Source: Skermanella pratensis | Lineage (GTDB): Bacteria > Pseudomonadota > Alphaproteobacteria > Azospirillales > Azospirillaceae | Assembly: GCF_008843145.1 (NCBI RefSeq) | Contig: NZ_CP030265.1 | Location: 5,635,001-5,699,000, forward strand | DNA: 64,000 nt | Reading direction: 5' to 3' | Shown here: positions 1 through 64,000 of the stretch, piece by piece | Layout: every line of letters begins with the position of its first letter | Position numbering within the stretch: position 1 is the first letter of the stretch | The notes under the pieces: generated by a model | What the model was told of the DNA's origin: nothing | What the model saw: only the letters and a program-made list of their open reading frames with translations | Database searches by the model: none | Translations under genes and position numbers: made by a program

Positions 1-1
1 A

Positions 2-1186
2 ACCTTCATCGCCCAGGAACTGGTGGGGCTGGAGCAGCGCGGGGTCGACCTCGCCCTGTTCTCCCTGCGCCACCCGACCGACAAGACCACCCACGCGCTG
101 CACCACCAGCTCCGGGCGCCGGTGACCTACCTGCCGGAATATCTCCACGACGAGCCGGCCCGGCTCGCCCGCGCGCTGGGGGCCGCCCGCGCGCTGCCGG
201 GCTGGAGACGGGCGCGTGCGGTCTGGCTCCGCGACCTCGCGCGCGACCGCACCCGGAACCGGGTCCGCCGATTCGGGCAGGCGGCGGTGCTGGCGGCCGA
301 GCTGCCGCCGGGCACCAGCAGGATCTACGCCCATTTCCTGCACACCCCCGCCAGCGTCGCCCGCTACGCCGCCCTGATGCGGGGCCTGCCCTGGAGCTTT
401 TCCGCCCACGCCAAGGACATCTGGACGATCCCCGACTGGGAGAAGCGGGAAAAGCTGGCCGAGGCGCGCTGGGGCGTCACCTGCACCCGCCTCGGCCATG
501 CCCATCTGGCGGAGCTGGCGCCCGTGCCGGACCGGGTCCGGCTGCTCTACCACGGGCTGGAGTTCGACCGCTTCCCGGCCGAGGTGCCGGCGCGGCCTCC
601 CCGGGACGGCAGCGACCCGGCCGACCCGCTGGTCCTGCTCTCGGTCGGCCGCGCGGTGGAGAAGAAGGGGTTCGACGTGGCGCTGGAAGCCCTTGCCAGG
701 CTTCCCGCCGGGCTGCACTGGCGCTGGGTCCATGTCGGCGGCGGCACCGGGCTGAAGGCCCTGAAGGCGGAGGCCGAACGGCTGGGCCTCGCCGGCCGGA
801 TCTCCTGGGAGGGCGCCCGGTCCCAGGACGTGGTGATCCGGCACTATGCCGAGGCCGACCTGTTCTTCCTGCCCAGCCGGCTGGCGCGAGACGGCGACCG
901 CGACGGCCTGCCCAACGTGCTGATGGAGGCCCAGGTCATGGGGCTGCCGGTGGTCGCGACCCGGATGGCCGCCATCCCCGAGCTGGTGGTCGAGGGCGAG
1001 ACCGGCATCCTGGTCGATCCAGGCGATGCCGCCGGCCTTGCCGAAGCCCTCGCCGCCCTCGGCCGCGATCCCGAAGCGCGCCGCCGTCTGGCGGCGGCCG
1101 GCGGCAGCCGGGTCCGCGGGCGGTTCAGCGCCGGGGCCGGGCTCGACCATCTGGCCGGGCTACTGACCTCCGGCGGTCCGGAGTAA
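2..1186 (+). CDS. Family 4 glycosyltransferase, 5' end cut by window edge
   Basis: Retaining GT-B glycosyltransferase, probably acting on an exopolysaccharide or lipid-linked oligosaccharide at the inner face of the membrane. The frame is open from base 2 (TFIAQELVGLEQRG...), so the start lies upstream and the GTG at base 23 is internal. 394 residues are visible. The N-terminal Rossmann domain has the HFLHTPASVA and SFSAHAKDI region typical of WcaL-like enzymes. The C-terminal donor domain has SVGRAVEKKGFD, the SRLARDGDRDGLPNVLMEA segment with the E-x7-E type sugar-nucleotide site, and GLPVVATR. The next gene starts 16 bp downstream on the same strand, so it is probably an operon. Family assignment is solid; substrate is unknown. 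Confidence 0.88.
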   Translation, partial: TFIAQELVGLEQRGVDLALFSLRHPTDKTTHALHHQLRAPVTYLPEYLHDEPARLARALGAARALPGWRRARAVWLRDLARDRTRNRVRRFGQAAVLAAELPPGTSRIYAHFLHTPASVARYAALMRGLPWSFSAHAKDIWTIPDWEKREKLAEARWGVTCTRLGHAHLAELAPVPDRVRLLYHGLEFDRFPAEVPARPPRDGSDPADPLVLLSVGRAVEKKGFDVALEALARLPAGLHWRWVHVGGGTGLKALKAEAERLGLAGRISWEGARSQDVVIRHYAEADLFFLPSRLARDGDRDGLPNVLMEAQVMGLPVVATRMAAIPELVVEGETGILVDPGDAAGLAEALAALGRDPEARRRLAAAGGSRVRGRFSAGAGLDHLAGLLTSGGPE

Positions 1187-1201
1187 AGGGGCCGGCCCGG
1201 C

Positions 1202-2326
1202 ATGAGGATCGCCTTCTACGCTCCCCTCAAGGCGCCGACGCACCCCACGCCCTCGGGCGACCGCCGCATGGCGCGGCTGCTGATGGCGGCGCTCGGCCAT
1301 GCCGGGCACCGGGTCGATCTGGCCTGCGGCTTCCGGAGCTGGGACGACGGCAAGCGGCCCGGCCGGCACCGGCGCCTCGCCGACCTCGGGGGTCGCTTGG
1401 CGGACCGGCTGGCCGCGCGGCTGCGGCGCGACCCGCCCGACCTGTGGTTCACCTATCACCTGTACCACAAGGCGCCGGACTGGCTGGGACCCGCCGTCAG
1501 CGCCGCGCTGGGCATCCCCTATGTGGTCGCCGAGGCCTCCTTCGCGCCCAAGCAGGCCGGCGGCCCCTTCGCGCTCGGCCATGAAGCGGCGGCGGCAGCC
1601 ATCGCCCGCGCCGACGCCGTGATCTCCCTCAACTCGGCCGACGCGGAGTGCCTGTATCCCCTGCTCCGGTCGCCCGGCCGGCTGACGCTGCTGCGCCCCT
1701 TCGTCGAGCCGCCGGCCCCGCGCGACCGCGCCGCGGACCGCGCCGGACTCGCCCGCTCGCTGGGGCTGGACCCGGAGGTGCCCTGGCTGCTGGCCGTCGG
1801 CATGATGCGGGGCGGTGACAAGCAGCGCTCGTTCCGCGTCCTGGCGCGCGCCCTGGAACGGCTGGGCGGCCACGACTGGCGGCTGCTGGCGGTGGGCGAC
1901 GGGCCGCGCCGGGCTTGCGTCGAGGAAAGCTTCGGCCGCGTCGATCCCGGCCGCCTCCGCTTCCTGGGCGCCCTGCCGCCCGACCGGCTGGCCGCCTGCT
2001 ACGCCGCCGCCGACCTGATGGTGTGGCCCGCCGTCAACGAGGCCTACGGCATGGCGCTGCTGGAGGCGCAGGCCGCCGGCCTGCCCGTGGTGGCCGGCCG
2101 CACCGGCGGCGTGCCCGACATCGTGCGCGACGGCTCGACCGGCCTGCTGACCCCGGTCGGGGACGAAAGCGCCTTCGCCGACGCCGTCGCGGCGCTGCTG
2201 TCCGATTCCGTCCGGCGAAGCGCCTTCGGCCGGGAAGCCGCCCGCATCGCGGCGGCCGAGCACGGCTTCGACGGCGCTTCCCAAACGCTCGACACCCTGC
2301 TCCGCAGCCTCGCAAGGTCCCGATGA
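1202..2326 (+). CDS. Family 4 glycosyltransferase
   Basis: A second GT-B glycosyltransferase (374 aa) next to the first. The ATG at 1202 follows the AAGGGG-like stretch between the genes. The N-terminus MRIAFYAPLKAPTHP is the usual beginning for this subgroup. The C-terminal half carries the nucleotide-sugar site: AVGMMRGGDKQRSF, LRFLGALPPDRL, VWPAVNEAYGMALLEAQ and GLPVVAGRTGG. The final 4 bp overlap the next gene as ATGA, implying translational coupling with the histidine phosphatase. Probably part of a surface-glycan pathway with its neighbours; donor and acceptor cannot be read from the sequence. Confidence 0.88.
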   Translation: MRIAFYAPLKAPTHPTPSGDRRMARLLMAALGHAGHRVDLACGFRSWDDGKRPGRHRRLADLGGRLADRLAARLRRDPPDLWFTYHLYHKAPDWLGPAVSAALGIPYVVAEASFAPKQAGGPFALGHEAAAAAIARADAVISLNSADAECLYPLLRSPGRLTLLRPFVEPPAPRDRAADRAGLARSLGLDPEVPWLLAVGMMRGGDKQRSFRVLARALERLGGHDWRLLAVGDGPRRACVEESFGRVDPGRLRFLGALPPDRLAACYAAADLMVWPAVNEAYGMALLEAQAAGLPVVAGRTGGVPDIVRDGSTGLLTPVGDESAFADAVAALLSDSVRRSAFGREAARIAAAEHGFDGASQTLDTLLRSLARSR

Positions 2327-2907
2327 CCGATCTTCTCATCCTGCGCCATGGTCCGACCGCCTGGAACACCGAGGGCCTGATCCAGGGACGCACCGACATC
2401 CCGCTGTCGCCGGAAGGCGAAGGCGTCGTCCGCGCCTGGGCGCTGCCGGACCGGCTCCGGGACCGGGCCTGGGTCGCCAGCCCGCTGAAGCGCGCCGCCG
2501 CCACCGCCGCGATCCTCGGGCTCGACCCCGTGCCCGACGCCCGGCTGGTCGAGATGGACTGGGGTGCCTGGGAAGGCCGGACCCTCGCCGGCCTGCGGGC
2601 CGAGCTGGGCGACCTGATGGCGGCGTGGGAGGCCCGCGGCCTCGACTTCCGCGGCCCGGGAGGCGAGAGCCCGCGCGAGGTGCAGGACCGCTTGCGTCCC
2701 TGGCTGGCGGAGACGGCCGCCGCCGGCCTGCCGGCCGGCGCTGTCGCCCACAAAGGCGTGATCCGCGCGATCTATGCCATGGCCACATGTTGGGACATGA
2801 CGGACAAGCCGGCCCATAAACTCCTCGACGGCTGCGCCCACCGCTTCACCCTGGCGGCGGACGGCACCCCCACCGTGGCCGAGCTGAACATCGCGCTGGA
2901 GATTTGA
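2323..2907 (+). CDS. Histidine phosphatase family protein
   Basis: Phosphoglycerate-mutase-type phosphatase of 194 aa. The catalytic signature LILRHGPTAWNTEG is at the N-terminus, the second arginine and acidic region is around VASPLKRAAATA and EMDWGAWEG, and the second catalytic His is in VAHKGVIRAIY. The frame stays open far upstream, but the ATG at 2323 overlaps the preceding stop (ATGA) and places the RHG motif eight residues in, as is normal for the family. Co-transcription with two glycosyltransferases suggests removal of phosphate from a sugar phosphate or glycan precursor, which is inference. It could also be a general cobalamin or sugar phosphatase. Confidence 0.85.
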   Translation: MTDLLILRHGPTAWNTEGLIQGRTDIPLSPEGEGVVRAWALPDRLRDRAWVASPLKRAAATAAILGLDPVPDARLVEMDWGAWEGRTLAGLRAELGDLMAAWEARGLDFRGPGGESPREVQDRLRPWLAETAAAGLPAGAVAHKGVIRAIYAMATCWDMTDKPAHKLLDGCAHRFTLAADGTPTVAELNIALEI

Positions 2908-3052
2908 CTAAATTCCTATGATTATATATGCTGGCGGTAGTCCAGGGGCTCGGAAAATGATGACATCCGCTGACGTTCTCCGCCTCCCTGCCATCATGGC
3001 CGGTCTTGATCCATGGCTGTCCGGCACGGCTGTCGCCCATTCGTCAGAAACC

Positions 3053-3132
3053 GTAGGTCGGGTAGAGCGAAGCGGCAACCGACACCCACGCGTCGGCTTG
3101 CGTCGGGTGCCGCTTCGCTCTACCCGACCTAC
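3053..3132. repeat. GTAGGTCGG-type inverted repeat (long hairpin)
   Basis: The left arm begins GTAGGTCGGGTAGAGCGA at 3053 and is matched by its reverse complement ending at 3132. The outer 23 bp pair perfectly, then one unpaired base, then a short loop of about 20 bp. It lies between the histidine phosphatase and the tandem array. Its outer sequence resembles the hairpins at 57687 and 59731, so it belongs to a dispersed palindromic repeat family of this genome. Confidence 0.8.
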
Positions 3133-3173
3133 GTCGCCGACGAACCGCCGCGGTGCCGCCACCAATCCCATTT

Positions 3174-3917
3174 CGTCATGGCCGGACTTGATCCGGCCAT
3201 CCGCGCGCAAACTCCGCCACGCCGGTTTGCACGTGGATGCGCGGGTCAAGCCCGCGCATGACGAGGAAGGAAATGCCTGGCGCCGTGAAGTCTTCACTCA
3301 GCGAGAGGCAGGCACCGACGCCCCCACTTCGTCATGGCCGGACTTGATCCGGCCATCCGCGCGCGAACTCCGCCACGCCGGTCTGCGCGGGGATGGCCGG
3401 GTCAAGCCCGCGCATGACGAGGAAGGAAATGCCTGTCGTCCTGAAGTCTTCACTCAGCGAGAGGCAGGCACCGACGCCCCCACTTCGTCATGGCCGGACT
3501 TGATCCGGCCATCCGCGCGCAAACTCCGCCGCGCCGGTCAGCGCGGGGATGGCCGGGTCAAGCCCGCGCATGACGAGGAAGGAAATGCTTGGCGCCGTGA
3601 AGCCTTCACTCAGCGAGAGGCAGGCACCGACGCCCCCCTTTCGTCATGGCCGGACTTGATCCGGCCATCCACGCGCGAACTCCGCCACGACGGTCAGCGC
3701 GTGGATGCGCGGGTCAAGTCCGCGCATGACGATGAAGGAAATGCCTGTCGTCCTGAAGTCTTCACTCGGCGAGAGGCAGGCACCGACACCCCCCTTTCCT
3801 CATGGCCGGACTTGATCCGGCCATCCACGCGCAAACTCCGCCGCGCCGGTCTGCACGTAAATGCGCGGGTCAAGCCCGCGCATGACGAGGAAGGAAATGC
3901 TTGGCGCCGTGAAGCCT
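3174..3917. repeat. Tandem array of five 156-bp palindromic units
   Basis: Units start at 3174, 3330, 3486, 3642 and 3798, exactly 156 bp apart; the last is truncated at about 3917. Each unit has a 7-bp stem around loop CTTGA (GGCCGGA/TCCGGCC, with arm changes in some copies), a second stem around loop TCAAG (GCGCGGG/CCCGCGC), and outer ends CGTCATG/CATGACG. The two loops are complementary to each other. A spacer of about 60 bp (GAAGGAAATGCC...GAGGCAGGCACCGAC) separates the palindromes. Because 156 is a multiple of 3, a 340-codon frame stays open across the array; it is judged non-coding. The 2908-3921 gap holds only this array and the hairpin at 3053. Confidence 0.9.
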
Positions 3918-3921
3918 TGCC

Positions 3922-5115
3922 ATGGCCCGCCGGATCATGACGACTCATGACATCCGCCCGCCCCTGAAGACCCCCCTGAAGGCCCTCGTCTGGGTGCAGC
4001 ACCTGCTCGGCATCGGACATGTCCGGCGGGCGGCGCTGATCGCCCGCGCCATGGCGGCGGCCGGGCTGGACGTCACGGTGGCGTCCGGCGGGTTCCCGGT
4101 CTCGGGCGTCGATTACGGTAATGCCCGCGTCGTGCAGCTGCCGCCGGCCCGGTCGGCGGACAAGAGCTTCAAGCGCCTGGTCGGCGAGGGCGACCGGCCC
4201 CTGGACGACGCCTGGCGGGAGCGCCGCCGCGCGGCGCTGCTGGATCTGGCGGACGCGGTCGATCCCGACATCCTGCTGCTGGAAACCTACCCCTTCGGCC
4301 GGCGCCCGTTCCGCTTCGAACTGCTGCCCCTGCTGGAACGCCCCGGGCGTCCCAGGGTCGTCGCCGCCTCCGTCCGCGACATCCTGGTGGCGAAGGACGA
4401 TCCCGCCCGCGAGGTCGAGATGGCCGACGTGGCGCGGCGGCACCTGGACCTCGTGCTGGTCCACGGCGACCCCGCCGTGGTGCCCTTCGACGCCACCTTC
4501 CCGCAGGCGCACCGGATCGCGGACCTGATCCGCTACACCGGCTACGTCGCCCCGGCCCGCGCGCCGGCCCACTCGGCCGCGAGACCGGACGGCGACGGCA
4601 CCGGGGAGGTGGTCGTCTCGGTCGGCGGCGGGGCCGTGGGATTGCCGCTGCTGCGGACCGCCCTGGCGGCGCGCCCACTGACACCCCTAGCGTCATCCCC
4701 CTGGCGCCTGCTCGCCGGTCCCGACATCGGCGAGGCGGACTTCCGGACCCTGCGCGACGACGCCCCCGCCGGCGTGACGGTGGAGCGGGCACGGCCCGAC
4801 TTCCCGGAGCTGCTGTCCCGCTGCACCCTCTCGATCAGCCAAGCGGGGTACAATACGCTGATGGACCTGATGCAGGCCCGGTGCCGGGCCGTGGTCGTGC
4901 CGTTCTCGGCCGGGAACGAGACGGAACAGACCGACCGCGCCCGCCTGTTCGAGCGGCGCGGGCTGCTCCACATCGTTCCCGAGGACGGATTGACGCCGGA
5001 ACGGCTGGCCGGTGCGATCGGCCGCGCGCTGGCGGCGGCGCCGCCCGCCGGTTTCGCCCCCGACGTGGACGGCGCCGCCGCCACCGCCCGCCTGCTGATC
5101 GAGGCCGCGTCATGA
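3922..5115 (+). CDS. MurG-like glycosyltransferase (GT28/COG4671 type)
   Basis: 397-aa GT-B protein. The N-terminus has LVWVQHLLGIGHVRRA, the glycine-rich acceptor-domain loop seen in MurG-like and COG4671 predicted glycosyltransferases. The C-terminal donor domain has VSVGGGAVG, then LLSRCTLSISQAGYNTLMDL and VVPFSAGNETEQTDRA, matching the conserved S-x2-G-x-N-T and E-Q-x2-R-A pattern. The start is ambiguous between ATG 3922 and ATG 3937 (MTTHDIRPP); neither has a strong ribosome site. It opens an operon whose members overlap by 4 bp, starting right after the repeat array. Likely adds a sugar to an envelope or secreted glycan. Confidence 0.8.
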   Translation: MARRIMTTHDIRPPLKTPLKALVWVQHLLGIGHVRRAALIARAMAAAGLDVTVASGGFPVSGVDYGNARVVQLPPARSADKSFKRLVGEGDRPLDDAWRERRRAALLDLADAVDPDILLLETYPFGRRPFRFELLPLLERPGRPRVVAASVRDILVAKDDPAREVEMADVARRHLDLVLVHGDPAVVPFDATFPQAHRIADLIRYTGYVAPARAPAHSAARPDGDGTGEVVVSVGGGAVGLPLLRTALAARPLTPLASSPWRLLAGPDIGEADFRTLRDDAPAGVTVERARPDFPELLSRCTLSISQAGYNTLMDLMQARCRAVVVPFSAGNETEQTDRARLFERRGLLHIVPEDGLTPERLAGAIGRALAAAPPAGFAPDVDGAAATARLLIEAAS

Positions 5116-5894
5116 CGGAACATGACATCTGGGACTCCCTGGCCCGCGAACTGGACCTGTGGGCGGAGACCGGCCGGACCGCCACCCTGTGGTGGCGCGA
5201 CGACGACGCGGTTTCACCCTCCCCCGCCCTGGACCGCCTGCGCGACGCCGCCACCGCCGGCGGCGTGCCGGTGGCGCTCGCCGTGATCCCGGCGGGAGCG
5301 ACGCCGGAATTGGCGGAGGAGCTGCGGGGCTGGCCCGGCGCCTCGGTGCTCCAGCACGGGCTGTCCCACGCCAACCACGAGACCCCGCCGGCGAAGAAGG
5401 CGGAACTGGGTTCAGCCCGGTGCCCGGAGGCGGTTCTCGCCGACCTCGCCGAGGGATGGCGCCTGCTCCGGCCCTTCGGTCCCCTGCCCGTCCTGGTTCC
5501 CCCGTGGAACCGGATCGCGGCGGACGCGACATCCCGGCTGCCGGCCCTCGGCTATGCCGGCCTGTCCACCTTCAACGCCCGGCCCCGCCCTTGTCCCGTG
5601 CCGGGGCTGGTCCAGGTCAACACCCATGTGGACGTCATCGACTGGCGGGGCGGCGGCGGTTTCGCCGGGACCGAGGCCGCGATCGGGGTTTTGGTCCGCC
5701 ACCTCACGGCGCGCCGGACCGGCGCCGCCGATCCCGGCGAGGCGACCGGGCTGCTGACCCACCATCTGGTGCATGACGACCCGTGCCGCCGCTTCCTCGA
5801 CCGGTTCCTGGCCGCCGCGTCGGAGCACCCGGCCGTCGGCTGGCTCGATGCCCCCGCCCTTTTCAGGAGCCCCCCCTTCAGGTGTCCCCCGTGA
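5112..5894 (+). CDS. Polysaccharide deacetylase-like protein
   Basis: 260-aa protein starting at an ATG that overlaps the preceding stop (ATGA). NodB-homology features are visible: a tandem-Asp metal motif in TLWWRDDDAVSP (about residue 25), an H-x3-H motif in LQHGLSHANHE, and PPWNRIAA matching the P-P-W/Y motif of the family. There is no signal peptide, so it probably acts in the cytoplasm on a lipid- or nucleotide-linked sugar. Coupling to a glycosyltransferase on one side and a membrane protein plus ABC transporter on the other suggests a glycan or glycopeptide pathway. Family is fairly certain; activity is not proven by the motifs. Confidence 0.75.
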   Translation: MTEHDIWDSLARELDLWAETGRTATLWWRDDDAVSPSPALDRLRDAATAGGVPVALAVIPAGATPELAEELRGWPGASVLQHGLSHANHETPPAKKAELGSARCPEAVLADLAEGWRLLRPFGPLPVLVPPWNRIAADATSRLPALGYAGLSTFNARPRPCPVPGLVQVNTHVDVIDWRGGGGFAGTEAAIGVLVRHLTARRTGAADPGEATGLLTHHLVHDDPCRRFLDRFLAAASEHPAVGWLDAPALFRSPPFRCPP

Positions 5895-6427
5895 AACAGT
5901 TCCGCTATCCGGCTCCCCCCCTGTATGGCGATTATGCCCGCGCCGCCGCCGGGCTGGCGCTGACCGGCGTCCCGCCGCTGCTGATCCCGCTCAGCCCCTG
6001 GGTCGCGGTACCCATGATGATGGCTGCGGCCCTTTTCGTGGTGTTCGGCGCCCGGACGGCCCAGCGTCACGCCACCGTCATCGAAATGGACGATAACGGG
6101 ATCGCCGCCCGCGGACCGCTGGGCGGTTCGATTTCGTGGGAACATTTGGCTCAGGTACGTTTAAACTATTATTCTACTCGTCGGGATCGCGGCCTCGGCT
6201 GGATGCAGCTCAAGCTCAAGGGTGCCGGTTCCGGGGAGACCGTCCGGCTCGAGTCGACTCTCGACGGCTTCGACGAGATCGCCGAGCGGGTGGCGGACGT
6301 CGCGCGCAGCAAGAGGATCGGGATGACCGAGACGACGATCAGCAATTTCGCGGCACTCGGCATCGACGCCGATCCGCAGGCCGGCGTGGATCCCTCGGAC
6401 GTGCGGACGGCGCGCTGGTCCCGATGA
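5891..6427 (+). CDS. Small membrane protein of unknown function
   Basis: 178-aa protein with two predicted transmembrane helices near the N-terminus (about residues 15-33 and 35-50) and a soluble C-terminal part that includes [12 protein letters not shown] and [17 protein letters not shown]. This resembles a bacterial PH-like or DUF-type membrane domain. The frame is open upstream to 5783, but GTG 5891 overlaps the previous stop as GTGA and gives a sensible start ([15 protein letters not shown]). The last 4 bp overlap the ABC ATPase gene. No specific function recognised. Confidence 0.65.
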
Positions 6428-8316
6428 CCGACCTGCTGAGCGTCCGCGACCTGCATGTGGAGTTCCGCGTCGCCGAGGGCGTGATCCACGCCGTGCGCGG
6501 GATCTCGTTCCGGGTCCGCCCCGGCGGCACGGTGGCCCTGGTCGGCGAGTCCGGTTCCGGCAAGTCGGTGGTCGCCCAGACCATCATGGGCATCCTGCCC
6601 CGCCCCGCCCGCATCACCCGCGGGGAGATCCTGTTCGCCGATCCCCGGCTGCCCGGGACCGTGGACATCGCCGGGCTCGATCCGGAGAGCCGCGCCATGC
6701 GGGCGATCCGCGGCGGCAACATCTCGATCATCTTCCAGGAGCCGATGACCTCCCTGTCGCCGCTGCACACGGTGGGCGACCAGGTGGGCGAGGCGGTCTT
6801 GCTCCACCGCGACGTCGGCAAGGGGGAGGCGCGCGAACTGACCCGCGACATGCTGCGGCTGGTGGGCTTCCCCGATCCGGCCCGGGCCGTCGACACCTAC
6901 CCGTTCGAACTGTCCGGCGGCCTGCGCCAGCGCGCCATGATCGCCATGGCCCTGATCTGCCGCCCGTCGCTGCTGATCGCGGACGAGCCGACCACCGCGC
7001 TGGACGTCACGATCCAGGCGCAGATCCTCAAGCTGATCCGCGACCTCCAGGGCGAACTGGGCATGGCGGTTCTGATGATCACCCATGACCTGGGCGTCGT
7101 CGCCAACGTCGCCGAGGAAGTGGTCGTGATGTACCGGGGCGAGGTCATGGAAGCCGGCGAGATGCGCGACATCTTCGCCAAGCCCCGCCATCCCTACCTG
7201 AAGGCGCTGCTGCGCGCGGTGCCCCGCTTCCACATGGAGCCGGGCGAGCGGCTGGTGCCGATCCGGGAGATCAAGTCGGCCGGCGGCAAGCTGCTGGAGA
7301 CCACCCGGGAACCCTGGCCGGCCGGTGCCGACGCGGCCGGCCCGCTGCTGACCGTCTCCCGCGTCAGCAAGCGGTTCGAGACCGGCGGCACCGGCTGGTT
7401 CAACCGCAAGCGGACGGGCGCCGGCGTGCTGGCGGTGGACGATGTCAGCTTCGAGATCCGCCGCGGCGAGTGCCTGGGGCTGGTCGGCGAGTCCGGCTGC
7501 GGCAAGACGACCCTGTCCAAGATCCTGATGCGGGCGCTCAAGCCCGACACGGGGGCCATCCTGTTCAACGACCGGGGCCGCGTCATCGACGTGCTGGACC
7601 TGGAGAACGACGCCCTGGTCGCCTTCCGGCGCAAGCAGCAGTTCATCTTCCAGGACCCGTTCGGCTCGCTCAACCCGCGCATGACCGTGTTCGACATCGT
7701 GGCGGAGCCGCTGGTGATCCACGGCATCGGCGACGACGAGCATCGCCGGGTGCTGGTCAAGGAGTTGATGAACCTGGTCGGCCTGGACGTGCGTCACCTG
7801 AAGCGCTACCCGCACAGCTTCTCCGGCGGCCAGCGGCAACGCATCGGCATCGCCCGGGCCCTGGCCCTGCGGCCCGACCTGCTGATCTGCGACGAGCCGG
7901 TGTCGGCCCTGGACGTGTCGATCCAGGCCCAGATCCTGAACCTGCTGAAGGACCTCAAGGAGAAGCTCGGGCTGACCTACCTGTTCGTCTCCCACAATCT
8001 GGCCGTGGTGGACTATATCGCCGATCGGATCATGGTGATGTGCCAGGGCCGGATCGTGGAGGTGGCGACCCGCGCCGCCCTGTTCCGCAATCCGGTGCAC
8101 CCCTATACCCGCGCCTTGCTCGCGGCCGTGCCGGACCCCGACCCGGAATGCCGGCTCGACCTGGAGGTGCTGGGCGAAGGCCGCGCCTCCGACCCCGGCG
8201 CCTGGCCGGCACCCTTCACGATCGACGGCACGGCCCATCCCGGCATGATCGACCTGGGCGACGGCCACCTCGTCCGCGCGACCGCCCGCCCCGCCCTCCT
8301 GGATCTGGCATCATGA
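6424..8316 (+). CDS. Dual-ATPase ABC transporter ATP-binding protein (oligopeptide type)
   Basis: 630 aa with two complete ATPase modules in one chain, the YejF/GsiA-like arrangement of peptide importers. Module 1: Walker A GESGSGKS at about residue 41, signature LSGGLRQR, Walker [13 protein letters not shown]. Module 2: Walker A GESGCGKT at about residue 355, signature FSGGQRQR, Walker [13 protein letters not shown]. Both modules end with the HPY segment typical of the oligopeptide/dipeptide C-terminal domain. ATG 6424 overlaps the preceding stop. It energises the permease pair encoded at 10290 and 11285. Confidence 0.93.
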
Positions 8317-10223
8317 GCTTCCACCGCCTCCTCGCCGGCTGCCTGGCCCTCGCCGCGATCGCGTTCCTCGCGACGGTTCCCGCGGCTGCCGCGGTCGAGA
8401 CGCCCTATTTCGCCGAGCAGGTCGCCGCCGGAAAGCTGCCGCCGGTCGGGGAGCGGCTGCCGGCCGATCCCCGGATCGTGACATTCGACGAGGATGGGGC
8501 GCAGCAGGGCCAGCCGGGCGGCGACATGACCATGCTGATGGCGCGGGCCAAGGACGTACGCATCATGTTCGCGTACTTCTATGCCCGCCTGATGACGTAC
8601 ACCACGGACCTGACGCTCGAACCGGACATCCTCCAGTCGATCGAGGTCGAGGAAAACCGGGTCTTCACGCTCCATCTCAGGCCCGGGCACCGCTGGTCGG
8701 ACGGATCGCCCTTCACCGCCGAGGATTTCCGCTACTGGTGGGAAGACGTGATCCTGAACAAGGACGTGCCGCCCTTCGGCCCCCCGCCGGAGATGCTGGC
8801 CGGCGGCGAGCCCCCCCTGTTCGAAGTGCTGGACGAGACCACCGTACGCTACACCTGGAAGGAGCCGAACCCGCTGTTCCTGCCGTCGCTGGCGGCGGCG
8901 CGGCCGCTGGAGATCTTCGGCCCCGCGGCCTACCTGAAGCAGTTTCACGTGAAATACGCCGACGCCGGCCAGCTGAAGGAGCGGGCCAAGGCGGCGGGGC
9001 AGAAGAGCTGGGCGCACCTGCACAACCGCATGGACAACGCCTACGACAACGACAATCCCGACATGCCGACGCTCCAGCCCTGGATCAACACCACGGCGGC
9101 GCCGGCCGAGCGGTTCGTCTTCGTGCGCAATCCCTACTATCACCGGGTCGATCCGGCGGGCAACCAGCTCCCCTATATCGACCGGCTGCTGGTGCAGATC
9201 GCCGACGGCAAGATCATCCCGGCGAAGGCCGGGGCCGGCGAGGCCGACCTCCAGGCGCGCTATCTGCGCTTCGACAACTACACCTTCCTGAAGCAGGCGG
9301 CCAAGCGGAACGGCTACAAGGTCGATCTGTGGAAGACCGGCAACGGCGCCCATCTGGCGCTGTTCCCCAACCTCAACACGGCCGATCCGGTCTGGCGCGA
9401 CCTGTTCCGCGACGTCCGCTTCCGCCGGGCGCTGTCGCTCGGCATCGACCGCGACGAGATCAACCAGGCGATCTATTACGGCCTCGCCCATCCGTCCAAC
9501 AACACGGTGCTGCCCCGCTCGCCCCTGTTCCGGCCGGAATACCGGCAGGCCTGGACACGGTTCGACGTGCGCGAAGCCAACCGGCTGCTCGACGAGATGG
9601 GACTGACCAGCCGGGGCGGCGAGAATATCCGGCTGATGCCCGACGGGCGCCCGATGGAGATCATCGTCGAGACGGCGGGCGAGAGCACGGAGGAAGTGGA
9701 CGTCCTCGAACTGATCGCCGATAGCTGGCGGAAGATCGGGGTCAAGCTCTTCACCAAGCCGTCCCAGCTGGAGGTGCTGCGCAATCGGATCTATTCCGGC
9801 CAGACCCTGATGGCGATCGCCAAGGGAGTGGACAACGGCATCCCCACGGCCGACATGGCGCCGACCGAGTTCGTGCCGATGGACCAGAACCAGTATCAAT
9901 GGCCGAAATGGGGCCAGTTCTACCAGACCGGCGGCACCGCGGGCGAAAAGCCCGCCCTGCCCGCCGCGGTCGAGCTGATGGATCTGATGGGCCGGTGGCG
10001 GACGGCGCCCGACACATCGGCGCGGGCGGAGGTCTGGCACCGCATCCTGGGCATCCACGCCGACCAGGTCTTCACCATCGGGCTAGTCAACGGAACCCTC
10101 CAGCCGGTCGTCGTGCGCTCCACCCTGCGCAACGTGCCGGACGAAGGGATCTACAATTGGGACCCGGGCGCTCATTTCGGCATCTACCGGCCCGACACCT
10201 TCTGGTTCGCCAAGCCGGGCTGA
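8313..10223 (+). CDS. Extracellular solute-binding protein, family 5
   Basis: Periplasmic binding protein of 636 aa, longer than the usual 500-540 aa of peptide-binding SBPs and similar in length to YejA-type proteins. A Sec signal peptide is clear (hydrophobic core [21 protein letters not shown], cleavage near residue 26). Family features include [20 protein letters not shown] and [19 protein letters not shown]. Start ATG overlaps the ATPase stop. Ligand is unknown; a peptide, glycopeptide or oligosaccharide would suit the neighbouring glycosyltransferase and deacetylase. A parS-like palindrome lies inside at 8941-8956. Confidence 0.92.
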
Positions 10224-10289
10224 CCGGCGGGCGGATCGGAACGGGACCGAACAGGATCAACAGGGGCGACGAAGGGACGATCGATCAAC

Positions 10290-11288
10290 ATGCTGGGTTT
10301 CCTCGTGCGGCGGATCATGGTGATGATCCCCACCCTCCTCGCGATCAGCGCGATCACCTTCGTCATCATCCAGCTTCCCCCCGGCGACTACCTGACCACC
10401 CTGATGACCGAGCTGGAAAGCCGGGGCGAGGCGATCGACGAGAGCCGCCTGCAGTTCCTGCGGGAGAGTTACGGCTTGGACAGGCCCATGATCGAGCAGT
10501 ATTTCGTCTGGGTCGGCGGCATGCTGACCGGCGATTACGGCTTCTCCTTCGAGTACAACCGCCCGGTCGCCGACGTGATCGGCGACCGCATGCTGCTGAC
10601 CATCGTGGTGTCCTTCGCGACCATCGTGTTCATCTGGGTCGTGTCGTTCCCGATCGGAATCTATTCGGCGACCCACCAGTACAGCCTGGGCGACTACGGC
10701 TTGACTTTCCTGGGCTTCCTGGGACTGGCCACGCCCAATTTCCTGCTGGCGCTGGTGCTGCTCTACTTCGCCAACGTGACCTTCGGCACCTCGATCGGCG
10801 GACTGATGGACGCGGCCTACCTGGATGCGCCGTGGAGCTGGGGCAAGGTGCTGTCGATCCTCGAACATCTCTGGATCCCGGTGATCGTGATCGGGACCAG
10901 CGGCACCGCCGGCATGATCCGGCGCCTGCGCGCCAACCTGCTGGACGAGCTGCACAAGCAGTATGTGGTGACCGCCCGGGCCAAGGGCCTGACGCCGGCC
11001 AGGGTGCTGTGGAAGTACCCGCTGCGGATGGCCATCAATCCCTTCATCGCCGACATCGGCAACCTGCTGCCGCAGATCGTCTCGGGCGCCGCGGTCGTGT
11101 CCATCGTGCTGTCGCTGCCGACCACGGGGCCGATGCTGCTCGACGCGCTGCGCAGCCAGGACATGTATCTTGCGGGGTCCTTCCTGATGTTCCTGGCGCT
11201 GCTGACCGTGGTCGGCGTCTTCCTGTCCGATCTGGCGCTGGCGGCGCTCGATCCCCGCATCCGGCTCGAAGGCGGAGCGACGCGATGA
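10290..11288 (+). CDS. ABC transporter permease (DppB/OppB type)
   Basis: 332-aa inner-membrane permease. The N-terminus MLGFLVRRIMVMIPTLLAISAITFVIIQLPPGD is the standard first helix of the DppB family. The cytoplasmic EAA loop is VVTARAKGLTPARVLWKYPLRMA. About six helices are predicted. ATG 10290 is preceded by a purine-rich AAGGGA; the 66-bp gap from the SBP gene is the only real space in the operon. It pairs with the next permease. Confidence 0.92.
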   Translation: MLGFLVRRIMVMIPTLLAISAITFVIIQLPPGDYLTTLMTELESRGEAIDESRLQFLRESYGLDRPMIEQYFVWVGGMLTGDYGFSFEYNRPVADVIGDRMLLTIVVSFATIVFIWVVSFPIGIYSATHQYSLGDYGLTFLGFLGLATPNFLLALVLLYFANVTFGTSIGGLMDAAYLDAPWSWGKVLSILEHLWIPVIVIGTSGTAGMIRRLRANLLDELHKQYVVTARAKGLTPARVLWKYPLRMAINPFIADIGNLLPQIVSGAAVVSIVLSLPTTGPMLLDALRSQDMYLAGSFLMFLALLTVVGVFLSDLALAALDPRIRLEGGATR

Positions 11289-12457
11289 CCGCCGATCCCA
11301 TGGGAACGGGCCGGCTGGAACACTACGTCTCGACGGCGCCGTTCGACCCCTACTCCGTCGAGCAGATGTCGCCGGAGCAGGAACGCTACTTCATGGCGTC
11401 CCAGTGGCGCATGATGTGGTGGAAGCTGAAGCGCCACCGGCTGGCGGTGCTGTCGGCCGCGGTCCTCGCGCTGATGTATTTCACCACCCTGATCTCGGAG
11501 TTCCTGGCGCCCTACGCGCTGGACAGCCGGCACATCCACCACATCTACGCGCCGCCCCAGTCGGTCCACCTGTTCCACGAGGGCAGCTTCGTCGGACCCT
11601 TCGTCTACGGCTACGATTACCAGCTCGACATGGACACGCTCCAGCGCGTTTATACGGTGGACAGGACGGACGTGCAGCCGATCCGCTTCTTCTGCCGGGG
11701 CGACCCTTACGATTTCTGGGGCCTGGTCCCGGCGGACCTGCATCTGATCTGCCCGGCGGAGGGCGGCACACTGTTCCTGCTCGGCACCGACCGGCTGGGC
11801 CGCGACATGCTGAGCCGCATCCTGTACGGCACCCGCATCTCCCTGACCGTCGGGCTGATCGGCATCACCATCAGCTTCGTCCTGGGCATCGTGATCGGCG
11901 GTATCGCCGGCTATTACGGCGGCTGGGTCGACAACGTGATCCAGCGCTTCATCGAGGTGCTGCGCTCCTTTCCGGAGCTGCCCCTGTGGATGGCGCTGTC
12001 GGCCGCGCTGCCGGTCACCTGGAGCCCGATCCTGATCTATTTCGGAATTACGCTGATCCTGGGCCTGCTGGACTGGACCGGCCTCGCCCGTGCGGTGCGC
12101 TCCAAGCTGCTGGCCCTGCGGGAGGAGGATTTCTGCACCGCCGCCCAGCTGATGGGCGCCAGCCCGCGGCGGATCATCGGCCGTCACCTGCTGCCCAGCT
12201 TCATGAGCCACCTGATCGCCTCGGCAACCCTGTCGATTCCCGGCATGATCCTGGGCGAGACGGCGCTGTCCTTCCTAGGCCTGGGGCTCCGGCCGCCGAT
12301 CACCAGCTGGGGCGTGCTTCTGAACGAGGCGCAGAACATCAACGTCGTGGCCCTCTATCCCTGGCTGATGCTGCCCGTAGTCCCGGTCATCCTGGTGGTG
12401 CTGGCCTTCAACTTCCTGGGCGACGGGCTGCGCGACGCCGCCGATCCCTACCGTTGA
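11285..12457 (+). CDS. ABC transporter permease (DppC/OppC type) with periplasmic insert
   Basis: 390 aa. The N-terminal cytoplasmic stretch (SPEQERYFMASQWRMMWWKLKRH) leads into helix 1. About 90 residues (roughly 75-165, including IHHIYAPPQSVHLFHEG and RVYTVDRTDVQPIRFFC) then separate helix 1 from the LLGTDRLGRDMLSRILYGTRISL segment that opens the transport domain. The EAA loop is CTAAQLMGASPRRIIGRHLLPS. The insert is longer than in E. coli DppC and should lie in the periplasm. The start ATG overlaps the previous stop; this is the last gene of the operon, and a convergent gene ends 5 bp away. Confidence 0.9.
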   Translation: MTADPMGTGRLEHYVSTAPFDPYSVEQMSPEQERYFMASQWRMMWWKLKRHRLAVLSAAVLALMYFTTLISEFLAPYALDSRHIHHIYAPPQSVHLFHEGSFVGPFVYGYDYQLDMDTLQRVYTVDRTDVQPIRFFCRGDPYDFWGLVPADLHLICPAEGGTLFLLGTDRLGRDMLSRILYGTRISLTVGLIGITISFVLGIVIGGIAGYYGGWVDNVIQRFIEVLRSFPELPLWMALSAALPVTWSPILIYFGITLILGLLDWTGLARAVRSKLLALREEDFCTAAQLMGASPRRIIGRHLLPSFMSHLIASATLSIPGMILGETALSFLGLGLRPPITSWGVLLNEAQNINVVALYPWLMLPVVPVILVVLAFNFLGDGLRDAADPYR

Positions 12458-12461
12458 TCTC

Positions 12462-13295
12462 CTAAAGGTTGAGAATCATGCCTTCAAAAGCAACCAGGGT
12501 TCCCGGCCTCATGGCTTCCGCCTCGGCCGCGATGCCGTCCATGACGGTGTCGTCGTGGTTGGGCTCATGGTGGAAGATCACCGCCCGCCCTACCCCGGCG
12601 GCATCGGCGACCCGGCACCCCTCCTGCCAAGTCGAATGGCCCCAGCCGACATGGCGCGGATAGACCGCGTCGGTATACATGCCGTCATAGACCATCACGT
12701 CGGCGCTGCGTGCCAAGTCGAGCACGGCCGGGTCGAGCCCTTCGGCGCGGTGCTCCGTGTCGGTCACGATCGCCAGCACCCTGCCCTCGAACTCCACCCG
12801 GTAGCCGCAGCACCGGTTGGGATGGTTGAGCGGCCCGGTCCTCAGCGTGATGCCCGGCCCTGGAGTCAGCGTCGCCCCGCATTCGAAATCGTTGAAGGTG
12901 CAGGAATGGTCGAAGGCGGAGAGCGGCACCGGGAACAGCGGGGCGATCATCATGTCGCACAGCACGGACCGGATCGTCTGCGGCGGCGGCAGGTGGCCGG
13001 CCCACAGGCGCAGCCGGTTGCGCGGGTCGAAGGCCGGGGCGAAGAACGGCAGCCCCGCCACATGGTCGTAGTGGGTATGGGTGAAGAACAGGTCGAGATC
13101 CAGCGGCGCCTTTGGCGCCAGCTGGGTGCCGAACGGGCGGATCCCCGTACCGGCATCGAAGATCATGAGGTGATCCCCACACCGGACCTCTATGCAGGTG
13201 GTGTTGCCGCCATATCGCGCCGTCTCGGGGCCAGGCGACGGGATGCTGCCTCGGACACCCCAGAATCGGACGACGAAATCTGCTGACGGCGGCAT
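12462..13295 (-). CDS. MBL-fold metallo-hydrolase
   Basis: 277-aa metallo-beta-lactamase-fold hydrolase. It has FWGVRGSIPSPG at the N-terminus, the metal-binding H-x-H-x-D-H motif in FTHTHYDHVAGLPFF, a further ligand region in TDTEHRAEG, and GWGHSTWQEG and FHHEPNHDD near the end. This subgroup resembles PhnP/cyclic-nucleotide-phosphodiesterase-like proteins annotated as MBL-fold hydrolases. ATG 13295 is preferred over a TTG one codon upstream. Convergent with the ABC operon. Substrate unknown. Confidence 0.85.
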   Translation of the reverse strand: MPPSADFVVRFWGVRGSIPSPGPETARYGGNTTCIEVRCGDHLMIFDAGTGIRPFGTQLAPKAPLDLDLFFTHTHYDHVAGLPFFAPAFDPRNRLRLWAGHLPPPQTIRSVLCDMMIAPLFPVPLSAFDHSCTFNDFECGATLTPGPGITLRTGPLNHPNRCCGYRVEFEGRVLAIVTDTEHRAEGLDPAVLDLARSADVMVYDGMYTDAVYPRHVGWGHSTWQEGCRVADAAGVGRAVIFHHEPNHDDTVMDGIAAEAEAMRPGTLVAFEGMILNL

Positions 13296-13447
13296 CAAGG
13301 GCGCCGCCGATTGTTATGTCTTTCGCACATGGTTCTTAATGTGGCGAGCGGTTGGGACGGAGTCGAGAAAAATTCCAGATAGCAACGAAACATGAACAAT
13401 ACTAGCCTGTTGATAATGTGAAACCGTTACTAGAGGAGCTTGGGACC

Positions 13448-13687
13448 ATGGCAAACAGCGGGAACGAAAGCCCGAAGTCACCCGATGCCGGCACCCCGTC
13501 CAATACGGAAAAGGACCCGTCGGACTGGACCACGGGCGACGAGCCGATGACCGGAGCGCAGGCATCCTACCTGAAGACCCTGAGCGAAGAGGCGAACGAG
13601 GATTTCGACGCTTCGCTCAACAAGGCCGATGCCTCGCGGCGGATCGACGAACTGCAGAACAAGACCGGGCGCGGCAAGCAGAGCTGA
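13448..13687 (+). CDS. DUF3072 small protein
   Basis: 79-aa hydrophilic protein. The core WTTGDEPMTGAQASYLKTL and FDASLNKADASRRIDELQ matches DUF3072, a small family annotated as hypothetical. The ATG at 13448 has a good ribosome site (GAGGAG about 10 bp upstream); the frame is open for another 10 codons upstream but without one. The N-terminal 25 residues are low-complexity and likely disordered. Divergent from the MBL gene. Function unknown; in other bacteria such proteins often accompany stress genes, which is only a weak hint. Confidence 0.8.
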   Translation: MANSGNESPKSPDAGTPSNTEKDPSDWTTGDEPMTGAQASYLKTLSEEANEDFDASLNKADASRRIDELQNKTGRGKQS

Positions 13688-13745
13688 CGCCCCTGATGAA
13701 GTCGAGCCCGGAAAAATCGGATTTGGGGCATTATCTCCATTAACC

Positions 13746-13760
13746 TTAATCCGGTGTTAA
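13746..13760. promoter_or_regulatory. CtrA-box-like site TTAA-N7-TTAA
   Basis: TTAA at 13746 and TTAA at 13757 are separated by exactly 7 bp and followed by CC, matching the alphaproteobacterial CtrA consensus TTAA-N7-TTAAC. Another TTAA sits at 13740. A TATAAC hexamer follows at 13772 and an intrinsic terminator at 13825. No gene is visible directly downstream on the plus strand, so the site may control a short transcript. Match by eye only. Confidence 0.4.
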
Positions 13761-13824
13761 CCAATACGGCCTATAACGAGGACATCGCATCTGTGGTGCG
13801 GTTCCTCCATGTAAAGCAAACTTC

Positions 13825-13858
13825 GGCTCCGTCGGCATCGGTCGATGGAGCCTTTTTT
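13825..13858 (+). terminator. Intrinsic terminator downstream of DUF3072 gene
   Basis: A 6-bp GGCTCC/GGAGCC stem (13825-13830 with 13847-13852) is followed immediately by six T residues (13853-13858). It lies 140 bp beyond the DUF3072 stop and just before the convergent PAP2 gene. It would terminate plus-strand transcripts from the DUF3072 gene or from the possible promoter near 13750-13777. Confidence 0.6.
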
Positions 13859-13860
13859 CG

Positions 13861-14652
13861 TCACGCCTGCCGGACGCGGCCGGGAGGCTGGACGGCCCCG
13901 GTCTCCCACAGGCGCCGGAGGGTTCGGCCGGTCGCCAGCGGGAGCAGCAGGCCGGGCCAGAGGAAACGGTACGCTCCCCCGGTCTCCCGGTGGAAGACCC
14001 ATCCCCGCGCCGCGAAACAGGCGCGCAGCCAATAGGTCGTGACGACCGCCAGGACACCGCCCCCGAACACGTCGGTCAGGAAATGGGCATTCACCGCAAT
14101 GCGGCTGAGTCCGATCAGGCAGGCCGCGGCCAGGAGCGTGCCGCGCCAGGACGGGAGCAGGAACGAGACCGCGAGGGCGAAAGCCACCGCCGTGTTGGTA
14201 TGCCCGGAGGGAAAAGAATGGAAGTTCGCGTCCAGGATCAGCGGATCGAACCCCGAGAAACCCGACTGCTCCAGCAGCGTCGGCCGGCCCCGGCCGATGA
14301 TGACCTTGGCGATGTTGACGGCAATCCCGGAGAGCGCGACCGACACGAAGACGAACATGAACGCCGAACCGGCCCACCGGGCCATCGCCGCGGCACGGCG
14401 GTCGGCCAGGATGAACCACCCGGCGGCCATCAGTCCCAGCCCCAGTACGCCGGTCGGCACCAGCGTCCATTTGCTGTCCCCCGCTTCCGTGATGGTTCGG
14501 AAAACCGCCAGCAGTCCCGGATCGGCAGACCGCGCCAACTCCAGCACGGTGCGGTCCAGTTGATTCGACACCATATGGCCGAACAGGAACAGCAGGCACC
14601 AGAAGGTGTACCGGACCGGCCGCGTCTGGTCTTCGGTGAACGGAATTCGCAT
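13861..14652 (-). CDS. PAP2-family membrane phosphatase
   Basis: 263-aa integral membrane phosphatase with about six helices. All three active-site motifs of the PAP2/acid phosphatase superfamily are present: K-x6-RP in KVIIGRGRP, PSGHT in HSFPSGHTNTA, and SR-x5-H-x3-D in SRIAVNAHFLTD. Known relatives dephosphorylate lipid phosphates such as undecaprenyl pyrophosphate, lipid A or phosphatidate at the periplasmic face. Its position beside an ArnT/GT2 envelope-modification module fits a lipid A or carrier-lipid role, but this is context only. Confidence 0.88.
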   Translation of the reverse strand: MRIPFTEDQTRPVRYTFWCLLFLFGHMVSNQLDRTVLELARSADPGLLAVFRTITEAGDSKWTLVPTGVLGLGLMAAGWFILADRRAAAMARWAGSAFMFVFVSVALSGIAVNIAKVIIGRGRPTLLEQSGFSGFDPLILDANFHSFPSGHTNTAVAFALAVSFLLPSWRGTLLAAACLIGLSRIAVNAHFLTDVFGGGVLAVVTTYWLRACFAARGWVFHRETGGAYRFLWPGLLLPLATGRTLRRLWETGAVQPPGRVRQA

Positions 14653-14736
14653 CGTGGCCCCGCCGTTGCCTACGATTTGACAAAAGGACGGGGCCGAAGC
14701 TCCATCCCGTGGCCGGACACTAGTAAAGGTAAGTTG

Positions 14737-16434
14737 TTACCAGGGGGTTACGTCGTGACGACGATACAAGGTCATCATCGGCTTCGTACCGCGCGAATAA
14801 TTTAGACCACTAATTGTTTCTATGGCAATCGGGTGGAATCCCTTGGCTTCGGCTTCGGCCAGAAAGGCATCGTCCTGCGGCAGATCGACGAGGGCCAGCG
14901 CACAGGCATCGTCCGCGAGGCGGTGGGCAGCCACCCGGCCGTCGCCGGAAAGAACCGTCCCGGTCCCCACCAGGAAGACGACACTGGGTTCGGTGAAGCC
15001 GACGGACACCAGGGTCGAGCCGGGGCAGGGCCGCGCCGCGGCGACCGCGGCGGCCACCCTCGGGCTGATCCAGATCTTGTCGATGCGGGGAAGAACAACC
15101 TGGAAGGCGAGCAGGTACATCCCGACGGAGCCGGCGCTCAGCACCGCGACCGAGTGACGCAACTTTCCCCGGCTCAGCAGCAGGGCGCCATGGCCGAGCA
15201 CCGCGAGCACGGCGACCGCGAGCAGCAGGGCCACCGGATCGAGGGTCCATTCGATGACGGCATGCAGGATGGTCGTCCCGGCGGCGAGCACCGCCGAAAT
15301 CAGGAGGAACAGCAGGATCGACAGCGCGGTGAGCCAGCGCCGCCGGCCGCCGAACCCGTCCAGCACGGCGCGCGCGGTCAGCAGCGCCAGCGCCGGATAA
15401 GCCGGCAGCACGTAATGGAACAGCTTGGTCGGCACCGCCTCGAAGACGGCCCAGGTCGGAATGGCCCAGGCCAGGCAGAACAGCACCGCGGGATCCCGCC
15501 GGTTGGCCCAGACCCAGGGGACCGCCGGGATCGCCAGCAGGGACCAGGGCCAGAAGGTGATCGGAAACAGAAGGGTGTAGTAGCCGGGCGGGAACCCCTT
15601 GGACTCCTGTCCGCCGGCGACCTTGGCCAGCATGTCATGGCCGACCGACTCGGCGAAGAAGGCGCCCTGGGTCTTGATGGTGATGAGGACCAGCCAGGGC
15701 GCCACGATCAGGAGGAGTACCGGCAGGCCCAGCCGGGGCCGCAGCGCCGCCAGCCAGCCGGCCCGCCGCTCGACGAGCGCCAGCCCCAGCGCGGTGCCGC
15801 CGACCACCAGCAGGATGATCGGCCCCTTCAGCAGGATGCCGGCCCCGAGGGAACACCAGAACAGCAGCACGAGGCCGGTGGACAGGGCCTCCGGCCCGTT
15901 CCGCCGCAGCCACGCCTCCGCCAGCGCCGCCTGCGCGCCCAGCACGGTCGCCAGCAGCGCCGCGTCCGTCTTGGCGGTGCGCGCCTCGACCGCGAGCAGG
16001 ACGGTGCCGGCCAGCATCGCCGCGGCCAGGAACCCGGCGCGCTCGCCCGGGAGGGGACCGAACAGGGTGGTGCCGATCCGGAAGGTCAGGAGGACGGCCA
16101 GGACGGCGCCGGCCAGCGACGGCAGGCGGTAGGCCCAGATGGCGGCCCGGTCCGGCCCGCCGGCCAGCGTCACCGCGACCGACTGCATCCAGTAGATGCC
16201 GATCGGCTTCTTGTGCCTGGCCTCGCCCTGGAAGCGGATATCGACGAAGTCGCCGCTTTCCAGCATCTGCCGGGTCGCCTGGGCGAAGCGCGCCTCGTCC
16301 CGGTCGGTCGGCGGCAGCGAGAAGAAGCCCGGCAGGAACAGGGCCAGGCAGAGCACCGCAAGCGCCGCCGCCAGTCCGATCCGCTTGAGCGATGCCGGGA
16401 AGAGACGCCCGGAGGACGTGTCCGCGACGCTCAC
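14737..16434 (-). CDS. ArnT-like glycosyltransferase (GT83/PMT family)
   Basis: 565-aa polytopic enzyme of the oligosaccharyltransferase-like GT-C class. The first helix is followed by the catalytic-loop pattern LPPTDRDEARFAQATRQML and HKKPIGIYWMQS, as in ArnT. About 11 or 12 hydrophobic segments follow, then a soluble C-terminal domain. The frame is open upstream, but GTG 16434 overlaps the stop of the preceding LABN gene (GTGA) and gives MSVADTSSG. ArnT-type enzymes move a sugar from undecaprenyl phosphate to lipid A. With the GT2 and LABN genes it forms a classic three-gene module. The sugar is unknown. Confidence 0.87.
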   Translation of the reverse strand: MSVADTSSGRLFPASLKRIGLAAALAVLCLALFLPGFFSLPPTDRDEARFAQATRQMLESGDFVDIRFQGEARHKKPIGIYWMQSVAVTLAGGPDRAAIWAYRLPSLAGAVLAVLLTFRIGTTLFGPLPGERAGFLAAAMLAGTVLLAVEARTAKTDAALLATVLGAQAALAEAWLRRNGPEALSTGLVLLFWCSLGAGILLKGPIILLVVGGTALGLALVERRAGWLAALRPRLGLPVLLLIVAPWLVLITIKTQGAFFAESVGHDMLAKVAGGQESKGFPPGYYTLLFPITFWPWSLLAIPAVPWVWANRRDPAVLFCLAWAIPTWAVFEAVPTKLFHYVLPAYPALALLTARAVLDGFGGRRRWLTALSILLFLLISAVLAAGTTILHAVIEWTLDPVALLLAVAVLAVLGHGALLLSRGKLRHSVAVLSAGSVGMYLLAFQVVLPRIDKIWISPRVAAAVAAARPCPGSTLVSVGFTEPSVVFLVGTGTVLSGDGRVAAHRLADDACALALVDLPQDDAFLAEAEAKGFHPIAIETISGLNYSRGTKPMMTLYRRHDVTPW

Positions 16435-16742
16435 GACGCCGACGCGTGCCCGATGTCGTCGGGAACCGTGTCGTCGCCGGCCGGTTTCCACTTGTCGCGC
16501 CAGATCATCCAGATGTTGCGGGAATAGATCACCAGCCCGAGACCCTGCCCCATGATGAACACGGGGTCCTCGCGATAGATGGCGTAGGCCAGCAGCGTCA
16601 TCCCGCCGGCCATGCTGAAATACCAGAAGACCTCCGGCACGAAGCTGCGCTTGAGGCGCTCGCTCTGGATCCACTGGATCACGAAGCGCATCGAGAACAG
16701 CGCCTGACCCAAGAACCCGATCGCCGTCCAGACGGAGAGCAT
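16431..16742 (-). CDS. LABN-domain membrane protein
   Basis: 103-aa protein with three helices matching the lipid-A-disaccharide-synthase N-terminal (LABN) domain: IGFLGQALFSMRFVIQWIQSE, VFWYFSMAGGMTLLAYAIYR and VFIMGQGLGLVIYSRNIWMI. Free-standing LABN proteins are usually found between a polyprenyl-phosphate GT2 and an ArnT-like transferase, exactly as here. They probably act as a small partner or flippase-like component, which is not established. Its stop overlaps the ArnT-like start. Confidence 0.88.
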   Translation of the reverse strand: MLSVWTAIGFLGQALFSMRFVIQWIQSERLKRSFVPEVFWYFSMAGGMTLLAYAIYREDPVFIMGQGLGLVIYSRNIWMIWRDKWKPAGDDTVPDDIGHASAS

Positions 16743-16787
16743 TCGATCACCCGATAAAGCCTGTATCGATGCCGCGCCATCGATCGA

Positions 16788-17519
16788 TCAGCGGACCTGC
16801 CCGGCACAGTCCTCCAGGACCGAGTCCGGCAGGCGGGTACGGCGTTTCAACCAAAGCACGCCCATCAGATCGACGATACCGATGGTCGCCCGTGCCAGGT
16901 TGCCGTACTTCGACATGCCGCATCGGCGCGGCCGGTGGTTGACGTCGACGAAGGCGACCCGATGCCCGTGGATCTGGAACAGCGCTGGAAGAAACCGGTG
17001 CATCGCCCCGAAGTAAGGCAGATCCAGGAAGGCGTCGCGGCGGAACACCTTGATGCCGCAACCGGTATCGGCGCAGCCGTCGTCCAGGACGGCTTGGCGC
17101 AATCCGTTGGCGATCCTCGTGGCGACCCGCTTGGACCAGACGTCGCGGCGTTCGCGGCGGAGCCCGCCGACCAGCGTCGGCACATCGGGCATCATCGCCC
17201 GGTCCAGCAGGTTGGGAATGTCGGCGGGATCGTTCTGCCCGTCGCCGTCGAGCGTCGCGATCCAGGTGCCCCGGGCGGCCCGGACGCCGGTGCGTACCGC
17301 GGCGCTCTGGCCCGAACGGGCGGAGTGCCGGACGACGCGCACGTCGCCCCGCTCCTCAGCGAGCCGGCCGGCAGTCCCGTCGTCGCTGCCGTCGTCGACG
17401 AAAATCACCTCGTAGTCCACGAACGCGGAGAGCGCCGCCCTGATCTCGACAAGCAGCGGCAGGACGTTCCCGGCCTCGTTATAGACGGGAACGACCACCG
17501 ACAGACGCGGCTCCGCCAT
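16788..17519 (-). CDS. Family 2 glycosyltransferase (polyprenyl-phosphate sugar transferase type)
   Basis: 243 aa from the chosen ATG 17519 (MAEPRLSVVVPVYNEAGN), which is the family's usual beginning. ATG 17570 and TTG 17663 would add 17 and 48 poorly conserved residues. GT-A motifs: VVPVYNEAGN, EVIFVDDGSDDGT, IATLDGDGQNDPADI (DXD region) and SKYGNLARATIGIVDL. The dolichol-phosphate-mannose-synthase-like form has no C-terminal helices here. Likely charges undecaprenyl phosphate with a sugar used by the ArnT-like enzyme. Confidence 0.86.
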   Translation of the reverse strand: MAEPRLSVVVPVYNEAGNVLPLLVEIRAALSAFVDYEVIFVDDGSDDGTAGRLAEERGDVRVVRHSARSGQSAAVRTGVRAARGTWIATLDGDGQNDPADIPNLLDRAMMPDVPTLVGGLRRERRDVWSKRVATRIANGLRQAVLDDGCADTGCGIKVFRRDAFLDLPYFGAMHRFLPALFQIHGHRVAFVDVNHRPRRCGMSKYGNLARATIGIVDLMGVLWLKRRTRLPDSVLEDCAGQVR

Positions 17520-17740
17520 GGGGAAGACGGCAGCAGACCGGGCGGCAGCGGGAGCGACGATGGTGACCATGGGACCCCGGAGGCATGGCGACGGACAGGC
17601 GGCATCATAACCGGCCCGGGGATGGAAGGAAGTAGTTTGCAGGAGACCAAGTACAGATGACAAAAATTTAATAATGGTTACTTGGGAGCGGCAAAGAGTC
17701 CCATACTTGTCTATTCAATCTCCGCCGGTTCCCGCAAGGC

Positions 17741-18430
17741 TCAGGGAATCAGCCGGTACCCTCCCGGTTCGGTCACCAGGATCTCCGCATGGGAGGGGTC
17801 GCGCTCGATCTTCTGGCGCAGGCGGTAGACATGGGTTTCCAGCGTGTGGGTGGTGACCCCGGCATTGTAGCCCCAGACCTCGCCCAGCAGGGTGTCGCGG
17901 CCGACCACCTTCTCGCCGGCGCGGTAGAGGAACTTGAGGATCGCCGTCTCCTTCTCGGTCAGCCTGATCTTGCGGTTGCCGGCCTCGTTCATCAGGAGCT
18001 TGACGCTGGGACGGAAGGTGTAGGGGCCGATCGAGAAGACCGCATCCTCGCTCTGCTCGTACTGGCGCAACTGGGCACGCAGCCGCGCGAGCAGCACGCT
18101 GAGCCGGAACGGCTTGGTCACGTAGTCGTTGGCGCCGCTGTCGAGGCCCAGGATGGCGTCGCTGTCGGTGCCGGCCGCCGTCAGCATGATGATCGGGCTG
18201 CGCACGCCTTCCCGCCGCATCAGGCGGCACAGTTCGCGCCCGTCCATGTCGGGCAGCCCCACGTCGAGCAGGACGGCGTCGAACACGCCATGGCGGATGA
18301 GGTTGAGTGCGGTCGAGGCGTCGTCCGCCTCGGCCGTCTCGAACTCCTCGAGGAGATGAAGCTGTTCGGCCAGCGACTGGCGCAGCGCCACGTCGTCATC
18401 GACCAGCAGGATCTTCTTGCCCGGCGTCAT
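17741..18430 (-). CDS. OmpR-family response regulator
   Basis: 229-aa two-domain regulator. The receiver domain has the acidic pocket D11-D12-D13, the phosphoacceptor Asp at about 56 in VLLDVGLPDMDG, and Lys at about 106 in YVTKPF. The C-terminal winged helix ends TTHTLETHVYRLRQKIE...GGYRLIP. No histidine kinase lies nearby, so it is an orphan here. Its partner and targets are unknown. It is separated from the GT2 module by about 170-220 bp on the same strand, so co-regulation is uncertain. Confidence 0.92.
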   Translation of the reverse strand: MTPGKKILLVDDDVALRQSLAEQLHLLEEFETAEADDASTALNLIRHGVFDAVLLDVGLPDMDGRELCRLMRREGVRSPIIMLTAAGTDSDAILGLDSGANDYVTKPFRLSVLLARLRAQLRQYEQSEDAVFSIGPYTFRPSVKLLMNEAGNRKIRLTEKETAILKFLYRAGEKVVGRDTLLGEVWGYNAGVTTHTLETHVYRLRQKIERDPSHAEILVTEPGGYRLIP

Positions 18431-18505
18431 CGCATCCCCTGTTAGGGCCCGTTCGGCGCCAGGACCCCGGCACCGGCCCCGGACGGGGAAGCCGATGCGG
18501 GATCC

Positions 18506-18790
18506 TCAGCGCTGGACCTCGACTCCCCGCCAGAACGCGACATGATCCTTGATGGCCGCCGCCGCTTCCTTGGGTTCCGGATAATACCATGCGGCATCGC
18601 GGTTTTCGACGCCATCAACCACAAGCGTGTGGTAATGGGCGGTACCCTTCCAGGGGCATAGGGTCGTGGTGGAGGACGGTTTGAAATAATCGCGCCTGAG
18701 CGCGGACGGCGGGAAATACACGTTGCCTTCGACCAGCTCGAAGCTGTCCGACTCCGCGATCACTGCGCCTTTCCAGAGTGCCTTGGCCAT
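18506..18790 (-). CDS. DUF427 domain protein
   Basis: 94-aa single-domain protein. Core features of DUF427: GNVYFPPSALRRDYF, TTTLCPWKGTAHYHTL and DAAWYYPEPKEAAAAIKDHVAFW. The family has a compact beta fold with the conserved C-P-W-K-G motif and no established reaction. ATG 18790 gives the standard MAKALWKG beginning. Lies between the response regulator and tRNA-Leu on the same strand. Confidence 0.9.
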   Translation of the reverse strand: MAKALWKGAVIAESDSFELVEGNVYFPPSALRRDYFKPSSTTTLCPWKGTAHYHTLVVDGVENRDAAWYYPEPKEAAAAIKDHVAFWRGVEVQR

Positions 18791-18912
18791 GTCTGTCCTC
18801 CCGCGTCGATGACGTACCGCGTGTCGGGTACCGGGAGAGACATAGGCCGATCGGAGCGGCGGGGGAGACCCGCCCTTCGCCGCCGCGCTGCTTTGAAACC
18901 ACCCTCGGAGGA

Positions 18913-18999
18913 TGGTGCCCAGGAGAAGACTCGAACTTCCACGACATTTCTGCCACAGGTACCTGAAACCTGCGCGTCTACCAATTCCGCCACCTGGGC
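18913..18999 (-). tRNA. tRNA-Leu (anticodon CAG)
   Basis: 87 nt including an encoded CCA (TGG on the plus strand at 18913-18915). The acceptor stem GCCCAGG pairs with CCTGGGC, discriminator A. The D arm has the class II GGTAGACGCG signature. The anticodon stem CAGGT/ACCTG encloses loop TTCAGGT, giving anticodon CAG. A long variable arm (GGCAGAAATGTC) and the T-arm GGAAGTTCGAGTCTTCT follow. Class II structure and anticodon agree on leucine, reading CUG, the main Leu codon in this GC-rich genome. Confidence 0.95.
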
Positions 19000-19012
19000 A
19001 GCGCGGACCGGC

Positions 19013-19041
19013 TAGATACTGTGGCGGGTGGCGGCTGTCAA
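19013..19041 (-). promoter_or_regulatory. Sigma-70-type promoter of tRNA-Leu
   Basis: On the minus strand TTGACA (19041-19036) and TATCTA (19018-19013) are separated by exactly 17 bp. The tRNA 5' end follows 13 bp downstream of the -10 element. The -35 is a perfect consensus and the -10 matches 4 of 6. Confidence 0.75.
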
Positions 19042-19047
19042 AGGCTT

Positions 19048-19857
19048 TCAGCGCGGTTCCGCGAAAATATCGACATGCCCGACCAGGGCCTTCAGGACAC
19101 CCGCTTTGACGGCCGCGCGGCGGCGTTCCGCCCAGCCCTCGATCGCTGGAGAGTCGCCGTCCGGCGCGATCTCGCGGGCCGCGCCCCGGTAGCCTTCGAT
19201 CAGCGACAGATGCATGGCGGCGTCCGCCGGCCCGATGGTCCAGTCGCTGAAGGCCGTCGTCACCGCGAAACCATTGGCCCGCAGGGCATCGGCCAGCCGC
19301 GTCGGAGCTTCCGGTCCAAGGGCGGGACCGAAGCCCTTGTCGGTCGCCTGATGCCGCTCGATCCAGCCGCGCACCGCCGCGTCCTGGGGGTCGTCGGGCG
19401 ACCAGCCCAGCCGCCCGTCGACGCTCAGCGTGACCAGCACCGGTCTGGGCGCCCCCGCCAGGGCGGCGACGAAGCGGTCCATCCAGGCGGCTGAAACGAG
19501 GTCGAACAGGGCCGTCGCGACGATGGCGTCGAACTGCCTGAAGTCCAGGGTCTCCAGATCGCGGGCGAGGTCGATCCGGCGGGTCTCGAAAGCGGGCAGG
19601 GGAGGCGGGCAGGCGGCCAGTTCCTCCGCCACCGCGCCGAGCAGGACGGAATCATGGTCGGCCAGGACCCAGCGCTGGCCCGGACGCTGGAGGCGGGGCG
19701 ACAGGTGGCGCAGGTTGGCGCCGGTGCCGGCGGCGAGATCGAGCAGGCGCGGGTTGTCCGGCAGCGCCGCGGCGAACCGCCGGGTGAGCGATCTGTCCCG
19801 GGCGGCATCGTCGAACGGCGCCCGCAGCCGCAGCCAGTCGCGGTCGAAGCCGCCCAT
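19048..19857 (-). CDS. Class I SAM-dependent methyltransferase
   Basis: 269 aa. The SAM-binding motif I is LLDLAAGTGANLRHL, followed by an acidic VLADHD loop and DAIVATALFDLVSAAWM (motif IV region). No target-specific domain is recognised. It is the last gene of a minus-strand operon (RibD-like, MDR dehydrogenase, QueD-like, GT4, methyltransferase). The upstream GT4 gene ends 18 bp before its start. Presumably methylates the product or a sugar made by this cluster; that is inference. Confidence 0.82.
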   Translation of the reverse strand: MGGFDRDWLRLRAPFDDAARDRSLTRRFAAALPDNPRLLDLAAGTGANLRHLSPRLQRPGQRWVLADHDSVLLGAVAEELAACPPPLPAFETRRIDLARDLETLDFRQFDAIVATALFDLVSAAWMDRFVAALAGAPRPVLVTLSVDGRLGWSPDDPQDAAVRGWIERHQATDKGFGPALGPEAPTRLADALRANGFAVTTAFSDWTIGPADAAMHLSLIEGYRGAAREIAPDGDSPAIEGWAERRRAAVKAGVLKALVGHVDIFAEPR

Positions 19858-19875
19858 GTCCCGTCTCCCGGATGC

Positions 19876-20961
19876 TCAATCGCCCATGACGCACAGGCGC
19901 AGCCGAGGTTCCAGACTGGCCAGCTCGGCGGCGAAACGGTCGGCCGCGTCGTTCCAGGTCGGCAGGCGCCGGGCCGCGGACCGCGCCGCCGAGGTCAGCC
20001 GGGAACGCAGCCCGGCGTCCGTCAGCACCCGCCGCAGCGCGTCGCGGAGCGCCGCCGCGTCGCCGGGCGGAACCAGGATCGCGGCATCCTCCGGCACGGT
20101 TGTCGGAATGGCGCCGGCGCGGGTGCTGACGATCGGCAGCCCATGGGACAGCGCCTCCGCCAGCGCCATCCCGTATCCCTCGTAATAGGACGGCAGCACG
20201 AACAGGTCGGCGCCGTTGTACTGGCTGGGCATCGCCGAGGGGCCGATCTCGTCCATCAGGGCGATCCTGCCGGTCAGCCCGTGGCGGGAAATCGCGTCCT
20301 GCACCGCCGCCGCGGCGCCGGCATCGCGCGTGGTGCTGCCGATGCAGGTGAGCTTCCACGGCAGGTCGGCAAGGCCGGCCAGGGCTTCGACCAGCAGCAG
20401 ATGCCCCTTGCGCGGCGTGACGGTGGCGACGCACAGCAGGTTGGGCTCCGGCGTCGCGGAACCGGCGGCGGGCGCCTCGGGCCGGTCGGTCCCGGGCTCG
20501 ACGACGCCGAGCCGGTCCGACGTCACGTGGAACCCGGAGAGCAGCGCTTCCGCGGTATAGGGGCTGGTCACGACGACGCGGTGGACGCGGGCGAGGCAAC
20601 CCTGTTCGAGCTGCCGCAGGGTGCGCGCCTGCGCCTCGTCCAGCCCGGTTTCCAGCGACAGGGGATGGTGGACCAGCGCCACCAGGCGCAGCCGGTGGTT
20701 CTCGATCATCAGGCTGCCGGCGACACCGGGCAGCGCCAGCCCGTCGATCACCACCAGGGCGCCGTCGGGCAGGCGGGACAGCACGCGGTCCGCCTCGTAG
20801 ATCGCTTCCTGGTCGACGATCGGGTAGGGGCCGGGCAGCTCGTGGACATGGACCGCGATACCGCGCGCCCGCAGGCCCGCGACGATGCGGGCGTCATAGA
20901 TGTAACCGCCGGTCTTCTGGTCGAGCCGGCCGGGCAGAACCAGATGGACGTCCAGGCTCAT
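19876..20961 (-). CDS. Family 4 glycosyltransferase in pterin/flavin-like cluster
   Basis: 361 aa from ATG 20961 ([23 protein letters not shown]), whose start overlaps the QueD-like stop (ATGA). The open frame continues upstream but only as the shadow of that gene. GT-B donor-site features: [42 protein letters not shown] and [11 protein letters not shown]. Embedded in a cluster with RibD-, QueD- and RibA-like enzymes, it could glycosylate a heterocyclic product, or a lipid headgroup. Confidence 0.88.
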
Positions 20962-21374
20962 CGAGCCGAATCCCCCTGGAGCGGACCCTCGAAGGTGGCC
21001 CAGGCGAGATGGGATTCGTGCAGGGTGACCTTGAGGCTCTCGAGCCCCTGCCCGCCTTCGCCCAGCGCGCCGTCCAGGATGCGGGCGCTCAGGCGGCGGT
21101 GGATCTCGCCGCACAGGAACTCGGTCGTCGTATTGACCCCGGAAAGCTCCTCGACCTCGTCCAGGTTCCGGTAGTTCAGCGGCTTCAAGACCTCGGCGAG
21201 CAGGGCGGCGGCCATTCCGATATCGACCACGAGGCCGTCGGCGTCGAGGCTGCGCCGGCGCATCTCCAGGTCGCATACGAAGGTGGCGCCGTGGAGCTTC
21301 TGGGCCGGGCCGAACACCGCGCCCTTGAAGCTGTGCGCGATCATGATGTGATCCCGAACGGTCAAGCTGTACAT
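20958..21374 (-). CDS. QueD/PTPS-fold protein lacking canonical catalytic residues
   Basis: 138 aa, the usual length for 6-pyruvoyl/6-carboxy-tetrahydropterin synthase. Fold markers: IAHSF near the N-terminus, [37 protein letters not shown], and a C-terminal HESHLAW with the conserved Glu. Compared with the standard family pattern, the third zinc His (HGH) is Ala (H28-G29-A30), the catalytic Cys of F-G-x-C is replaced (Ala24-Gln25), and the D-H of the catalytic relay is N67-Y68. H14 and H28 remain. It may be an altered enzyme or a binding protein. Coupled by overlap to the downstream GT4. Confidence 0.82.
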
Positions 21375-21399
21375 CGGCGAAGTCCTCCGTTCCGGTTCG

Positions 21400-22414
<1,015 letters not shown>

Positions 22415-22431
<17 letters not shown>

Positions 22432-23272
22432 AATCGAACAGGATATCCGCTCCCAGGACGAAATGGCGCGACTTCGGCCGCAGTCCGCAGTCGATCGTCT
22501 CGATCTCCGGCAAGGTGAAGCTGGGCCGCCCGGAGCCGAGGATCAGCGGCGCCACGGTGACCTGGAGCCGGTCGAGGCAGCCGGCCTGGAGGAAGCGGGA
22601 CACGGTCACGCCGCCGCCCTCGATGAAGACGAATCGCAGGCCCCGGTCGGCCAGCAGCGCCAGGATGCCGGCGGGGTCCAGCCCCGCGCCGCACCGGGGC
22701 AGCCCGACGACTTCGGCGGCGCCGACGCGCTCGCCGGGGCGAGCCAGATCGTGGGCGCACAGCAGCAGGGTCGGCGCGGCGCCGTCGTGGAAAATTCCCT
22801 GGCTGCCGTCGAGCCGGCGGTTGGTGTCGACCACGACCCGCACCGGGTTGCGCCCCTCGCACAGCCGGACGGTCAGCTTGGGATCGTCGTGCCGCACGGT
22901 GCCGGCCCCGACCAGGACGGCGTCCGACAAGGCGCGCATGCGGTGGTTGTGCAGGATGTCCTCGGGACCGGTCACCCACTGGGAGGCGCCGCACAGAGTC
23001 GCGATCCTGCCGTCCAGGCTCTGCCCCAGATGGGCCACGGCATAGCTTCCGCGCGGCATTTCGGCACACAGGGGAAGATAGAGGTCGCACAGGAGGAGAC
23101 TCTCGCGGTCCGCCGGCGGGATGCTTCGCCGGATGGCGTCGGCGGTCGGCGGCTGGTCCGGGCGCGTCCGGGCGTGCCGGAGGTCGAGGATGGTCCGCCA
23201 GAGCCGATCCGGATCAGGGGCGGCCGGGGAGGCGGGCAGGGAGCCCGGAAGGGAACGTTCGGTGCTATCCAT
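22415..23272 (-). CDS. RibD C-terminal reductase-domain protein
   Basis: 285 aa from ATG 23272; a TTG two codons upstream is less likely. The dihydrofolate-reductase-like RibD-C domain is clear: YAVAHLGQSLDGRIAT, LSDAVLVGAGTVRHDDPKLTVR, RVVVDTNRRL, FVFIEGGGVTVSRFL and APLILGSGRPSFT. The N-terminal deaminase domain of bifunctional RibD is missing; about 70 poorly conserved residues stand in its place. It would reduce the ribosyl side chain of a GTP-derived pyrimidine or a related substrate. First gene of the minus-strand operon, divergent from the CDP-alcohol transferase. Confidence 0.86.
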
Positions 23273-23381
23273 GATCAAGCGTCACCAGTTGCCCTCTTCG
23301 CCGCGATTTACCAGTCCCCCGTTCAAGGTAATTCCCGCGGGTGCCGACCGACAGGGCATAAGCCCTTTACCATCGCATTTT

Positions 23382-24239
23382 ATGCACCAATTATCGTCAA
23401 TGGCTTACGGATCGACCGACAGCGCCCGGCGGGGGCCCGGGCAAGAGATGCCGGCAGCGGCCCGGCTCGTCTGCAGCGTCGCCCTGCACACGGCCGTCGG
23501 CGCCGTCCTGACGGCGGCCGCGGCGGTGGCGCTGGGCGATCTGGCCGGCCTGCCCGGCATCTATCCCCTGACCGCCATGGGTTTCTACGCGGTCATGGCG
23601 GTCCTGCTGCTGCTCCATCTGCGCGGGCACGCGCCCCATGCCCGTTTCGGAGCGGCCAACCGGGTGACGCTGCTGCGCGGCGTGATCGCCAGCCTGATCG
23701 GCGGCACGATCCCGGTGGTCCCGCATCTTTCGCCGGAAGCCCTGTGGGTCGTGTCGCTGGCGGCGCTGCTGGCGCTGGCGCTGGACGGGGTGGACGGGTG
23801 GGTCGCCCGGCGGACCCGGATGGCGAGCCCCTACGGCAAGCAGCTGGACATCAACTTCGATACGGTCCTGATGGGCATCCTCGCGGTCCTGGCGTGGCAG
23901 GACGGCAAGGCGGGCGCGTGGGTGCTGGCGATCGGGCTGGCGCGCTACGGTTTCGTCGCCGCCGGCTGGATCTGGCCGATGCTGAACGCCGAACTGCCCT
24001 TCAGCCAGCGCCGGCGGGTCATCTGCGTCGTGCAGATCGCGGTCCTCCTGGCCTGCATCCTGCCGGTGGTCGAACCGCCGCTCAGCAGCCTTGCGGCCGC
24101 AGCGGCACTTGCCCTTTTGCTTTTCTCCTTCGCGGTCGATACGCTTTGGCTGGTGAAGGCTGGCGCGGACGATCGGGCGCGGACCGACAGGTATCGCGAC
24201 GGGGAGCCCGCCGCCAGCCCTACCCCGACCGACATCTGA
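23382..24239 (+). CDS. CDP-alcohol phosphatidyltransferase
   Basis: 285-aa membrane enzyme (start uncertain: ATG 23382, 23400 or 23448). The complete family signature DG-x2-AR-x8-G-x3-D-x3-D is present, running from DGWVARR to the Asp of INFD. About six helices are predicted. The enzyme class transfers a phospho-alcohol from or to a CDP-activated partner to make phospholipid-like molecules. It shares a divergent promoter region with the RibD-like gene and is followed 39 bp later by the RibA-like gene, so it belongs to the same cluster. Confidence 0.87.
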   Translation: MHQLSSMAYGSTDSARRGPGQEMPAAARLVCSVALHTAVGAVLTAAAAVALGDLAGLPGIYPLTAMGFYAVMAVLLLLHLRGHAPHARFGAANRVTLLRGVIASLIGGTIPVVPHLSPEALWVVSLAALLALALDGVDGWVARRTRMASPYGKQLDINFDTVLMGILAVLAWQDGKAGAWVLAIGLARYGFVAAGWIWPMLNAELPFSQRRRVICVVQIAVLLACILPVVEPPLSSLAAAAALALLLFSFAVDTLWLVKAGADDRARTDRYRDGEPAASPTPTDI

Positions 24240-24278
24240 CAGCGTGCCCTGCCCTTCACGAACATCAAGAAAAGAACA

Positions 24279-25439
24279 ATGACCTCCCCCAGTCTCGCCA
24301 AACTGACGGACGACCTGTCCCAACCTCTCGATCAGACGGCCCTGCGATCGGTCGATCGTGCGATCGGCGAGCTGCGGCGCGGCGATCCCGTTCTCGTGGA
24401 GGATCTGGAGGGAGGCCTCGCCCTGGCGCTGTCGGCGGAAGCGGTGACGGCGGAGGCGCTGGACGGTCTCAAGAAGTCGGCCGGAGCATCCCCGGTGCTC
24501 GCGGTCACCCGGCCGCGTGCCGCGGCGATCGGGCTGTCCGGGCAGCAGGCGCCGGTGGTCACGCTGTCGCTGAACGGCGGCCTGGATGCCGATATGATCC
24601 ACGAACTGGTCGATCCGACGCGGCGGAATCCCAAGGGCGTCGCCCCGGCGCTAAGCGTGGAGCCGGCCGAGCTCGGCACGCGCGAGGGAGCGGCCGTGGC
24701 GCTTGCCAAGCTGGCGCGCCTGCTGCCGGCCGCCGTCGTCGCACCGGTCCGGCTGCCGCGCGGAACCACGGCGGTGAACTGGGCCGCCAAGCACGACCTG
24801 ATGCTGGTGCGGGCCCGGGACATCCTGGATTACCAGACGCACGCGGCACGCACGCTGTCCCTGGTCGGTGACGCCGCGGTGCCGCTGGTCGATGCCGAGA
24901 ACACGCGGGTGCTGGCTTTCCGTCCGCCCGACGGCGGGGTCGAGCATTTGGCGATCGTGATCGGCGATCCGTCGGCCGACGACGGACCGGCGCTGGTCAG
25001 GCTGCATTCCGAGTGCTTCACCGGCGACCTGCTGGGCTCGCTCCGCTGCGACTGCGGCGACCAGCTCCGCGGCGCCATCGCGGAGATCGCCCGGCAGGGC
25101 AGCGGCATCGTGCTCTACCTGGCGCAGGAGGGCAGGGGCATTGGGCTGGTCAACAAGCTGCGGGCCTACCAGCTTCAGGACGACGGGTTCGACACGGTCG
25201 AGGCCAACGAGATCCTGGGGTTCGACGCCGACGAGCGCATATATCTTCCGGCGGCGGAGATGCTGCGGCAGCTGGGGTTTTCCCAGGTGCGGCTGTTGAC
25301 CAACAACCCGGACAAGCTGCGCCAGCTGGCGCGCTGCGGGATCGAGGTGGTCGACCGGGTGCCCCACGTCTTCCCCAGCAACGGCCACAACGAGGCCTAT
25401 CTGAAGACCAAGGCCGAACGCAGCGGCCACATGTTCTGA
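24279..25439 (+). CDS. ribA: GTP cyclohydrolase II with degenerate RibB-like N-terminal domain
   Basis: 386 aa. The C-terminal half is an intact GTP cyclohydrolase II: zinc cysteines C246, C257 and C259 in ECFTGDLLGSLRCDCGDQL, QEGRGIGLVNKLRAY, and LLTNNPDKLRQL. It opens GTP to the diaminopyrimidinone that starts riboflavin-type pathways. The N-terminal about 190 residues align with the DHBP synthase (RibB) fold, but the D-D-x2-RENEGD active site is reduced to VEDLEGGLAL, so this half should be inactive. It may serve riboflavin synthesis or the specialised cluster it sits in; which is unclear. Confidence 0.88.
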   Translation: MTSPSLAKLTDDLSQPLDQTALRSVDRAIGELRRGDPVLVEDLEGGLALALSAEAVTAEALDGLKKSAGASPVLAVTRPRAAAIGLSGQQAPVVTLSLNGGLDADMIHELVDPTRRNPKGVAPALSVEPAELGTREGAAVALAKLARLLPAAVVAPVRLPRGTTAVNWAAKHDLMLVRARDILDYQTHAARTLSLVGDAAVPLVDAENTRVLAFRPPDGGVEHLAIVIGDPSADDGPALVRLHSECFTGDLLGSLRCDCGDQLRGAIAEIARQGSGIVLYLAQEGRGIGLVNKLRAYQLQDDGFDTVEANEILGFDADERIYLPAAEMLRQLGFSQVRLLTNNPDKLRQLARCGIEVVDRVPHVFPSNGHNEAYLKTKAERSGHMF

Positions 25440-25480
25440 GAGCGGCACCGGGCTTCCGCCCCTGACGGAGGGGACGAAAA

Positions 25481-25508
25481 AACCCGCCGGCGGCCCCACC
25501 GGCGGGTT
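25481..25508. terminator. Bidirectional intrinsic terminator
   Basis: A perfect 10-bp stem AACCCGCCGG/CCGGCGGGTT (25481-25490 with 25499-25508) around an 8-nt loop lies between the convergent RibA-like and bactofilin genes. Six A residues precede it (a T run on the minus strand), so it is strongest for the bactofilin transcript. The plus strand continues TTCTTC. Confidence 0.8.
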
Positions 25509-25534
25509 CTTCATTCCGGCCAAGGCCCGGAAGC

Positions 25535-26263
25535 TTACTCGGCGCCGCCGGAATGCACGGCCGGGTAGGGGGAAGCCTGCGCCACCTCGGAAGCCGCCGG
25601 CGGCTCGGCCGGGGTCGCCGGCATCCGCGCGATGGAGGCCGAATTGGCGGTCAGCACCTGGATCTCGCCGATCAGCTGGCCGCCGGCCTCGACCTCCAGT
25701 TCGCCGTAGCGGATCGAGCCGTTGATCTTGCCGGTGGAGCGAAGGCGCAGGCGGCCACGCACGCTGATGTCGCCCTCGAACCGGCCGGCGATGTCGGCCT
25801 CGTCGATCTCGACGCTGCCCTTGAACAGGCCGGACTCTGCGATCTCGATGTTGCGGCCGTCCCGCAGCTTGGCTTCGACCGTGCCTTCGACCACCAGCAC
25901 GTCGCAGGCGGTGATCTCGCCCGAAAGCGAAATGTCGCGGCCGACGATCAGCTTGCGCATCTCGGTGGCGCTGCTGGACAGGGACGACCCCGAAACGGAA
26001 GAGCCGGTCGAAGGCGCCGCCATTCCCTCGCCCATGGGGCGACGCGCCGGGGCACCCGGAATCTCGACCACGCGGCGCGGAATCTCGGGCTTGAAGGAGG
26101 TGCTGGAGGACGGCGGTTTGATCGGCGACATATCTTGTCCCTTATCGGCAAACGGGGAACGCACCGGCGGCTCGGTGGCCACCGTTTCGGGCGCGGCCGG
26201 CTCGACCGGCATGGCGCCTTCGGATTTCAGCGGTCCGGTGGGCGGTGACTTGCGTCGAAACAT
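25535..26263 (-). CDS. Bactofilin-type polymer-forming cytoskeletal protein
   Basis: 242 aa. The central bactofilin beta-helix core runs from MRKLIVGRDISLSGEITACD to YGELEVEAGGQLIGEIQV, with repeated hydrophobic turns every 17-18 residues (VEGTVEAKL, SGLFKGSVEIDEADIAGRFEG, ISVRGRLRLRSTGKINGSI). About 100 proline- and serine-rich, probably disordered residues precede it, and a short proline/alanine-rich tail follows. Bactofilins polymerise without nucleotide and organise envelope or stalk enzymes in alphaproteobacteria. The gene is monocistronic, with a terminator directly downstream. Confidence 0.9.
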   Translation of the reverse strand: MFRRKSPPTGPLKSEGAMPVEPAAPETVATEPPVRSPFADKGQDMSPIKPPSSSTSFKPEIPRRVVEIPGAPARRPMGEGMAAPSTGSSVSGSSLSSSATEMRKLIVGRDISLSGEITACDVLVVEGTVEAKLRDGRNIEIAESGLFKGSVEIDEADIAGRFEGDISVRGRLRLRSTGKINGSIRYGELEVEAGGQLIGEIQVLTANSASIARMPATPAEPPAASEVAQASPYPAVHSGGAE

Positions 26264-26331
26264 GGGCGATGGCCCCCAAGGCAGGGTGGATGACGGCTGA
26301 CCAAAAATGAGCCGTCATGGTTAACGCTTTA

Positions 26332-27021
26332 TTACTGTTTGGCAGCTCGGTGCAAGTTTCCTGTGAGCCCATAGAAAATGTGCACCATGAAGGCCGTCGC
26401 CACAACGGGAACCAGCAGATTGACCAAAGGTATCGTCGAAAAGAAGGCGACGATGACTCCGGCAAGGAACAGCCTGGCACTGTTTGCCTTGCGCAGCGTC
26501 CGGGCCGCTGATGGTTTCATCCGCCGGAGCGCCACGAGTTCGAAGTACTCGCGGCTCAGCAGGTAGCCGTTCAGGATGTAGAAGACCGCGATGTTGACGC
26601 CCGGGAACAGGTAGACCGGCAGGACGAGCAGGTTGAGGAATACGACGATCGCGAGGAACTTGACCGCGTTCCAGATCTCGGCCCCCAGACCCTGGCCCTC
26701 GGCGGGCGGCAGGCCCGGATAGTACCGCCGTTCGACGGACACGGCCACGCGCTCCAGCAGGAGGCCGGAGATGGTCACCACGACGGCCGGGAAGAACAGG
26801 TACGCCAGGGCGAACACGCCCAGGCCGCCCAGCACGTCGATGGTCGCGTCCAGCCAGGGCAGTTCCGTGAGCTGGGTCTGGAACAGCAGGATCCAGGCCA
26901 AGCCGGCCATGGTGAGGAAGCCCAGGATGGCGCCGAAGACGCTCAGCCAGACGACCTTGCGGACCGGAGGGTCGGAGAGCTGGCCGATGGCGCGGACGAG
27001 GGCAGGGATCATGTGAAGCAT
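26332..27021 (-). CDS. EI24 domain-containing membrane protein
   Basis: 229-aa protein with four or more hydrophobic segments (VWLSVFGAILGFLTMAGLAWILLF, VFALAYLFFPAVVVTISGLLL, FLAIVVFLNLLVLPVYLF, LFLAGVIVAFFSTIPLVNLLVP) and the EI24/CysZ-family motif YILNGYLLSREYFELVALRRM. CysZ relatives carry sulfate, but many EI24 proteins have no assigned substrate. Start ATG 27021 or ATG 27012. It lies head-to-head with the PfkB gene about 120 bp away. Confidence 0.85.
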   Translation of the reverse strand: MLHMIPALVRAIGQLSDPPVRKVVWLSVFGAILGFLTMAGLAWILLFQTQLTELPWLDATIDVLGGLGVFALAYLFFPAVVVTISGLLLERVAVSVERRYYPGLPPAEGQGLGAEIWNAVKFLAIVVFLNLLVLPVYLFPGVNIAVFYILNGYLLSREYFELVALRRMKPSAARTLRKANSARLFLAGVIVAFFSTIPLVNLLVPVVATAFMVHIFYGLTGNLHRAAKQ

Positions 27022-27141
27022 CGCGATCAGGTTCGAGGGCCGGACTTGTACGGAAGTTGCCGGCCGTTATACTCCGGCCGCACTGATCCTCAAAACCTTC
27101 CCGCCAGAACCCTTCCCAACAGAACAAGGATGCAGTCCCGC

Positions 27142-28134
27142 ATGTCCCAGGCCACCCTCGACGTTGTCGGCATCGGCAACGCCATCGTCGATGTCATCGC
27201 CCATGCCGACGATGATTTCATCGCATCCAACGGCCTGGAAAAGGGCGCCATGACCCTGATCGACGCCGACCGGGCCGAAGAGCTGTACGGCAGGATGGGA
27301 CCGGGCATCGAGATGTCCGGCGGTTCCGCGGGCAACACCATGGCCGGCATCGCCTCCCTCGGGGGCAGGGGCGCCTATATCGGCAAGGTGAAGGACGACC
27401 AGCTCGGCACCGTGTTCCGCCATGACATCCGGGCCGTCGGGGTCAGTTTCGACAGCAAGCCGGCGACGGAGGGCGCTCCCACCGCCCGCTGCCTGATCCT
27501 GGTGACGCCCGACGCCCAGCGGACCATGAACACCTATCTCGGCGCCTGCGTCGAGCTGGGCCCCGACGACATCGACGCGGACCTGATCCGGAGCGCCCAG
27601 GTGACCTACCTGGAAGGCTATCTCTGGGACCGCCCGCTCGCCAAGGAAGCCTTCCTCAAGGCCGCCAAGCTGGCCCACGCTGGCGACCGCAAGCTCTCCC
27701 TGACCCTGTCCGACAGCTTCTGCGTCAACCGTCACCGGGCCGAGTTCGCCGACTTGGTCGACAACCACGTGGACATCCTGTTCGGCAACGAGCACGAGAT
27801 CATGGCCCTGTACCAGGTGGACAGCTTCGACCAAGCCCTCGCCGCGGTCCGGGGACGATGCGAGACCGTCGTGCTGACCCGCAGCGAAAAAGGATCCGTC
27901 GTCGTGACGGAACGGGACGTGTTCGAGATCCCGGCCGACCCGATCGACCGCCTGGTCGACACCACGGGGGCGGGGGACCTGTTCGCCGCCGGCTTCCTGC
28001 ACGGCTATACCCATGGCCGCAGCCTGCCCGACTGCGCCCGGATCGCCGCCATATCAGCGGCCGAGGTCATCAGCCATGTCGGCGCGCGTCCGGAAGTGAA
28101 GCTGGCGGATCTGGTGGCCCGGAAGCTGGGCTGA
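27142..28134 (+). CDS. PfkB-family sugar/nucleoside kinase (adenosine kinase-like)
   Basis: 330 aa from ATG 27142, which has AAGGA 11 bp upstream; the in-frame ATG 27130 is too close to that site. Family features: VVGIGNAIVDVIAHAD at the N-terminus, MSGGSAGNTMAGIASLGG, the NEHEI segment, and the C-terminal catalytic motif DTTGAGDLFAAGFLHG with the base Asp. The closest group by motif is the bacterial adenosine/ribokinase-like kinases common in alphaproteobacteria. Convergent with parB 27 bp away. Exact substrate not certain. Confidence 0.88.
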   Translation: MSQATLDVVGIGNAIVDVIAHADDDFIASNGLEKGAMTLIDADRAEELYGRMGPGIEMSGGSAGNTMAGIASLGGRGAYIGKVKDDQLGTVFRHDIRAVGVSFDSKPATEGAPTARCLILVTPDAQRTMNTYLGACVELGPDDIDADLIRSAQVTYLEGYLWDRPLAKEAFLKAAKLAHAGDRKLSLTLSDSFCVNRHRAEFADLVDNHVDILFGNEHEIMALYQVDSFDQALAAVRGRCETVVLTRSEKGSVVVTERDVFEIPADPIDRLVDTTGAGDLFAAGFLHGYTHGRSLPDCARIAAISAAEVISHVGARPEVKLADLVARKLG

Positions 28135-28161
28135 CGCGAGGCAAGCCGGCTCCGGCCGACC

Positions 28162-29088
28162 CTACTGCCCCGTCAGGCGCTGGATCACCTCGTCCAGCTG
28201 GTCCAGCGTCTGGTACTGGATGCTCAGCGTGCCGCCCTGACCCTGGGCGCTGATGCTGACGCGGAGTCCCAGGCGGCCGGTGATGTCCTGCTCCAGGGCC
28301 AGGGTGTCCGGGTCCTTGCCGGGCCGGGATGCGGCGGCCCCGCGGGATGCCGGGGCTGCCGCGCCGACCGGCGCGGGGGGCGCCGGCTCCTCCCTCGGGT
28401 TCTGCGCGTCGCGGGCAAGTTGCTCGACCTGCCGCACGTTCAGGCCCTTCTCCACCACCTGATGGGCGGCCGCCACCGGATCGGGGACCGACAACAGGGC
28501 CCGCGCATGGCCGGCGGTGATCGAGCCGTCCTGGACCAGCTGCTTCACTTGAAGCGGCAGTGTCAGCAGCCGGAGCATGTTGGCGATATGGCTGCGGCTC
28601 TTGCCCAGCGCCTTCGCCAGGGCGTCCTGGGTGTGGCCGAACTCGTCCATCAGCCGCTTGTAGCCCTCGGCCTCTTCCAGGGCGGTCAGATCCTGCCGCT
28701 GGATATTCTCGATCAGCGCGATTTCCAGCGCTTCCCGATCCGTGAACTCGCGGACGACGACCGGAACCTGATGCAGCCCGGCGAGCTGGGCGGCCCGCCA
28801 GCGGCGCTCGCCGGCGATGATCTCGTAGATCTTGGGATCGTCCGGATGCTGGCGGACCAGCAGCGGCTGAAGGATGCCGCGCTCGCGCACGGAGTCCACG
28901 AGGCTCTGGATCGCTTCCTGGTCGAACCGGCGCCTGGGCTGGAACTTGCCGGGCGTGACAAACTCGATCGGCATCTGCCGGGTCTGCTTGCCCTTGTCGG
29001 CTGTCTCCACCAGATCGTCGGCGGCAGCCTCGCCGAACAGCGCGTTGAGGCCGCGGCCGAGGTTCGAGCGGCGCTTGTTCTCTTCCAT
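28162..29088 (-). CDS. parB: Chromosome-partitioning protein ParB
   Basis: 308 aa. ParB binds parS, spreads with CTP and, with ParA, segregates the origin region. Features in order: N-terminal LGRGLNALFGE (ParA-activating region), the CTP-binding ParB/Srx domain with PGKFQPRRRFDQEAI and AGERRWRAAQLAGL, the HTH around TQDALAKALGKSRSHIANMLRLL, and a C-terminal dimerisation domain. Its ATG overlaps the parA stop (TGATG). Three parS palindromes are within 1.4-10 kb. Confidence 0.97.
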   Translation of the reverse strand: MEENKRRSNLGRGLNALFGEAAADDLVETADKGKQTRQMPIEFVTPGKFQPRRRFDQEAIQSLVDSVRERGILQPLLVRQHPDDPKIYEIIAGERRWRAAQLAGLHQVPVVVREFTDREALEIALIENIQRQDLTALEEAEGYKRLMDEFGHTQDALAKALGKSRSHIANMLRLLTLPLQVKQLVQDGSITAGHARALLSVPDPVAAAHQVVEKGLNVRQVEQLARDAQNPREEPAPPAPVGAAAPASRGAAASRPGKDPDTLALEQDITGRLGLRVSISAQGQGGTLSIQYQTLDQLDEVIQRLTGQ

Positions 29089-29873
29089 CAGGCGGTCAGC
29101 CTCTTCTTCTCACGCTTGAGGACTTCGCTCGCCAGGTGGATATAGGCCTGGGAGCCCGGGCAGCGCAGATCGTAGATCAGCACCGGCTTGCCGTGGGAGG
29201 GAGCCTCCGACACCTTGACGTTCCGCGGGATGACCGTGTCGTAGACCTTCTCCCCGAAGAAACCGCGGACATCGGCGGCGACCATGTCGGACAGGTTGTT
29301 GCGCTTGTCGAACATGGTGAGCACGACGCCATGGATATCCAGGCCGGGATTGAAGGCGCGCTTGACCCGCTCGATGGTCCGGATCAGGTGGCTGAGACCT
29401 TCGAGGGCATAGAATTCGCATTGGAGCGGCACCATGACCGCGTCGCTCGCGACCAGGGCGTTGAGCGTCAACAGGCCCAGTGCCGGCGGGCAGTCGATCA
29501 GGACATAGTCGTAGTTCAGGGCGCTGTGGGCGAGCGCCATGCGCAGCCGGTATTCCCGTTGCTCGGCGCCGACCAGCTCGATCTCCGCGCCCGACAGATC
29601 CTGGGAGGAGGTGACCACCCAAAGGTTCGGGACCGAGGTCTCGATCGCGGCGTTCTCGACCCGGACCTCCGCGAAGATCACGTCGTAGGTGCCGACCGTG
29701 CGGCTCGACCGCTCGATGCCGAGGCCGGTCGAGGCGTTGCCCTGGGGGTCCAGGTCCATGATCAGGACGCGCTTGCCGACGGCGGCGAGAGCGGTGGCAA
29801 GGTTGACGGTCGTGGTGGTCTTGCCGACGCCGCCCTTCTGGTTGGCAACGGAGATGACGCGGGCGCGGGACAT
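29088..29873 (-). CDS. parA: Chromosome-partitioning ATPase ParA
   Basis: 261 aa from ATG 29873, chosen because AGAGG lies about 8 bp upstream and MSRARVISVANQKGG is the normal family beginning; GTG 29918 would add 15 residues. The deviant Walker A motif KGGVGKTTTTVNLA is followed by MDLDPQGNASTGLG, VLIDCPPALGLLTLN (Walker B) and ARALQCE-like ParA-specific segments. A DNA-bound ParA gradient pulls ParB-parS complexes. Transcribed after rsmG, before parB, the standard mnmE-mnmG-rsmG-parA-parB order. Confidence 0.96.
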   Translation of the reverse strand: MSRARVISVANQKGGVGKTTTTVNLATALAAVGKRVLIMDLDPQGNASTGLGIERSSRTVGTYDVIFAEVRVENAAIETSVPNLWVVTSSQDLSGAEIELVGAEQREYRLRMALAHSALNYDYVLIDCPPALGLLTLNALVASDAVMVPLQCEFYALEGLSHLIRTIERVKRAFNPGLDIHGVVLTMFDKRNNLSDMVAADVRGFFGEKVYDTVIPRNVKVSEAPSHGKPVLIYDLRCPGSQAYIHLASEVLKREKKRLTA

Positions 29874-29910
29874 CTTGGCCTCTGGAGCGACGGTGGAAAT
29901 GCGGGTGACA

Positions 29911-30519
29911 TCAGGCACGGGACACCTCGCTCACGCGGAGAATGCTGGCGCTGGAGTCGGTGACACTCTGTATCCGATCGACGGTGATATTCCAAGTCTT
30001 CGCAGCGATCGATACTTCATCTTCGGCCTGCTGGCCTTTGGGGAACAGGCAAATCGAGCCCGGCGCCAGAAAAGGGGCGGCGAACCCAAGCAGATTGGCC
30101 AGTGGAGCCAGGGCCCGGGCGGTCACCACATCGGCGGGGAAGGGTTCGACCTGTTCGATTCGGACCGCATGGATGGTCGCGGTGGCGCCGGTGGCGCGAG
30201 CGACTTCCCGCAGGAAAGCGGCCTTGCGCTGATCGCTCTCGATCAGGTGGACCTCGGGAACTCCCAGGATCGCCAGCACCAGCCCCGGAAAACCCGCCCC
30301 GCTGCCGAAGTCAACAAGGGTCCGGGCACCCGGCGGAACCAAGGGATGGAGCTGGGCGGAGTCGGCGAAGTGCCGCGTCCACAGATGGGGCAGGGTCCGA
30401 GGGCCGACCAGATTGATCGCCGGCTGCCATTTCCGCAGGAGGTCCGCATAGACCTGGAGACGGTTGCGTGTTTCACGTGAAACACCGGGAAAAACGTCCT
30501 CAGGCGCTGAGACGGGCAT
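29911..30519 (-). CDS. rsmG: 16S rRNA (guanine-N7) methyltransferase RsmG
   Basis: 202 aa. RsmG methylates G527 of 16S rRNA. Motifs: [29 protein letters not shown], the SAM site [18 protein letters not shown], and [14 protein letters not shown]. The gene overlaps mnmG by 20 bp. Its codons 12-17 coincide with a perfect parS palindrome (VSRET). Confidence 0.96.
30469..30484. promoter_or_regulatory. parS site 1 (perfect)
   Basis: TGTTTCACGTGAAACA, a perfect 16-bp palindrome identical to the alphaproteobacterial parS consensus. It lies inside the 5' coding part of rsmG, about 1.4 kb from parB. Confidence 0.92.
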
Positions 30520-32365
30520 CGCGGCGCTTCACGTGACGGAGCAAGGCGACCACGGCGGCCGGCGTGACGCCCGGAATCCGCGCCGCCGCTCCCAGGGTGG
30601 CGGGGCGTGCCTGACGCAGCTTCTGCCGGATTTCCGTGGAAAGGCTGCCGATGGAGTCGACATCCAGGTCCTCCGGCAGCAGCAGGGACTCGTCCTTGCG
30701 GAAGGCGCGGATGTCGGCCTCCTGCCTGTCGAGATAACCGGAGTAGCGCGCGTCGATCTCGATCTGCTCCGCGATGTCGCCCGGCATTTCGGAAAGCTCC
30801 GGCCACAGGCGGGCCAGCTTGCCCAGGTCCATGTCGGGATAGCGCAGTAGGTCCGCCGCGGTGCGGCGCACGCCGTCATGATTGACGTTGATGCCCTGGC
30901 GCGACAATTCGTTGGGAGTCGCCTGAAGACGGCCCACGAGGGCGCGGGCGACTTCCAGGCCCGCCGCTTTCCCGGCGAACCGCTCCGACCGGACGCTTCC
31001 CACGCAGCCCACGGCCATGCCCTTCGCGGTCAGGCGCTGGTCGGCATTGTCGGCCCGCAGCAGCAGCCGGTACTCGGCCCGAGACGTGAACATGCGGTAG
31101 GGCTCGGTGGTGCCTCGGGTGATCAGGTCGTCGATCAGGACCCCGATGTACGCATCGGCCCGATCCAGCACGAAGGTGTCGCCGCCGCCGCACCGTAGCG
31201 CCGCGTTGATCCCGGCCATCAGCCCCTGGGCCGCGGCTTCCTCGTACCCCGTCGTGCCGTTGATCTGTCCGGCCAGGAACAGGCCGGGCAGGCGGCGGGT
31301 CTCCAGCGTCGGGGTCAGCTCGCGCGGGTCGACGTAGTCGTACTCGATCGCATAGCCGGGACGCACCATGACCGCGTGCTCAAGCCCGGGAATGGCCTTG
31401 AGCACGGCGAGCTGCACGTCACGGGGCAGGGAGGTCGAAATGCCGTTCGGATAGACCGTGTCGTCGTCCAGCCCTTCCGGCTCCAGGAAGATCTGGTGAC
31501 GCTCCTTGTCGGCGAAGCGGACGATCTTGTCCTCGATCGACGGGCAGTAGCGCGGCCCGACGCCTTGGATCTGGCCGGAATACATCGGCGCCCGGTGGAG
31601 GTTCGCGCGGATAGCCTCATGGGCGGCCGAGGTCGTCCAGGTCACGTGGCAGGGAACCTGAGGCGTCGTGATGCGGTCCGTCAGGGTTGAGAACGGGGGA
31701 GGCGGGTCGTCACCCGGCTGGCACTCCAGCCCGGCCCAGTCGATGGTGCGGCCATCCAGGCGCGGCGGCGTACCCGTCTTCAGCCGGCCGAGCGGGAAAC
31801 CGGCGCGCGCCAGGGTCTCGGACAGGCCAAGGGCCGGAGCCTCGCCGACGCGGCCCGCCGGGATCTTCTCCTCGCCCAGGTGGATCATGCCGCGCAGGAA
31901 CGTCCCCGTGGTCAGGATCACGGCCCCGGCCTGGATCTGCCGGCCGCTGCCGGTGATGACGCCGGCCACCGTCCCGTCGGCACCGATGATCAGGTCTTCC
32001 ACCGCATCGCCCAGCATGTCCAGGCCGGACTGCTCCGCCAGGACCGCCTGCATGGCTTCGCGGTAGAGCTTGCGGTCGGCCTGCGCGCGGGGACCGCGGA
32101 CGGCAGGGCCCTTGCTGCGGTTCAGGATACGGAACTGGATGCCGGCACGGTCGATCACCCGGCCCATGACACCGTCCAGGGCGTCGATCTCACGGACGAG
32201 ATGGCCCTTGCCCAACCCGCCGATGGCCGGGTTGCACGACATTTCGCCGACGGTTTCCAGCTTATGGGTCAGCAGCAAGGTGCGCGCACCCATGCGCGCC
32301 GACGCCGCGGCAGCCTCACAGCCCGCGTGGCCACCGCCGACCACGATCACATCATAATTCCGCAT
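30500..32365 (-). CDS. mnmG: tRNA uridine-5-carboxymethylaminomethyl modification enzyme MnmG
   Basis: 621 aa from ATG 32365 ([22 protein letters not shown]); the open frame extends 384 bp further upstream but through non-homologous sequence containing parS and an inverted repeat. FAD-binding [10 protein letters not shown], the GidA signatures [15 protein letters not shown] and [18 protein letters not shown], and the C-terminal helical domain are present. With MnmE it installs the cmnm5 group at U34 of tRNA. Normal length for the family. Confidence 0.97.
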
Positions 32366-32439
32366 GCCGGGCACTTTATTGACTGAACGGGTTGAGGTCA
32401 AAGCCGGATTGCCGGGGAGCGGGTGTTTCGAAGCGGGAA

Positions 32440-32548
32440 GGATCACGGATGAACACGGATAATCAGGATGAACACGGATCTGACCGGCATCGGCTCCGCC
32501 CGGCATGTATCCGTGCCCATCCGATCCATCCGTGTGCATCCGTGATCC
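32440..32548. repeat. Imperfect inverted repeat of CACGGATGAACACGGAT type
   Basis: The left arm 32440-32460 and right arm 32528-32548 are reverse complements at 20 of 21 positions (GGATCACGGATG...). Further copies of AACACGGAT and ATCCGTG lie inside the loop. It fills most of the mnmG-mnmE gap beside the second parS. CACGGATGAACACGGAT-type repeats are widespread in bacterial genomes; this one could form a hairpin in the mnmE-mnmG transcript. Confidence 0.75.
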
Positions 32549-32569
32549 CTTGAACTTCCCGAACCGGCG

Positions 32570-32585
32570 CGTTTCACGTGAAACA
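32570..32585. promoter_or_regulatory. parS site 2 (one mismatch)
   Basis: CGTTTCACGTGAAACA differs from the parS consensus only in the first base. It lies between mnmG and mnmE, just beyond the mnmE stop, 3.5 kb from parB. Confidence 0.88.
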
Positions 32586-32589
32586 GCGG

Positions 32590-33918
32590 TCACTTCCCGA
32601 TGCAGAAATCCCGGAATATGACATCCAGCAAATCTTCCACATCCACCCGGCCGGTGATCCGTCCCAGTGCGCGGATCGCGATCCGGACATCCTCGGCAGC
32701 CAGTTCGGGCAGGGGCGCCGAAAGCGCACGCTCGAGCGAAGCCACGCATTCCTCCAACGCAGACCGATGGCGGGCACGGGTGAGGGCCGGAACACCGGGC
32801 GCCTCGAACCGCCGCACCACTTCGGCGGTCAACCTCTCCAGCAACTCGGCGAGGCCGGTTCCCGTCACGGCGGAAACCGCCGACGTCGCGCGTCCGCCGA
32901 CTGCCATTTCAGGCACAGCGGCGCGGTCGCATTTGTTCAGCACGACCAAGGCATCCTCGTCCACGACCGCCAGGGTCTGCGCATCCAGGTCGGGCAGCGA
33001 CGTCGCATCGAAAACCGCGAGCTTCAGGTCGGCCTGAGCCGCCCGGGCCAGCGCCCGGCGGATGCCCTCGGACTCGATCTCGTCGGCGGCCTCGCGCAAA
33101 CCGGCGGTGTCGGCCAGGACGACGGGATAGCCACCCAGGTCGAGGTGGACTTCCACCACGTCGCGCGTCGTGCCCGCGCGCTCCGACACGATCGCCGCTT
33201 CCCGCCGGGCCAGCGCGTTCAGCAGGCTCGACTTGCCGGCGTTCGGCGCGCCCAGGATCGCGATGTGGATTCCGTCGCGCAGCCGCTCGCCCCGGTGCTT
33301 GTCGTCGAGATGTGCCCGTAGGCCGGCGATCAGGGACTCCAGGACCGGGCGCACCTGGTCGGAAACGCCTTCCGGCAGATCCTCGTCGGGAAAGTCGATG
33401 TCCGCTTCCAGATGGGCAAGGGCATGGGTAAGCCGGTGGCGCCAATCCTCGTAGAGCCGGCCCAACTCGCCTTCCATCTGGCGCAGGGCTTGGCGGCGCT
33501 GGGCGGAGGTTTCGGCATCCACCAGATCGGCGATGGCCTCGGCGGCGGTCAGGTCGAACTTGCCGTTCTCGAAACCGCGCCGGCTGAATTCCCCGGGCTC
33601 GGCGATCCGGAAGCCCGGCAGGGCGGACAGCGCGTCGATCAATCCGGCGACGACCGCCCGGCCGCCATGCACATGCAATTCGGCCACGTCCTCGCCGGTG
33701 AAGCTGCGCGGCGCCGGGAACCAGAGCACCAGCCCCTGGTCAAGGAACTCCCCGCTGCGCGGATCGGCAAGCCGGGCGACGGCGGCAATGCGCGGGGCGG
33801 GTAGGGGCCGGCCCGACAGGGTCGTGAGAGCGTCGCCGGCCCGGGGTCCGGAGACCCGGACGATGGCGACGCCCCCGCGCCCCGGCGCGGTGGCCGGGGC
33901 GAAGATGGTCGGGATCAC
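32590..33918 (-). CDS. mnmE: tRNA modification GTPase MnmE
   Basis: 442 aa. N-terminal formyl-THF-binding domain ([21 protein letters not shown]), helical domain, G domain with P-loop [21 protein letters not shown] (G3) and NKCD (G4), and the invariant C-terminal CIGK. Partner of MnmG in U34 modification of tRNA; a K+-activated GTPase in characterised homologues. Four bp separate it from the ferredoxin-like gene upstream, so they are probably co-transcribed. Confidence 0.97.
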
Positions 33919-33922
33919 CGGA

Positions 33923-34294
33923 TCAGGCGGGAGCGACGGAGAGGGACTCGGGCCGGGGCTCCGTCTGGCCGGGCATCAGCATCAGCCGCTCGACCCGCCT
34001 GCCATCGATCACGTGGGTCTGCAGGATCTCGTCGATGTCTTCCTGGGACGTGAAGGTATACCAGACGCCTTCGGGATAGATCACCAGGGCAGGCCCCAGT
34101 TCGCACCTTTCCAGGCAGCCGGCCGAGTTGACCCGGACCTTCGGCTCCAAACCCAGTTCCTTGGCGCGGGCCTTCATGTAATTCCGAAGCTTCTCCGACC
34201 CCTTCGCGGCGCAGGAACCGCGCTTGGCACCCTCGGGACGCAGGTTCGTGCAGCAGAAGACATGGCTGCTGTAGATCAGTTCCGGATCACTCAC
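33923..34294 (-). CDS. Thioredoxin-fold [2Fe-2S] ferredoxin-like protein
   Basis: 123 aa from GTG 34294, overlapping the upstream stop (GTGA). Cysteine pattern of the thioredoxin-like [2Fe-2S] ferredoxins: FCCTNLRPEGAKRGSCAAKG, then SAGCLERCELGPALVIYPEG, with YTFTSQEDIDEILQTHV near the end. Same fold as NuoE. A small electron carrier without a known partner. It sits between a DUF6489 gene and mnmE; supply of electrons to tRNA or FeS metabolism would be speculation. Confidence 0.88.
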   Translation of the reverse strand: MSDPELIYSSHVFCCTNLRPEGAKRGSCAAKGSEKLRNYMKARAKELGLEPKVRVNSAGCLERCELGPALVIYPEGVWYTFTSQEDIDEILQTHVIDGRRVERLMLMPGQTEPRPESLSVAPA

Positions 34295-34542
34295 TTCTTT
34301 CCATCCTTGCCCATGGCGTTGCTCATCTGGGTCCAGAAGATCTTCTGCATCTGCTCGAAACCCTGCAGGCCGGCAGGCAGCCAGGTCTTCAGCATCGCTT
34401 CCGGTTCCATGACCTGCAGGTTGGCACTCATGCGGTCCTGAATCTGTTGCATCAGGGCATCCTGCATCGGCTTCACATCCGGCAAACCGAAGAAATGCCG
34501 TGCTTCTTCGGGAGTACAATCGATGTCGACGGTGATTTTCAT
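34291..34542 (-). CDS. DUF6489-type small protein
   Basis: 83 aa from ATG 34542 with AGAGG about 8 bp upstream; the ORF is open 7 codons further. Sequence begins MKITVDIDCTPEEARHFFGLPDVKP and has GFEQMQKIFWTQM near the C-terminus, with three methionine-rich amphipathic stretches. This matches the alphaproteobacterial DUF6489 family of unknown function, which generally sits beside the ferredoxin-like gene. The stop overlaps that gene's start. Confidence 0.75.
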   Translation of the reverse strand: MKITVDIDCTPEEARHFFGLPDVKPMQDALMQQIQDRMSANLQVMEPEAMLKTWLPAGLQGFEQMQKIFWTQMSNAMGKDGKK

Positions 34543-34707
34543 GCTCGAAACCTCTTGGGCCACGTCCCCCGCCGGGGTAGCCCCACGCAGATTGGGGTTG
34601 AGCGCACTCGTCGGCGCGCTTCACTATACAGATAGGATGTGCAAGCGCAACGACAGCACCCGTTCTTTGCCGCAATGCCGCAACCCTCTCAGATAAAGGC
34701 GAGCACC

Positions 34708-36744
34708 ATGTCCGCAAACATGCTGGCCCATGAAACCAGCCCCTACCTGCTCCAGCACAGGGATAATCCGGTGCACTGGATGCCCTGGGGAGATGAGGCC
34801 TTCGACCGCGCGAGGAAAGAGGGAAAACCGATCCTGCTGTCGATCGGCTACGCGGCCTGCCACTGGTGCCATGTGATGGCCCATGAGAGCTTCGAGAATC
34901 CCGAGATCGCCGGGCTGATGAACGAGCTGTTCGTCAACATCAAGGTGGACCGGGAGGAACGGCCCGATCTCGACACCATCTACCAGTCCGCCTTGGCGCT
35001 GCTCGGACAGTCCGGCGGCTGGCCCCTGACCATGTTCCTGACGCCCCAGGGCGAGCCGTTCTGGGGCGGGACCTATTTCCCGCCAGCATCGCGCTACGGC
35101 AGGCCCGGTTTGCCGGAGGTACTGCGCGGGGTGGCGGCGACGTACCATGAAGAGCCGGAGAAGGTGACCCGCAACGTCACGGCTCTGAAGGACAGCCTGG
35201 AGAAGCTGGCGGAGAACCATTCCGGCGGCTCGATCACGCCGGGCGTCTTCAACCAGGTGGCCGACCGGCTGGTCCGCGAGGTGGATCCCTTCAACGGGGG
35301 CATCGGGTCGGCGCCCAAGTTCCCCCAGACCTCGCTGTTCACCCTGCTGTGGCACGCCTGGAAGCGGACGGGCAGGGAACCCTGCAAGACCGCCGTGACC
35401 AACACGCTCGGCCGCATGTGCCAGGGCGGCATCTACGATCATCTCGGAGGCGGCTTCGCGCGCTACTCCACCGACGACCGTTGGCTCGCCCCGCATTTCG
35501 AGAAGATGCTCTACGACAATGCCCAGCTCATCGATCTGCTGACCCTGGTCTGGCAGGAGACAGGCGAGCCGCTGTTCAAGATCCGCGTCGCCGAGACGGT
35601 GGACTGGGTCCTGCGCGAGATGCTGGCGGAGGATGCCGGCGGCGGGCGTGTCGCCGGGTTCGCCAGCACGCTCGACGCCGACAGCGAAGGCGAGGAGGGG
35701 CGTTTCTACGTCTGGTCGGAACGGGAGATCGACGACATCCTCGGCCCCGACGCCGCGGTCTTCAAGGCGGCCTACGACGTCACCCGCCAGGGCAACTGGG
35801 AAGGCACCAACATCCTGAACCGCACCGCCAAGCCGGAGCTGGGCGACGAGGACCACGAGGCGAGCCTTGCCCGGATGCGGGCCATTTTGTGGCAGGCGCG
35901 CGAGCGCCGCATCCATCCCGGATGGGACGACAAGGTGCTGGCCGATTGGAATGGGCTGATGATCGCGGCGCTCGCTCGGTCCGGCTTCGTGTTCGGCCGG
36001 CCGGACTGGACCGCCGCCGCCGCCGCGGCGTTCGACTTCGTGACCGGAACCATGGTCCGGGACTGCAGGCTGTACCACACCTGGCGCCGGGGACAGCTGA
36101 AGAACCCGGCCTCGCTCGACGACTACGCCAATATGGCCCGCGGCGCGCTGGCCTTGTACGAGGTGACCGGGGAGCCGCGTTATCTCGACCGGACCCGCGG
36201 CTGGGTCGAGGTGCTGGACCGGCACTACTGGGACCAGGACAGCGGCGGCTACTTCTTCACCGCCGACGACGCCGAGCGCCTGATCGTGCGTACCAAGACC
36301 GCCCACGACAACGCGGTTCCCGCCGGCAACGGCACCATGGTCGGCGTGCTCGCCCGGCTGTTCAACATGACCGGGGACGACAGCTATCACCAGCGGGCCG
36401 AGGCGGTGGTCCAGGCCTTCTCCGGCGAGCTGACCCGCAACTTCTTCCCCCTTTCCACGCTGCTCAACAACACCGAACTGCTCTATACTGCGATCCAGCT
36501 CGTGGTGGTGGGGAACAGGGGAGCCGCCGACACCGAAGCCCTGCTCGACACGGTCCGGGCGACCTCGTCTCCATCGGTGGTGATGACCCTGCTGGCCCCG
36601 GAGACCGGCCTGCCCGACGGGCACCCGGCGAAGGGCAAGGGCATGGTGGCCGGCAAGGCGACCGCCTATGTCTGCGCGAACATGACCTGCTCCGCCCCGA
36701 TCACCGACGCTGCCGACCTCAAGATCAACCTGACGAGGAAGTGA
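34708..36744 (+). CDS. DUF255 thioredoxin-domain protein (YyaL/SSP411 family)
   Basis: 678 aa from ATG 34708 ([17 protein letters not shown]), with AAAGG upstream; the frame is open another 23 codons. N-terminal thioredoxin-like domain with [20 protein letters not shown] (C-H-W-C active site) and [12 protein letters not shown]. The C-terminal half is an alpha/alpha barrel resembling N-acylglucosamine 2-epimerases ([30 protein letters not shown]). Widespread single-copy family with unclear biochemistry. It lies head-to-head with the DUF6489 gene. Confidence 0.92.
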
Positions 36745-36748
36745 CGGC

Positions 36749-37213
36749 ATGGGACGCCTGACCATCGAAAGCCCGCTGGGACGCCTGAACCTCACCAGCC
36801 TGGACGGCGCGCTGACGGCGCTGGACTGGGACACGGGCGAGACCGCGGCCGACCGCGACGCCGTGCTGGACGAGGCGGCGCGCCAGCTCCGGCAATATTT
36901 CGACGGGCACCGCACGGTCTTCGACCTGCCGATGCGCCCGCACGGCACCCTGTTCCAGAAGCGGGTCTGGGCGGCGATGGTGGAGATCCCGTGCGGCAGG
37001 ACCGCGACCTACGGCGACCTCGCCCGCCAGCTCGATTCCGCCCCCCGGGCCGTCGGCGGGGCCTGCGGCCGCAATCCCCTGCCGATCGTGATCCCCTGCC
37101 ATCGCGTTGTCGGCGGGGCGGGGAAGGGGGGCTATTCGGGCTTCGGCGGGCTGACCACCAAGGACTGGCTGCTGGGCCACGAGGCGCTTCTGATGCACGC
37201 CCCCGTATCGTGA
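36749..37213 (+). CDS. ogt: Methylated-DNA-protein cysteine methyltransferase
   Basis: 154-aa O6-alkylguanine DNA alkyltransferase. The suicide cysteine lies in IVIPCHRVV, preceded by FQKRVWAAMVEIPCGRTATYGDLA, with the asparagine hinge and GGYSGFGGLTTKDWLL after it. It has no Ada N-terminal domain, so Ogt-like. It begins 4 bp after the DUF255 stop, so probably the same transcript. Confidence 0.92.
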   Translation: MGRLTIESPLGRLNLTSLDGALTALDWDTGETAADRDAVLDEAARQLRQYFDGHRTVFDLPMRPHGTLFQKRVWAAMVEIPCGRTATYGDLARQLDSAPRAVGGACGRNPLPIVIPCHRVVGGAGKGGYSGFGGLTTKDWLLGHEALLMHAPVS

Positions 37214-37284
37214 CCTGATCCGACCTGAGTACACCCGTATCGTGACAAGGCGCCACGGCGCCTATATCGTGTCGTCGCCAGCGC

Positions 37285-37307
37285 GGCCCGAGGTCATACC
37301 TCGGGCC
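37285..37307. repeat. 10-bp perfect hairpin between ogt and dienelactone hydrolase genes
   Basis: GGCCCGAGGT (37285-37294) and ACCTCGGGCC (37298-37307) form a perfect stem with a 3-nt loop. It is not followed by a T run, so it is a palindromic repeat or weak factor-dependent terminator rather than a classical terminator. A GGCGCC pair lies just upstream at about 37243-37256. Confidence 0.55.
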
Positions 37308-37351
37308 GGAACCCATGATCCACGGCACAGTTCAAGAAAGAGAAGGGTGGA

Positions 37352-38050
37352 ATGACCGACGTTACGATCAACGCGGCCGACGGCGGCACCTTTACCGGAT
37401 ACCTCGCGAAGCCTGCCGGAGGCACCGGACCCGGCATCGTGGTGATCCAGGAGATTTTCGGCGTCAACCATGTGATGCGGGAGATTTGCGACGATCTGGC
37501 CGCTCAGGGCTACCTCGCCCTTTGCCCCGATCTGTTCTGGCGCCAGGAGCCCGGCATCCAGATCACCGACAAGACCGACGAGGAGTGGGCCAAGGCCTTC
37601 GAGCTGTACAAGGGCTTCAGCGAGGTCAAGGGCGTGGACGACCTGATCGCGGCCCTGGGCGTCCTGCGCGATACCGAGGGCTGCAACGGCCTGGTCGGCA
37701 CGCTGGGATATTGCCTGGGCGGCAAGCTCGCCTACCTCATGGCGACCCGGTCCAACGCCGACTGCTCGGTCTCGTACTATGGCGTCGGGATCGAGAAGAA
37801 CCTCGACGAGGCGAGCGCCATCACCAAGCCGTACCTCGCCCATATCGCCGAGAAGGACCAGTTCGTCCCGGCCCCGGCCCAGCAGCAGATCCGCGACGCG
37901 CTGTCCAAGATCTCCTGCGTCACCGTCCACACATATCCCGGCTGCGACCACGCCTTCGCCCGCGTCGGCGGCGCCCATTACGACAAGCAGGCCGCCGACC
38001 TGGCGAACCAGCGCACGGCCGCTTTCCTGAAAGAGCATCTGACGGCCTGA
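37352..38050 (+). CDS. Dienelactone hydrolase family protein
   Basis: 232-aa alpha/beta hydrolase. The nucleophile elbow GYCLGG uses Cys, as in dienelactone hydrolases; Asp is in AEKDQFVPA and His in GCDHAFARVGGAHYD. The N-terminus TINAADGGTFTGYLAKPAGG and VVIQEIFGVNHVMRE are typical. Such enzymes hydrolyse dienelactone in chloro-aromatic degradation or act on other esters; without a catabolic cluster nearby the substrate is open. ATG 37352 has GAAGGGTGG upstream. Confidence 0.9.
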   Translation: MTDVTINAADGGTFTGYLAKPAGGTGPGIVVIQEIFGVNHVMREICDDLAAQGYLALCPDLFWRQEPGIQITDKTDEEWAKAFELYKGFSEVKGVDDLIAALGVLRDTEGCNGLVGTLGYCLGGKLAYLMATRSNADCSVSYYGVGIEKNLDEASAITKPYLAHIAEKDQFVPAPAQQQIRDALSKISCVTVHTYPGCDHAFARVGGAHYDKQAADLANQRTAAFLKEHLTA

Positions 38051-38131
38051 GCCGGCCCCTGCAAACCAGGAAGCGACACGTCCAGAAGCGGCACGACAAG
38101 CACGACAAGAACGAGAGGGAGTCCGAAGACA

Positions 38132-39109
38132 ATGGTTCACGCCATCCGCTTTCATCAGGCCGGCGGTCCCGAGGTCCTGAAATGGGAGGAGGTCGAAGTC
38201 GGCGGCCCCGGACCAGGACAGGTCAAGATGCGGCAGTCGGCGATCGGGCTCAACTTCATCGATACCTACCACCGCAGCGGTCTTTACCCGGTCCCCGAAC
38301 TTCCCTGCATCCCCGGCATGGAAGGGGCGGGCGTGGTCGAATCGGTCGGCGAGGGGGTCGCCAGCTTCCAGCCCGGCGACCGCGTCGCCTATGCGGGCGG
38401 CCCGATCGGAGCCTATGCCGAGGTTCGCCTGATGCCGGCGGACAAGCTGGTCCCGCTGCCGAGCTGGATCGACGACCGCCAAGCGGCGGCGATGATGCTG
38501 CAGGGCATGACCGCCCAGTTCCTGCTGCGGTCCTGCCACAAGGTCCAGCCGGGCGAAACGATCCTGGTCCATGCCGCGGCCGGCGGCGTTGGCCTGATCC
38601 TCTGCCAGTGGGCCCGCAAGCTGGGCGCCACCGTCATCGGGACAGTCGGATCCGACGAGAAGGCGGAGCTGGCTCGGGAGAACGGTTGCACGCACCCGAT
38701 CGTCTACAGCCGCGAGAACTTCGTCGAGCGGGTGAAGGAGATCACCGGCGGAGCGGGGGTGCCGGTGGTCTATGACTCGGTCGGAAAGGACACCTTCATG
38801 AACAGCCTGGACTGCCTGCACCCGCGGGGCCTCATGATCCTGTTCGGGCAATCCTCGGGCGCGGTGCCTCCGGTCGATCTCGGCATCCTTGCGGCCAAGG
38901 GATCCCTCTATGTCACCCGGCCGACGCTGTTCTCCTACACGGCGAAACGCGACGACCTGATGACCTGTGCGGCCGACCTGTTCGACGTGGTCCATAGCGG
39001 CGACGTGAAGATAGAGGTTCGCCAGACTTTCCCGCTCCGCGACGCGGCCGAAGCCCACCGGGCACTGCATGCCCGCGCCACCAAGGGGTCGTCGCTCCTG
39101 CTGCCGTGA
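38132..39109 (+). CDS. NADPH:quinone oxidoreductase (MDR family)
   Basis: 325-aa zinc-independent MDR reductase, Qor type. Signatures: MVHAIRFHQAGGPEVLKWEEVE, GLNFIDTYHRSGLYP, PGMEGAGVVESVGEGV, and the NADPH motif ILVHAAAGGVGLILCQWA followed by VIGTVGSDEKAELA. It reduces quinones or enones with NADPH. ATG 38132 follows a GAGGGAG ribosome site. A parS site begins immediately after the stop codon. Confidence 0.92.
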   Translation: MVHAIRFHQAGGPEVLKWEEVEVGGPGPGQVKMRQSAIGLNFIDTYHRSGLYPVPELPCIPGMEGAGVVESVGEGVASFQPGDRVAYAGGPIGAYAEVRLMPADKLVPLPSWIDDRQAAAMMLQGMTAQFLLRSCHKVQPGETILVHAAAGGVGLILCQWARKLGATVIGTVGSDEKAELARENGCTHPIVYSRENFVERVKEITGGAGVPVVYDSVGKDTFMNSLDCLHPRGLMILFGQSSGAVPPVDLGILAAKGSLYVTRPTLFSYTAKRDDLMTCAADLFDVVHSGDVKIEVRQTFPLRDAAEAHRALHARATKGSSLLLP

Positions 39110-39125
39110 CGTTTCACGTGAAACA
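39110..39125. promoter_or_regulatory. parS site 3 (one mismatch)
   Basis: CGTTTCACGTGAAACA, identical to parS site 2, directly after the quinone oxidoreductase stop codon and about 10 kb from parB. Confidence 0.88.
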
Positions 39126-39184
39126 CGCCGATCCCGGCATCTCCACAATCAGCCCCCCAGTCAGCGCCCCAGTCAGCCCCCCAG

Positions 39185-39604
39185 TCAGCGCGGTGTCGGG
39201 ATCACAGCCATGCAGGTTTCCACGATCGTGCCGCAGGACTCCAGGTCGCGGCCCTGGTTGTAATCCAGGCTTTCGACGGTGCCGTCCCGTATGGTGAAGG
39301 TCGCCTCGCACTGGAAGTTCTGGCGGTGCACCGTCGTCCGCGGACGGATGAAGCGCCGCCCGCCGATCCCGATACCGTCATAGTCGGTCTCGACCTGCGT
39401 GAAGGTCATGCCCCGCACATAGGTCAGCCGCTCGGTATCTCCGACCTGCTGGGTACGGTCGGGAACCCCGGCGCAGGAATAAAGCAGTTCCTTCGGCATT
39501 CCGACCAGCGCCGTGTTTGCCCGAGCCGCCGCTTCCGTCCGCGGATTGGCGCATCCTCCCAGCACGGCCGCCGCCAACGCCAGCATGACTATGGACCGGA
39601 TCAT
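39185..39604 (-). CDS. Small lipoprotein of unknown function
   Basis: 139 aa from ATG 39604. The N-terminus MIRSIVMLALAAAVLGGCANP is a lipoprotein signal peptide with lipobox L-G-G-C. The mature part has GMPKELLYSCAGVPDRTQQVGDTERLTY and QCEATFTIRDGTVESLDYNQ, reminiscent of SmpA/OmlA-type outer-membrane lipoprotein folds. No specific family assignment is claimed. The frame opens 9 codons upstream (MNRVTREAS), which would spoil the signal peptide. Confidence 0.78.
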   Translation of the reverse strand: MIRSIVMLALAAAVLGGCANPRTEAAARANTALVGMPKELLYSCAGVPDRTQQVGDTERLTYVRGMTFTQVETDYDGIGIGGRRFIRPRTTVHRQNFQCEATFTIRDGTVESLDYNQGRDLESCGTIVETCMAVIPTPR

Positions 39605-39700
39605 CGATGCCTCCCTCGTCACCCGATTCAACAGGGTGATGATGCCATTGGTGCCGGTCCGGGTGCCTGACGCTTCCGGAGCAGCGTTTCGATGGGGAAC

Positions 39701-40051
39701 CTACCGGTTCAGCACTTCCAGAAGCCGGTCTATGGTCGCCTCGTCAAGCGACCGGATGCGGTCGGCCAGCAGGTTCGCGACCAGGGTCGCCTTCGGCGTC
39801 AGGCCGGACGTATCGACCACGATGCGCGGGTGGCTCATCTCCGCGAGCCGTTCCACCGCCTCGGCCTCGTCCCAGAAGATCTGGAAATAGGCGCAGATCT
39901 GCCGGACCAGCATGATCGACGGCTGACCGCGCTTGCCATGCTCCAGGGCGGAGAGATAGGCCGACGAAACTTCCAGCTCATCGGCCATCTGCTTCAGGGT
40001 GACGCCGCGCTGGGCGCGCAACTCGCGGATATGGGCACCGAAGGGAGTCAC
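39701..40051 (-). CDS. XRE-family transcriptional regulator
   Basis: 116 aa. The N-terminal helix-turn-helix is FGAHIRELRAQRGVTLKQMADELEVSSAYLSALEHGKRGQPS, followed by a helical region (LVRQICAYFQIFWDEAEAV). In alphaproteobacteria this protein commonly follows the Smr gene downstream of Tim44 and MltA, as here (3 bp from the Smr stop). Targets unknown. Confidence 0.9.
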   Translation of the reverse strand: MTPFGAHIRELRAQRGVTLKQMADELEVSSAYLSALEHGKRGQPSIMLVRQICAYFQIFWDEAEAVERLAEMSHPRIVVDTSGLTPKATLVANLLADRIRSLDEATIDRLLEVLNR

Positions 40052-40054
40052 GAA

Positions 40055-40648
40055 TCAACGCCGTCGTTTCAGCAGGACATAAAGCGCGCCGTCGCCGCCG
40101 TCCTTCGGCTGGGCGCGCTGGATGGCGAGCACCAACGGGCGGAGCGGCGATTCGTTCAACCAGCGCGGAACGATCTGGCGCAGGATTCCGGCGCCCTGGC
40201 CGCCCGAGCCCTTTGCGGCCGATCCCTTGCCGGTGATGACCAGGACCATGCGGCGCTGTTCGTGCCAGCCGCGCAGGATGAACGAGTTGAGCGCCGCGTG
40301 GGCCTGGGACTGGGTCATGCCGTGAAGGTCGATCCGGCCCTCGATGCCGAGGCGGCCCCGGCGCATCCGGTCGTCGGTCCGGCGGTCCAGCCCGGGCGGC
40401 GATGCGGGGTCCAGGGCGGGCAGCCGGTTGCGGTGGCCGGAAACGGCGAGACCGCCACCGCGTCCCGGCGACCCGTCCGGCACGGCCGGGGAGATCTCGA
40501 CCGGCAGCGCCGGAAGCGCGGGGGAGGGTGCCGGCGGATCGGGGATCTCGCGGCCGGGCAGGGGATCGGTGTCACGCATCGCCATGCGCCAGAGGCTGTG
40601 CTCGTCGGACGTCACGGTGCGGCGGCGGCGTGGGGGCATTCTGTTCAT
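40055..40648 (-). CDS. Smr/MutS2 C-terminal domain protein
   Basis: 197 aa. The C-terminal Smr domain (GRIDLHGMTQSQAHAALNSF, MVLVITGKGSAAKGSGG, LRQIVPRWL) carries the D-L-H-G-M motif linked to nuclease activity in the family. The first about 100 residues are proline- and arginine-rich and probably disordered. Standard neighbour of MltA and Tim44 in the group, here separated from them by the lut genes. Confidence 0.9.
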   Translation of the reverse strand: MNRMPPRRRRTVTSDEHSLWRMAMRDTDPLPGREIPDPPAPSPALPALPVEISPAVPDGSPGRGGGLAVSGHRNRLPALDPASPPGLDRRTDDRMRRGRLGIEGRIDLHGMTQSQAHAALNSFILRGWHEQRRMVLVITGKGSAAKGSGGQGAGILRQIVPRWLNESPLRPLVLAIQRAQPKDGGDGALYVLLKRRR

Positions 40649-40679
40649 TTCGTCTCCACGTCGCCCGCCGCCCGCGTCC

Positions 40680-41360
40680 TCAGACGCCCGCGCCGTCGAT
40701 CAGCAGGATGTGGAGGCGCCGCGGGCCGTGCGCGCCGAGCTGGATGGTCTGCTCGATGTCGCCGGTACGGGATGGTCCGGTGATGAAGTTGACGGTCCGG
40801 GGCATGTCCCGCCCGCGCCGCCGCAGGGCATCCCAGCCGTCCTCGTAGCTGCCGACGATCTGGTCGGCCCGCAGCACGACGATATGGGTGTCCGGCATCA
40901 TGTTCAGCGTGGTCGGATGCTCGGGGCCCGACAGCATCATCAGGGTGCCGGTCTCGGCGATGCCGGCGAAGGCGGCGGTCACGCTGGTGAGGTCGCGGTC
41001 CGCCGCCCGGCCGCGGTCCACGGTCACGGTCGGCCGCTTGTTCCACGGGACGGTGTCGAGCCGCGGGTCTGGGGCGACCTTCACCTCGGCCGGCAGGTTC
41101 TGGCTCGCCAGGTAATCGGCCACCGCGTGGGGAACCCGCGACAGGTTCGGCAGGCGGTCGACCGTCGCGGCCACCTCGGTCACCATGGAGACGAACAGGT
41201 CCACCTTGTCCGACGCGGACAGGTTGGTCCGGTCGGGCACCAGGTTGCGCCGATGCTCCGTCAGCCGGCCGTCCACGGCGGCGGCCATCTCCGGGCTGGC
41301 GCCGTCGCGCTTCAGGGAGCGGCGGATGCTGGTCAGGATCTGGGTGCGGGCTTCCGACAT
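40680..41360 (-). CDS. lutC: Lactate utilization protein C (LutC/YkgG)
   Basis: 226 aa of the LUD domain family. Features: SVTAAFAGIAETGTLMMLSGPEHPTTLNMMPDTHIVVL and GPSRTGDIEQTIQLGAHGP. The third subunit of the LutABC L-lactate-oxidising complex. It begins 3 bp after the lutB stop. Confidence 0.92.
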   Translation of the reverse strand: MSEARTQILTSIRRSLKRDGASPEMAAAVDGRLTEHRRNLVPDRTNLSASDKVDLFVSMVTEVAATVDRLPNLSRVPHAVADYLASQNLPAEVKVAPDPRLDTVPWNKRPTVTVDRGRAADRDLTSVTAAFAGIAETGTLMMLSGPEHPTTLNMMPDTHIVVLRADQIVGSYEDGWDALRRRGRDMPRTVNFITGPSRTGDIEQTIQLGAHGPRRLHILLIDGAGV

Positions 41361-41363
41361 GGT

Positions 41364-42812
41364 TCAGGCCGCCTTCCCGCCGGATCCCCGGCCCCGATCC
41401 GCTTGGCGCTGCGCCCAGAGCTGCTGGAAGGTCCTGCCCTCGGGCGCCGGCATGTCGCGCCAGTCGGTCCAGCCCCGGGCCAGCGGCAGCGAGCGGAAGC
41501 GGCCCTTGCGGCGACCGAGCAAGCCCAGCATCCCGGTCATCGTGTTGGCCCCTATCCGGTACAGTTTCGGCCGCTTGGCGAACCAGGCCCACAGCCCCAG
41601 CCCGTACCGGTAGGCCTGGGGCGCCATCTTGTTCTGGTACTCGCGCTCGCGCCAGTGCCGCATCATGCGGGGCAGGGGGATGCGCATGGGACAGACGCTC
41701 TCGCACTTGCCGCAGAAGGTCGAGGCGTTCGGCAGGTGCCCCGCCTCCTGCACACCGATCAGGCTGGGCGTCAGGACCGACCCCATCGGCCCGGGATAGA
41801 CCCAGCCATAGGCGTGGCCCCCCACGGCGCCATAGACGGGGCAGTGGTTCATGCAGGCGCCGCAGCGGATGCAGCGGAGCATGTCCTGGAACTCGGTGCC
41901 CAGCATGCCCGTGCGGCCGTTGTCCAGCAGCACCACGTGGAACTGCTCCGGCCCGTCCAGGTCTTCCGGCCGCCGCGGCCCGGTCGAGAAAGTCGTGTAG
42001 GAGGAGAACTCCTGGCCGGTCGCCGAGCGGGCCAGGACGCGCAGGATGGTCGAGGCGTCCTCCAGCGTCGGGACGACCTTCTCCAGGCTGGCCAGCACGA
42101 TATGCACCTTGGGCAGTGTCTGCGTCAGGTCGCCGTTGCCCTCGTTGGTCACGATCACGGTGGAGCCGGTCTCGGCTATCAGGAAATTGGCGCCGGTGAT
42201 GCCGACGTCGGCGGCCAGGAACTTCTGGCGCAGCATCTGGCGCGCCTCGTTGACCAGCGCCCGCGGCTCCTCCAGGGAACGGTTCGGGTCCAGGCCAGTG
42301 TGTGTCTTCATGAAGGTCGCGGCCACGTCCTCCTTGTTGAGGTGGACGGCCGGCGCGATGATATGGCTGGGCGCTTCCTTGCGGAGCTGGATGATGTACT
42401 CGCCCAGGTCGGTCTCGACCGGCTCAAGGCCGTTCTTCTCCAGATGGTCGTTGAGCTCGATCTCCTCCGCGATCATCGACTTGCCCTTGGTCACGACCTT
42501 GGCATCCACCGAGCGGCAGATCCGCAGGATCGTGTCGCGCGCCTCGCCCGGCGTGCGGCACCAATGGACGTGACCGCCGTTGGCCGCGACCTTTTCCTCG
42601 AACCGTTCGAGATAGAGGTCGAGATGGTCGAGCACGTGGTTCTTGATGTCGCGCGCCTGGTCGCGCAGCTGGTCGAACTCCGGCAGGCGGTCGACCGCCC
42701 GCGTCCGCTTGTCCTGGAACCCGACCTTCATCTTGCCCAGCGCCCTCTGGAGGCGTTCGTCAGCCAGCGCGCCGTGGGCATTGTCCTTGAAGGCGTGACT
42801 CGTGCTCTGCAT
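41364..42812 (-). CDS. lutB: Lactate utilization iron-sulfur protein LutB
   Basis: 482 aa. LUD domain in the first two thirds (KVVTKGKSMIAEEIELNDHL, GITGANFLIAETGSTVIVTNEGN). Two [4Fe-4S] motifs follow: CIRCGACMNHCPVYGAVGG and CGKCESVCPMRIPLP. Core subunit of the L-lactate oxidation complex passing electrons to quinone in characterised Bacillus and other systems. Start ATG 42812. Confidence 0.94.
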   Translation of the reverse strand: MQSTSHAFKDNAHGALADERLQRALGKMKVGFQDKRTRAVDRLPEFDQLRDQARDIKNHVLDHLDLYLERFEEKVAANGGHVHWCRTPGEARDTILRICRSVDAKVVTKGKSMIAEEIELNDHLEKNGLEPVETDLGEYIIQLRKEAPSHIIAPAVHLNKEDVAATFMKTHTGLDPNRSLEEPRALVNEARQMLRQKFLAADVGITGANFLIAETGSTVIVTNEGNGDLTQTLPKVHIVLASLEKVVPTLEDASTILRVLARSATGQEFSSYTTFSTGPRRPEDLDGPEQFHVVLLDNGRTGMLGTEFQDMLRCIRCGACMNHCPVYGAVGGHAYGWVYPGPMGSVLTPSLIGVQEAGHLPNASTFCGKCESVCPMRIPLPRMMRHWREREYQNKMAPQAYRYGLGLWAWFAKRPKLYRIGANTMTGMLGLLGRRKGRFRSLPLARGWTDWRDMPAPEGRTFQQLWAQRQADRGRGSGGKAA

Positions 42813-42874
42813 CTCAGGCGTTCCTCAACACTCGACCGGAGTTCCCTGGTCCCGGGTCACCTATATACCGCACA

Positions 42875-43654
42875 TCAGCGGGCGCGGGTGTCGCCGATTG
42901 GCGGCGTTTCGTCGGTCATGCCGGCCAGCACCTCCGCGACGTGCCGGACCTTCATCGCGGCACCCTCGCGCTTCAGCTTGCCCGCCATGTTCAACAGGCA
43001 GCCCATGTCGCCGGCAAGCAGCGTGTCCGCCCCGGTACGCTGGATATCGGCGATCTTTTCGCCGACCATCTTGTTGGAGATTTCCGGGTACTTGATGCAG
43101 AAGGTGCCGCCGAATCCGCAACAGACCTCCGCTCCCGGCAGTTCCGCAAGCGTCAGCCCCTCGACCGAGCGCAGCAGCGCCCGCGGCTGCTGCTTCACCC
43201 CCAGCTCACGAAGGCCGGAGCAGCTGTCGTGATACGTGATGGTGCCGGCATAACGGGCGTCGACGGCGTCCAGCCCCATGACGTCGACCAGGAACGAGAC
43301 CAGCTCATAGGTTCGGTGCTTCAGGTGGGCGGCGCGCTGGGCCCATTCCGGCTCGTCCGCGAACAGCTCGCCGTAATGCTCCTTGATCATGCCCGCGCAC
43401 GACCCGCTGGGTGCGACCACATGGTCGAAACCTTCGAACGCCTCGATCACGCCGCGGGCGATCTCCTTGGTGTCGGCCCGGGCGCCCGAATTGTAGGCTG
43501 GCTGGCCGCAGCAGGTCTGGGAGGCCGGCACTTCCACCGAGCAGCCGGCGTCCTCCAGCAGCTTGACCGCGGCGAAGCCCACGGTCGGCCGGAACAGGTC
43601 GACCAGGCAAGTAACGAAAAGCCCCACGCGGGGCGTCTTTATCTCGCTGTCCAT
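42875..43654 (-). CDS. lutA: Lactate utilization Fe-S oxidoreductase LutA
   Basis: 259 aa from ATG 43654 (MDSEIKTPRVGLFVTCLVD); the frame is open 28 codons further but without homology. Two CCG-type cysteine motifs, TCCGQPAYNSG and VCCGFGGTFCIKY, bind heterodisulfide-reductase-like clusters. First gene of the lutABC unit, which lies inside the normally adjacent Tim44-MltA/Smr string. Confidence 0.93.
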   Translation of the reverse strand: MDSEIKTPRVGLFVTCLVDLFRPTVGFAAVKLLEDAGCSVEVPASQTCCGQPAYNSGARADTKEIARGVIEAFEGFDHVVAPSGSCAGMIKEHYGELFADEPEWAQRAAHLKHRTYELVSFLVDVMGLDAVDARYAGTITYHDSCSGLRELGVKQQPRALLRSVEGLTLAELPGAEVCCGFGGTFCIKYPEISNKMVGEKIADIQRTGADTLLAGDMGCLLNMAGKLKREGAAMKVRHVAEVLAGMTDETPPIGDTRAR

Positions 43655-43756
43655 TGTTTCCGTCCCCGCGGCGCTGGATCTCCAGGCCGGATTGGTGCCA
43701 TGTGCCGTGTAATTAGTTGGTATTACCAGTCGTGGCAACCACCATCGCCCGGCGCT

Positions 43757-44959
43757 TCAGCCGACCGGCGCCACCGCGCGCGGGATCAGCAGATGGTAGC
43801 GGCCGGGACTCCGCATCTTCCCGGCCCGCAGCTCGGCCTCGGGTCCATGGCCCCAGAACACGTCGCCGCGCACGACGCCCCGGATGGCGCCGCCGGTGTC
43901 CTGCGCAACCATCAGGCGGCGGACCCGCGCAGCGGCGTCGAGCGGATCCTGGGCGTCGAGCCAGACCGGCACGCCATAGGGCACGAAGGACCGGTCGACC
44001 GCCAGGCTGCGGCCCGGCGTCAAGGCGACGCCCTGGGCTCCCACGGGACCCTCGCCGGTCAACGGCCGGAAGAAGACGAAGGAGGGATTCCGGTTCATCA
44101 GGTCGGCGGCCTCGGCCGGGTGGGCATCCAGCCAGTCCCGGATCGACTGCATCGACACCGTCTCACGGGTCAGCGCACCGCGGGCGATCAGCTCGCGGCC
44201 GATCGCGACGTAGGGATGGCCGTTCTGGCCGTCGTAGCCGACCCGGACGACGCTGCCGTCCTCCATCACGACCCGGCCGGAGCCCTGGATATGCAGGAAA
44301 AAGGCGTCCACCGGATCGTCGACCCAGACCATCTCCAGGCCTCGGCCCCTCAAGGCGCCGTCCTCGATCTTCGCGCGGTCCTCATAGGGGCGTAGCCTGC
44401 CGTCGACCACGCGCCCGGCGATCCGCTCGCCCCTCATGGCGTCGCGGAACTCGCCCAGGTCGACCATCACCAGGTCGTCGGGCTTTCGGTAGAGCGGCAC
44501 CGAGTAGCGCCCGCCCGCCAGGGCCGAGCCGCGCAGTTCCGCCTCGTAGTAGCCGGTGAACAGTCCCTCGGGCTTGTCGTTGTCGGCCGCCGCATAGGGC
44601 AGGAACCAGGTCTCGAAGAAAGCCCGGGCGGCGCCATGGTCGCCGCGCGGCACCCGCGCCAGCGCCTCGCAGGGGGCGATCCAGTCGGCGATCCTGCCCG
44701 CGGCACCCAGGGCCCGGTCGGCCGGCTGAACCACCAGCTTGCCGCACGACTTGGCGAAGGCGTCGAGCGCATCGGCCTGGGTATCGGTCTGCCAGCCCGG
44801 CAGATCCTCGAACCGCGCCGGGGTCAGCGTCAGCTTGGGCGGGACGGTTTCGGCCTCCTTGGGCGCCTCCGGCGCGCAGGCGGCGAGAAGGAACGCCAGG
44901 AGGACGGCCGGCAACGCGGCGAGCGCGGTGCCGGTGGTCTTCATGAAGCGGGAAAGCAT
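43757..44959 (-). CDS. mltA: Membrane-bound lytic murein transglycosylase MltA
   Basis: 400-aa lipoprotein (signal MLSRFMKTTGTALAALPAVL with lipobox L-A-A-C). The MltA fold is visible in ARAFFETWFLPYA, GLFTGYYEAELRGS, HIQGSGRVVMEDGS, NRNPSFVFFRP and the C-terminal 3D domain, LMVAQDTGGAIRG and RGDVFWGHG, with the catalytic Asp region. It cleaves peptidoglycan to 1,6-anhydro products. Co-directional with Tim44 24 bp upstream. Confidence 0.94.
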   Translation of the reverse strand: MLSRFMKTTGTALAALPAVLLAFLLAACAPEAPKEAETVPPKLTLTPARFEDLPGWQTDTQADALDAFAKSCGKLVVQPADRALGAAGRIADWIAPCEALARVPRGDHGAARAFFETWFLPYAAADNDKPEGLFTGYYEAELRGSALAGGRYSVPLYRKPDDLVMVDLGEFRDAMRGERIAGRVVDGRLRPYEDRAKIEDGALRGRGLEMVWVDDPVDAFFLHIQGSGRVVMEDGSVVRVGYDGQNGHPYVAIGRELIARGALTRETVSMQSIRDWLDAHPAEAADLMNRNPSFVFFRPLTGEGPVGAQGVALTPGRSLAVDRSFVPYGVPVWLDAQDPLDAAARVRRLMVAQDTGGAIRGVVRGDVFWGHGPEAELRAGKMRSPGRYHLLIPRAVAPVG

Positions 44960-44983
44960 CTACCCAATCGGCCCCATGGCCCG

Positions 44984-45664
44984 TCAGTTCGGAACGCGGG
45001 TCTCGATCAGGGTCCAGTTCGGATTCCGCGAGCGGGTGTTGCGCGCGAAAGTCCAGATATCCACGACCTCCAGCGGCTGCTCGGGATCGCCGTCGATCAC
45101 CTTGCCCGCCTTGTCGCGCGTGATGTTGACCTGGTCGCTGACGAACTTGACCGTGACGAAGGCGGTCCGGCCTTCCATCCGAGCCTCGATCAGGTCCGAG
45201 TCGCGGATGCCGATCACTTGGGTCTCCAGGCTCTCGCCGGCAGCCTGCCGGGTGCGGATCGCGGCGGCGAAATTGTCGTAGACGTCGTCGCTCAGCAACG
45301 GCCGAAGCGTCGGCGTGTCGCCCTGCGCGAAGGCGGTGACGACCATCTCGAACGCGCCACGGGCGCCCTGGACGAAGGTCTTTTCGTCGAAGGTCGGATC
45401 GTTGGCCTGGATCTGCGCGATGCCAGCCGCGAGCGAGTAGGGCTCGTCGGGAGCCGGTGGTGGAAGGTCCACGGGCAGGCGCCCGCGATCCGGCAACGTC
45501 ACGACGTTGTCTCCACCCTCCTGGCCTGGCCGCGGAGTATACGGGTTGGGTCGCTGGCGCTCCTCACCGTGACGCCGGCCCAAAACGCCGCGCAGCCGAT
45601 ACACGAGAAAGGCTGCGATCATGGCGAATATCAGGATATCGATGAAATAAAACCCCTCGCCCAT
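44984..45664 (-). CDS. Tim44/TimA-family membrane adaptor
   Basis: 226 aa. One N-terminal transmembrane helix (FYFIDILIFAMIAAFLVYRL), a proline-rich linker, then the Tim44-like domain (DEKTFVQGARGAFEMVVTAFAQGD, LLSDDVYDNFAAAIRTRQ, FVTVKFVSDQVN). Alphaproteobacterial relatives of mitochondrial Tim44 lie upstream of mltA, as here. It opposes fxsA and secB across a 178-bp divergent gap. Exact role in the bacterium is unsettled. Confidence 0.92.
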   Translation of the reverse strand: MGEGFYFIDILIFAMIAAFLVYRLRGVLGRRHGEERQRPNPYTPRPGQEGGDNVVTLPDRGRLPVDLPPPAPDEPYSLAAGIAQIQANDPTFDEKTFVQGARGAFEMVVTAFAQGDTPTLRPLLSDDVYDNFAAAIRTRQAAGESLETQVIGIRDSDLIEARMEGRTAFVTVKFVSDQVNITRDKAGKVIDGDPEQPLEVVDIWTFARNTRSRNPNWTLIETRVPN

Positions 45665-45842
45665 TGAACATGTCCTGGTCGGTTCGCCCTAGACCGTCAG
45701 CCGGGCGCGTATTAACTGTACCGCGTGAAGAGCGTATGTGTACGGTGTCAGCCGAATCCCCGTACCGGTAATCCCCGTACCGGTTTCGACAAACGCCTCT
45801 TTTCGTAGATAGGCCGTTACCGGGGAAAGAGCAAGGACACGC

Positions 45843-46406
45843 ATGTACATCCTCCTCGCATTCATCATCCTTCCGATCATAGAAATCGCCGTATTCATCC
45901 AGGTGGGCGGCTTGATCGGCTTGTGGCCGACCCTTGCCCTGATCCTCCTGACGGCTTTCGCCGGGGCGGCGTTGCTGCGCGTGCAAGGCTTCGCGGTGGC
46001 TCGGCGGGCTCAGGAGAGCCTTGCCCGCAACGAACTGCCGGTCGCCGAGGTGTTCGACGGTTTCTGCCTGGTCGCGGCGGGAGTGCTCCTGCTGACACCG
46101 GGCTTCGTGACTGATACGCTCGGCGCCCTGCTTTTCATCCCGGCCTTCCGGGGTTTTCTTCGCCGCCGCCTGATCGCCCTGCTGGGCAAGCGCGGCGGCA
46201 TGCGCGTGTTCGTCGACGGAATGGAGGTGAATCCCGACGATCCCTTCGCCCGCAGGACGAACAGGCCGCCGCCCGGCGTGATCGAGGGAGAGTTCACCGA
46301 TGTCACGCCCGGTCCCCCGGACCAGACCGACCTTCCCCCGCCCGGCAGCCCCCCGCCCGATAGCCCCCCGCCCGATAGCCGGTGGCGCCCTCCCCATGGC
46401 CGGTGA
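45843..46406 (+). CDS. fxsA: FxsA family membrane protein
   Basis: 187 aa. The FxsA core has two membrane segments (LLAFIILPIIEIAVFIQVGG, WPTLALILLTAFAGAALL), the amphipathic VAEVFDGFCLVAAGVLLLTPGFVTD loop and IPAFRGFLRRRL. The C-terminal 30 residues are proline-rich with a repeated DNA motif coding S-P-P-P-D. Standard neighbour of secB in this group. Function in cells is not defined. Confidence 0.9.
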   Translation: MYILLAFIILPIIEIAVFIQVGGLIGLWPTLALILLTAFAGAALLRVQGFAVARRAQESLARNELPVAEVFDGFCLVAAGVLLLTPGFVTDTLGALLFIPAFRGFLRRRLIALLGKRGGMRVFVDGMEVNPDDPFARRTNRPPPGVIEGEFTDVTPGPPDQTDLPPPGSPPPDSPPPDSRWRPPHGR

Positions 46407-46415
46407 CATCCCATC

Positions 46416-46973
46416 ATGCTTCTGATCCGACATGGACAGTCCGAGTTCAACGCAGCCTTCGCGATCGAACGCGTCGATCCCGGGCTGATCGATCCGGGCC
46501 TGACCGAAACCGGCCGCGCCCAGGCGGTGGCCGCCGCGGCCCAGCTGTCCGACCGGGGCCTGAAACGCCTGCTCGCCAGCCCCTATACGCGGGCGCTCCA
46601 GACCGCCTCGATCATCGCCGAGGTGCTGGAACTGCCGATCGAGGTCCAGCCCATCCTGGGCGAGCACGCCCATTTCATGTGCGACATCGGGACGCCTCGC
46701 TCGGAGCTGGAGAAGCGGTGGCCGTACCTGGCGTTCGACCACGTGCCGGAGATCTGGTGGCCCGACCAGGAGGAGAACGAGGAGGGCGTCATGATGCGCG
46801 CGGCCGAGTTCCGCGCCATCGCCGCCGGGATGAAGGACGAGCGGCACGTGGGCGTCGTCAGCCACTGGGGCTTCATCCGCGCGCTGACCGGGGAGGAGGT
46901 GACGAACTGCGCCATCGTCGAGTTCAACCCCCGCGGGGCGCCCCGTCCGGGTCTCCCCGGGACCGCGTCCTGA
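46416..46973 (+). CDS. Histidine phosphatase family protein
   Basis: 185-aa phosphoglycerate-mutase-like protein. RHG motif MLLIRHGQSEFN at the very N-terminus, then LASPYTRALQTASII and the second catalytic His in GVVSHWGFIRALTGEEV. Lies between fxsA (10 bp) and secB, co-directional. Substrate unknown. Distinct from the paralogue at 2323. Confidence 0.9.
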   Translation: MLLIRHGQSEFNAAFAIERVDPGLIDPGLTETGRAQAVAAAAQLSDRGLKRLLASPYTRALQTASIIAEVLELPIEVQPILGEHAHFMCDIGTPRSELEKRWPYLAFDHVPEIWWPDQEENEEGVMMRAAEFRAIAAGMKDERHVGVVSHWGFIRALTGEEVTNCAIVEFNPRGAPRPGLPGTAS

Positions 46974-47086
46974 CGCCACCCGTTCATTGCCGTGCCCCGT
47001 GATTCCGTGCTAGCCACAGCACCAGACGCGCAGAACCGACATAATCCGCGCATGCGCCGAATTCACGCGCTCACCAGGAGATCACC

Positions 47087-47554
47087 ATGACCGACCAGTC
47101 CGACGCCGGCCAGAGCCGCCCCACCGCCCTGCCGATCGTCATCAACGCCCAGTACGTCAAGGACTTCTCGTTCGAGAATCCCAACGCCCCTCAGACCCTG
47201 CTGCCCGGCCAGCCGGCTCCCCAGGTCTCGGTCGGCGTCGACGTTCGCAGCCAGCAGGTCGGCGAGACGCTTTACGAGGTCGTCCTGGAGATGCGCTGCG
47301 AGGCCAAGGTCGGCGAGAATACCGCGTTCCTGGTCGAACTGTCCTATGCCGGCCTGTTCACCCTCCAGGGCCTCGCCGACGAGCATATCCGGCCGGTGCT
47401 GCTGATCGAGGGTCCGCGCCTGCTGTTCCCGTTCGCCCGGGCGATCGTCGCCGACGCCACCCGCGACGGCGGCTACCCGCCGCTGATGATCAACCCGATC
47501 GACTTCACCGACCTCTACCGCCGCCAGACCGCCCCGCAGCAGACCACGGCCTGA
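47087..47554 (+). CDS. secB: Protein-export chaperone SecB
   Basis: 155 aa. SecB core: INAQYVKDFSFENPNAP, YEVVLEMRCEAKVG, YAGLFTLQGL, GPRLLFPFARAIVADATRDGG and PLMINPIDFTDLY. A tetrameric chaperone for SecA-dependent export. An AGGAGA ribosome site precedes ATG 47087. Confidence 0.96.
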   Translation: MTDQSDAGQSRPTALPIVINAQYVKDFSFENPNAPQTLLPGQPAPQVSVGVDVRSQQVGETLYEVVLEMRCEAKVGENTAFLVELSYAGLFTLQGLADEHIRPVLLIEGPRLLFPFARAIVADATRDGGYPPLMINPIDFTDLYRRQTAPQQTTA

Positions 47555-47640
47555 CGACCGATACAGCAATCATCCGCGGGCTTGATCCGCGGCTGTCGCC
47601 GTTCAACCGGGAGAAGCTTTTCCGGCGGCATTCCCGTTCT

Positions 47641-47681
47641 CTTGTCGTCATGACCGAATCAAGTCCGGTCATGACGACAAG
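47641..47681. repeat. Solo palindrome related to the 3.2-3.9 kb array
   Basis: A perfect 16-bp stem (CTTGTCGTCATGACCG at 47641 and its complement at 47666) around a 9-nt loop. The reverse strand reads CGTCATGACCGGACTTGAT, the same core as the 156-bp array units (CGTCATGGCCGGACTTGAT). It sits between the convergent secB and rho genes, beside a shorter CCGCGG hairpin near 47577-47593. Confidence 0.8.
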
Positions 47682-47723
47682 GGAGTGTTGCTGTGCCGGA
47701 AAGCCGTGGATCTCCCTTGGCAA

Positions 47724-47776
47724 ATGAAAAAGGCCTTCGCCTCTCTCCGCAAGGAGGAAGCAAAGGCCTTTTTCAT
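47724..47776. terminator. Intrinsic terminator of rho, usable in both directions
   Basis: Perfect 14-bp arms ATGAAAAAGGCCTT (47724-47737) and AAGGCCTTTTTCAT (47763-47776) separated by a 25-nt loop, with runs of A and T on both flanks. It lies between the convergent secB and rho stops, so it can end both transcripts; it is closest to rho. Confidence 0.85.
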
Positions 47777-47792
47777 GTCCGCCAGGAGCGGT

Positions 47793-49049
47793 CTACTGGT
47801 TCATCGAGTCGAAGAACTCGGAGTTGCTCTTGGTGTGCTTCAGCTTGTCCAGCAGGAAGTCGACCGAGTCCGTGACGCCCATGGGCATCAGGATGCGGCG
47901 CAGGACCCACATCTTGGAGATCGTCGCCTTGTCGACCAGCAACTCTTCCTTGCGCGTGCCCGACTTGGTGATGTCGATCGCCGGGAAGGTGCGCTTGTCG
48001 CTGATCTTGCGGTCCAGGATGATCTCGGAATTGCCGGTGCCCTTGAACTCCTCGAAGATCACCTCGTCCATGCGCGACCCGGTATCGATCAGCGCGGTCG
48101 CGATGATGGTCAGCGAACCGCCTTCCTCGATGTTGCGGGCGGCGCCGAAGAAGCGCTTCGGCCGCTGCAGGGCGTTGGCGTCGACGCCGCCGGTCAGCAC
48201 CTTGCCGGAACTGGGGACGACCGTGTTGTAGGCACGCGCCAAGCGGGTGATGCTGTCCAGCAGGATCACCACGTCGCGCTTGTGCTCGACCAGCCGCTTG
48301 GCCTTCTCGATCACCATCTCGGCGACCTGGACGTGGCGGGCCGCCGGCTCGTCGAAGGTGGAGCTGACGACCTCGCCGCGCACGCTGCGCGCCATGTCGG
48401 TCACTTCCTCCGGCCGTTCGTCGATCAGCAGGACGATCAGGTAGACTTCGGGATGGTTCTGGGCGATGGAGTGGGCGATGTTCTGAAGCATCACCGTCTT
48501 GCCGGTGCGCGGCGGCGCCACCACCAGCGCGCGCTGGCCCTTGCCCAGCGGGACGACCAGGTCGATGATCCGGCCGGTGAAGTTCTTCTTGGTCGGATCC
48601 TCGATTTCCATGTTCAGCCGCTCTTCCGGGTAGAGCGGGGTCAAGTTGTCGAAGTTGATCCTGTGCCGGACCTTGTCCGGACTGTCGAAATTGATCGTGT
48701 TGACCTTGAGCAGCGCGAAATAGCGCTCCCCGTCCTTCGGCGCCCGGATCTGTCCCTCGACGGTGTCGCCGGTGCGCAGGCCGAAGCGCCGCACCTGGCT
48801 CGGGCTGACATAGATGTCGTCCGGACCGGGCAGGTAATTGGATTCCGGCGAGCGCAGGAATCCGAAGCCGTCCTGGAGGATCTCCAGCACGCCGTCCCCG
48901 AAGATCGGTACCTCGTTGTCGGCGAGCTGCTTCAGGATGGCGAACATCATATCTTGCTTGCGCAAGGTGCTGGCGTTCTCGATCTGTAATTCTTCGGCGA
49001 ACGCCAGTAACTCGGCAGGCGTCTTACATTTCAACTCTTGGAGGTTCAT
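47793..49049 (-). CDS. rho: Transcription termination factor Rho
   Basis: 418 aa from ATG 49049 ([25 protein letters not shown]); the open frame runs 31 codons further without homology. RNA-binding cold-shock-like domain ([30 protein letters not shown]), ATPase with Walker [35 protein letters not shown] and the R-loop TGGVDANAL. Hexameric RNA helicase. In alphaproteobacteria rho normally follows hemE-hemH-hemJ; here a P-type ATPase on the opposite strand separates them. Confidence 0.97.
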
Positions 49050-49401
49050 CGGGAGCCTGTGGGGGACGGAAGCGGCAGTTGAATGCCGGGCGCATTTGCT
49101 TGGGCAGCGCGGCAGAGATGAGGCTATCGGCCGTCGGAGCATCCCCGGGCGGGACGCTCGAGAATATAAAAGGATTCTCGGGATTGGGCCTTCTGATAAA
49201 GATATGGATATACGAACCGGATTGACAAGTCAAACGAAACCGGAACTGTACCGAAGCTCTATATCCGCGGATAGGCGCCGTCCCGCCGCGACGGCCACTG
49301 CGGCGGGTTGTCGCTGAGGTGCCACATGACGCACGATTGCGTTCGTGATCCCGCCTGCTGAAACCAATTCAGGCACAGGGCCAACAATCTTGGAGGACAT
49401 C
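49050..49401. promoter_or_regulatory. Divergent promoter/leader region of rho and the P-type ATPase
   Basis: 352 bp without a gene. It contains a 7-bp hairpin CGAGAAT/ATTCTCG near 49159-49180, and a minus-strand TTGACT (49236-49231) with TATCCA 17 bp downstream, a possible rho promoter. On the plus strand the only clear signal is GGAGG six bp before ATG 49402. A long rho leader would fit the known autoregulation of rho in other bacteria, but no specific attenuator can be shown. Confidence 0.4.
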
Positions 49402-52153
49402 ATGACCGTCGACACCCGGCCGCGGCCGGCACCGGCTCCTGACGGCACCGGCTCCTCCGACGCGCCGGAAGCCTGGCATGCGGTCGGCGCTCCGGATGCG
49501 CTCCGCCGGTTCGGCACGGGCGAACAGGGGCTGAGCGCCGAGGAGGCCGCCGCCCGGCTCGCCAGGATCGGGCCGAACCGGCTGACGCCTCCCCCCGGCG
49601 AAGCGCCCTGGTTCGCTTCCTGGTGCAGTTCAACAACGTGCTGATCTATGTGCTGCTGGCGGCGGCGGCCATGAGCGCCGCCCTGGGCGAGCTGGTCGAC
49701 GCGGCGGTCATCGTCGGCGTGGTGGTGATCAACGCCCTGATCGGCTTCATCCAGGAGGGCAAGGCGGAACAGGCGCTGGACGCCATCCGCGACATGCTGT
49801 CGCCGAACGCCGCCGTGATCCGCGACGGCAGGCGCCGGACCATCCCCGCCGAGGAGCTGGTGCCCGGCGACCTGGTCCAGCTCGCCTCGGGCGACAAGGT
49901 GCCGGCGGACCTGCGCCTGATCGCCGCCCGCAACCTCCAGATCCAGGAATCGGCGCTGACCGGCGAATCGGTGCCGGTCTCCAAGTCGGTCGATCCGGTG
50001 GCCCCGGACGCCGCCCTGGGCGACCGCACCCCGGCGGCCTTCTCCGGGACGCTGGTGACCGTGGGGCAGGGGACCGGGCTGGTGGTCGGCACGGGCGACC
50101 GCACCGAGATCGGCCGGATCAGCACCATGATCGCCGGGGTCGAGACCCTGACGACGCCGCTGCTGGCCCAGATGGCCGCGTTCGGCCGGTGGCTCACCGT
50201 GGGGATCCTGGCGCTGGCCGCCCTCGCCTTCGCGGTCGGCGTCTGGATCCAGGGCTTCGCCATGGACGACATGTTCATGGCGGCGGTCGGCCTGGCGGTC
50301 GCGGCGATCCCGGAAGGGCTCCCGGCGGTCATGACCATCACGCTCGCCATCGGGGTCACCCGCATGGCCCGGCGCAACGCCATCATCCGCCGCCTACCGG
50401 CGGTCGAGACGCTGGGGGCGGTCAGCGTCATCTGCTCGGACAAGACCGGAACCCTGACGCGGAACGAGCTGACGGTCCGCCGGATCGTGACGGCCGGCGC
50501 CGCCTACGACGTGGACGGCATCGGCTACGAGCCGTCCGGCGGGTTCAGGCCCGACGGCCAGGCGGCGGATCACCGGGCTGACCCGGCCGCCGACCCCGTC
50601 CTCGCGGAGATCGCGCGGGCCGTCCTGCTGTGCAACGACGCTTCGGTGTCCGAGCGGGACGGGGAGTGGCACCTTGAAGGCGATCCGACCGACGGCGCTC
50701 TCATGACCCTGGCGCTGAAGGCAGGGCTGGACCAGGCCGGGACGAACCGGGACTGGCCCAGGATCGACCTGATCCCGTTCGAATCGGACCACAAGTTCAT
50801 GGCGACCCTTCACCGCGGCCCCGGCGGCTCCCGGCGAATCTACGTCAAGGGAGCGCCGGAGCGGATCCTCGAGATGGCTTCGGCGGAACGCAGGCCCGAC
50901 GGCGAGGCGCCGGTCGACGCCGCCGAGTGGCACCGGCGTATCGAGGCCATGGCCGCGCACGGCCAGCGGGTGCTGGGTATCGCCGTCCGGGACGCCGGCG
51001 CCGACCAGGGCACGGTGGAGTTCGCCGACGTCACCGGCGGCCTGACCTTGCTGGGGCTGGTCGGGCTGATAGATCCCCCGCGCGAGGAGGCGATCGAGGC
51101 GGTCAGGGCCTGCGCCGCCGCCGGCATCCGGGTCAAGATGATCACCGGCGACCATGCGGTGACGGCAGGGGCGATCGGCGCCGCCTTCGGCCTGGGGGAA
51201 CCCCGGTGCTCACCGGCCGCGACCTCGACCGGCTCGACGGGCGCGGGCTGCTGGAGGCGGCACGGACCACCGACATCTTCGCCCGCACCACGCCCGAGCA
51301 CAAGCTGCGGCTGGTCGAGGCGCTCCAGGCCGACGGCGCCACCATCGCGATGACCGGGGACGGGGTGAACGACGCGCCGGCGCTGAAACGGGCGGATGTC
51401 GGGATCGCCATGGGCAACAAGGGGACGGAGGCCGCGAAGGAGGCGGCCGCCATGGTGCTGGCGGACGACAATTTCGCCTCGATCGCCCGGGCGGTGGCCG
51501 AGGGACGGACGGTCTACGACAACCTGCGCAAGACCATCCTGTTCCTGCTGCCGACCAACGCGGCGCAGGCGATGATCATCCTGGCGGCGATCCTGGCCGG
51601 GACCATGCTCCCGATCACGCCGGTGCAGATCCTGTGGGTCAACATGATCAGCGCGGTGACCCTGGGCCTCGCGCTGGCCTTCGAGCCGAGCGAGCCCGAC
51701 ATCATGCGCCGGCCGCCGCGCAGCCCGGGCGAAGGCATCCTGACCGGCTACATGATCTGGCGGATCCTGTTCGTCATGGTCCTGCTGGTCATCCCCGCCT
51801 TCGGCCTGTTCCTGTGGATGCAATCCTCGGGCGCGCCGCTGGAGCAGGCCCGCACCGTCGCGGTCAACGCGCTGGTGGTCGGCGAGATCTTCTACCTGTG
51901 GAACGCCAGGGCCATCATGAACCCGGTGCTGTCCGTGCGGGGCATCCTCGGCAGCCGGCCGGTGCTGATCTCCATCGCGCTGTGCCTGCTGCTCCAGCTC
52001 GCCTTCACCTACGTGCCGGTGATGCAGGACCTGTTCGGCACCGCGGCGATCGCCGGCACCGACTGGCTGATCCTCGCCGGATTCGGCCTCGCCACCTTCC
52101 TCATCGTCGAGGCGGAGAAGGCTGTGGCGCGGCGGATCATGCGGCGGGGGTGA
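49402..52153 (+). pseudogene. Cation-transporting P-type ATPase, broken by two single-base frameshifts
   Basis: Reading across the shifts gives one full-length protein of about 917 aa: N-terminal domain from MTVDTRPRPAPAP, TGES, SVICSDKTGTLT with the phosphorylated Asp, MTGDGVNDAPALKRADVGIAMG, and AAIPEGLPAVMT (the PEGLP motif of P2A calcium-type pumps). Frame 1 ends in C6 at 49591-49596; one more C restores PPPRRSALVRFLVQF. Frame 2 is lost near G5 51194-51198; one more G restores GGTPVLTGRDLDR. Both breaks are single-base losses in homopolymers and the sequence is otherwise intact, so a sequencing error is likely and the gene may be functional. Confidence 0.85.
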
Positions 52154-52207
52154 TCACGGTGGCCCCGTGGGTCGAGGACGCTGCTTTGGATACACCGCCG
52201 CCCCGTG

Positions 52208-52636
52208 TCAGAACGGCTTGACGATCACGAAGATGACGATGCCGATCATCAGCAGGGTCGGCACCTCGTTCATGATGCGGAAGAAGCGCTGGGGCCGCTG
52301 GTTGCGGTCCTCGGCGAACTTCCGGCGCCAACCCGCCATCATCATGTGGATGGCGGTCAGGCCCACCACGAAGGCCAGCTTGGCGTGGATCCAGCCCATC
52401 TCGAACCAGCCCGGGTTCAGGACCAGCAGCCAGATGCCGAACACGTAGGAGGCGATCATCGCCGGGTTCATGATGGCGCGCAGCAGCCTGCGCTCCATCA
52501 CCTTCAGGGTCTCCGACGTGGCCGACCCGGCGGGGGCCTCGCAGTGGTAAACGAACAGGCGCGGCAGGTAGAGCAGCCCCGCCATCCAAGCGATGATGCT
52601 GATGACGTGGAACGCCTTCACCCAATCGTAGAGCAA
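52208..52636 (-). CDS. hemJ: Protoporphyrinogen oxidase HemJ
   Basis: 142-aa membrane protein with four helices. HemJ features: YDWVKAFHVISIIAWMAGLLYLPRLFVYHCE, LLRAIMNPAMIASYVFG, GWIHAKLAFVVGLTAIHMMM and RIMNEVPTLLMIGIVI. It oxidises protoporphyrinogen IX to protoporphyrin IX, the step before ferrochelatase, and lies 10 bp after hemH. Confidence 0.93.
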   Translation of the reverse strand: MLYDWVKAFHVISIIAWMAGLLYLPRLFVYHCEAPAGSATSETLKVMERRLLRAIMNPAMIASYVFGIWLLVLNPGWFEMGWIHAKLAFVVGLTAIHMMMAGWRRKFAEDRNQRPQRFFRIMNEVPTLLMIGIVIFVIVKPF

Positions 52637-52646
52637 TCCTCGGCCC

Positions 52647-53807
52647 TCACTCGGCCGCCAGGGGGCGCCTGGCCTGCTGTCCGGCGGGGGAGGACTGGCG
52701 GTTGGTCAGCTGGCGGGCCCGCTGCGGGCAGCCCTGGAAGCCGTCCGGGCAGATCCGGCCGCCCGCCTGGGAGCACATCGCCACCTCGCCGGCCAGGGCG
52801 CGGCGCACCAGCCCGGCGAGAGCCTGGATGAAGCTGTCCTCGATGCCGACGGTCGGCACCCGGACGAAGTGGGGTACGCCCTTCTCGTGGGCCAGCTCGC
52901 GATACTCGACCTCGATCTCGACCAGCGTCTCCGAATGCTCGGACACGAAGGCGATCGGGACCACCACCAGCGGCACCTTGTCGACGCCCGCCCGCTCGAT
53001 CTCCGAATCGGTCGAGGGGCCGATCCATTCCAGCGGGCCGACGCGGCTCTGGTAGCAGCTCACCCAGTCCAGGCCGGGCATGCCCAGTTCCTGGACGATC
53101 GCCTCGGCCGTCCGCTCGCACTGCCACTGGTAGGGGTCGCCGCCCTTGACCACCTTCTTCGGCAGCCCGTGGGACGAGAACAGCACCCGCGGCGTGCCGT
53201 GGCCCGCCGCTTCCTCCACCCCGCTCCGGATCAGCCGGGCGGCCGCTTGGATGAAACCGGGCTCGGTCGGGTAGCAGCACACCGTGACCGTCGGCTTGTC
53301 GAGGCCGGCCGCCTTGGCGGCCTGGAACCACATCTTCTCCGACGACGCCGTGGTGGTGGTGGAAAACTGGGGATAAAGCGGCAGGAGCACGATCCGGTCG
53401 GGGTCGAACCGGCGCACCTGGTCGGCGGTCTCGTCGCTCATGGGATGCCAGTAGCGCATCGCGATGAAGGACTTGACCTCGCCCATGTCGGCCAGCGCCG
53501 ATTCGATCGCGCGCGCCTGGGCCTGGGTATTCTCCAACAGGGGCGACTTGCCGCCCAGGATCTCGTAGATCTCGCCCGCCGGCTTGGCGCGCCGCTTGGC
53601 CAGCAGATGGGCGAGCGGCGTCCGGAACAACCCCGGGATACGGATGATCGCCGGATCGTTGAACAGGTTGAACAGGAACGGTCGGACGGCTTCGGGACTG
53701 TCGGGTCCACCCAGGTTGAACAGGACGACAGCGATTTTCTGGTTCGGCATGGTGGTGAAGCTGGTTGCATCCGGTTGATTTGTCCAGTCCTCAATGGGAC
53801 GGGGCAT
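52647..53807 (-). CDS. hemH: Ferrochelatase with cysteine-containing C-terminal tail
   Basis: 386 aa from ATG 53807, which has AAGG 9 bp upstream at the end of hemE; ATG 53750 (MPNQKIAVVLFNLGGPDSPE) is an alternative. Family motifs: FNLGGPDSPEAVRPFL, YPQFSTTTTASS, FSSHGLPKKVVKGGDPY (catalytic His), and PIAFVSEHSETL. A C-terminal extension has MCSQAGGRICPDGFQGCPQR with three Cys. Some bacterial ferrochelatases, including Caulobacter's, carry a [2Fe-2S] cluster; the spacing here is unusual, so cluster binding is only suggested. Inserts iron into protoporphyrin IX. Confidence 0.93.
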   Translation of the reverse strand: MPRPIEDWTNQPDATSFTTMPNQKIAVVLFNLGGPDSPEAVRPFLFNLFNDPAIIRIPGLFRTPLAHLLAKRRAKPAGEIYEILGGKSPLLENTQAQARAIESALADMGEVKSFIAMRYWHPMSDETADQVRRFDPDRIVLLPLYPQFSTTTTASSEKMWFQAAKAAGLDKPTVTVCCYPTEPGFIQAAARLIRSGVEEAAGHGTPRVLFSSHGLPKKVVKGGDPYQWQCERTAEAIVQELGMPGLDWVSCYQSRVGPLEWIGPSTDSEIERAGVDKVPLVVVPIAFVSEHSETLVEIEVEYRELAHEKGVPHFVRVPTVGIEDSFIQALAGLVRRALAGEVAMCSQAGGRICPDGFQGCPQRARQLTNRQSSPAGQQARRPLAAE

Positions 53808-53815
53808 GATTTCGA

Positions 53816-54883
53816 TCAGCCTTGACTTAGATCGGGCCAGGATTTGACCAATGCGGCAAGCTGTCCGACATGCTCGGGCGGCGTCGTCTGGACCACGCCG
53901 TGGCCGAGATTGAACACGAACGGACCGCCGGACAGGCTGCGCAGGATGCCGGTCGCGGACTCGCGCATCGCGTCGCCGCCGGCCACCACCATGATCGGGT
54001 CCAGGTTTCCCTGCACCGGCAGCTTCGGCTGGAGCTCGGCCGCGGCCCATTCCGGCGGCACCGTGGTGTCGAGCCCGAGCGCCGTGACACCGGTCGTCTC
54101 GGCGTATTCCCGGTACATCGCGCCGGCGCCGCGCGGGAACCCGATCACCGGGACGCCGGGATGCCGGGCGTTCAGCAGCTCGACCAGCCGCCTGGTCGGC
54201 TCGATCACCCATTTGCGGAACTCGGGCGCCGGCAGCACGCCGGCCCAGCTGTCGAACACCTGGACCGCCTCGGCCCCGGCCTGGATCTGGGCCGAGAGAT
54301 AATCCGCCGTCGTCCGCACCAGCAGGTCGATCAGCGCCTGGAAACCCTGCGGATCCCCGTAGGCGAACCGCTTGACGTGGGCGTACTCCTTCGAGCCGCC
54401 GCCCTCGACCATGTAGCACGCCACCGTCCAGGGCGATCCCGCGAACCCGATCAGCGCCGTCGTCTCCGGGATCGCGGTCGAGAGCCGCCGCACCGTCTCG
54501 TAGACGGGGGCCAGCCGCTCGTGGAAGGCATCGGTCGACAGCCGGTTCAGGCCGGAGGCTTCGCGGATCGGGTCGAGCTGCGGCCCCTCGCCTTCCACAT
54601 AGTCCAGCTTCTGCCCCAGCGCGTGCGGCACCACCAGGATGTCGGAGAACAGGATCGCGGCGTCCATGCCGTAGCGGCGGAGCGGCTGCAACGTCACCTC
54701 GACCGCCAGCTCGGGCGCGAAGCACAGGTCCAGGAAGCTGCCCGCCTGCGCCCGGGTCGCCCGGTATTCCGGAAGATACCGGCCGGCCTGACGCATCAGC
54801 CAGAACGGGGGCCTCGCCAGGGTCTCCCCGTTCAAGGCGCGGATGAACAACTTCTGCGAGCTTTCCAAGGTGCGAAATTCCAT
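53816..54883 (-). CDS. hemE: Uroporphyrinogen decarboxylase
   Basis: 355 aa from ATG 54883 ([20 protein letters not shown]); GTG 54928 would add 15 residues and reach into the origin region. Signatures: [21 protein letters not shown] near the N-terminus and [22 protein letters not shown] in the middle. Converts uroporphyrinogen III to coproporphyrinogen III. The first gene of hemE-hemH-hemJ, transcribed away from oriC as in Caulobacter. Confidence 0.95.
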
Positions 54884-55321
54884 TCCGAAAGAAGGCGGGG
54901 CCGAGGGCTCGGAAAGCCTTATCCCCACTCAGGGCCAAGACCCTCTTCTATCCTGATTCCTTTTATAGAAGAAGGGTGGCTGTGGATGATCCCTGTGGAA
55001 ACCGGTGATTACATTTCATCCCCACAATGATCCACAGGCTGTGGGAAGGTCACCCGGATTTGTGGACCTCTTCTGGATCGTTTGAGCGATTCCATCGGTA
55101 ATGCTATAGACTCAACAACTCTGGGAGTCATGGGGATAACAGCCCCGAACGGAGAGCTGTCCGCGACTCTCACGGCGACCCATGTAATTATCCGCAGCGG
55201 GGGCAGGTCACCGGCATTCCGGGGCATTACGATCATCAATGGCCCGCCATGACGCGCCACCCCGGAAAAAGGCCGACTTATCCCCGGTAATCATCGAGAT
55301 ATACACAGGCTGACCTTTGGC
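54884..55321. other. Predicted chromosomal replication origin (oriC)
   Basis: 438 bp between divergent hemE and the DUF299 kinase, the position of the Caulobacter origin. DnaA-box-like 9-mers (consensus TTATCCACA): TTATCCCCA 54919, TGTGGATGA 54981, TGATCCACA 55028, TGGGGATAA 55131, TTATCCGCA 55188 (each one mismatch) and TTATCCCCG 55278 (two). An AT-rich patch (TTCCTTTTATAGAAGAA) lies at 54957-54973. No TTAA-N7-TTAA CtrA box was seen. The region may also hold promoters for both genes. Confidence 0.75.
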
Positions 55322-56185
55322 ATGAACTCAAGTCTGAAGCAGTTCCACCTGCATCTGGTGTCCGACGCGACGGGAGAGACGATCAACAGCGTCGCGCGCG
55401 CCTGCGTGGCCCAGTTCGACCAGGTCCAGCCGATCGAGCATTTCTGGAACCTGGTCCGGACGACGCGGCAGCTCGAGATGGTCATCGAGGGGATCAAGGA
55501 TAATCCCGGCCTCGTGATGTTCACCCTGGTCGACGAGAAGCTGCGCCGCCGCCTGCAGGAGACCTGCCGCGAACTCCAGGTGCCCTGCATCCCCGTGCTC
55601 GACCCGCTGATCAATGCGCTGGCCGCCTATCTCGGGCTGGAGAGCCAAAGCCAGCCGGGCCGCCAGCACATGCTGGACGCCGAGTATTTCAGCCGGATGG
55701 ACGCCATGGACTTCGCGCTGGCCCATGACGACGGCCAGAGCACCTGGAACCTGCACGAGGCCGACGTGATCCTGATGGGCGTCTCGCGCACCTCCAAGAC
55801 GCCGACCTGCATCTACCTGGCCAACCGCGGCATCAAGGCGGCCAACGTGCCCTTCGTGCCGGGCTGCCCGCTGCCGCCCGAGCTGTCGCAGGTCACCCGG
55901 CCGCTGATCGTCGGCCTGACCAAGGACCCCGACCGCCTGATCCAGATCCGCAGGAACCGGCTGAGACTGCTGAACCAGGGCGAGGACACCGACTATGTCG
56001 ATCCGGAGGTGGTCCGCCAGGAGGTCGCCGAGGCGCGCCGGCTCTACAGCCGCCACGGCTGGGCGGTGATCGACGTGACCCGCCGCTCGATCGAGGAGAC
56101 CGCGGCCGAGATCATGATGCTGCTGGCCCGGCGCCAGACCGGCTCGCCCGCCGCCCGCGCCGCCCTGGAGAGCGAGAAGTCATGA
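55322..56185 (+). CDS. DUF299 kinase/pyrophosphorylase (PPDK/PEP-synthase regulatory protein)
   Basis: 287 aa. N-terminus QFHLHLVSDATGETINSVARAC, P-loop GVSRTSKTPTCIYLANRG, and GLTKDPDRLIQIRRNRL, typical of the bifunctional serine/threonine kinase and phosphorylase that controls pyruvate phosphate dikinase or PEP synthase. It is the homologue of the gene that borders the Caulobacter origin (RP001/CC0001 family). First gene of the DUF299-maf-aroE-coaE-dnaQ string; its stop overlaps maf. Confidence 0.93.
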   Translation: MNSSLKQFHLHLVSDATGETINSVARACVAQFDQVQPIEHFWNLVRTTRQLEMVIEGIKDNPGLVMFTLVDEKLRRRLQETCRELQVPCIPVLDPLINALAAYLGLESQSQPGRQHMLDAEYFSRMDAMDFALAHDDGQSTWNLHEADVILMGVSRTSKTPTCIYLANRGIKAANVPFVPGCPLPPELSQVTRPLIVGLTKDPDRLIQIRRNRLRLLNQGEDTDYVDPEVVRQEVAEARRLYSRHGWAVIDVTRRSIEETAAEIMMLLARRQTGSPAARAALESEKS

Positions 56186-56805
56186 CGGAGCAGCCGGTAT
56201 TCCTTTCGGAAAATCCCGTCATTCTCGCCTCGGCCTCCAAGGCCCGCCGCGCCATGCTGGAGCGGGCCGGGGTCGCCGTCGTCGCCGAGGCCGCCGCGGT
56301 GGACGAGGAGGAGATCAAGCACAGCTTCCGCGTCGCCGGCCTGAGCGCCGAGGAGGTCGCGGAGGCCCTGGCCGAGCTGAAGGGCAAGCGCATATCCTCG
56401 CGCTACCCCGGCGTCCTGGTGCTGGGGGCGGACCAGATGCTGGAATGCGACGGCGCCTGGTTCGACAAGCCGGCGGACCGGGCGGAGGCCAAGGCCCACC
56501 TCCAGGCGCTGCGCGGCCGGCGGCACCGGCTGGTGTCCGGCGTGGTGGCCCTGATGAACGGCCAGCGCCAGTGGCACCATGTGGACGCCGCCACGCTCAC
56601 CATGCGCGACTTCAGCGACCCGTTCATCGACCGATATCTTGACGCGATGGGCGATGCCGTGCTGACTTCGGTCGGCGCCTATCAGCTGGAGGGGCTGGGA
56701 AGCCAGCTCTTCAACCGCATCGAGGGCGACTACTTCACCATCCTCGGCATGCCCCTGCTGCCGGTGCTGGACTATCTGAGACAGAGGCGAATCCTGGCAT
56801 CATGA
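56182..56805 (+). CDS. maf: Maf-like nucleotide pyrophosphatase
   Basis: 207 aa. Maf/HAM1-fold motifs: [62 protein letters not shown]. These house-cleaning pyrophosphatases hydrolyse non-canonical or UTP/dTTP nucleotides. The ATG overlaps the DUF299 stop. Same place as the second gene in the Caulobacter origin string. Confidence 0.9.
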
Positions 56806-56818
56806 TCCCGGCGGCCCG

Positions 56819-57660
56819 ATGATCCTGACAGCAAAGGCGGCGGTCGCCGGCGTGATGGGCTGGCCGGTCGGCCATTCCCGGTCGCCCCGGCTCCATGGCT
56901 GGTGGCTCGACCGGTACGGCATCGACGGCGCCTACATCCCCCTGGCGGTCCCCCCGGCCGAATCGCCGAGGCGGTCCGGGCCCTCCCGGCCCTGGGCCTG
57001 CGCGGCGCCAACGTGACCGTGCCCCACAAGGAGGCTGCCCTGGCCGCCTGCGACCGGGTCGACCCGGTGGCGCGCCGCATCGGCGCCGTGAACACGCTGG
57101 TGGTGGGGGAGGACGGCACGATCGAGGGCCGCAACACCGACGGTTTCGGCTTCATGGAGAATCTTCGCGCCGACCGGCCGGACTGGCGGGCCGATGCCGG
57201 TCCCGCCGTGGTGCTGGGCGCCGGCGGCGCCGCCCGGGCGATCCTGGTGGCCCTGGCCGACGCGGGCGCCCCGGAGGTCCGCCTGCTGAACCGCACCCGC
57301 GACCGCGCCGACATCCTGGCATCCGAGCTGGGCGGCCCGATCCGTGTGCTGCCGTGGCAGGAACGCGCCTTCGCCCTGGACGGGGCCGCCCTGGTCGTCA
57401 ACACGACCACCCAGGGCATGGGCGGCCAGCCGGCGCTCGACCTCGATCTCGACCGGCTTCCCCCGGCGGCGCTGGTGACCGACATCGTCTATACGCCGCT
57501 CCACACCCCGCTCCTGAAGGCGGCGATGGAGCGCGGGAACCCCGTGGTGGACGGGCTGGGCATGCTGCTCCACCAAGCCCGCCCCGGCTTCGAGGCCTGG
57601 TTCGGCCGGGTGCCCGAAGTCACGCCGGAGCTGCGCCGGTTCGTGCTGGAAGGCCTCTGA
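56819..57660 (+). pseudogene. aroE: Shikimate dehydrogenase, split by one single-base frameshift
   Basis: The protein reads [23 protein letters not shown]...IPLAVPP in one frame, then [29 protein letters not shown] in the next. Adding one C to the C6 run at 56950-56955 joins them as [16 protein letters not shown], giving 280 aa with all motifs: [25 protein letters not shown] and [12 protein letters not shown]. AroE makes shikimate and is needed for aromatic amino acids, so real loss would be damaging unless a paralogue exists. A sequence error is the simpler reading. Lies between maf and coaE as in Caulobacter. Confidence 0.88.
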
Positions 57661-57686
57661 TGCCCGGATGCCGGGAGGTCGTACGC

Positions 57687-57784
57687 CGTAGGTCGGCCTT
57701 CGCCGAAAGCGAACGCCGACATTCCCCGGTTGATGCTCCGGCCGACATGTCGGCCTTCGCCCTCCGGGCCAAGGCCGGCCTACG
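57687..57784. repeat. GTAGGTCGG-type inverted repeat between aroE and coaE
   Basis: Outer arms CGTAGGTCGGCCTT (57687-57700) and AAGGCCGGCCTACG (57771-57784) pair at 13 of 14 positions plus a G-T; an inner pair is GCCGACA/TGTCGGC. About 98 bp. Same family as 59731 and related to 3053. Confidence 0.8.
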
Positions 57785-57793
57785 TGAAAAGCC

Positions 57794-58462
57794 ATGATCG
57801 TCCTCGGCCTGACCGGCTCGATCGGCATGGGCAAGAGCACGGCGGCCCGGATGCTGAAGCGGCTGGGCGTCCCGGTCCATGATTCCGACGCCACGGTCCA
57901 CCGCCTCCTCGGCAGGGGCGGTGCCGCCGTGCCCCCGATAGAGCGGCAATTCCCCGGCACGGTGCGGGACGGTGCGGTGGACCGGCAGGCGCTGGGGGCC
58001 GTGGTGTTCCGCGACGCGCAGGCGCTGCGCCGGCTGGAGGGGATTCTGCACCCGCTGGTCCAGCGCTCCCAGCGCCGCTTCCTCGGCCTGTGCGCCGCCC
58101 GGCGCATCCCCGTGGCGGTGCTGGACATTCCCCTGCTGTTCGAGACCGGCGGCGAGCGGCGGGTCGATGCCGTCGTGTGCGTCACGGCGCCGCCCGCGAT
58201 CCAGCGCGCCCGCGTGCTGGCCCGGCCCGGCATGACCGTGGAGAAACTGGCCGGAATCCTGAGACGCCAGATGCCCGACCGCGAGAAGCGCAGCCGCGCC
58301 GATTTCGTGGTGGAAACCGGCCTCGGCCGAGCCCACTCCTTGCGCGCGCTGGCCGGCATCGTCAGATTGGTCACAGGCCGGAGGTCCCGCGTCTGGCCGC
58401 CCCGCAGATACAGCCCCGTCACGGTGAAGCACCCCCATGCGCGAAATCGTCCTCGACACTGA
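57794..58462 (+). CDS. coaE: Dephospho-CoA kinase
   Basis: 222 aa. P-loop [60 protein letters not shown] and DFVVETG. Last step of CoA synthesis. The C-terminal 25 residues are basic and unlike the family. The gene overlaps dnaQ by 26 bp, in keeping with the compact origin string. Confidence 0.92.
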
Positions 58463-59129
58463 AACGACCGGCTTCGATCCCCTGACCGGGCACCGCATCG
58501 TGGAGATCGGCTGCGTCGAGGCGATCAACTTCGTCCCGACCGACAGGCAGCTCCACCTCTACATCAATCCGGAACGCGACATGCCGCCGGAGGCCTTCGC
58601 GGTCCACGGCCTGTCGGAGGAGTTCCTGAGGGACAAGCCGGTGTTCGCCGAGATCTGCGGCGAGTTCCTGGACTTCATCGGCGACTCGCGGCTGATCATC
58701 CACAACGCCGAATTCGACATGCGGTTCATCAATGCCGAGTTGAAGCGGCTCGGCATGCCGACGCTGCCCATGACCCGCGCCCTCGACACCGTGCAGATGG
58801 CGCGCCGCAAGTTTCCCGGCGCTCCCGCCAGCCTGGATGCGCTGTGCCGCCGTTTCAACATCGACAACTCCAACCGAACGCTGCACGGCGCGCTGCTCGA
58901 CGCCCAGCTCCTGGGCGAGGTTTATCTGGAACTCCAGGGCGGCCGGCAGCCCGACCTCGTGCTCGCCGGCAACCGGCGCGGTGCCGGCGGCGATGAGGAT
59001 GGCCCGGTCAGGATCGAGCGCGTCCGCCGCGCGCCGCGCGCCCATGCCCCGACCGAGGCCGAGCTGGAAGCCCACGGCGCCCTGCTCAAGCAGCTGAAGA
59101 ACCCGATGTGGCTGGCCGGCGCGTCCTGA
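58437..59129 (+). CDS. dnaQ: DNA polymerase III epsilon subunit
   Basis: 230 aa. DEDDh exonuclease motifs: [11 protein letters not shown] (Exo I), [14 protein letters not shown] (Exo II), [11 protein letters not shown] (Exo III with His). A C-terminal tail with [17 protein letters not shown] probably contacts the polymerase core. Proofreading 3'-5' exonuclease of the replicase; completes the maf-aroE-coaE-dnaQ string. Confidence 0.95.
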
Positions 59130-59154
59130 CCGGGGACTGGATTTCCGGAACCTC

Positions 59155-59709
59155 ATGACCGTCTTCTTCACCAGTGACAGCCACTTCAACGACCACCGCG
59201 TCATCTTCATGTACGGCCGGCCCTTCGACTCCACCGGTCCCATGGACGAGGCCATGGTCGCGCGCTGGAACGAGACGGTCGGCCCTGACGACACGGTCTG
59301 GCACCTGGGCGATTTCGCGGTCCGGCTGAACGAGCGCCGGGTCGACGACCTGCTGTTGCGCCTGAACGGCCGCAAGCACCTGATCGCCGGCAACAACGAC
59401 GGCCCGGCGGTCCTGAGATCCGCCGGCTGGGAGACCGTCTCGGCCTATGCCGAGATCGAGGTGGCCGGCACCCACTTGGTGCTGTGCCACTACGCCTTCC
59501 GCACCTGGAACGGCATGCACCGCAAGTCGGTCAACCTGCACGGCCACAGCCACGGCCGGCTGGCGCCCATGCTGCGCCAGTTCGACGTCGGCGTCGATGT
59601 CTGGAACCTGACCCCCGCGACCCTCCCGCAGATCCTCGCCAGCCGCCCGGCCCGGCGCGCCCCTACGAAAAAAGGCGCCGTCCAGCGCCCCCTCCCGCTC
59701 TCCGAGTGA
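59155..59709 (+). CDS. Metallophosphoesterase
   Basis: 184 aa calcineurin-like phosphoesterase. Metal motifs: TSDSHFND (D-x-H), HLGDFA (G-D), AGNNDGP (G-N-N-D, variant of G-N-H-D), CHYAF and HGHSHG (G-H-x-H). The group is widespread as a small phosphoesterase of unknown substrate. Co-directional after dnaQ. Confidence 0.88.
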   Translation: MTVFFTSDSHFNDHRVIFMYGRPFDSTGPMDEAMVARWNETVGPDDTVWHLGDFAVRLNERRVDDLLLRLNGRKHLIAGNNDGPAVLRSAGWETVSAYAEIEVAGTHLVLCHYAFRTWNGMHRKSVNLHGHSHGRLAPMLRQFDVGVDVWNLTPATLPQILASRPARRAPTKKGAVQRPLPLSE

Positions 59710-59730
59710 AAACAATAGACGGGAGCCATC

Positions 59731-59825
59731 GTAGGTCGGCCTCGGCCGAAGGCCGACGCCGACACCCCGGCCGGAGCTTCGGTGCGGGGTGTCGGCGTTC
59801 GCCCTGCGGGCGAAGGCCGACCTAC
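59731..59825. repeat. GTAGGTCGG-type nested inverted repeat downstream of the phosphoesterase
   Basis: Perfect outer 12-bp stem GTAGGTCGGCCT/AGGCCGACCTAC (59731-59742 with 59814-59825) and a perfect inner 13-bp stem CGCCGACACCCCG/CGGGGTGTCGGCG (59757-59769 with 59785-59797). Between convergent genes, so it may help end both transcripts. Same family as 57687. Confidence 0.85.
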
Positions 59826-59856
59826 TCCGATCCGCACCGCAGGACGAGAGGATCCA

Positions 59857-61170
59857 CTACAGGATGAACTTCGACAGGTCGGCGTTCTTCGCCAGGTTGG
59901 ATACCTGGGTGCGGACATAGTCGGCGTCGATCGTGATGGTCTGACCGCCGCGGTCGCTGGCGTTGAAGCTGATCTCCTCCAGCAGCCGCTCCATCACGGT
60001 GTGCAGCCGGCGGGCGCCGATGTTCTCCACCGACGTGTTGATCTCCGCGGCGAGGCTCGCCAGCTCGTCGATCGAGTCGTCGGTGAATTCCAGGTCGACC
60101 TCTTCCGTCTTCAGAAGCGCCTTGTACTGCTTGATCAGGCTGGCCTCCGGCTCGGTCAGGATGCGGCGGAAGTCCTCCCGGGTCAGCGCCTTCAACTCGA
60201 CCCGGATCGGCAGGCGGCCCTGCAGCTCGGGCAGCAGGTCGGACGGCTTGGACACGTGGAACGCGCCGGACGCGATGAACAGGATGTGGTCGGTCTTGAC
60301 CGTGCCATGCTTGGTCGCGACCGAGGTGCCCTCGATCAGCGGTAGCAGGTCGCGCTGGACGCCTTCGCGGCTGACGTCGGCCCCGCCGCGGCCCTCGGTC
60401 CGGGCGGAGATCTTGTCGATCTCGTCCAGGAAGACGATGCCGTTCTGCTCGACCGACTGGATCGCCTCGCTGACGACCGTCTCCTGGTCCAGCAGCTTGT
60501 CGGACTCCTCGGCCATCAAGACTTCGTAGCTCTCGGCCACCGAGAGCCGGCGGGTCTTGGTCCGCCCGCCGAACGCCTTGCCGAAAATGTCGTTCAGGTT
60601 GAGCATGCCCATCTGCGCGCCGGGCATCCCGGGCACGTCGAAGGTCGGCATCCCCGGCACGCCGGTGTCGGCCACCTGGATCTCGATCTCGCGCTCGTTG
60701 AGCGTGCCCTCGCGCAGCATCTTGCGGAACTTCTGGCGCGTCTCCGGAGCCGCGTTGGTGCCGACCAGGGCATCCAGCACGCGGTCCTCGGCGCGCAGCT
60801 CGGCCTTGGAGGCCACTTCCTTCCGCAGCTTGTCCTTGGTCATGGTGATGGCGATCTCGACCAGGTCGCGGACGATCTGCTCGACGTCGCGGCCGACATA
60901 GCCCACCTCGGTGAACTTGGTGGCCTCCACCTTCAGGAACGGCGCCTGGGCCAGTTTCGCCAGCCGGCGCGCGATCTCCGTCTTGCCGACGCCGGTCGGG
61001 CCGATCATCAGGATGTTCTTGGGCAGCACCTCTTCACGCAGGCCTTCCGGCAGCTGGAGCCGGCGCCAGCGGTTGCGCAGCGCGATCGCGACCGCACGCT
61101 TGGCATCGTGCTGTCCGACGATGTAGCGGTCCAGTTCCGAGACGATCTCGCGGGGGCTGAAGGAGGTCAT
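59857..61170 (-). CDS. hslU: HslUV unfoldase ATPase HslU
   Basis: 437 aa from ATG 61170 ([20 protein letters not shown]); the open frame extends 29 codons without homology. Walker [15 protein letters not shown], Walker [10 protein letters not shown], and the I domain. The C-terminus ends ADLSKFIL, the tail that activates HslV. Partner of hslV 83 bp upstream on the same strand. Confidence 0.96.
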
Positions 61171-61253
61171 TGGCTTTTCTTCATCAGGAGCGCCGTCGGC
61201 GCCGTTCGCTAACAGGATATGCCTCTCGGGCTGTGATTCAAACTCCTCCGCCA

Positions 61254-61802
61254 TCACATCTTTTCCACGATCACGTTATGGTTGGTATAGACGCAGATGT
61301 CGGCGGCGATCCGCATCGCCTTGCGGGCGATCGTCTCGGCATCCAGTCCCTCGACGTCGGCCAGCGCGCGGGCGGCGGCCAGCGCGAAGCTGCCGCCGGA
61401 GCCGATGCCGATCAGGCCGTCCTCGGGCTCCAGCACGTCGCCGTTGCCGGTCAGCACCAGGCTGACGTTGCGGTCGGCCACGGCCATCATCGCCTCCAGC
61501 CGGCGCAGGTAGCGGTCGGTCCGCCAGTCCTTGGCCATTTCGACGCAGGCGCGGGTAAGCTGGCCGGGATGCTGCTCCAGCTTGGATTCCAGCCGCTCGA
61601 ACAGGGTGAAGGCGTCGGCCGTGGCGCCGGCGAAACCGGCCATCACGTCCCCGCCGGCCAGCCGGCGCACCTTGCGCGCGTTGGACTTCATCACGGTCTG
61701 GCCCATGGACACCTGGCCGTCACCGGCGATCACCACGTCGCCTCCCTTGCGGACGCACAGGATCGTGGTGCCGTGCCATTGGATCGGATCGTTGGAACTC
61801 AT
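61254..61802 (-). CDS. hslV: HslUV protease subunit HslV
   Basis: 182 aa. A short propeptide ([11 protein letters not shown]) precedes the catalytic Thr12 in [11 protein letters not shown]; also [26 protein letters not shown] and [19 protein letters not shown]-dependent threonine protease with HslU. Confidence 0.96.
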
Positions 61803-61874
61803 CGGGATCGGGGCCTATCGCAGAAAAATACCGTCAAATGTCCTACCGCCATGTGGGGCGAGCCGACAATCCCT

Positions 61875-63275
61875 TCAATCCCCGATCTCCGGCCCGCCCA
61901 CCTGCAGCCTCAGCCGGTCGAGCGCGTCGCCGATCGGGATGAAGAAGTTCAGCCCGGCCGAGGCCTGGCTGCCCGGCACGGTGCGCATCGAGACGGTCAG
62001 GCCCGCCAGGTTGCCCTGGGCGTCGACCAGCGGACCGCCGCTGTTGCCGCCCTGGACGCTGGCATCGGCCTGGATCTCCTCCAGCCCGGTCAGGCGGTCG
62101 CGCCGCATCGCGCTGACGATGCCGCGGGTGACGGTGCCGCGCATCCGCTCCGCCAGCGGCGCGCCGACGACGTAGACATCCTCGCTGACGGTCAGCGGGC
62201 GGGTGCGGACGGGCAGGGCGGGCAGGCCGCGCCCCTCGATCCGGACCAGGGCCACGTCGCGCGGCTTGTGCCGGCGCTCGACCTTGCCCACCACCGCGGT
62301 GCCGTCGGCCAGCACGACCCGCACCCGTTCGGCCTCGCCGACCACGTGGTGGTTGGTCAGCAGCAGCCCGTCCCGGCTGACCAGCACGCCGGAACCATGG
62401 CCGCTCCCGCCCGAGACCAGCACCGTGGCGCCGGTCACCGCGTCCACATGGTCCTGGATCGGAGTCGTGAAGGGCGGCAGCGCCGCCAGCCTGACCGCCT
62501 GGAGGCGTGCCGCACCGTCCGGCACCACCCCGGCGGGACCGGCTCCGCCGATCCCGCCTCCGATCCCGCCGCCGGTCTCCAGGGCCGGCATCGTCGAACC
62601 GGCGTCCGGCGCCGCGAAGCCGGCCGCCGCGAAGCGGGGATCGGCCGCCAGGTTGGCGACGGCTCCCGCGAAGGCCTGCTCCATCGCCAGGGCCTTGCCG
62701 TCCTCGGTCGCGGCGCCGCCGGCATGATATCCCCAGGTCGAGGTCCGCAGCACCATGCGCCTTTCCAGGCGGGAATAGACGGTCCAGTCCACCTTGATCG
62801 AGGCCTCGACCTCCTCCCCGACGATGTCGGACTGGACCAGCCACAATCCCATCTTGCGGCAGACATTCATCTTGACATCGGTGATCTGGGCGGAGACCAC
62901 CAGCTCGGCCCGTTCCTCGTCCTCGGCCACCTCGAACAGGCGGTTCGGGTTGCCCGCCACGTCATAGCCGGCGGTGCTCATCTCCTCATGGAACAGGTCG
63001 GCAACCTCCGCCCGGTCCATCATCGCGCGCCCGCTGGTCCAGGTGATCGGGTCGAACGGCCCGATGCATGTGAAGCCAATGACATAGCCGCCTATGACGT
63101 CGCCGCGCCGCAGCTTCGCCTGCAGCTCTCCGAAGCGGACCGGCACGCGGCGGCTCTCCGGCGGCGGGGTCGGTGGCTCCGCGATCTCCGCCCTGCGGAC
63201 ATTGACCCCGCAGCCGGAGAGGCAGGATGCCAACAACCCAATCCCCAGAGTTATCCACAAGCGACTCGACACCAT
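61875..63275 (-). CDS. Lipoprotein with C-terminal trypsin-like serine protease domain
   Basis: 466 aa from ATG 63275. Lipoprotein signal MVSSRLWITLGIGLLASCL with lipobox L-S-G-C, lipid-carrying Cys22. Residues about 30-230 are a separate domain (GGYVIGFTCIGPFDPITW, ELVVSAQITDVKMNVCRKMG, RTSTWGYHAGG) of no recognised family. Residues 285-460 are a trypsin fold with His310 (TNHHVV), Asp340 (RDVALVRI) and Ser412 (GGNSGGPL), an HtrA-like triad without a visible PDZ. The frame is open 11 codons further upstream. Envelope-anchored protease; substrate unknown. Confidence 0.85.
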   Translation of the reverse strand: MVSSRLWITLGIGLLASCLSGCGVNVRRAEIAEPPTPPPESRRVPVRFGELQAKLRRGDVIGGYVIGFTCIGPFDPITWTSGRAMMDRAEVADLFHEEMSTAGYDVAGNPNRLFEVAEDEERAELVVSAQITDVKMNVCRKMGLWLVQSDIVGEEVEASIKVDWTVYSRLERRMVLRTSTWGYHAGGAATEDGKALAMEQAFAGAVANLAADPRFAAAGFAAPDAGSTMPALETGGGIGGGIGGAGPAGVVPDGAARLQAVRLAALPPFTTPIQDHVDAVTGATVLVSGGSGHGSGVLVSRDGLLLTNHHVVGEAERVRVVLADGTAVVGKVERRHKPRDVALVRIEGRGLPALPVRTRPLTVSEDVYVVGAPLAERMRGTVTRGIVSAMRRDRLTGLEEIQADASVQGGNSGGPLVDAQGNLAGLTVSMRTVPGSQASAGLNFFIPIGDALDRLRLQVGGPEIGD

Positions 63276-63474
63276 GGACTTCTTTCGCCACGACCATGAG
63301 GGGTCCAACCATTAGCCTACACCCGTGTGCCGTGAGAACGGGTCAATCTGCCGCGCCGCGCCGCGAAACCTTCCCGACACCCCCGGACAGGGTTCCGGAA
63401 GGGCGTACGAAGTAGGCGTACCGGGGGTTCATCCCCCGCTGGCATCGCCCATCCATCCCTGCTAAAACCCCGCC

Positions 63475-64000
63475 ATGGACGCACAGCCCGACAGATCAGC
63501 GCGCCAGGCCAGCCTGCGACGCGCCACCAACGAAACCCGGATCGAGGTTTCGCTGAACCTTGACGGGACCGGCCTGTACAAGATTTCCACAGGCGTCGGT
63601 TTCCTCGACCACATGCTCGAACAGCTCTCGCGCCACAGCCTGATCGACCTGACGGTCCAGGCGGAAGGCGACCTCCATATCGACTTCCACCACACGACCG
63701 AGGACAGCGGGATCGCCATCGGCACCGCCTTCGCCCAGGCGCTGGGCGACCGCAAGGGCATCGGCCGCTACGGCGAGGCCACCGTCCCGATGGACGAGAC
63801 GCTGACCCGCGTGGCGCTCGACCTGTCAAACCGGCCCTACCTGATCTGGAAGGTCCATTTCACCCGCGACAAGCTGGGGGACATGGACACCGAGCTGTTC
63901 AAGGAGTGGTTCCAGGCCTTCGCCCAGGCCGCCGGCGTGACGCTCCATGTCGAGAACCTGTATGGCGAGAACAACCACCATATCGTGGAAAGCTGCTTCA
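63475..64000 (+). CDS. hisB: Imidazoleglycerol-phosphate dehydratase, 3' end beyond window
   Basis: Starts at ATG 63475 ([21 protein letters not shown]) and remains open to the end of the window (175 codons of about 200). Motifs: [48 protein letters not shown] and GENNHHIVE, with the manganese-binding His residues. Catalyses the sixth step of histidine synthesis. In alphaproteobacteria hisB often lies divergent from hslVU, as here. Confidence 0.95.

Follow-up and report, generated by a model that had tools for sequence, protein, structure and literature searches.

Near the start of the analysed window, a stretch of 64,000 nucleotides from Skermanella pratensis, a hairpin-rich unit is repeated about five times between two genes, which raises the question of what kind of repeat this is and how it arose. 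The host genome comprises 5.87 Mb on a single contig. TRF placed the tandem array at window positions 3167-3918 with a period of 156 bp, 4.8 copies, 91% matches, 0% indels and a score of 1231, and the runner-up among the tandem repeats of the 64-kb window scored only 78. Upstream of the array there is a gene of the histidine phosphatase superfamily (2323..2907, plus strand, PF00300) and downstream a gene with a glycosyltransferase family 28 C-terminal domain (3937..5115, plus strand, PF04101). The glycosyltransferase start codon lies ~50 bp past the last REP; we chose the start at 3937 by comparison with S. stibiiresistens, and the mechanical ORF begins at 3922. We conclude with high confidence that the array arose when one CGTC-tagged REP head-to-head heterodimer was amplified locally in tandem, along with the DNA that flanks it on the left and right.

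Each 156-bp unit combines two CGTC-tagged REPs, paired head to head over 90 bp, with a 66-bp linker. All units are on the plus strand. Unit 1 (3168..3323, 156 bp) has its REP pair at 3174-3263 and its linker at 3264-3329, reaching into the lead of unit 2. It is followed by unit 2 (3324..3479, REP pair 3330-3419), unit 3 (3480..3635, REP pair 3486-3575) and unit 4 (3636..3791, REP pair 3642-3731). Unit 5 (3792..3918, REP pair 3798-3887) is incomplete with 127 bp, shows the degenerate tag CCTC and runs out into the right flank of the array. The tags begin at 3174, 3330, 3486, 3642 and 3798, so the spacing of 156 bp given in the original prediction is indeed exact. The predicted loops CTTGA and TCAAG were both observed in all five units. 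For the predicted outer ends the picture was less uniform: CATGACG occurred in all five units and CGTCATG in four, with CCTCATG in unit 5. Two stem-loops per unit were also seen as described, except that the second stem is mismatched at two positions in units 2 and 3 and at one position in unit 4. In its own reading direction each REP shows the tag CGTC, a 9-bp stem, the loop CTTGA, the other arm of the 9-bp stem and a short tail. The stem of the first REP is ATGGCCGGA/TCCGGCCAT and that of the second is ATGCGCGGG/CCCGCGCAT. The two REPs of the 90-bp module face each other, and the loops within a unit are complementary because both REPs carry CTTGA, on opposite strands. Nine of the ten REPs in the array have the tag CGTC and one has CCTC; the tail is CCA, CCG or CCC in nine of them and TTA in the remaining one.

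We then considered the possibility that the array is a collapsed or expanded repeat created during assembly. Tandem repeats are prone to misassembly and the exact copy number may be off. However, identity between the units is 86.7-94.2% over 120 bp, which sets them 6-13% apart from one another, and the orthologous array in S. mucosa carries substitutions of its own. An artefact, which had been named in advance as a reason to discard the array, is therefore extremely improbable. The linker variants alternate along the array (A-B-A-B-A) and the REP parts cluster differently. The relationships among the units are therefore mosaic and give no single order of duplication.

To see how far the REP module extends beyond the locus we searched the whole genome for its monomer and obtained 51 pattern matches, compared to 0 for the reversed control. 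The pattern fixes the tag, the loop and the two outer A-T pairs, so that their constancy among the matches is no test, and these features are shown by the array itself. The stems are more informative: for 50 of the 51 monomers, taken from loci, we found 39 perfect 9-bp stems, and shuffling the right arms 1000 times yielded 7.2 as the average and never more than 15. The stems vary in a compensatory fashion and several compensated stem types occur among the 50 monomers. The match at genome position 2487263 was kept out of this count and is probably a chance match because its stem is not complementary. Dispersed copies showed the tags CGTC, CATC, CTTC and CCTC. The most frequent tails in the 50 pattern matches were CTC (17) and CGC (13), and CCA was found in 6.

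The monomers are largely organized as dimers of one length. Close neighbours in plus-minus orientation were spaced exactly 62 bp apart in 17 of 18 cases. With a strict dimer pattern that left a gap of 20-48 nt free, we counted 29 dimers in S. pratensis, four of which are units of the 156-bp array, 27 in S. rosea, 33 in S. mucosa, 0 in S. aerolata and 1 in S. stibiiresistens. The length from loop to loop was 64 nt for 28 of the 29 dimers in S. pratensis, for 32 of the 33 in S. mucosa and for 11 of the 13 S. rosea dimers listed. Among 26 dispersed dimers 23 combine one A-type REP (GGA-CTTGA-TCC) with one G-type REP (GGG-CTTGA-CCC), and the other three pair A with A. The mostly asymmetric dimer keeps its 64 nt across differing spacers. 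It shows the tag, the stem and loop and the head-to-head heterodimer of the family 3/4 type of the CGTC REP super-family, and as a dispersed, fixed-length inverted REP doublet it also has the form of a REPIN. One dispersed dimer (genome positions 3225395-3225484) differs at ~2 positions across three species, and the adjacent DNA is strongly diverged. We also encountered composite mosaics with two to three REP pairs ~150 bp apart, which the REP pattern search located at 343729-344059, 470890-471268, 4777569-4777899 and 4851749-4852079 of the S. pratensis genome. The linkers at the three loci that were read (343.7k, 4777.5k and 4851.7k) are alike and all contain CACGGCTGTCCGGCACG; these linkers thus recur, unlike the linker of the 156-bp array.

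The original prediction held that a palindromic element was amplified locally, and it proposed searching the unit against this and related genomes. This search supports the idea: the 90-bp pair is dispersed across the genome and the 66-bp linker is local flanking DNA. When five genomes were searched with E values up to 1, the linker was found with E < 1e-5 only at the 156-bp locus and its orthologues. The next-best matches were 18-23 bp long with E values of 0.02 to 0.9, and one of them fell on the left flank in S. mucosa. Over 61 bp the first S. rosea linker is 88.5% identical to the array's right flank, and this match extends as far as the beginning of the glycosyltransferase gene. At its other end the linker resembles the left flank in S. 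mucosa (19 bp, 95% identity), although with E = 0.24 this match is strong by position only. Since both ends of the linker match a flank, the repeated unit reads as left flank, dimer and right flank. By eye ~13-17 bp of the linker, including CAGCGAGAGGCA, are in neither flank of S. pratensis. The array is bracketed by an 11-bp exact direct repeat, ATGACATCCGC, with its left copy at 2960..2970 (plus strand) and its right copy at 3947-3957. It lies outside the 156-bp unit, and 2 of 200 shuffles gave a repeat of this length; beyond it no long flanking direct repeat was found at the array. We also asked whether the flank motif ATGACATNYGCTGACRTNC is a common repeat underlying the arrays, but only 2, 2, 5, 0 and 1 copies were found in the five genomes.

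The comparison between species adds a time scale. The gene order of phosphatase and glycosyltransferase is kept in all five Skermanella species, and the number of units between the two genes is 4.8 in S. pratensis, ~3.8 in S. mucosa, one complete unit plus a remnant in S. rosea and 0 in both S. aerolata and S. stibiiresistens. Variation in unit number was thus found between species. The linker in S. rosea is of type B. The nearest relative of unit 1 in S. pratensis is the first unit of the S. mucosa array (95.8%). As the DNA around the array is ~92-93% identical between these two species, the array is probably not younger than their split. By eye the gap between the genes in S. stibiiresistens and S. 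aerolata contains no CGTC pair and instead a long palindrome with GTAGGTCGG-type ends. As an alternative to a gain in the other species, the array could have been lost in these two.

Two further arrays are built from the same kind of dimer. The first has a period of 170 bp with 2.0 copies in S. pratensis and 3.0 copies in S. mucosa, and the flanks at both places match. The second has a period of 204 bp and 3.1 copies and is located on a plasmid of S. mucosa, with a metallo-hydrolase gene on one side and a YsnF-type gene on the other. In the equivalent gap on a plasmid of S. rosea we found one dimer, bracketed by a 31-bp imperfect direct repeat with 24 of 31 positions identical (the best of 100 shuffles of one flank reached 20). 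The same direct repeat is identical at 27 of 31 positions in S. mucosa. In gapped alignments the upstream side of the S. mucosa junction matched the right flank at 38 of 43 positions and the left flank at 24 of 48, whereas the downstream side matched the left flank at 39 of 41 positions and the right flank at 23 of 51. Judged from these alignments, the junction between the 204-bp units reads as a right-then-left hybrid and provides the strongest evidence on how such arrays would start. The 170- and 204-bp arrays probably arose by the same route as the 156-bp array.

These arrays also bear on a different origin, in which the whole 156-bp unit is a MITE-like mobile element that inserted repeatedly. 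The dimer does resemble a short inverted-repeat element of fixed length, and inverted ends are present. A target-site duplication was unreadable at the single dimer-free site compared (genome position 801180, where S. mucosa has no dimer and S. rosea a degraded one), as the flanks are too divergent to read insertion boundaries or a target duplication. However, the linker is confined to the locus and its orthologues and no dispersed combination of dimer and linker occurs in the five genomes. The linkers of the other arrays differ from that of the 156-bp array, and all units share one orientation and spacing. Repeated insertion is thus a very improbable origin of the array.

Local amplification leaves the dispersal of the dimer itself to be considered. 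In S. pratensis we found 0 matches to Y1_Tnp (PF01797) with three candidates scored, and 5 of 14 control genomes were positive. The genome accordingly lacks a match to the Y1 tyrosine transposase (RAYT) by which REPINs with RAYT are recognized. We detected Y1_Tnp matches in S. rosea (5), S. mucosa (2), S. aerolata (3) and S. stibiiresistens (4). No transposase family was found in 47 of the 53 ORFs beside dimers, which is a weak test because 32 of those 47 lacked any Pfam match. We suggest only tentatively, and at a rather low probability, that the 90-bp CGTC dimer is a length-locked and mostly asymmetric mobile unit that spread in one Skermanella clade though the present genome shows no Y1 transposase.

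The period of 156 bp had also been noted for being divisible by three and thereby keeping a frame open. The frame is there: a plus-strand frame of 340 amino acids extends over 2918..3940, 156 equals 3 x 52, and one plus frame crosses the array without stops in both S. pratensis and S. mucosa. If this were a real repeat protein of 52-residue units, further encouragement could be taken from PF09597 (mS41), for which the whole protein scored 30.4 bits against a Pfam cut-off of 23.7. However, no single stretch passes that cut-off and the score is probably summed over the repeats; for PF15929 the score of 21.6 bits is below its cut-off. The 36 variable columns of nine units are distributed 12/12/12 over the codon positions. 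Across all pairs of the nine units dN/dS was 0.85 for the open frame and 0.69-0.86 for the other five frames, whereas the neighbouring glycosyltransferase gene showed 0.26 between S. pratensis and S. mucosa. Selection at the protein level, which would have spoken against the original prediction, was hence not seen. A 420-bp stretch in S. rosea, which includes part of the downstream gene, has stops in all three plus frames with a longest run of 73 codons, and the two species that lack the array have no such frame region at the locus. Finally, the 170-bp period of the sister array in this genome makes the open frame look incidental. We judged the frame non-coding and rejected a protein-coding repeat on the basis of the frame comparison and the codon-position and dN/dS tests; there is next to no chance that the frame encodes a repeat protein.

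A promoter-like site (TTGACT-17-TATGCT, 2904..2932, plus strand) lies at the phosphatase stop. At the same stop we found TTGACTAAATTCCTA, identical in all five species compared, which is in itself a possible conserved promoter or regulator site. As this sequence is the same in five species, the array is probably within a transcribed leader of the downstream glycosyltransferase gene. We found 0 intrinsic terminators in 2850-4000, where 0.6 were expected from shuffles, and no Rfam families in the array at gathering scores. The sole Rfam match in the window at these scores was a tRNA gene at 18916-18999 on the minus strand.

We also compared predicted folds. The predicted RNA fold of units 1-4 is a single long hairpin (-56.6 to -65.8 kcal/mol), and that of unit 5 consists of separate hairpins (-42.9 kcal/mol). 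When the parts were folded separately as RNA, the energies were -36.8 to -45.9 kcal/mol for units 1-4 and -42.1 kcal/mol for unit 5, and the long hairpin is thus predicted to be favoured in units 1-4 by ~11 to 28 kcal/mol. With DNA parameters and minimum energy, the long hairpin is the preferred fold of units 2-4, and local hairpins are preferred in units 1 and 5. A cruciform of the whole unit, one of the structures proposed originally, is possible for the whole pair, but the arms are imperfect (80% complementary in unit 1 and 86% in units 2-4, among the 25 of 49 pairs listed, which do not include unit 5). The other proposal, kissing of the two loops, is not needed, given that CTTGA is the loop of the family and that the predicted RNA is one long hairpin in four of five units; we dropped it as a special feature since CTTGA belongs to the REP family itself.

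The array could, on the other hand, be a selected RNA leader in which five strong hairpins in the 5' untranslated region adjust glycosyltransferase expression and the number of units sets the level. This would agree with the promoter-like box just upstream that is identical in five species, and with the units themselves, which all fold better than 200 shuffles each (z of -4.0 to -8.5). Di Nocera et al. (2013, PMC3733652) moreover argue that REPs between genes of the same direction are probably transcribed. However, two of the five species have no array at the locus, the copy number is not conserved, and the second stems are mismatched in three units of the S. pratensis array, such that strict upkeep of both hairpins was not seen. 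The linker RNA folds no better than shuffles (z of -0.35), and structured linker RNA is therefore without support. We regard a selected leader as unlikely. The array most likely persists as near-neutral repeat DNA, which fits better than a conserved device because the array is absent in two species, its unit number shifts and its stems are mismatched. It may nevertheless act to slow or stabilise the transcript.

Other repeats were observed next to the array. A separate long palindrome, GTAGGTCGGGTAGAGCGAAGCGGC..., occupies 3052..3133 with 32-nt arms that are 97% complementary and GTAGGTCGG ends. Counting monomers on both strands, its pattern occurred 16 times in S. pratensis, 18 times in S. 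rosea, 33 times in S. mucosa, 59 times in S. stibiiresistens and 0 times in S. aerolata. One copy of this type adjoins the 170-bp array. In S. stibiiresistens (G004:C10:4170-4789) two opposite GTAG palindromes of the same type bracket a weak Y1_Tnp match at 4406-4657, which is the expected look of a RAYT with its repeats. A degenerate half REP fused to GGCTGTCCGGCACGG lies at 2992..3029 (plus strand), and by eye this mosaic is also found beside other REP pairs of the genome.

Several known systems resemble the array. Escherichia coli BIME arrays likewise consist of alternating REPs in tandem between genes, with a REP sequence and spacing that differ from those in Skermanella. Among them are also the CGTC REPs of Di Nocera, De Gregorio & Rocco (2013, PMC3733652). 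According to that paper, the family 3/4 type of this super-family has at one end an unpaired CGTC tag, often TGTC or CCTC, a stem of 8-9 bp that opens with two A-T pairs, a loop of 4-5 nt and a tail that is mostly CCA. Head-to-head dimers predominate, with heterodimers in families 2 and 3, and the repeats are found mainly in alphaproteobacteria; they are described there as having no association with transposase genes and no known dedicated transposase. The Skermanella units agree with these heterodimers in the tag, the 9-bp stem with two A-T pairs, the 5-nt loop, the short tail and the unlike partners. They differ in that the tail is often not CCA and in that three arrays occur in one genus, whereas the paper describes CGTC clusters as rare and, in the portion considered, does not name Skermanella. 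It also mentions Rickettsia RPE-4 and RPE-6, CGTC-type palindromes able to lie in open frames as the Skermanella repeats do, although the Skermanella frame has no sign of being a gene. In Pseudomonas fluorescens SBW25, REPINs form tandem clusters whose unit is an inverted REP doublet as well (Bertels & Rainey 2011, PMC3116915); they occur together with flanks and the largest contains four REPINs over more than 700 bp. Unlike the S. pratensis array, in whose genome no Y1 transposase match was found, they are linked to RAYT transposases. The kind of repeat seen in the array has thus been described before, as CGTC REP dimers (PMC3733652) arranged in tandem with their flanks in the manner of REPIN clusters (PMC3116915). 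Judged by title, none of the papers found on Skermanella palindromes deals with such arrays, a wider search pointed back to PMC3733652, and nothing on CGTC dimers appears in the passages of PMC12306157 considered.

Taken as a local amplification, the array probably formed as follows. The dimer is present at the locus in S. pratensis, S. mucosa and S. rosea and absent in S. aerolata and S. stibiiresistens, and the common ancestor of the first three would have acquired a 90-bp dimer upstream of its glycosyltransferase gene. The dimer and its flanks were then probably duplicated in tandem, by replication slippage or by recombination between short flanking direct repeats, and the strong hairpin may have aided this duplication, whose outline is visible at the 204-bp array. 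From two copies on, homologous exchange would have added and removed whole units, with an outcome of 4.8 and ~3.8 units at the 156-bp locus and of 2 and 3 units at the 170-bp array.

The complementary loops and the period divisible by three may seem functional, yet they follow from the anatomy of a known repeat. If the fixed 90-bp dimer is mobile in a genome that shows no Y1 transposase, CGTC REPs would be moved by an undescribed enzyme, or the enzyme would have been lost after the spread. For the growth of arrays from REP dimers the locus provides a clean series, with none, one, ~four and ~five units at one and the same place, and a second locus offers one dimer versus three with the presumed crossover repeats visible.

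Follow-up and report, generated by a model that had tools for sequence, protein, structure and literature searches.

The 438-bp intergenic region between hemE and ppsR is very probably the chromosomal replication origin (oriC), an ordinary origin of the Caulobacter hemE type in a Skermanella-type alphaproteobacterium. The region lies in the analyzed window of 64,000 nucleotides (C1:5,635,001-5,699,000), which is part of a single-contig genome of 5,869,433 bases, and it is the exact spacer between the start codons of the divergently oriented hemE and ppsR genes (Table 1). According to the DUF299 protein encoded by ppsR, the nearest named relatives are S. stibiiresistens and S. aerolata, with 96% identity. 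A sequence-only reading of the window had proposed an origin in this gap, and the proposal is supported by the gene pair, the length of the spacer, the family-wide presence of DnaA boxes, an AT-rich stretch, and the flanking parABS system. The origin occupies a place that was predicted for this genus; its relative R. centenum had been left with no skew-based origin.

Table 1. Features of the predicted origin domain, in window coordinates.
Feature	Position	Strand	Remark
parS	8941..8956		2 mismatches; 46 kb from the gap
KOPS (GGGNAGGG) polarity switch zone	12800..23000		- to +; not at the gap
parB	28165-29109	-	TIGR00180
parA	29091-29930	-
parS	30469..30484		perfect
parS	32570..32585		1 mismatch
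parS	39110..39125		1 mismatch
hemE	53816..54883	-	TIGR01464; start codon at 54883
Predicted oriC, hemE-ppsR intergenic region	54884..55321
DnaA-box-like TTATCCCCA	54919..54927	+	1 mismatch
AT-rich stretch, probable unwinding element	54940..54974
Three DnaA-trio-like triplets, TAG AAG AAG	54966..54974	+	6-bp spacer to next box
DnaA-box-like TCATCCACA	54981..54989	-	1 mismatch; faces the AT-rich stretch like E. coli R1
Box-like GTTTCCACA	54994..55002	-	2 mismatches; at the alignment position of the CCTGTGGATAAC box conserved in relatives
Box-like TCATCCCCA	55016..55024	+	2 mismatches
DnaA-box-like TGATCCACA	55028..55036	+	1 mismatch
DnaA-box-like TTATCCCCA	55131..55139	-	1 mismatch
DnaA-box-like TTATCCGCA	55188..55196	+	1 mismatch
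Box-like TTATCCCCG	55278..55286	+	2 mismatches
Box-like 9-mer	55299	+	2 mismatches
ppsR / DUF299 (COG1806)	55322..56185	+	NF003742; start codon at 55322

The genes to the right of the gap encode a PpsR-family regulator, Maf, CoaE, DnaQ, and HslU according to NCBIfam models, which also confirm hemE. The claimed gene order hemE / DUF299-maf-aroE-coaE-dnaQ is thereby upheld, with aroE read from its own sequence only. To the left of the gap, NCBIfam identifies hemJ, rho, mnmE, mnmG, ParA, and ParB. The parAB genes are located beyond rho-mnmE-mnmG on the hemE side, as in Caulobacter. Inversion of the parAB-hemE segment was considered and rejected, since the order and strand of the genes from hemE to parB match those in Caulobacter. 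The partition locus had been placed 14-26 kb from the gap; three parS sites are positioned at a distance of 16-24 kb and parAB at 25-27 kb, and there is a fourth parS site farther away (Table 1).

DnaA-box-like 9-mers were counted at one, or at no more than two, mismatches to the reference TTATCCACA. The gap contains exactly five one-mismatch boxes, distributed over both strands, as compared with a mean of 0.08 in dinucleotide shuffles, and none of 5000 shuffles reached five. The previous count of at least five such boxes is therefore accurate and far above the shuffles. When up to two mismatches are allowed, the number of boxes is nine, versus 1.07 in the shuffles. Five boxes in 438 bp constitute the densest cluster within the 2.85 Mb sampled (48% of the 5.87-Mb chromosome), and no other 438-bp stretch in this sample has five. 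No 430-bp stretch in the rest of the window has more than two DnaA-box-like sites, and exact copies of TTATCCACA do not cluster anywhere in the whole genome.

The GC content of the gap is 55%, versus ~68% in the genome (45% AT versus ~32%), and the gap includes the 200-bp segment with the highest AT content in the window. The sequence TGTGGAAAC in this genome is a decayed form of the CCTGTGGATAAC box of the relatives. It is adjoined by a second box, TGTGGATGA, which is six bases from the triplets TAG AAG AAG. The basal unwinding system has been defined as a DnaA box followed by a spacer of at most 16 bp and at least three triplets with a central A (PMC8287927). The box at 54981, its 6-bp spacer, and the three central-A triplets have the arrangement described by this DnaA-trio rule (PMC8287927). 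The organization of the gap suggests that DnaA may load onto the scattered boxes and that a DnaA oligomer from the box pair 54981-55002 may spread across the adjacent AT-rich stretch. The stretch, with its three DnaA-trio-like triplets, would be opened by the oligomer, and two forks would depart in opposite directions. The duplicated parS sites could then be captured by the adjacent ParAB system.

The divergent arrangement of hemE (-), spacer, and ppsR (+) is present in all 47 relatives in which both genes were readable, with spacer lengths of 332-477 bp. Together with the gap described here, the 48 spacers contain 180 one-mismatch boxes versus 2.5 expected from shuffles, and 312 two-mismatch boxes versus 41. 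The comparison of the gap across relatives, which had been proposed as a check, thus gave a positive outcome for the gene pair, the spacer length, and the DnaA boxes. Alignment of the spacers identified a conserved module in which a purine-rich tract, such as GAAGTAGAGGTAGTGG in some Azospirillum, accompanies the AT-rich stretch and CCTGTGGATAAC. The strict DnaA-trio form occurs only in this genome and in one relative (L021), and therefore strict DnaA-trios were rejected as a conserved element; the other relatives have a related purine tract that lacks three clean triplets. The spacers of the relatives (L021-L069) also contain 291 copies of the CcrM methylation motif GANTC, versus 33 expected from the flanking rate and 53 from palindromes of the same composition. 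Many Azospirillum spacers have 9-11 copies per 400-480 bp, and there are five in the gap. The enrichment resembles that of GATC in the oriC of E. coli.

In a 2007 publication, the list of experimentally identified origins included a single alphaproteobacterial one, Cori of Caulobacter crescentus, which is positioned between hemE and a COG1806 gene (PMC1914354). The gap shares with Cori the flanking genes, a similar length, DnaA boxes, and an AT-rich stretch (PMC1914354). However, Cori carries five CtrA sites and one IHF site (PMC1914354), whereas the gap contains neither. There is no TTAA-N7-TTAA sequence in the gap, and TTAA is absent from its entire length, in agreement with the earlier statement that no clear CtrA box is present. 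The search for an IHF site in the gap gave no match to WATCAANNNNTTR with up to one mismatch. The genome encodes a CtrA orthologue (424 bits, above the curated cut-off). The absence of CtrA sites is not surprising, because CtrA is not essential in the Magnetospirillum/Rhodospirillum group according to a comparative study (PMC2877005). A perfect intergenic CtrA-type TTAA-N7-TTAA site is located at approximately 13747-13761 of the window, close to the KOPS switch; ~0.4 such sites are expected per window. The oriC of E. coli is similar to the gap in that CCTGTGGATAAC (box R1) is positioned on the same side of the AT-rich region and in the same orientation. It differs in its neighbors, mnmG-mioC, and in the presence of GATC instead of GANTC. 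Sites for IHF and Fis are known in the E. coli oriC.

The cumulative GC skew of the chromosome is weak, with a maximum near 2.9 Mb and a minimum near C1:0.1 Mb. The GC-skew test put forward with the sequence-only reading does not single out the gap, as the minimum is ~280 kb off and the signal is not strong enough for a decision. Neither skew at third codon positions nor gene-strand bias provided a usable signal for the origin, and the search for dif by consensus gave no match at up to three mismatches. The orientation of rRNA genes was of no help either, as none turned up in the genome sequence, probably owing to masking. The asymmetry of G-runs (GGGG and GGGGG without KOPS) turns at C1 ~60-210 kb, a third location distinct from both the gap and the KOPS switch. 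Skew has been reported to be a poor origin locator in several alphaproteobacteria (PMC1914354), and therefore a polarity switch was not treated as strictly defining oriC. The GC skew and KOPS together place the origin in the broad zone of the gap, 5.65-0.1 Mb on the circular chromosome, and not elsewhere. Because of this agreement, and because there is no rival box cluster in the DNA sampled, we retain the identification of the gap as oriC with high confidence.

A scan of all octamers identified one strong polar signal, the FtsK-orienting KOPS, with 653 sites in the sample, 84% of them polar. The KOPS direction switches at 2,905,191, on the terminus side, and near 5.65 Mb. The likelihood of the latter switch is best at 5,648,000-5,654,000 (window 13-19 kb). 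Measured from the gap, this switch, at ~13-20 kb of the window, is 35-42 kb away, on the side of parS and beyond parAB. Placing the switch at the gap lowers the log-likelihood by 24 units, and neither KOPS nor GC skew changes polarity there. Of the 22 KOPS between 21.9 and 54.9 kb of the window, 18 are oriented to the right, in the direction of the gap (P 0.002 versus no polarity and 2e-11 versus the leftward polarity expected from a switch at the gap, with the sites treated as independent). The offset is thus a measured property of this genome. Coding-strand bias was rejected as its cause, since agreement stays at 82-87% for either orientation of the genes and the offset persists. The segment at 5.640-5.677 Mb (window 5200-42000), around parS, has 30 KOPS versus 8.5 expected (3.5-fold, P 8e-9) and is the densest KOPS stretch sampled, followed by one next to the terminus switch. 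G-rich composition was rejected as the source of this enrichment, as none of 21 one-letter variants is significantly enriched in the segment, in which the top over-represented octamers are parts of parS and KOPS. The genome contains two FtsK/SpoIIIE-family genes, at C1:165255 and C1:2844636, one of which is ~60 kb from the terminus-side switch.

The mechanism proposed for the origin does not account for the switch in KOPS direction 35-42 kb from the gap. The functional origin could have moved to the switch zone (window 13-23 kb), leaving the hemE gap as an ancestral origin conserved for another reason, which would agree with the strongly supported switch and the high KOPS density there. We consider such a relocation improbable, since the zone holds ordinary metabolic and envelope genes, contains at most two DnaA-box-like sites per 430 bp and nothing conserved was found in it, whereas the boxes of the hemE gap are retained in all close relatives. 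Placement of the origin next to dnaA, which is at contig position 1 (C1:1), 179 kb clockwise from the gap, was suggested for the relative R. centenum in the publication of its genome (PMC2890560), and both the GC skew and the G-run asymmetry turn at C1 ~60-210 kb. It is nevertheless very improbable in this chromosome: a KOPS switch at dnaA is ~50 log-likelihood units worse than the best position, and there is no true box cluster in the 40 kb around the gene. The next best box groups in the 2.85 Mb sampled are three boxes upstream of dnaA and three near C1:341,712, but the former was rejected as a true cluster; of the two small groups upstream of dnaA, one is a 15-bp tandem repeat near dut and the other is a hairpin. 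The repeat, which includes TTATCAACA (L189 11770-11830, C1:5,861,205), mimics a DnaA-box cluster.

By its position, the gap must contain two divergent promoters, and its boxes might serve for the control of hemE and ppsR by DnaA instead of replication initiation. This function on its own is extremely improbable, because nine box-like sites, an AT-rich stretch next to an R1-oriented box, and a position equivalent to that of Cori exceed what belongs to a promoter.

With the hemE gap as oriC, the KOPS offset could reflect selection for segregation centered on the partition locus or an earlier displacement of the origin domain; the origin being elsewhere than the conserved boxes is the third possibility. 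It is conceivable, but on balance doubtful, that in this family the axis of FtsK pumping, as marked by the change in KOPS direction, is fixed tens of kb away from oriC, on whichever side of the origin domain carries parS, and keeps to that side when parS changes flank. If so, segregation polarity would be centered on the partition locus instead of the replication origin. A real offset would mean that the starts of replication and of segregation polarity, usually taken as one point, are separate, and that KOPS and skew are unfit to fix origins more finely than ~50-100 kb in this family.

The relatives, mostly Azospirillum, have no KOPS switch in the 6 kb flanking the gap on each side: when the gap is read with ppsR on the + strand, 79 of 93 sites to the left and 137 of 160 to the right point leftward, although many of these sites are shared by descent and the counts are not independent. 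In A. oryzae COC8 (G023), KOPS run in one direction through the gap, which is at 145 kb of a 238-kb contig, and switch at ~65-73 kb, their directions being mixed as far as ~108 kb. The main parS sites of A. oryzae COC8 are on the ppsR flank (126-136 kb) and not on the hemE flank as in Skermanella, and both have the order switch - parS - oriC; two lineages are too few for a rule. Arenibaculum (L023) does not show clear agreement with this order, having too few sites. In the E. coli control, covering 100 kb on each side of oriC, KOPS point away from the origin in five of five cases on the right and three of six on the left, which is too sparse for judging the precision of the switch. The main parS is positioned on the ppsR flank in G006, G013, G015, G016, G019, G021, and G023, and on the hemE flank in G000, G001, G002, G004, G007, G014, G020, G030, G032, G034, and G035. 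Therefore, the orientation of the hemE-ppsR block with respect to parS has been reversed one or more times.
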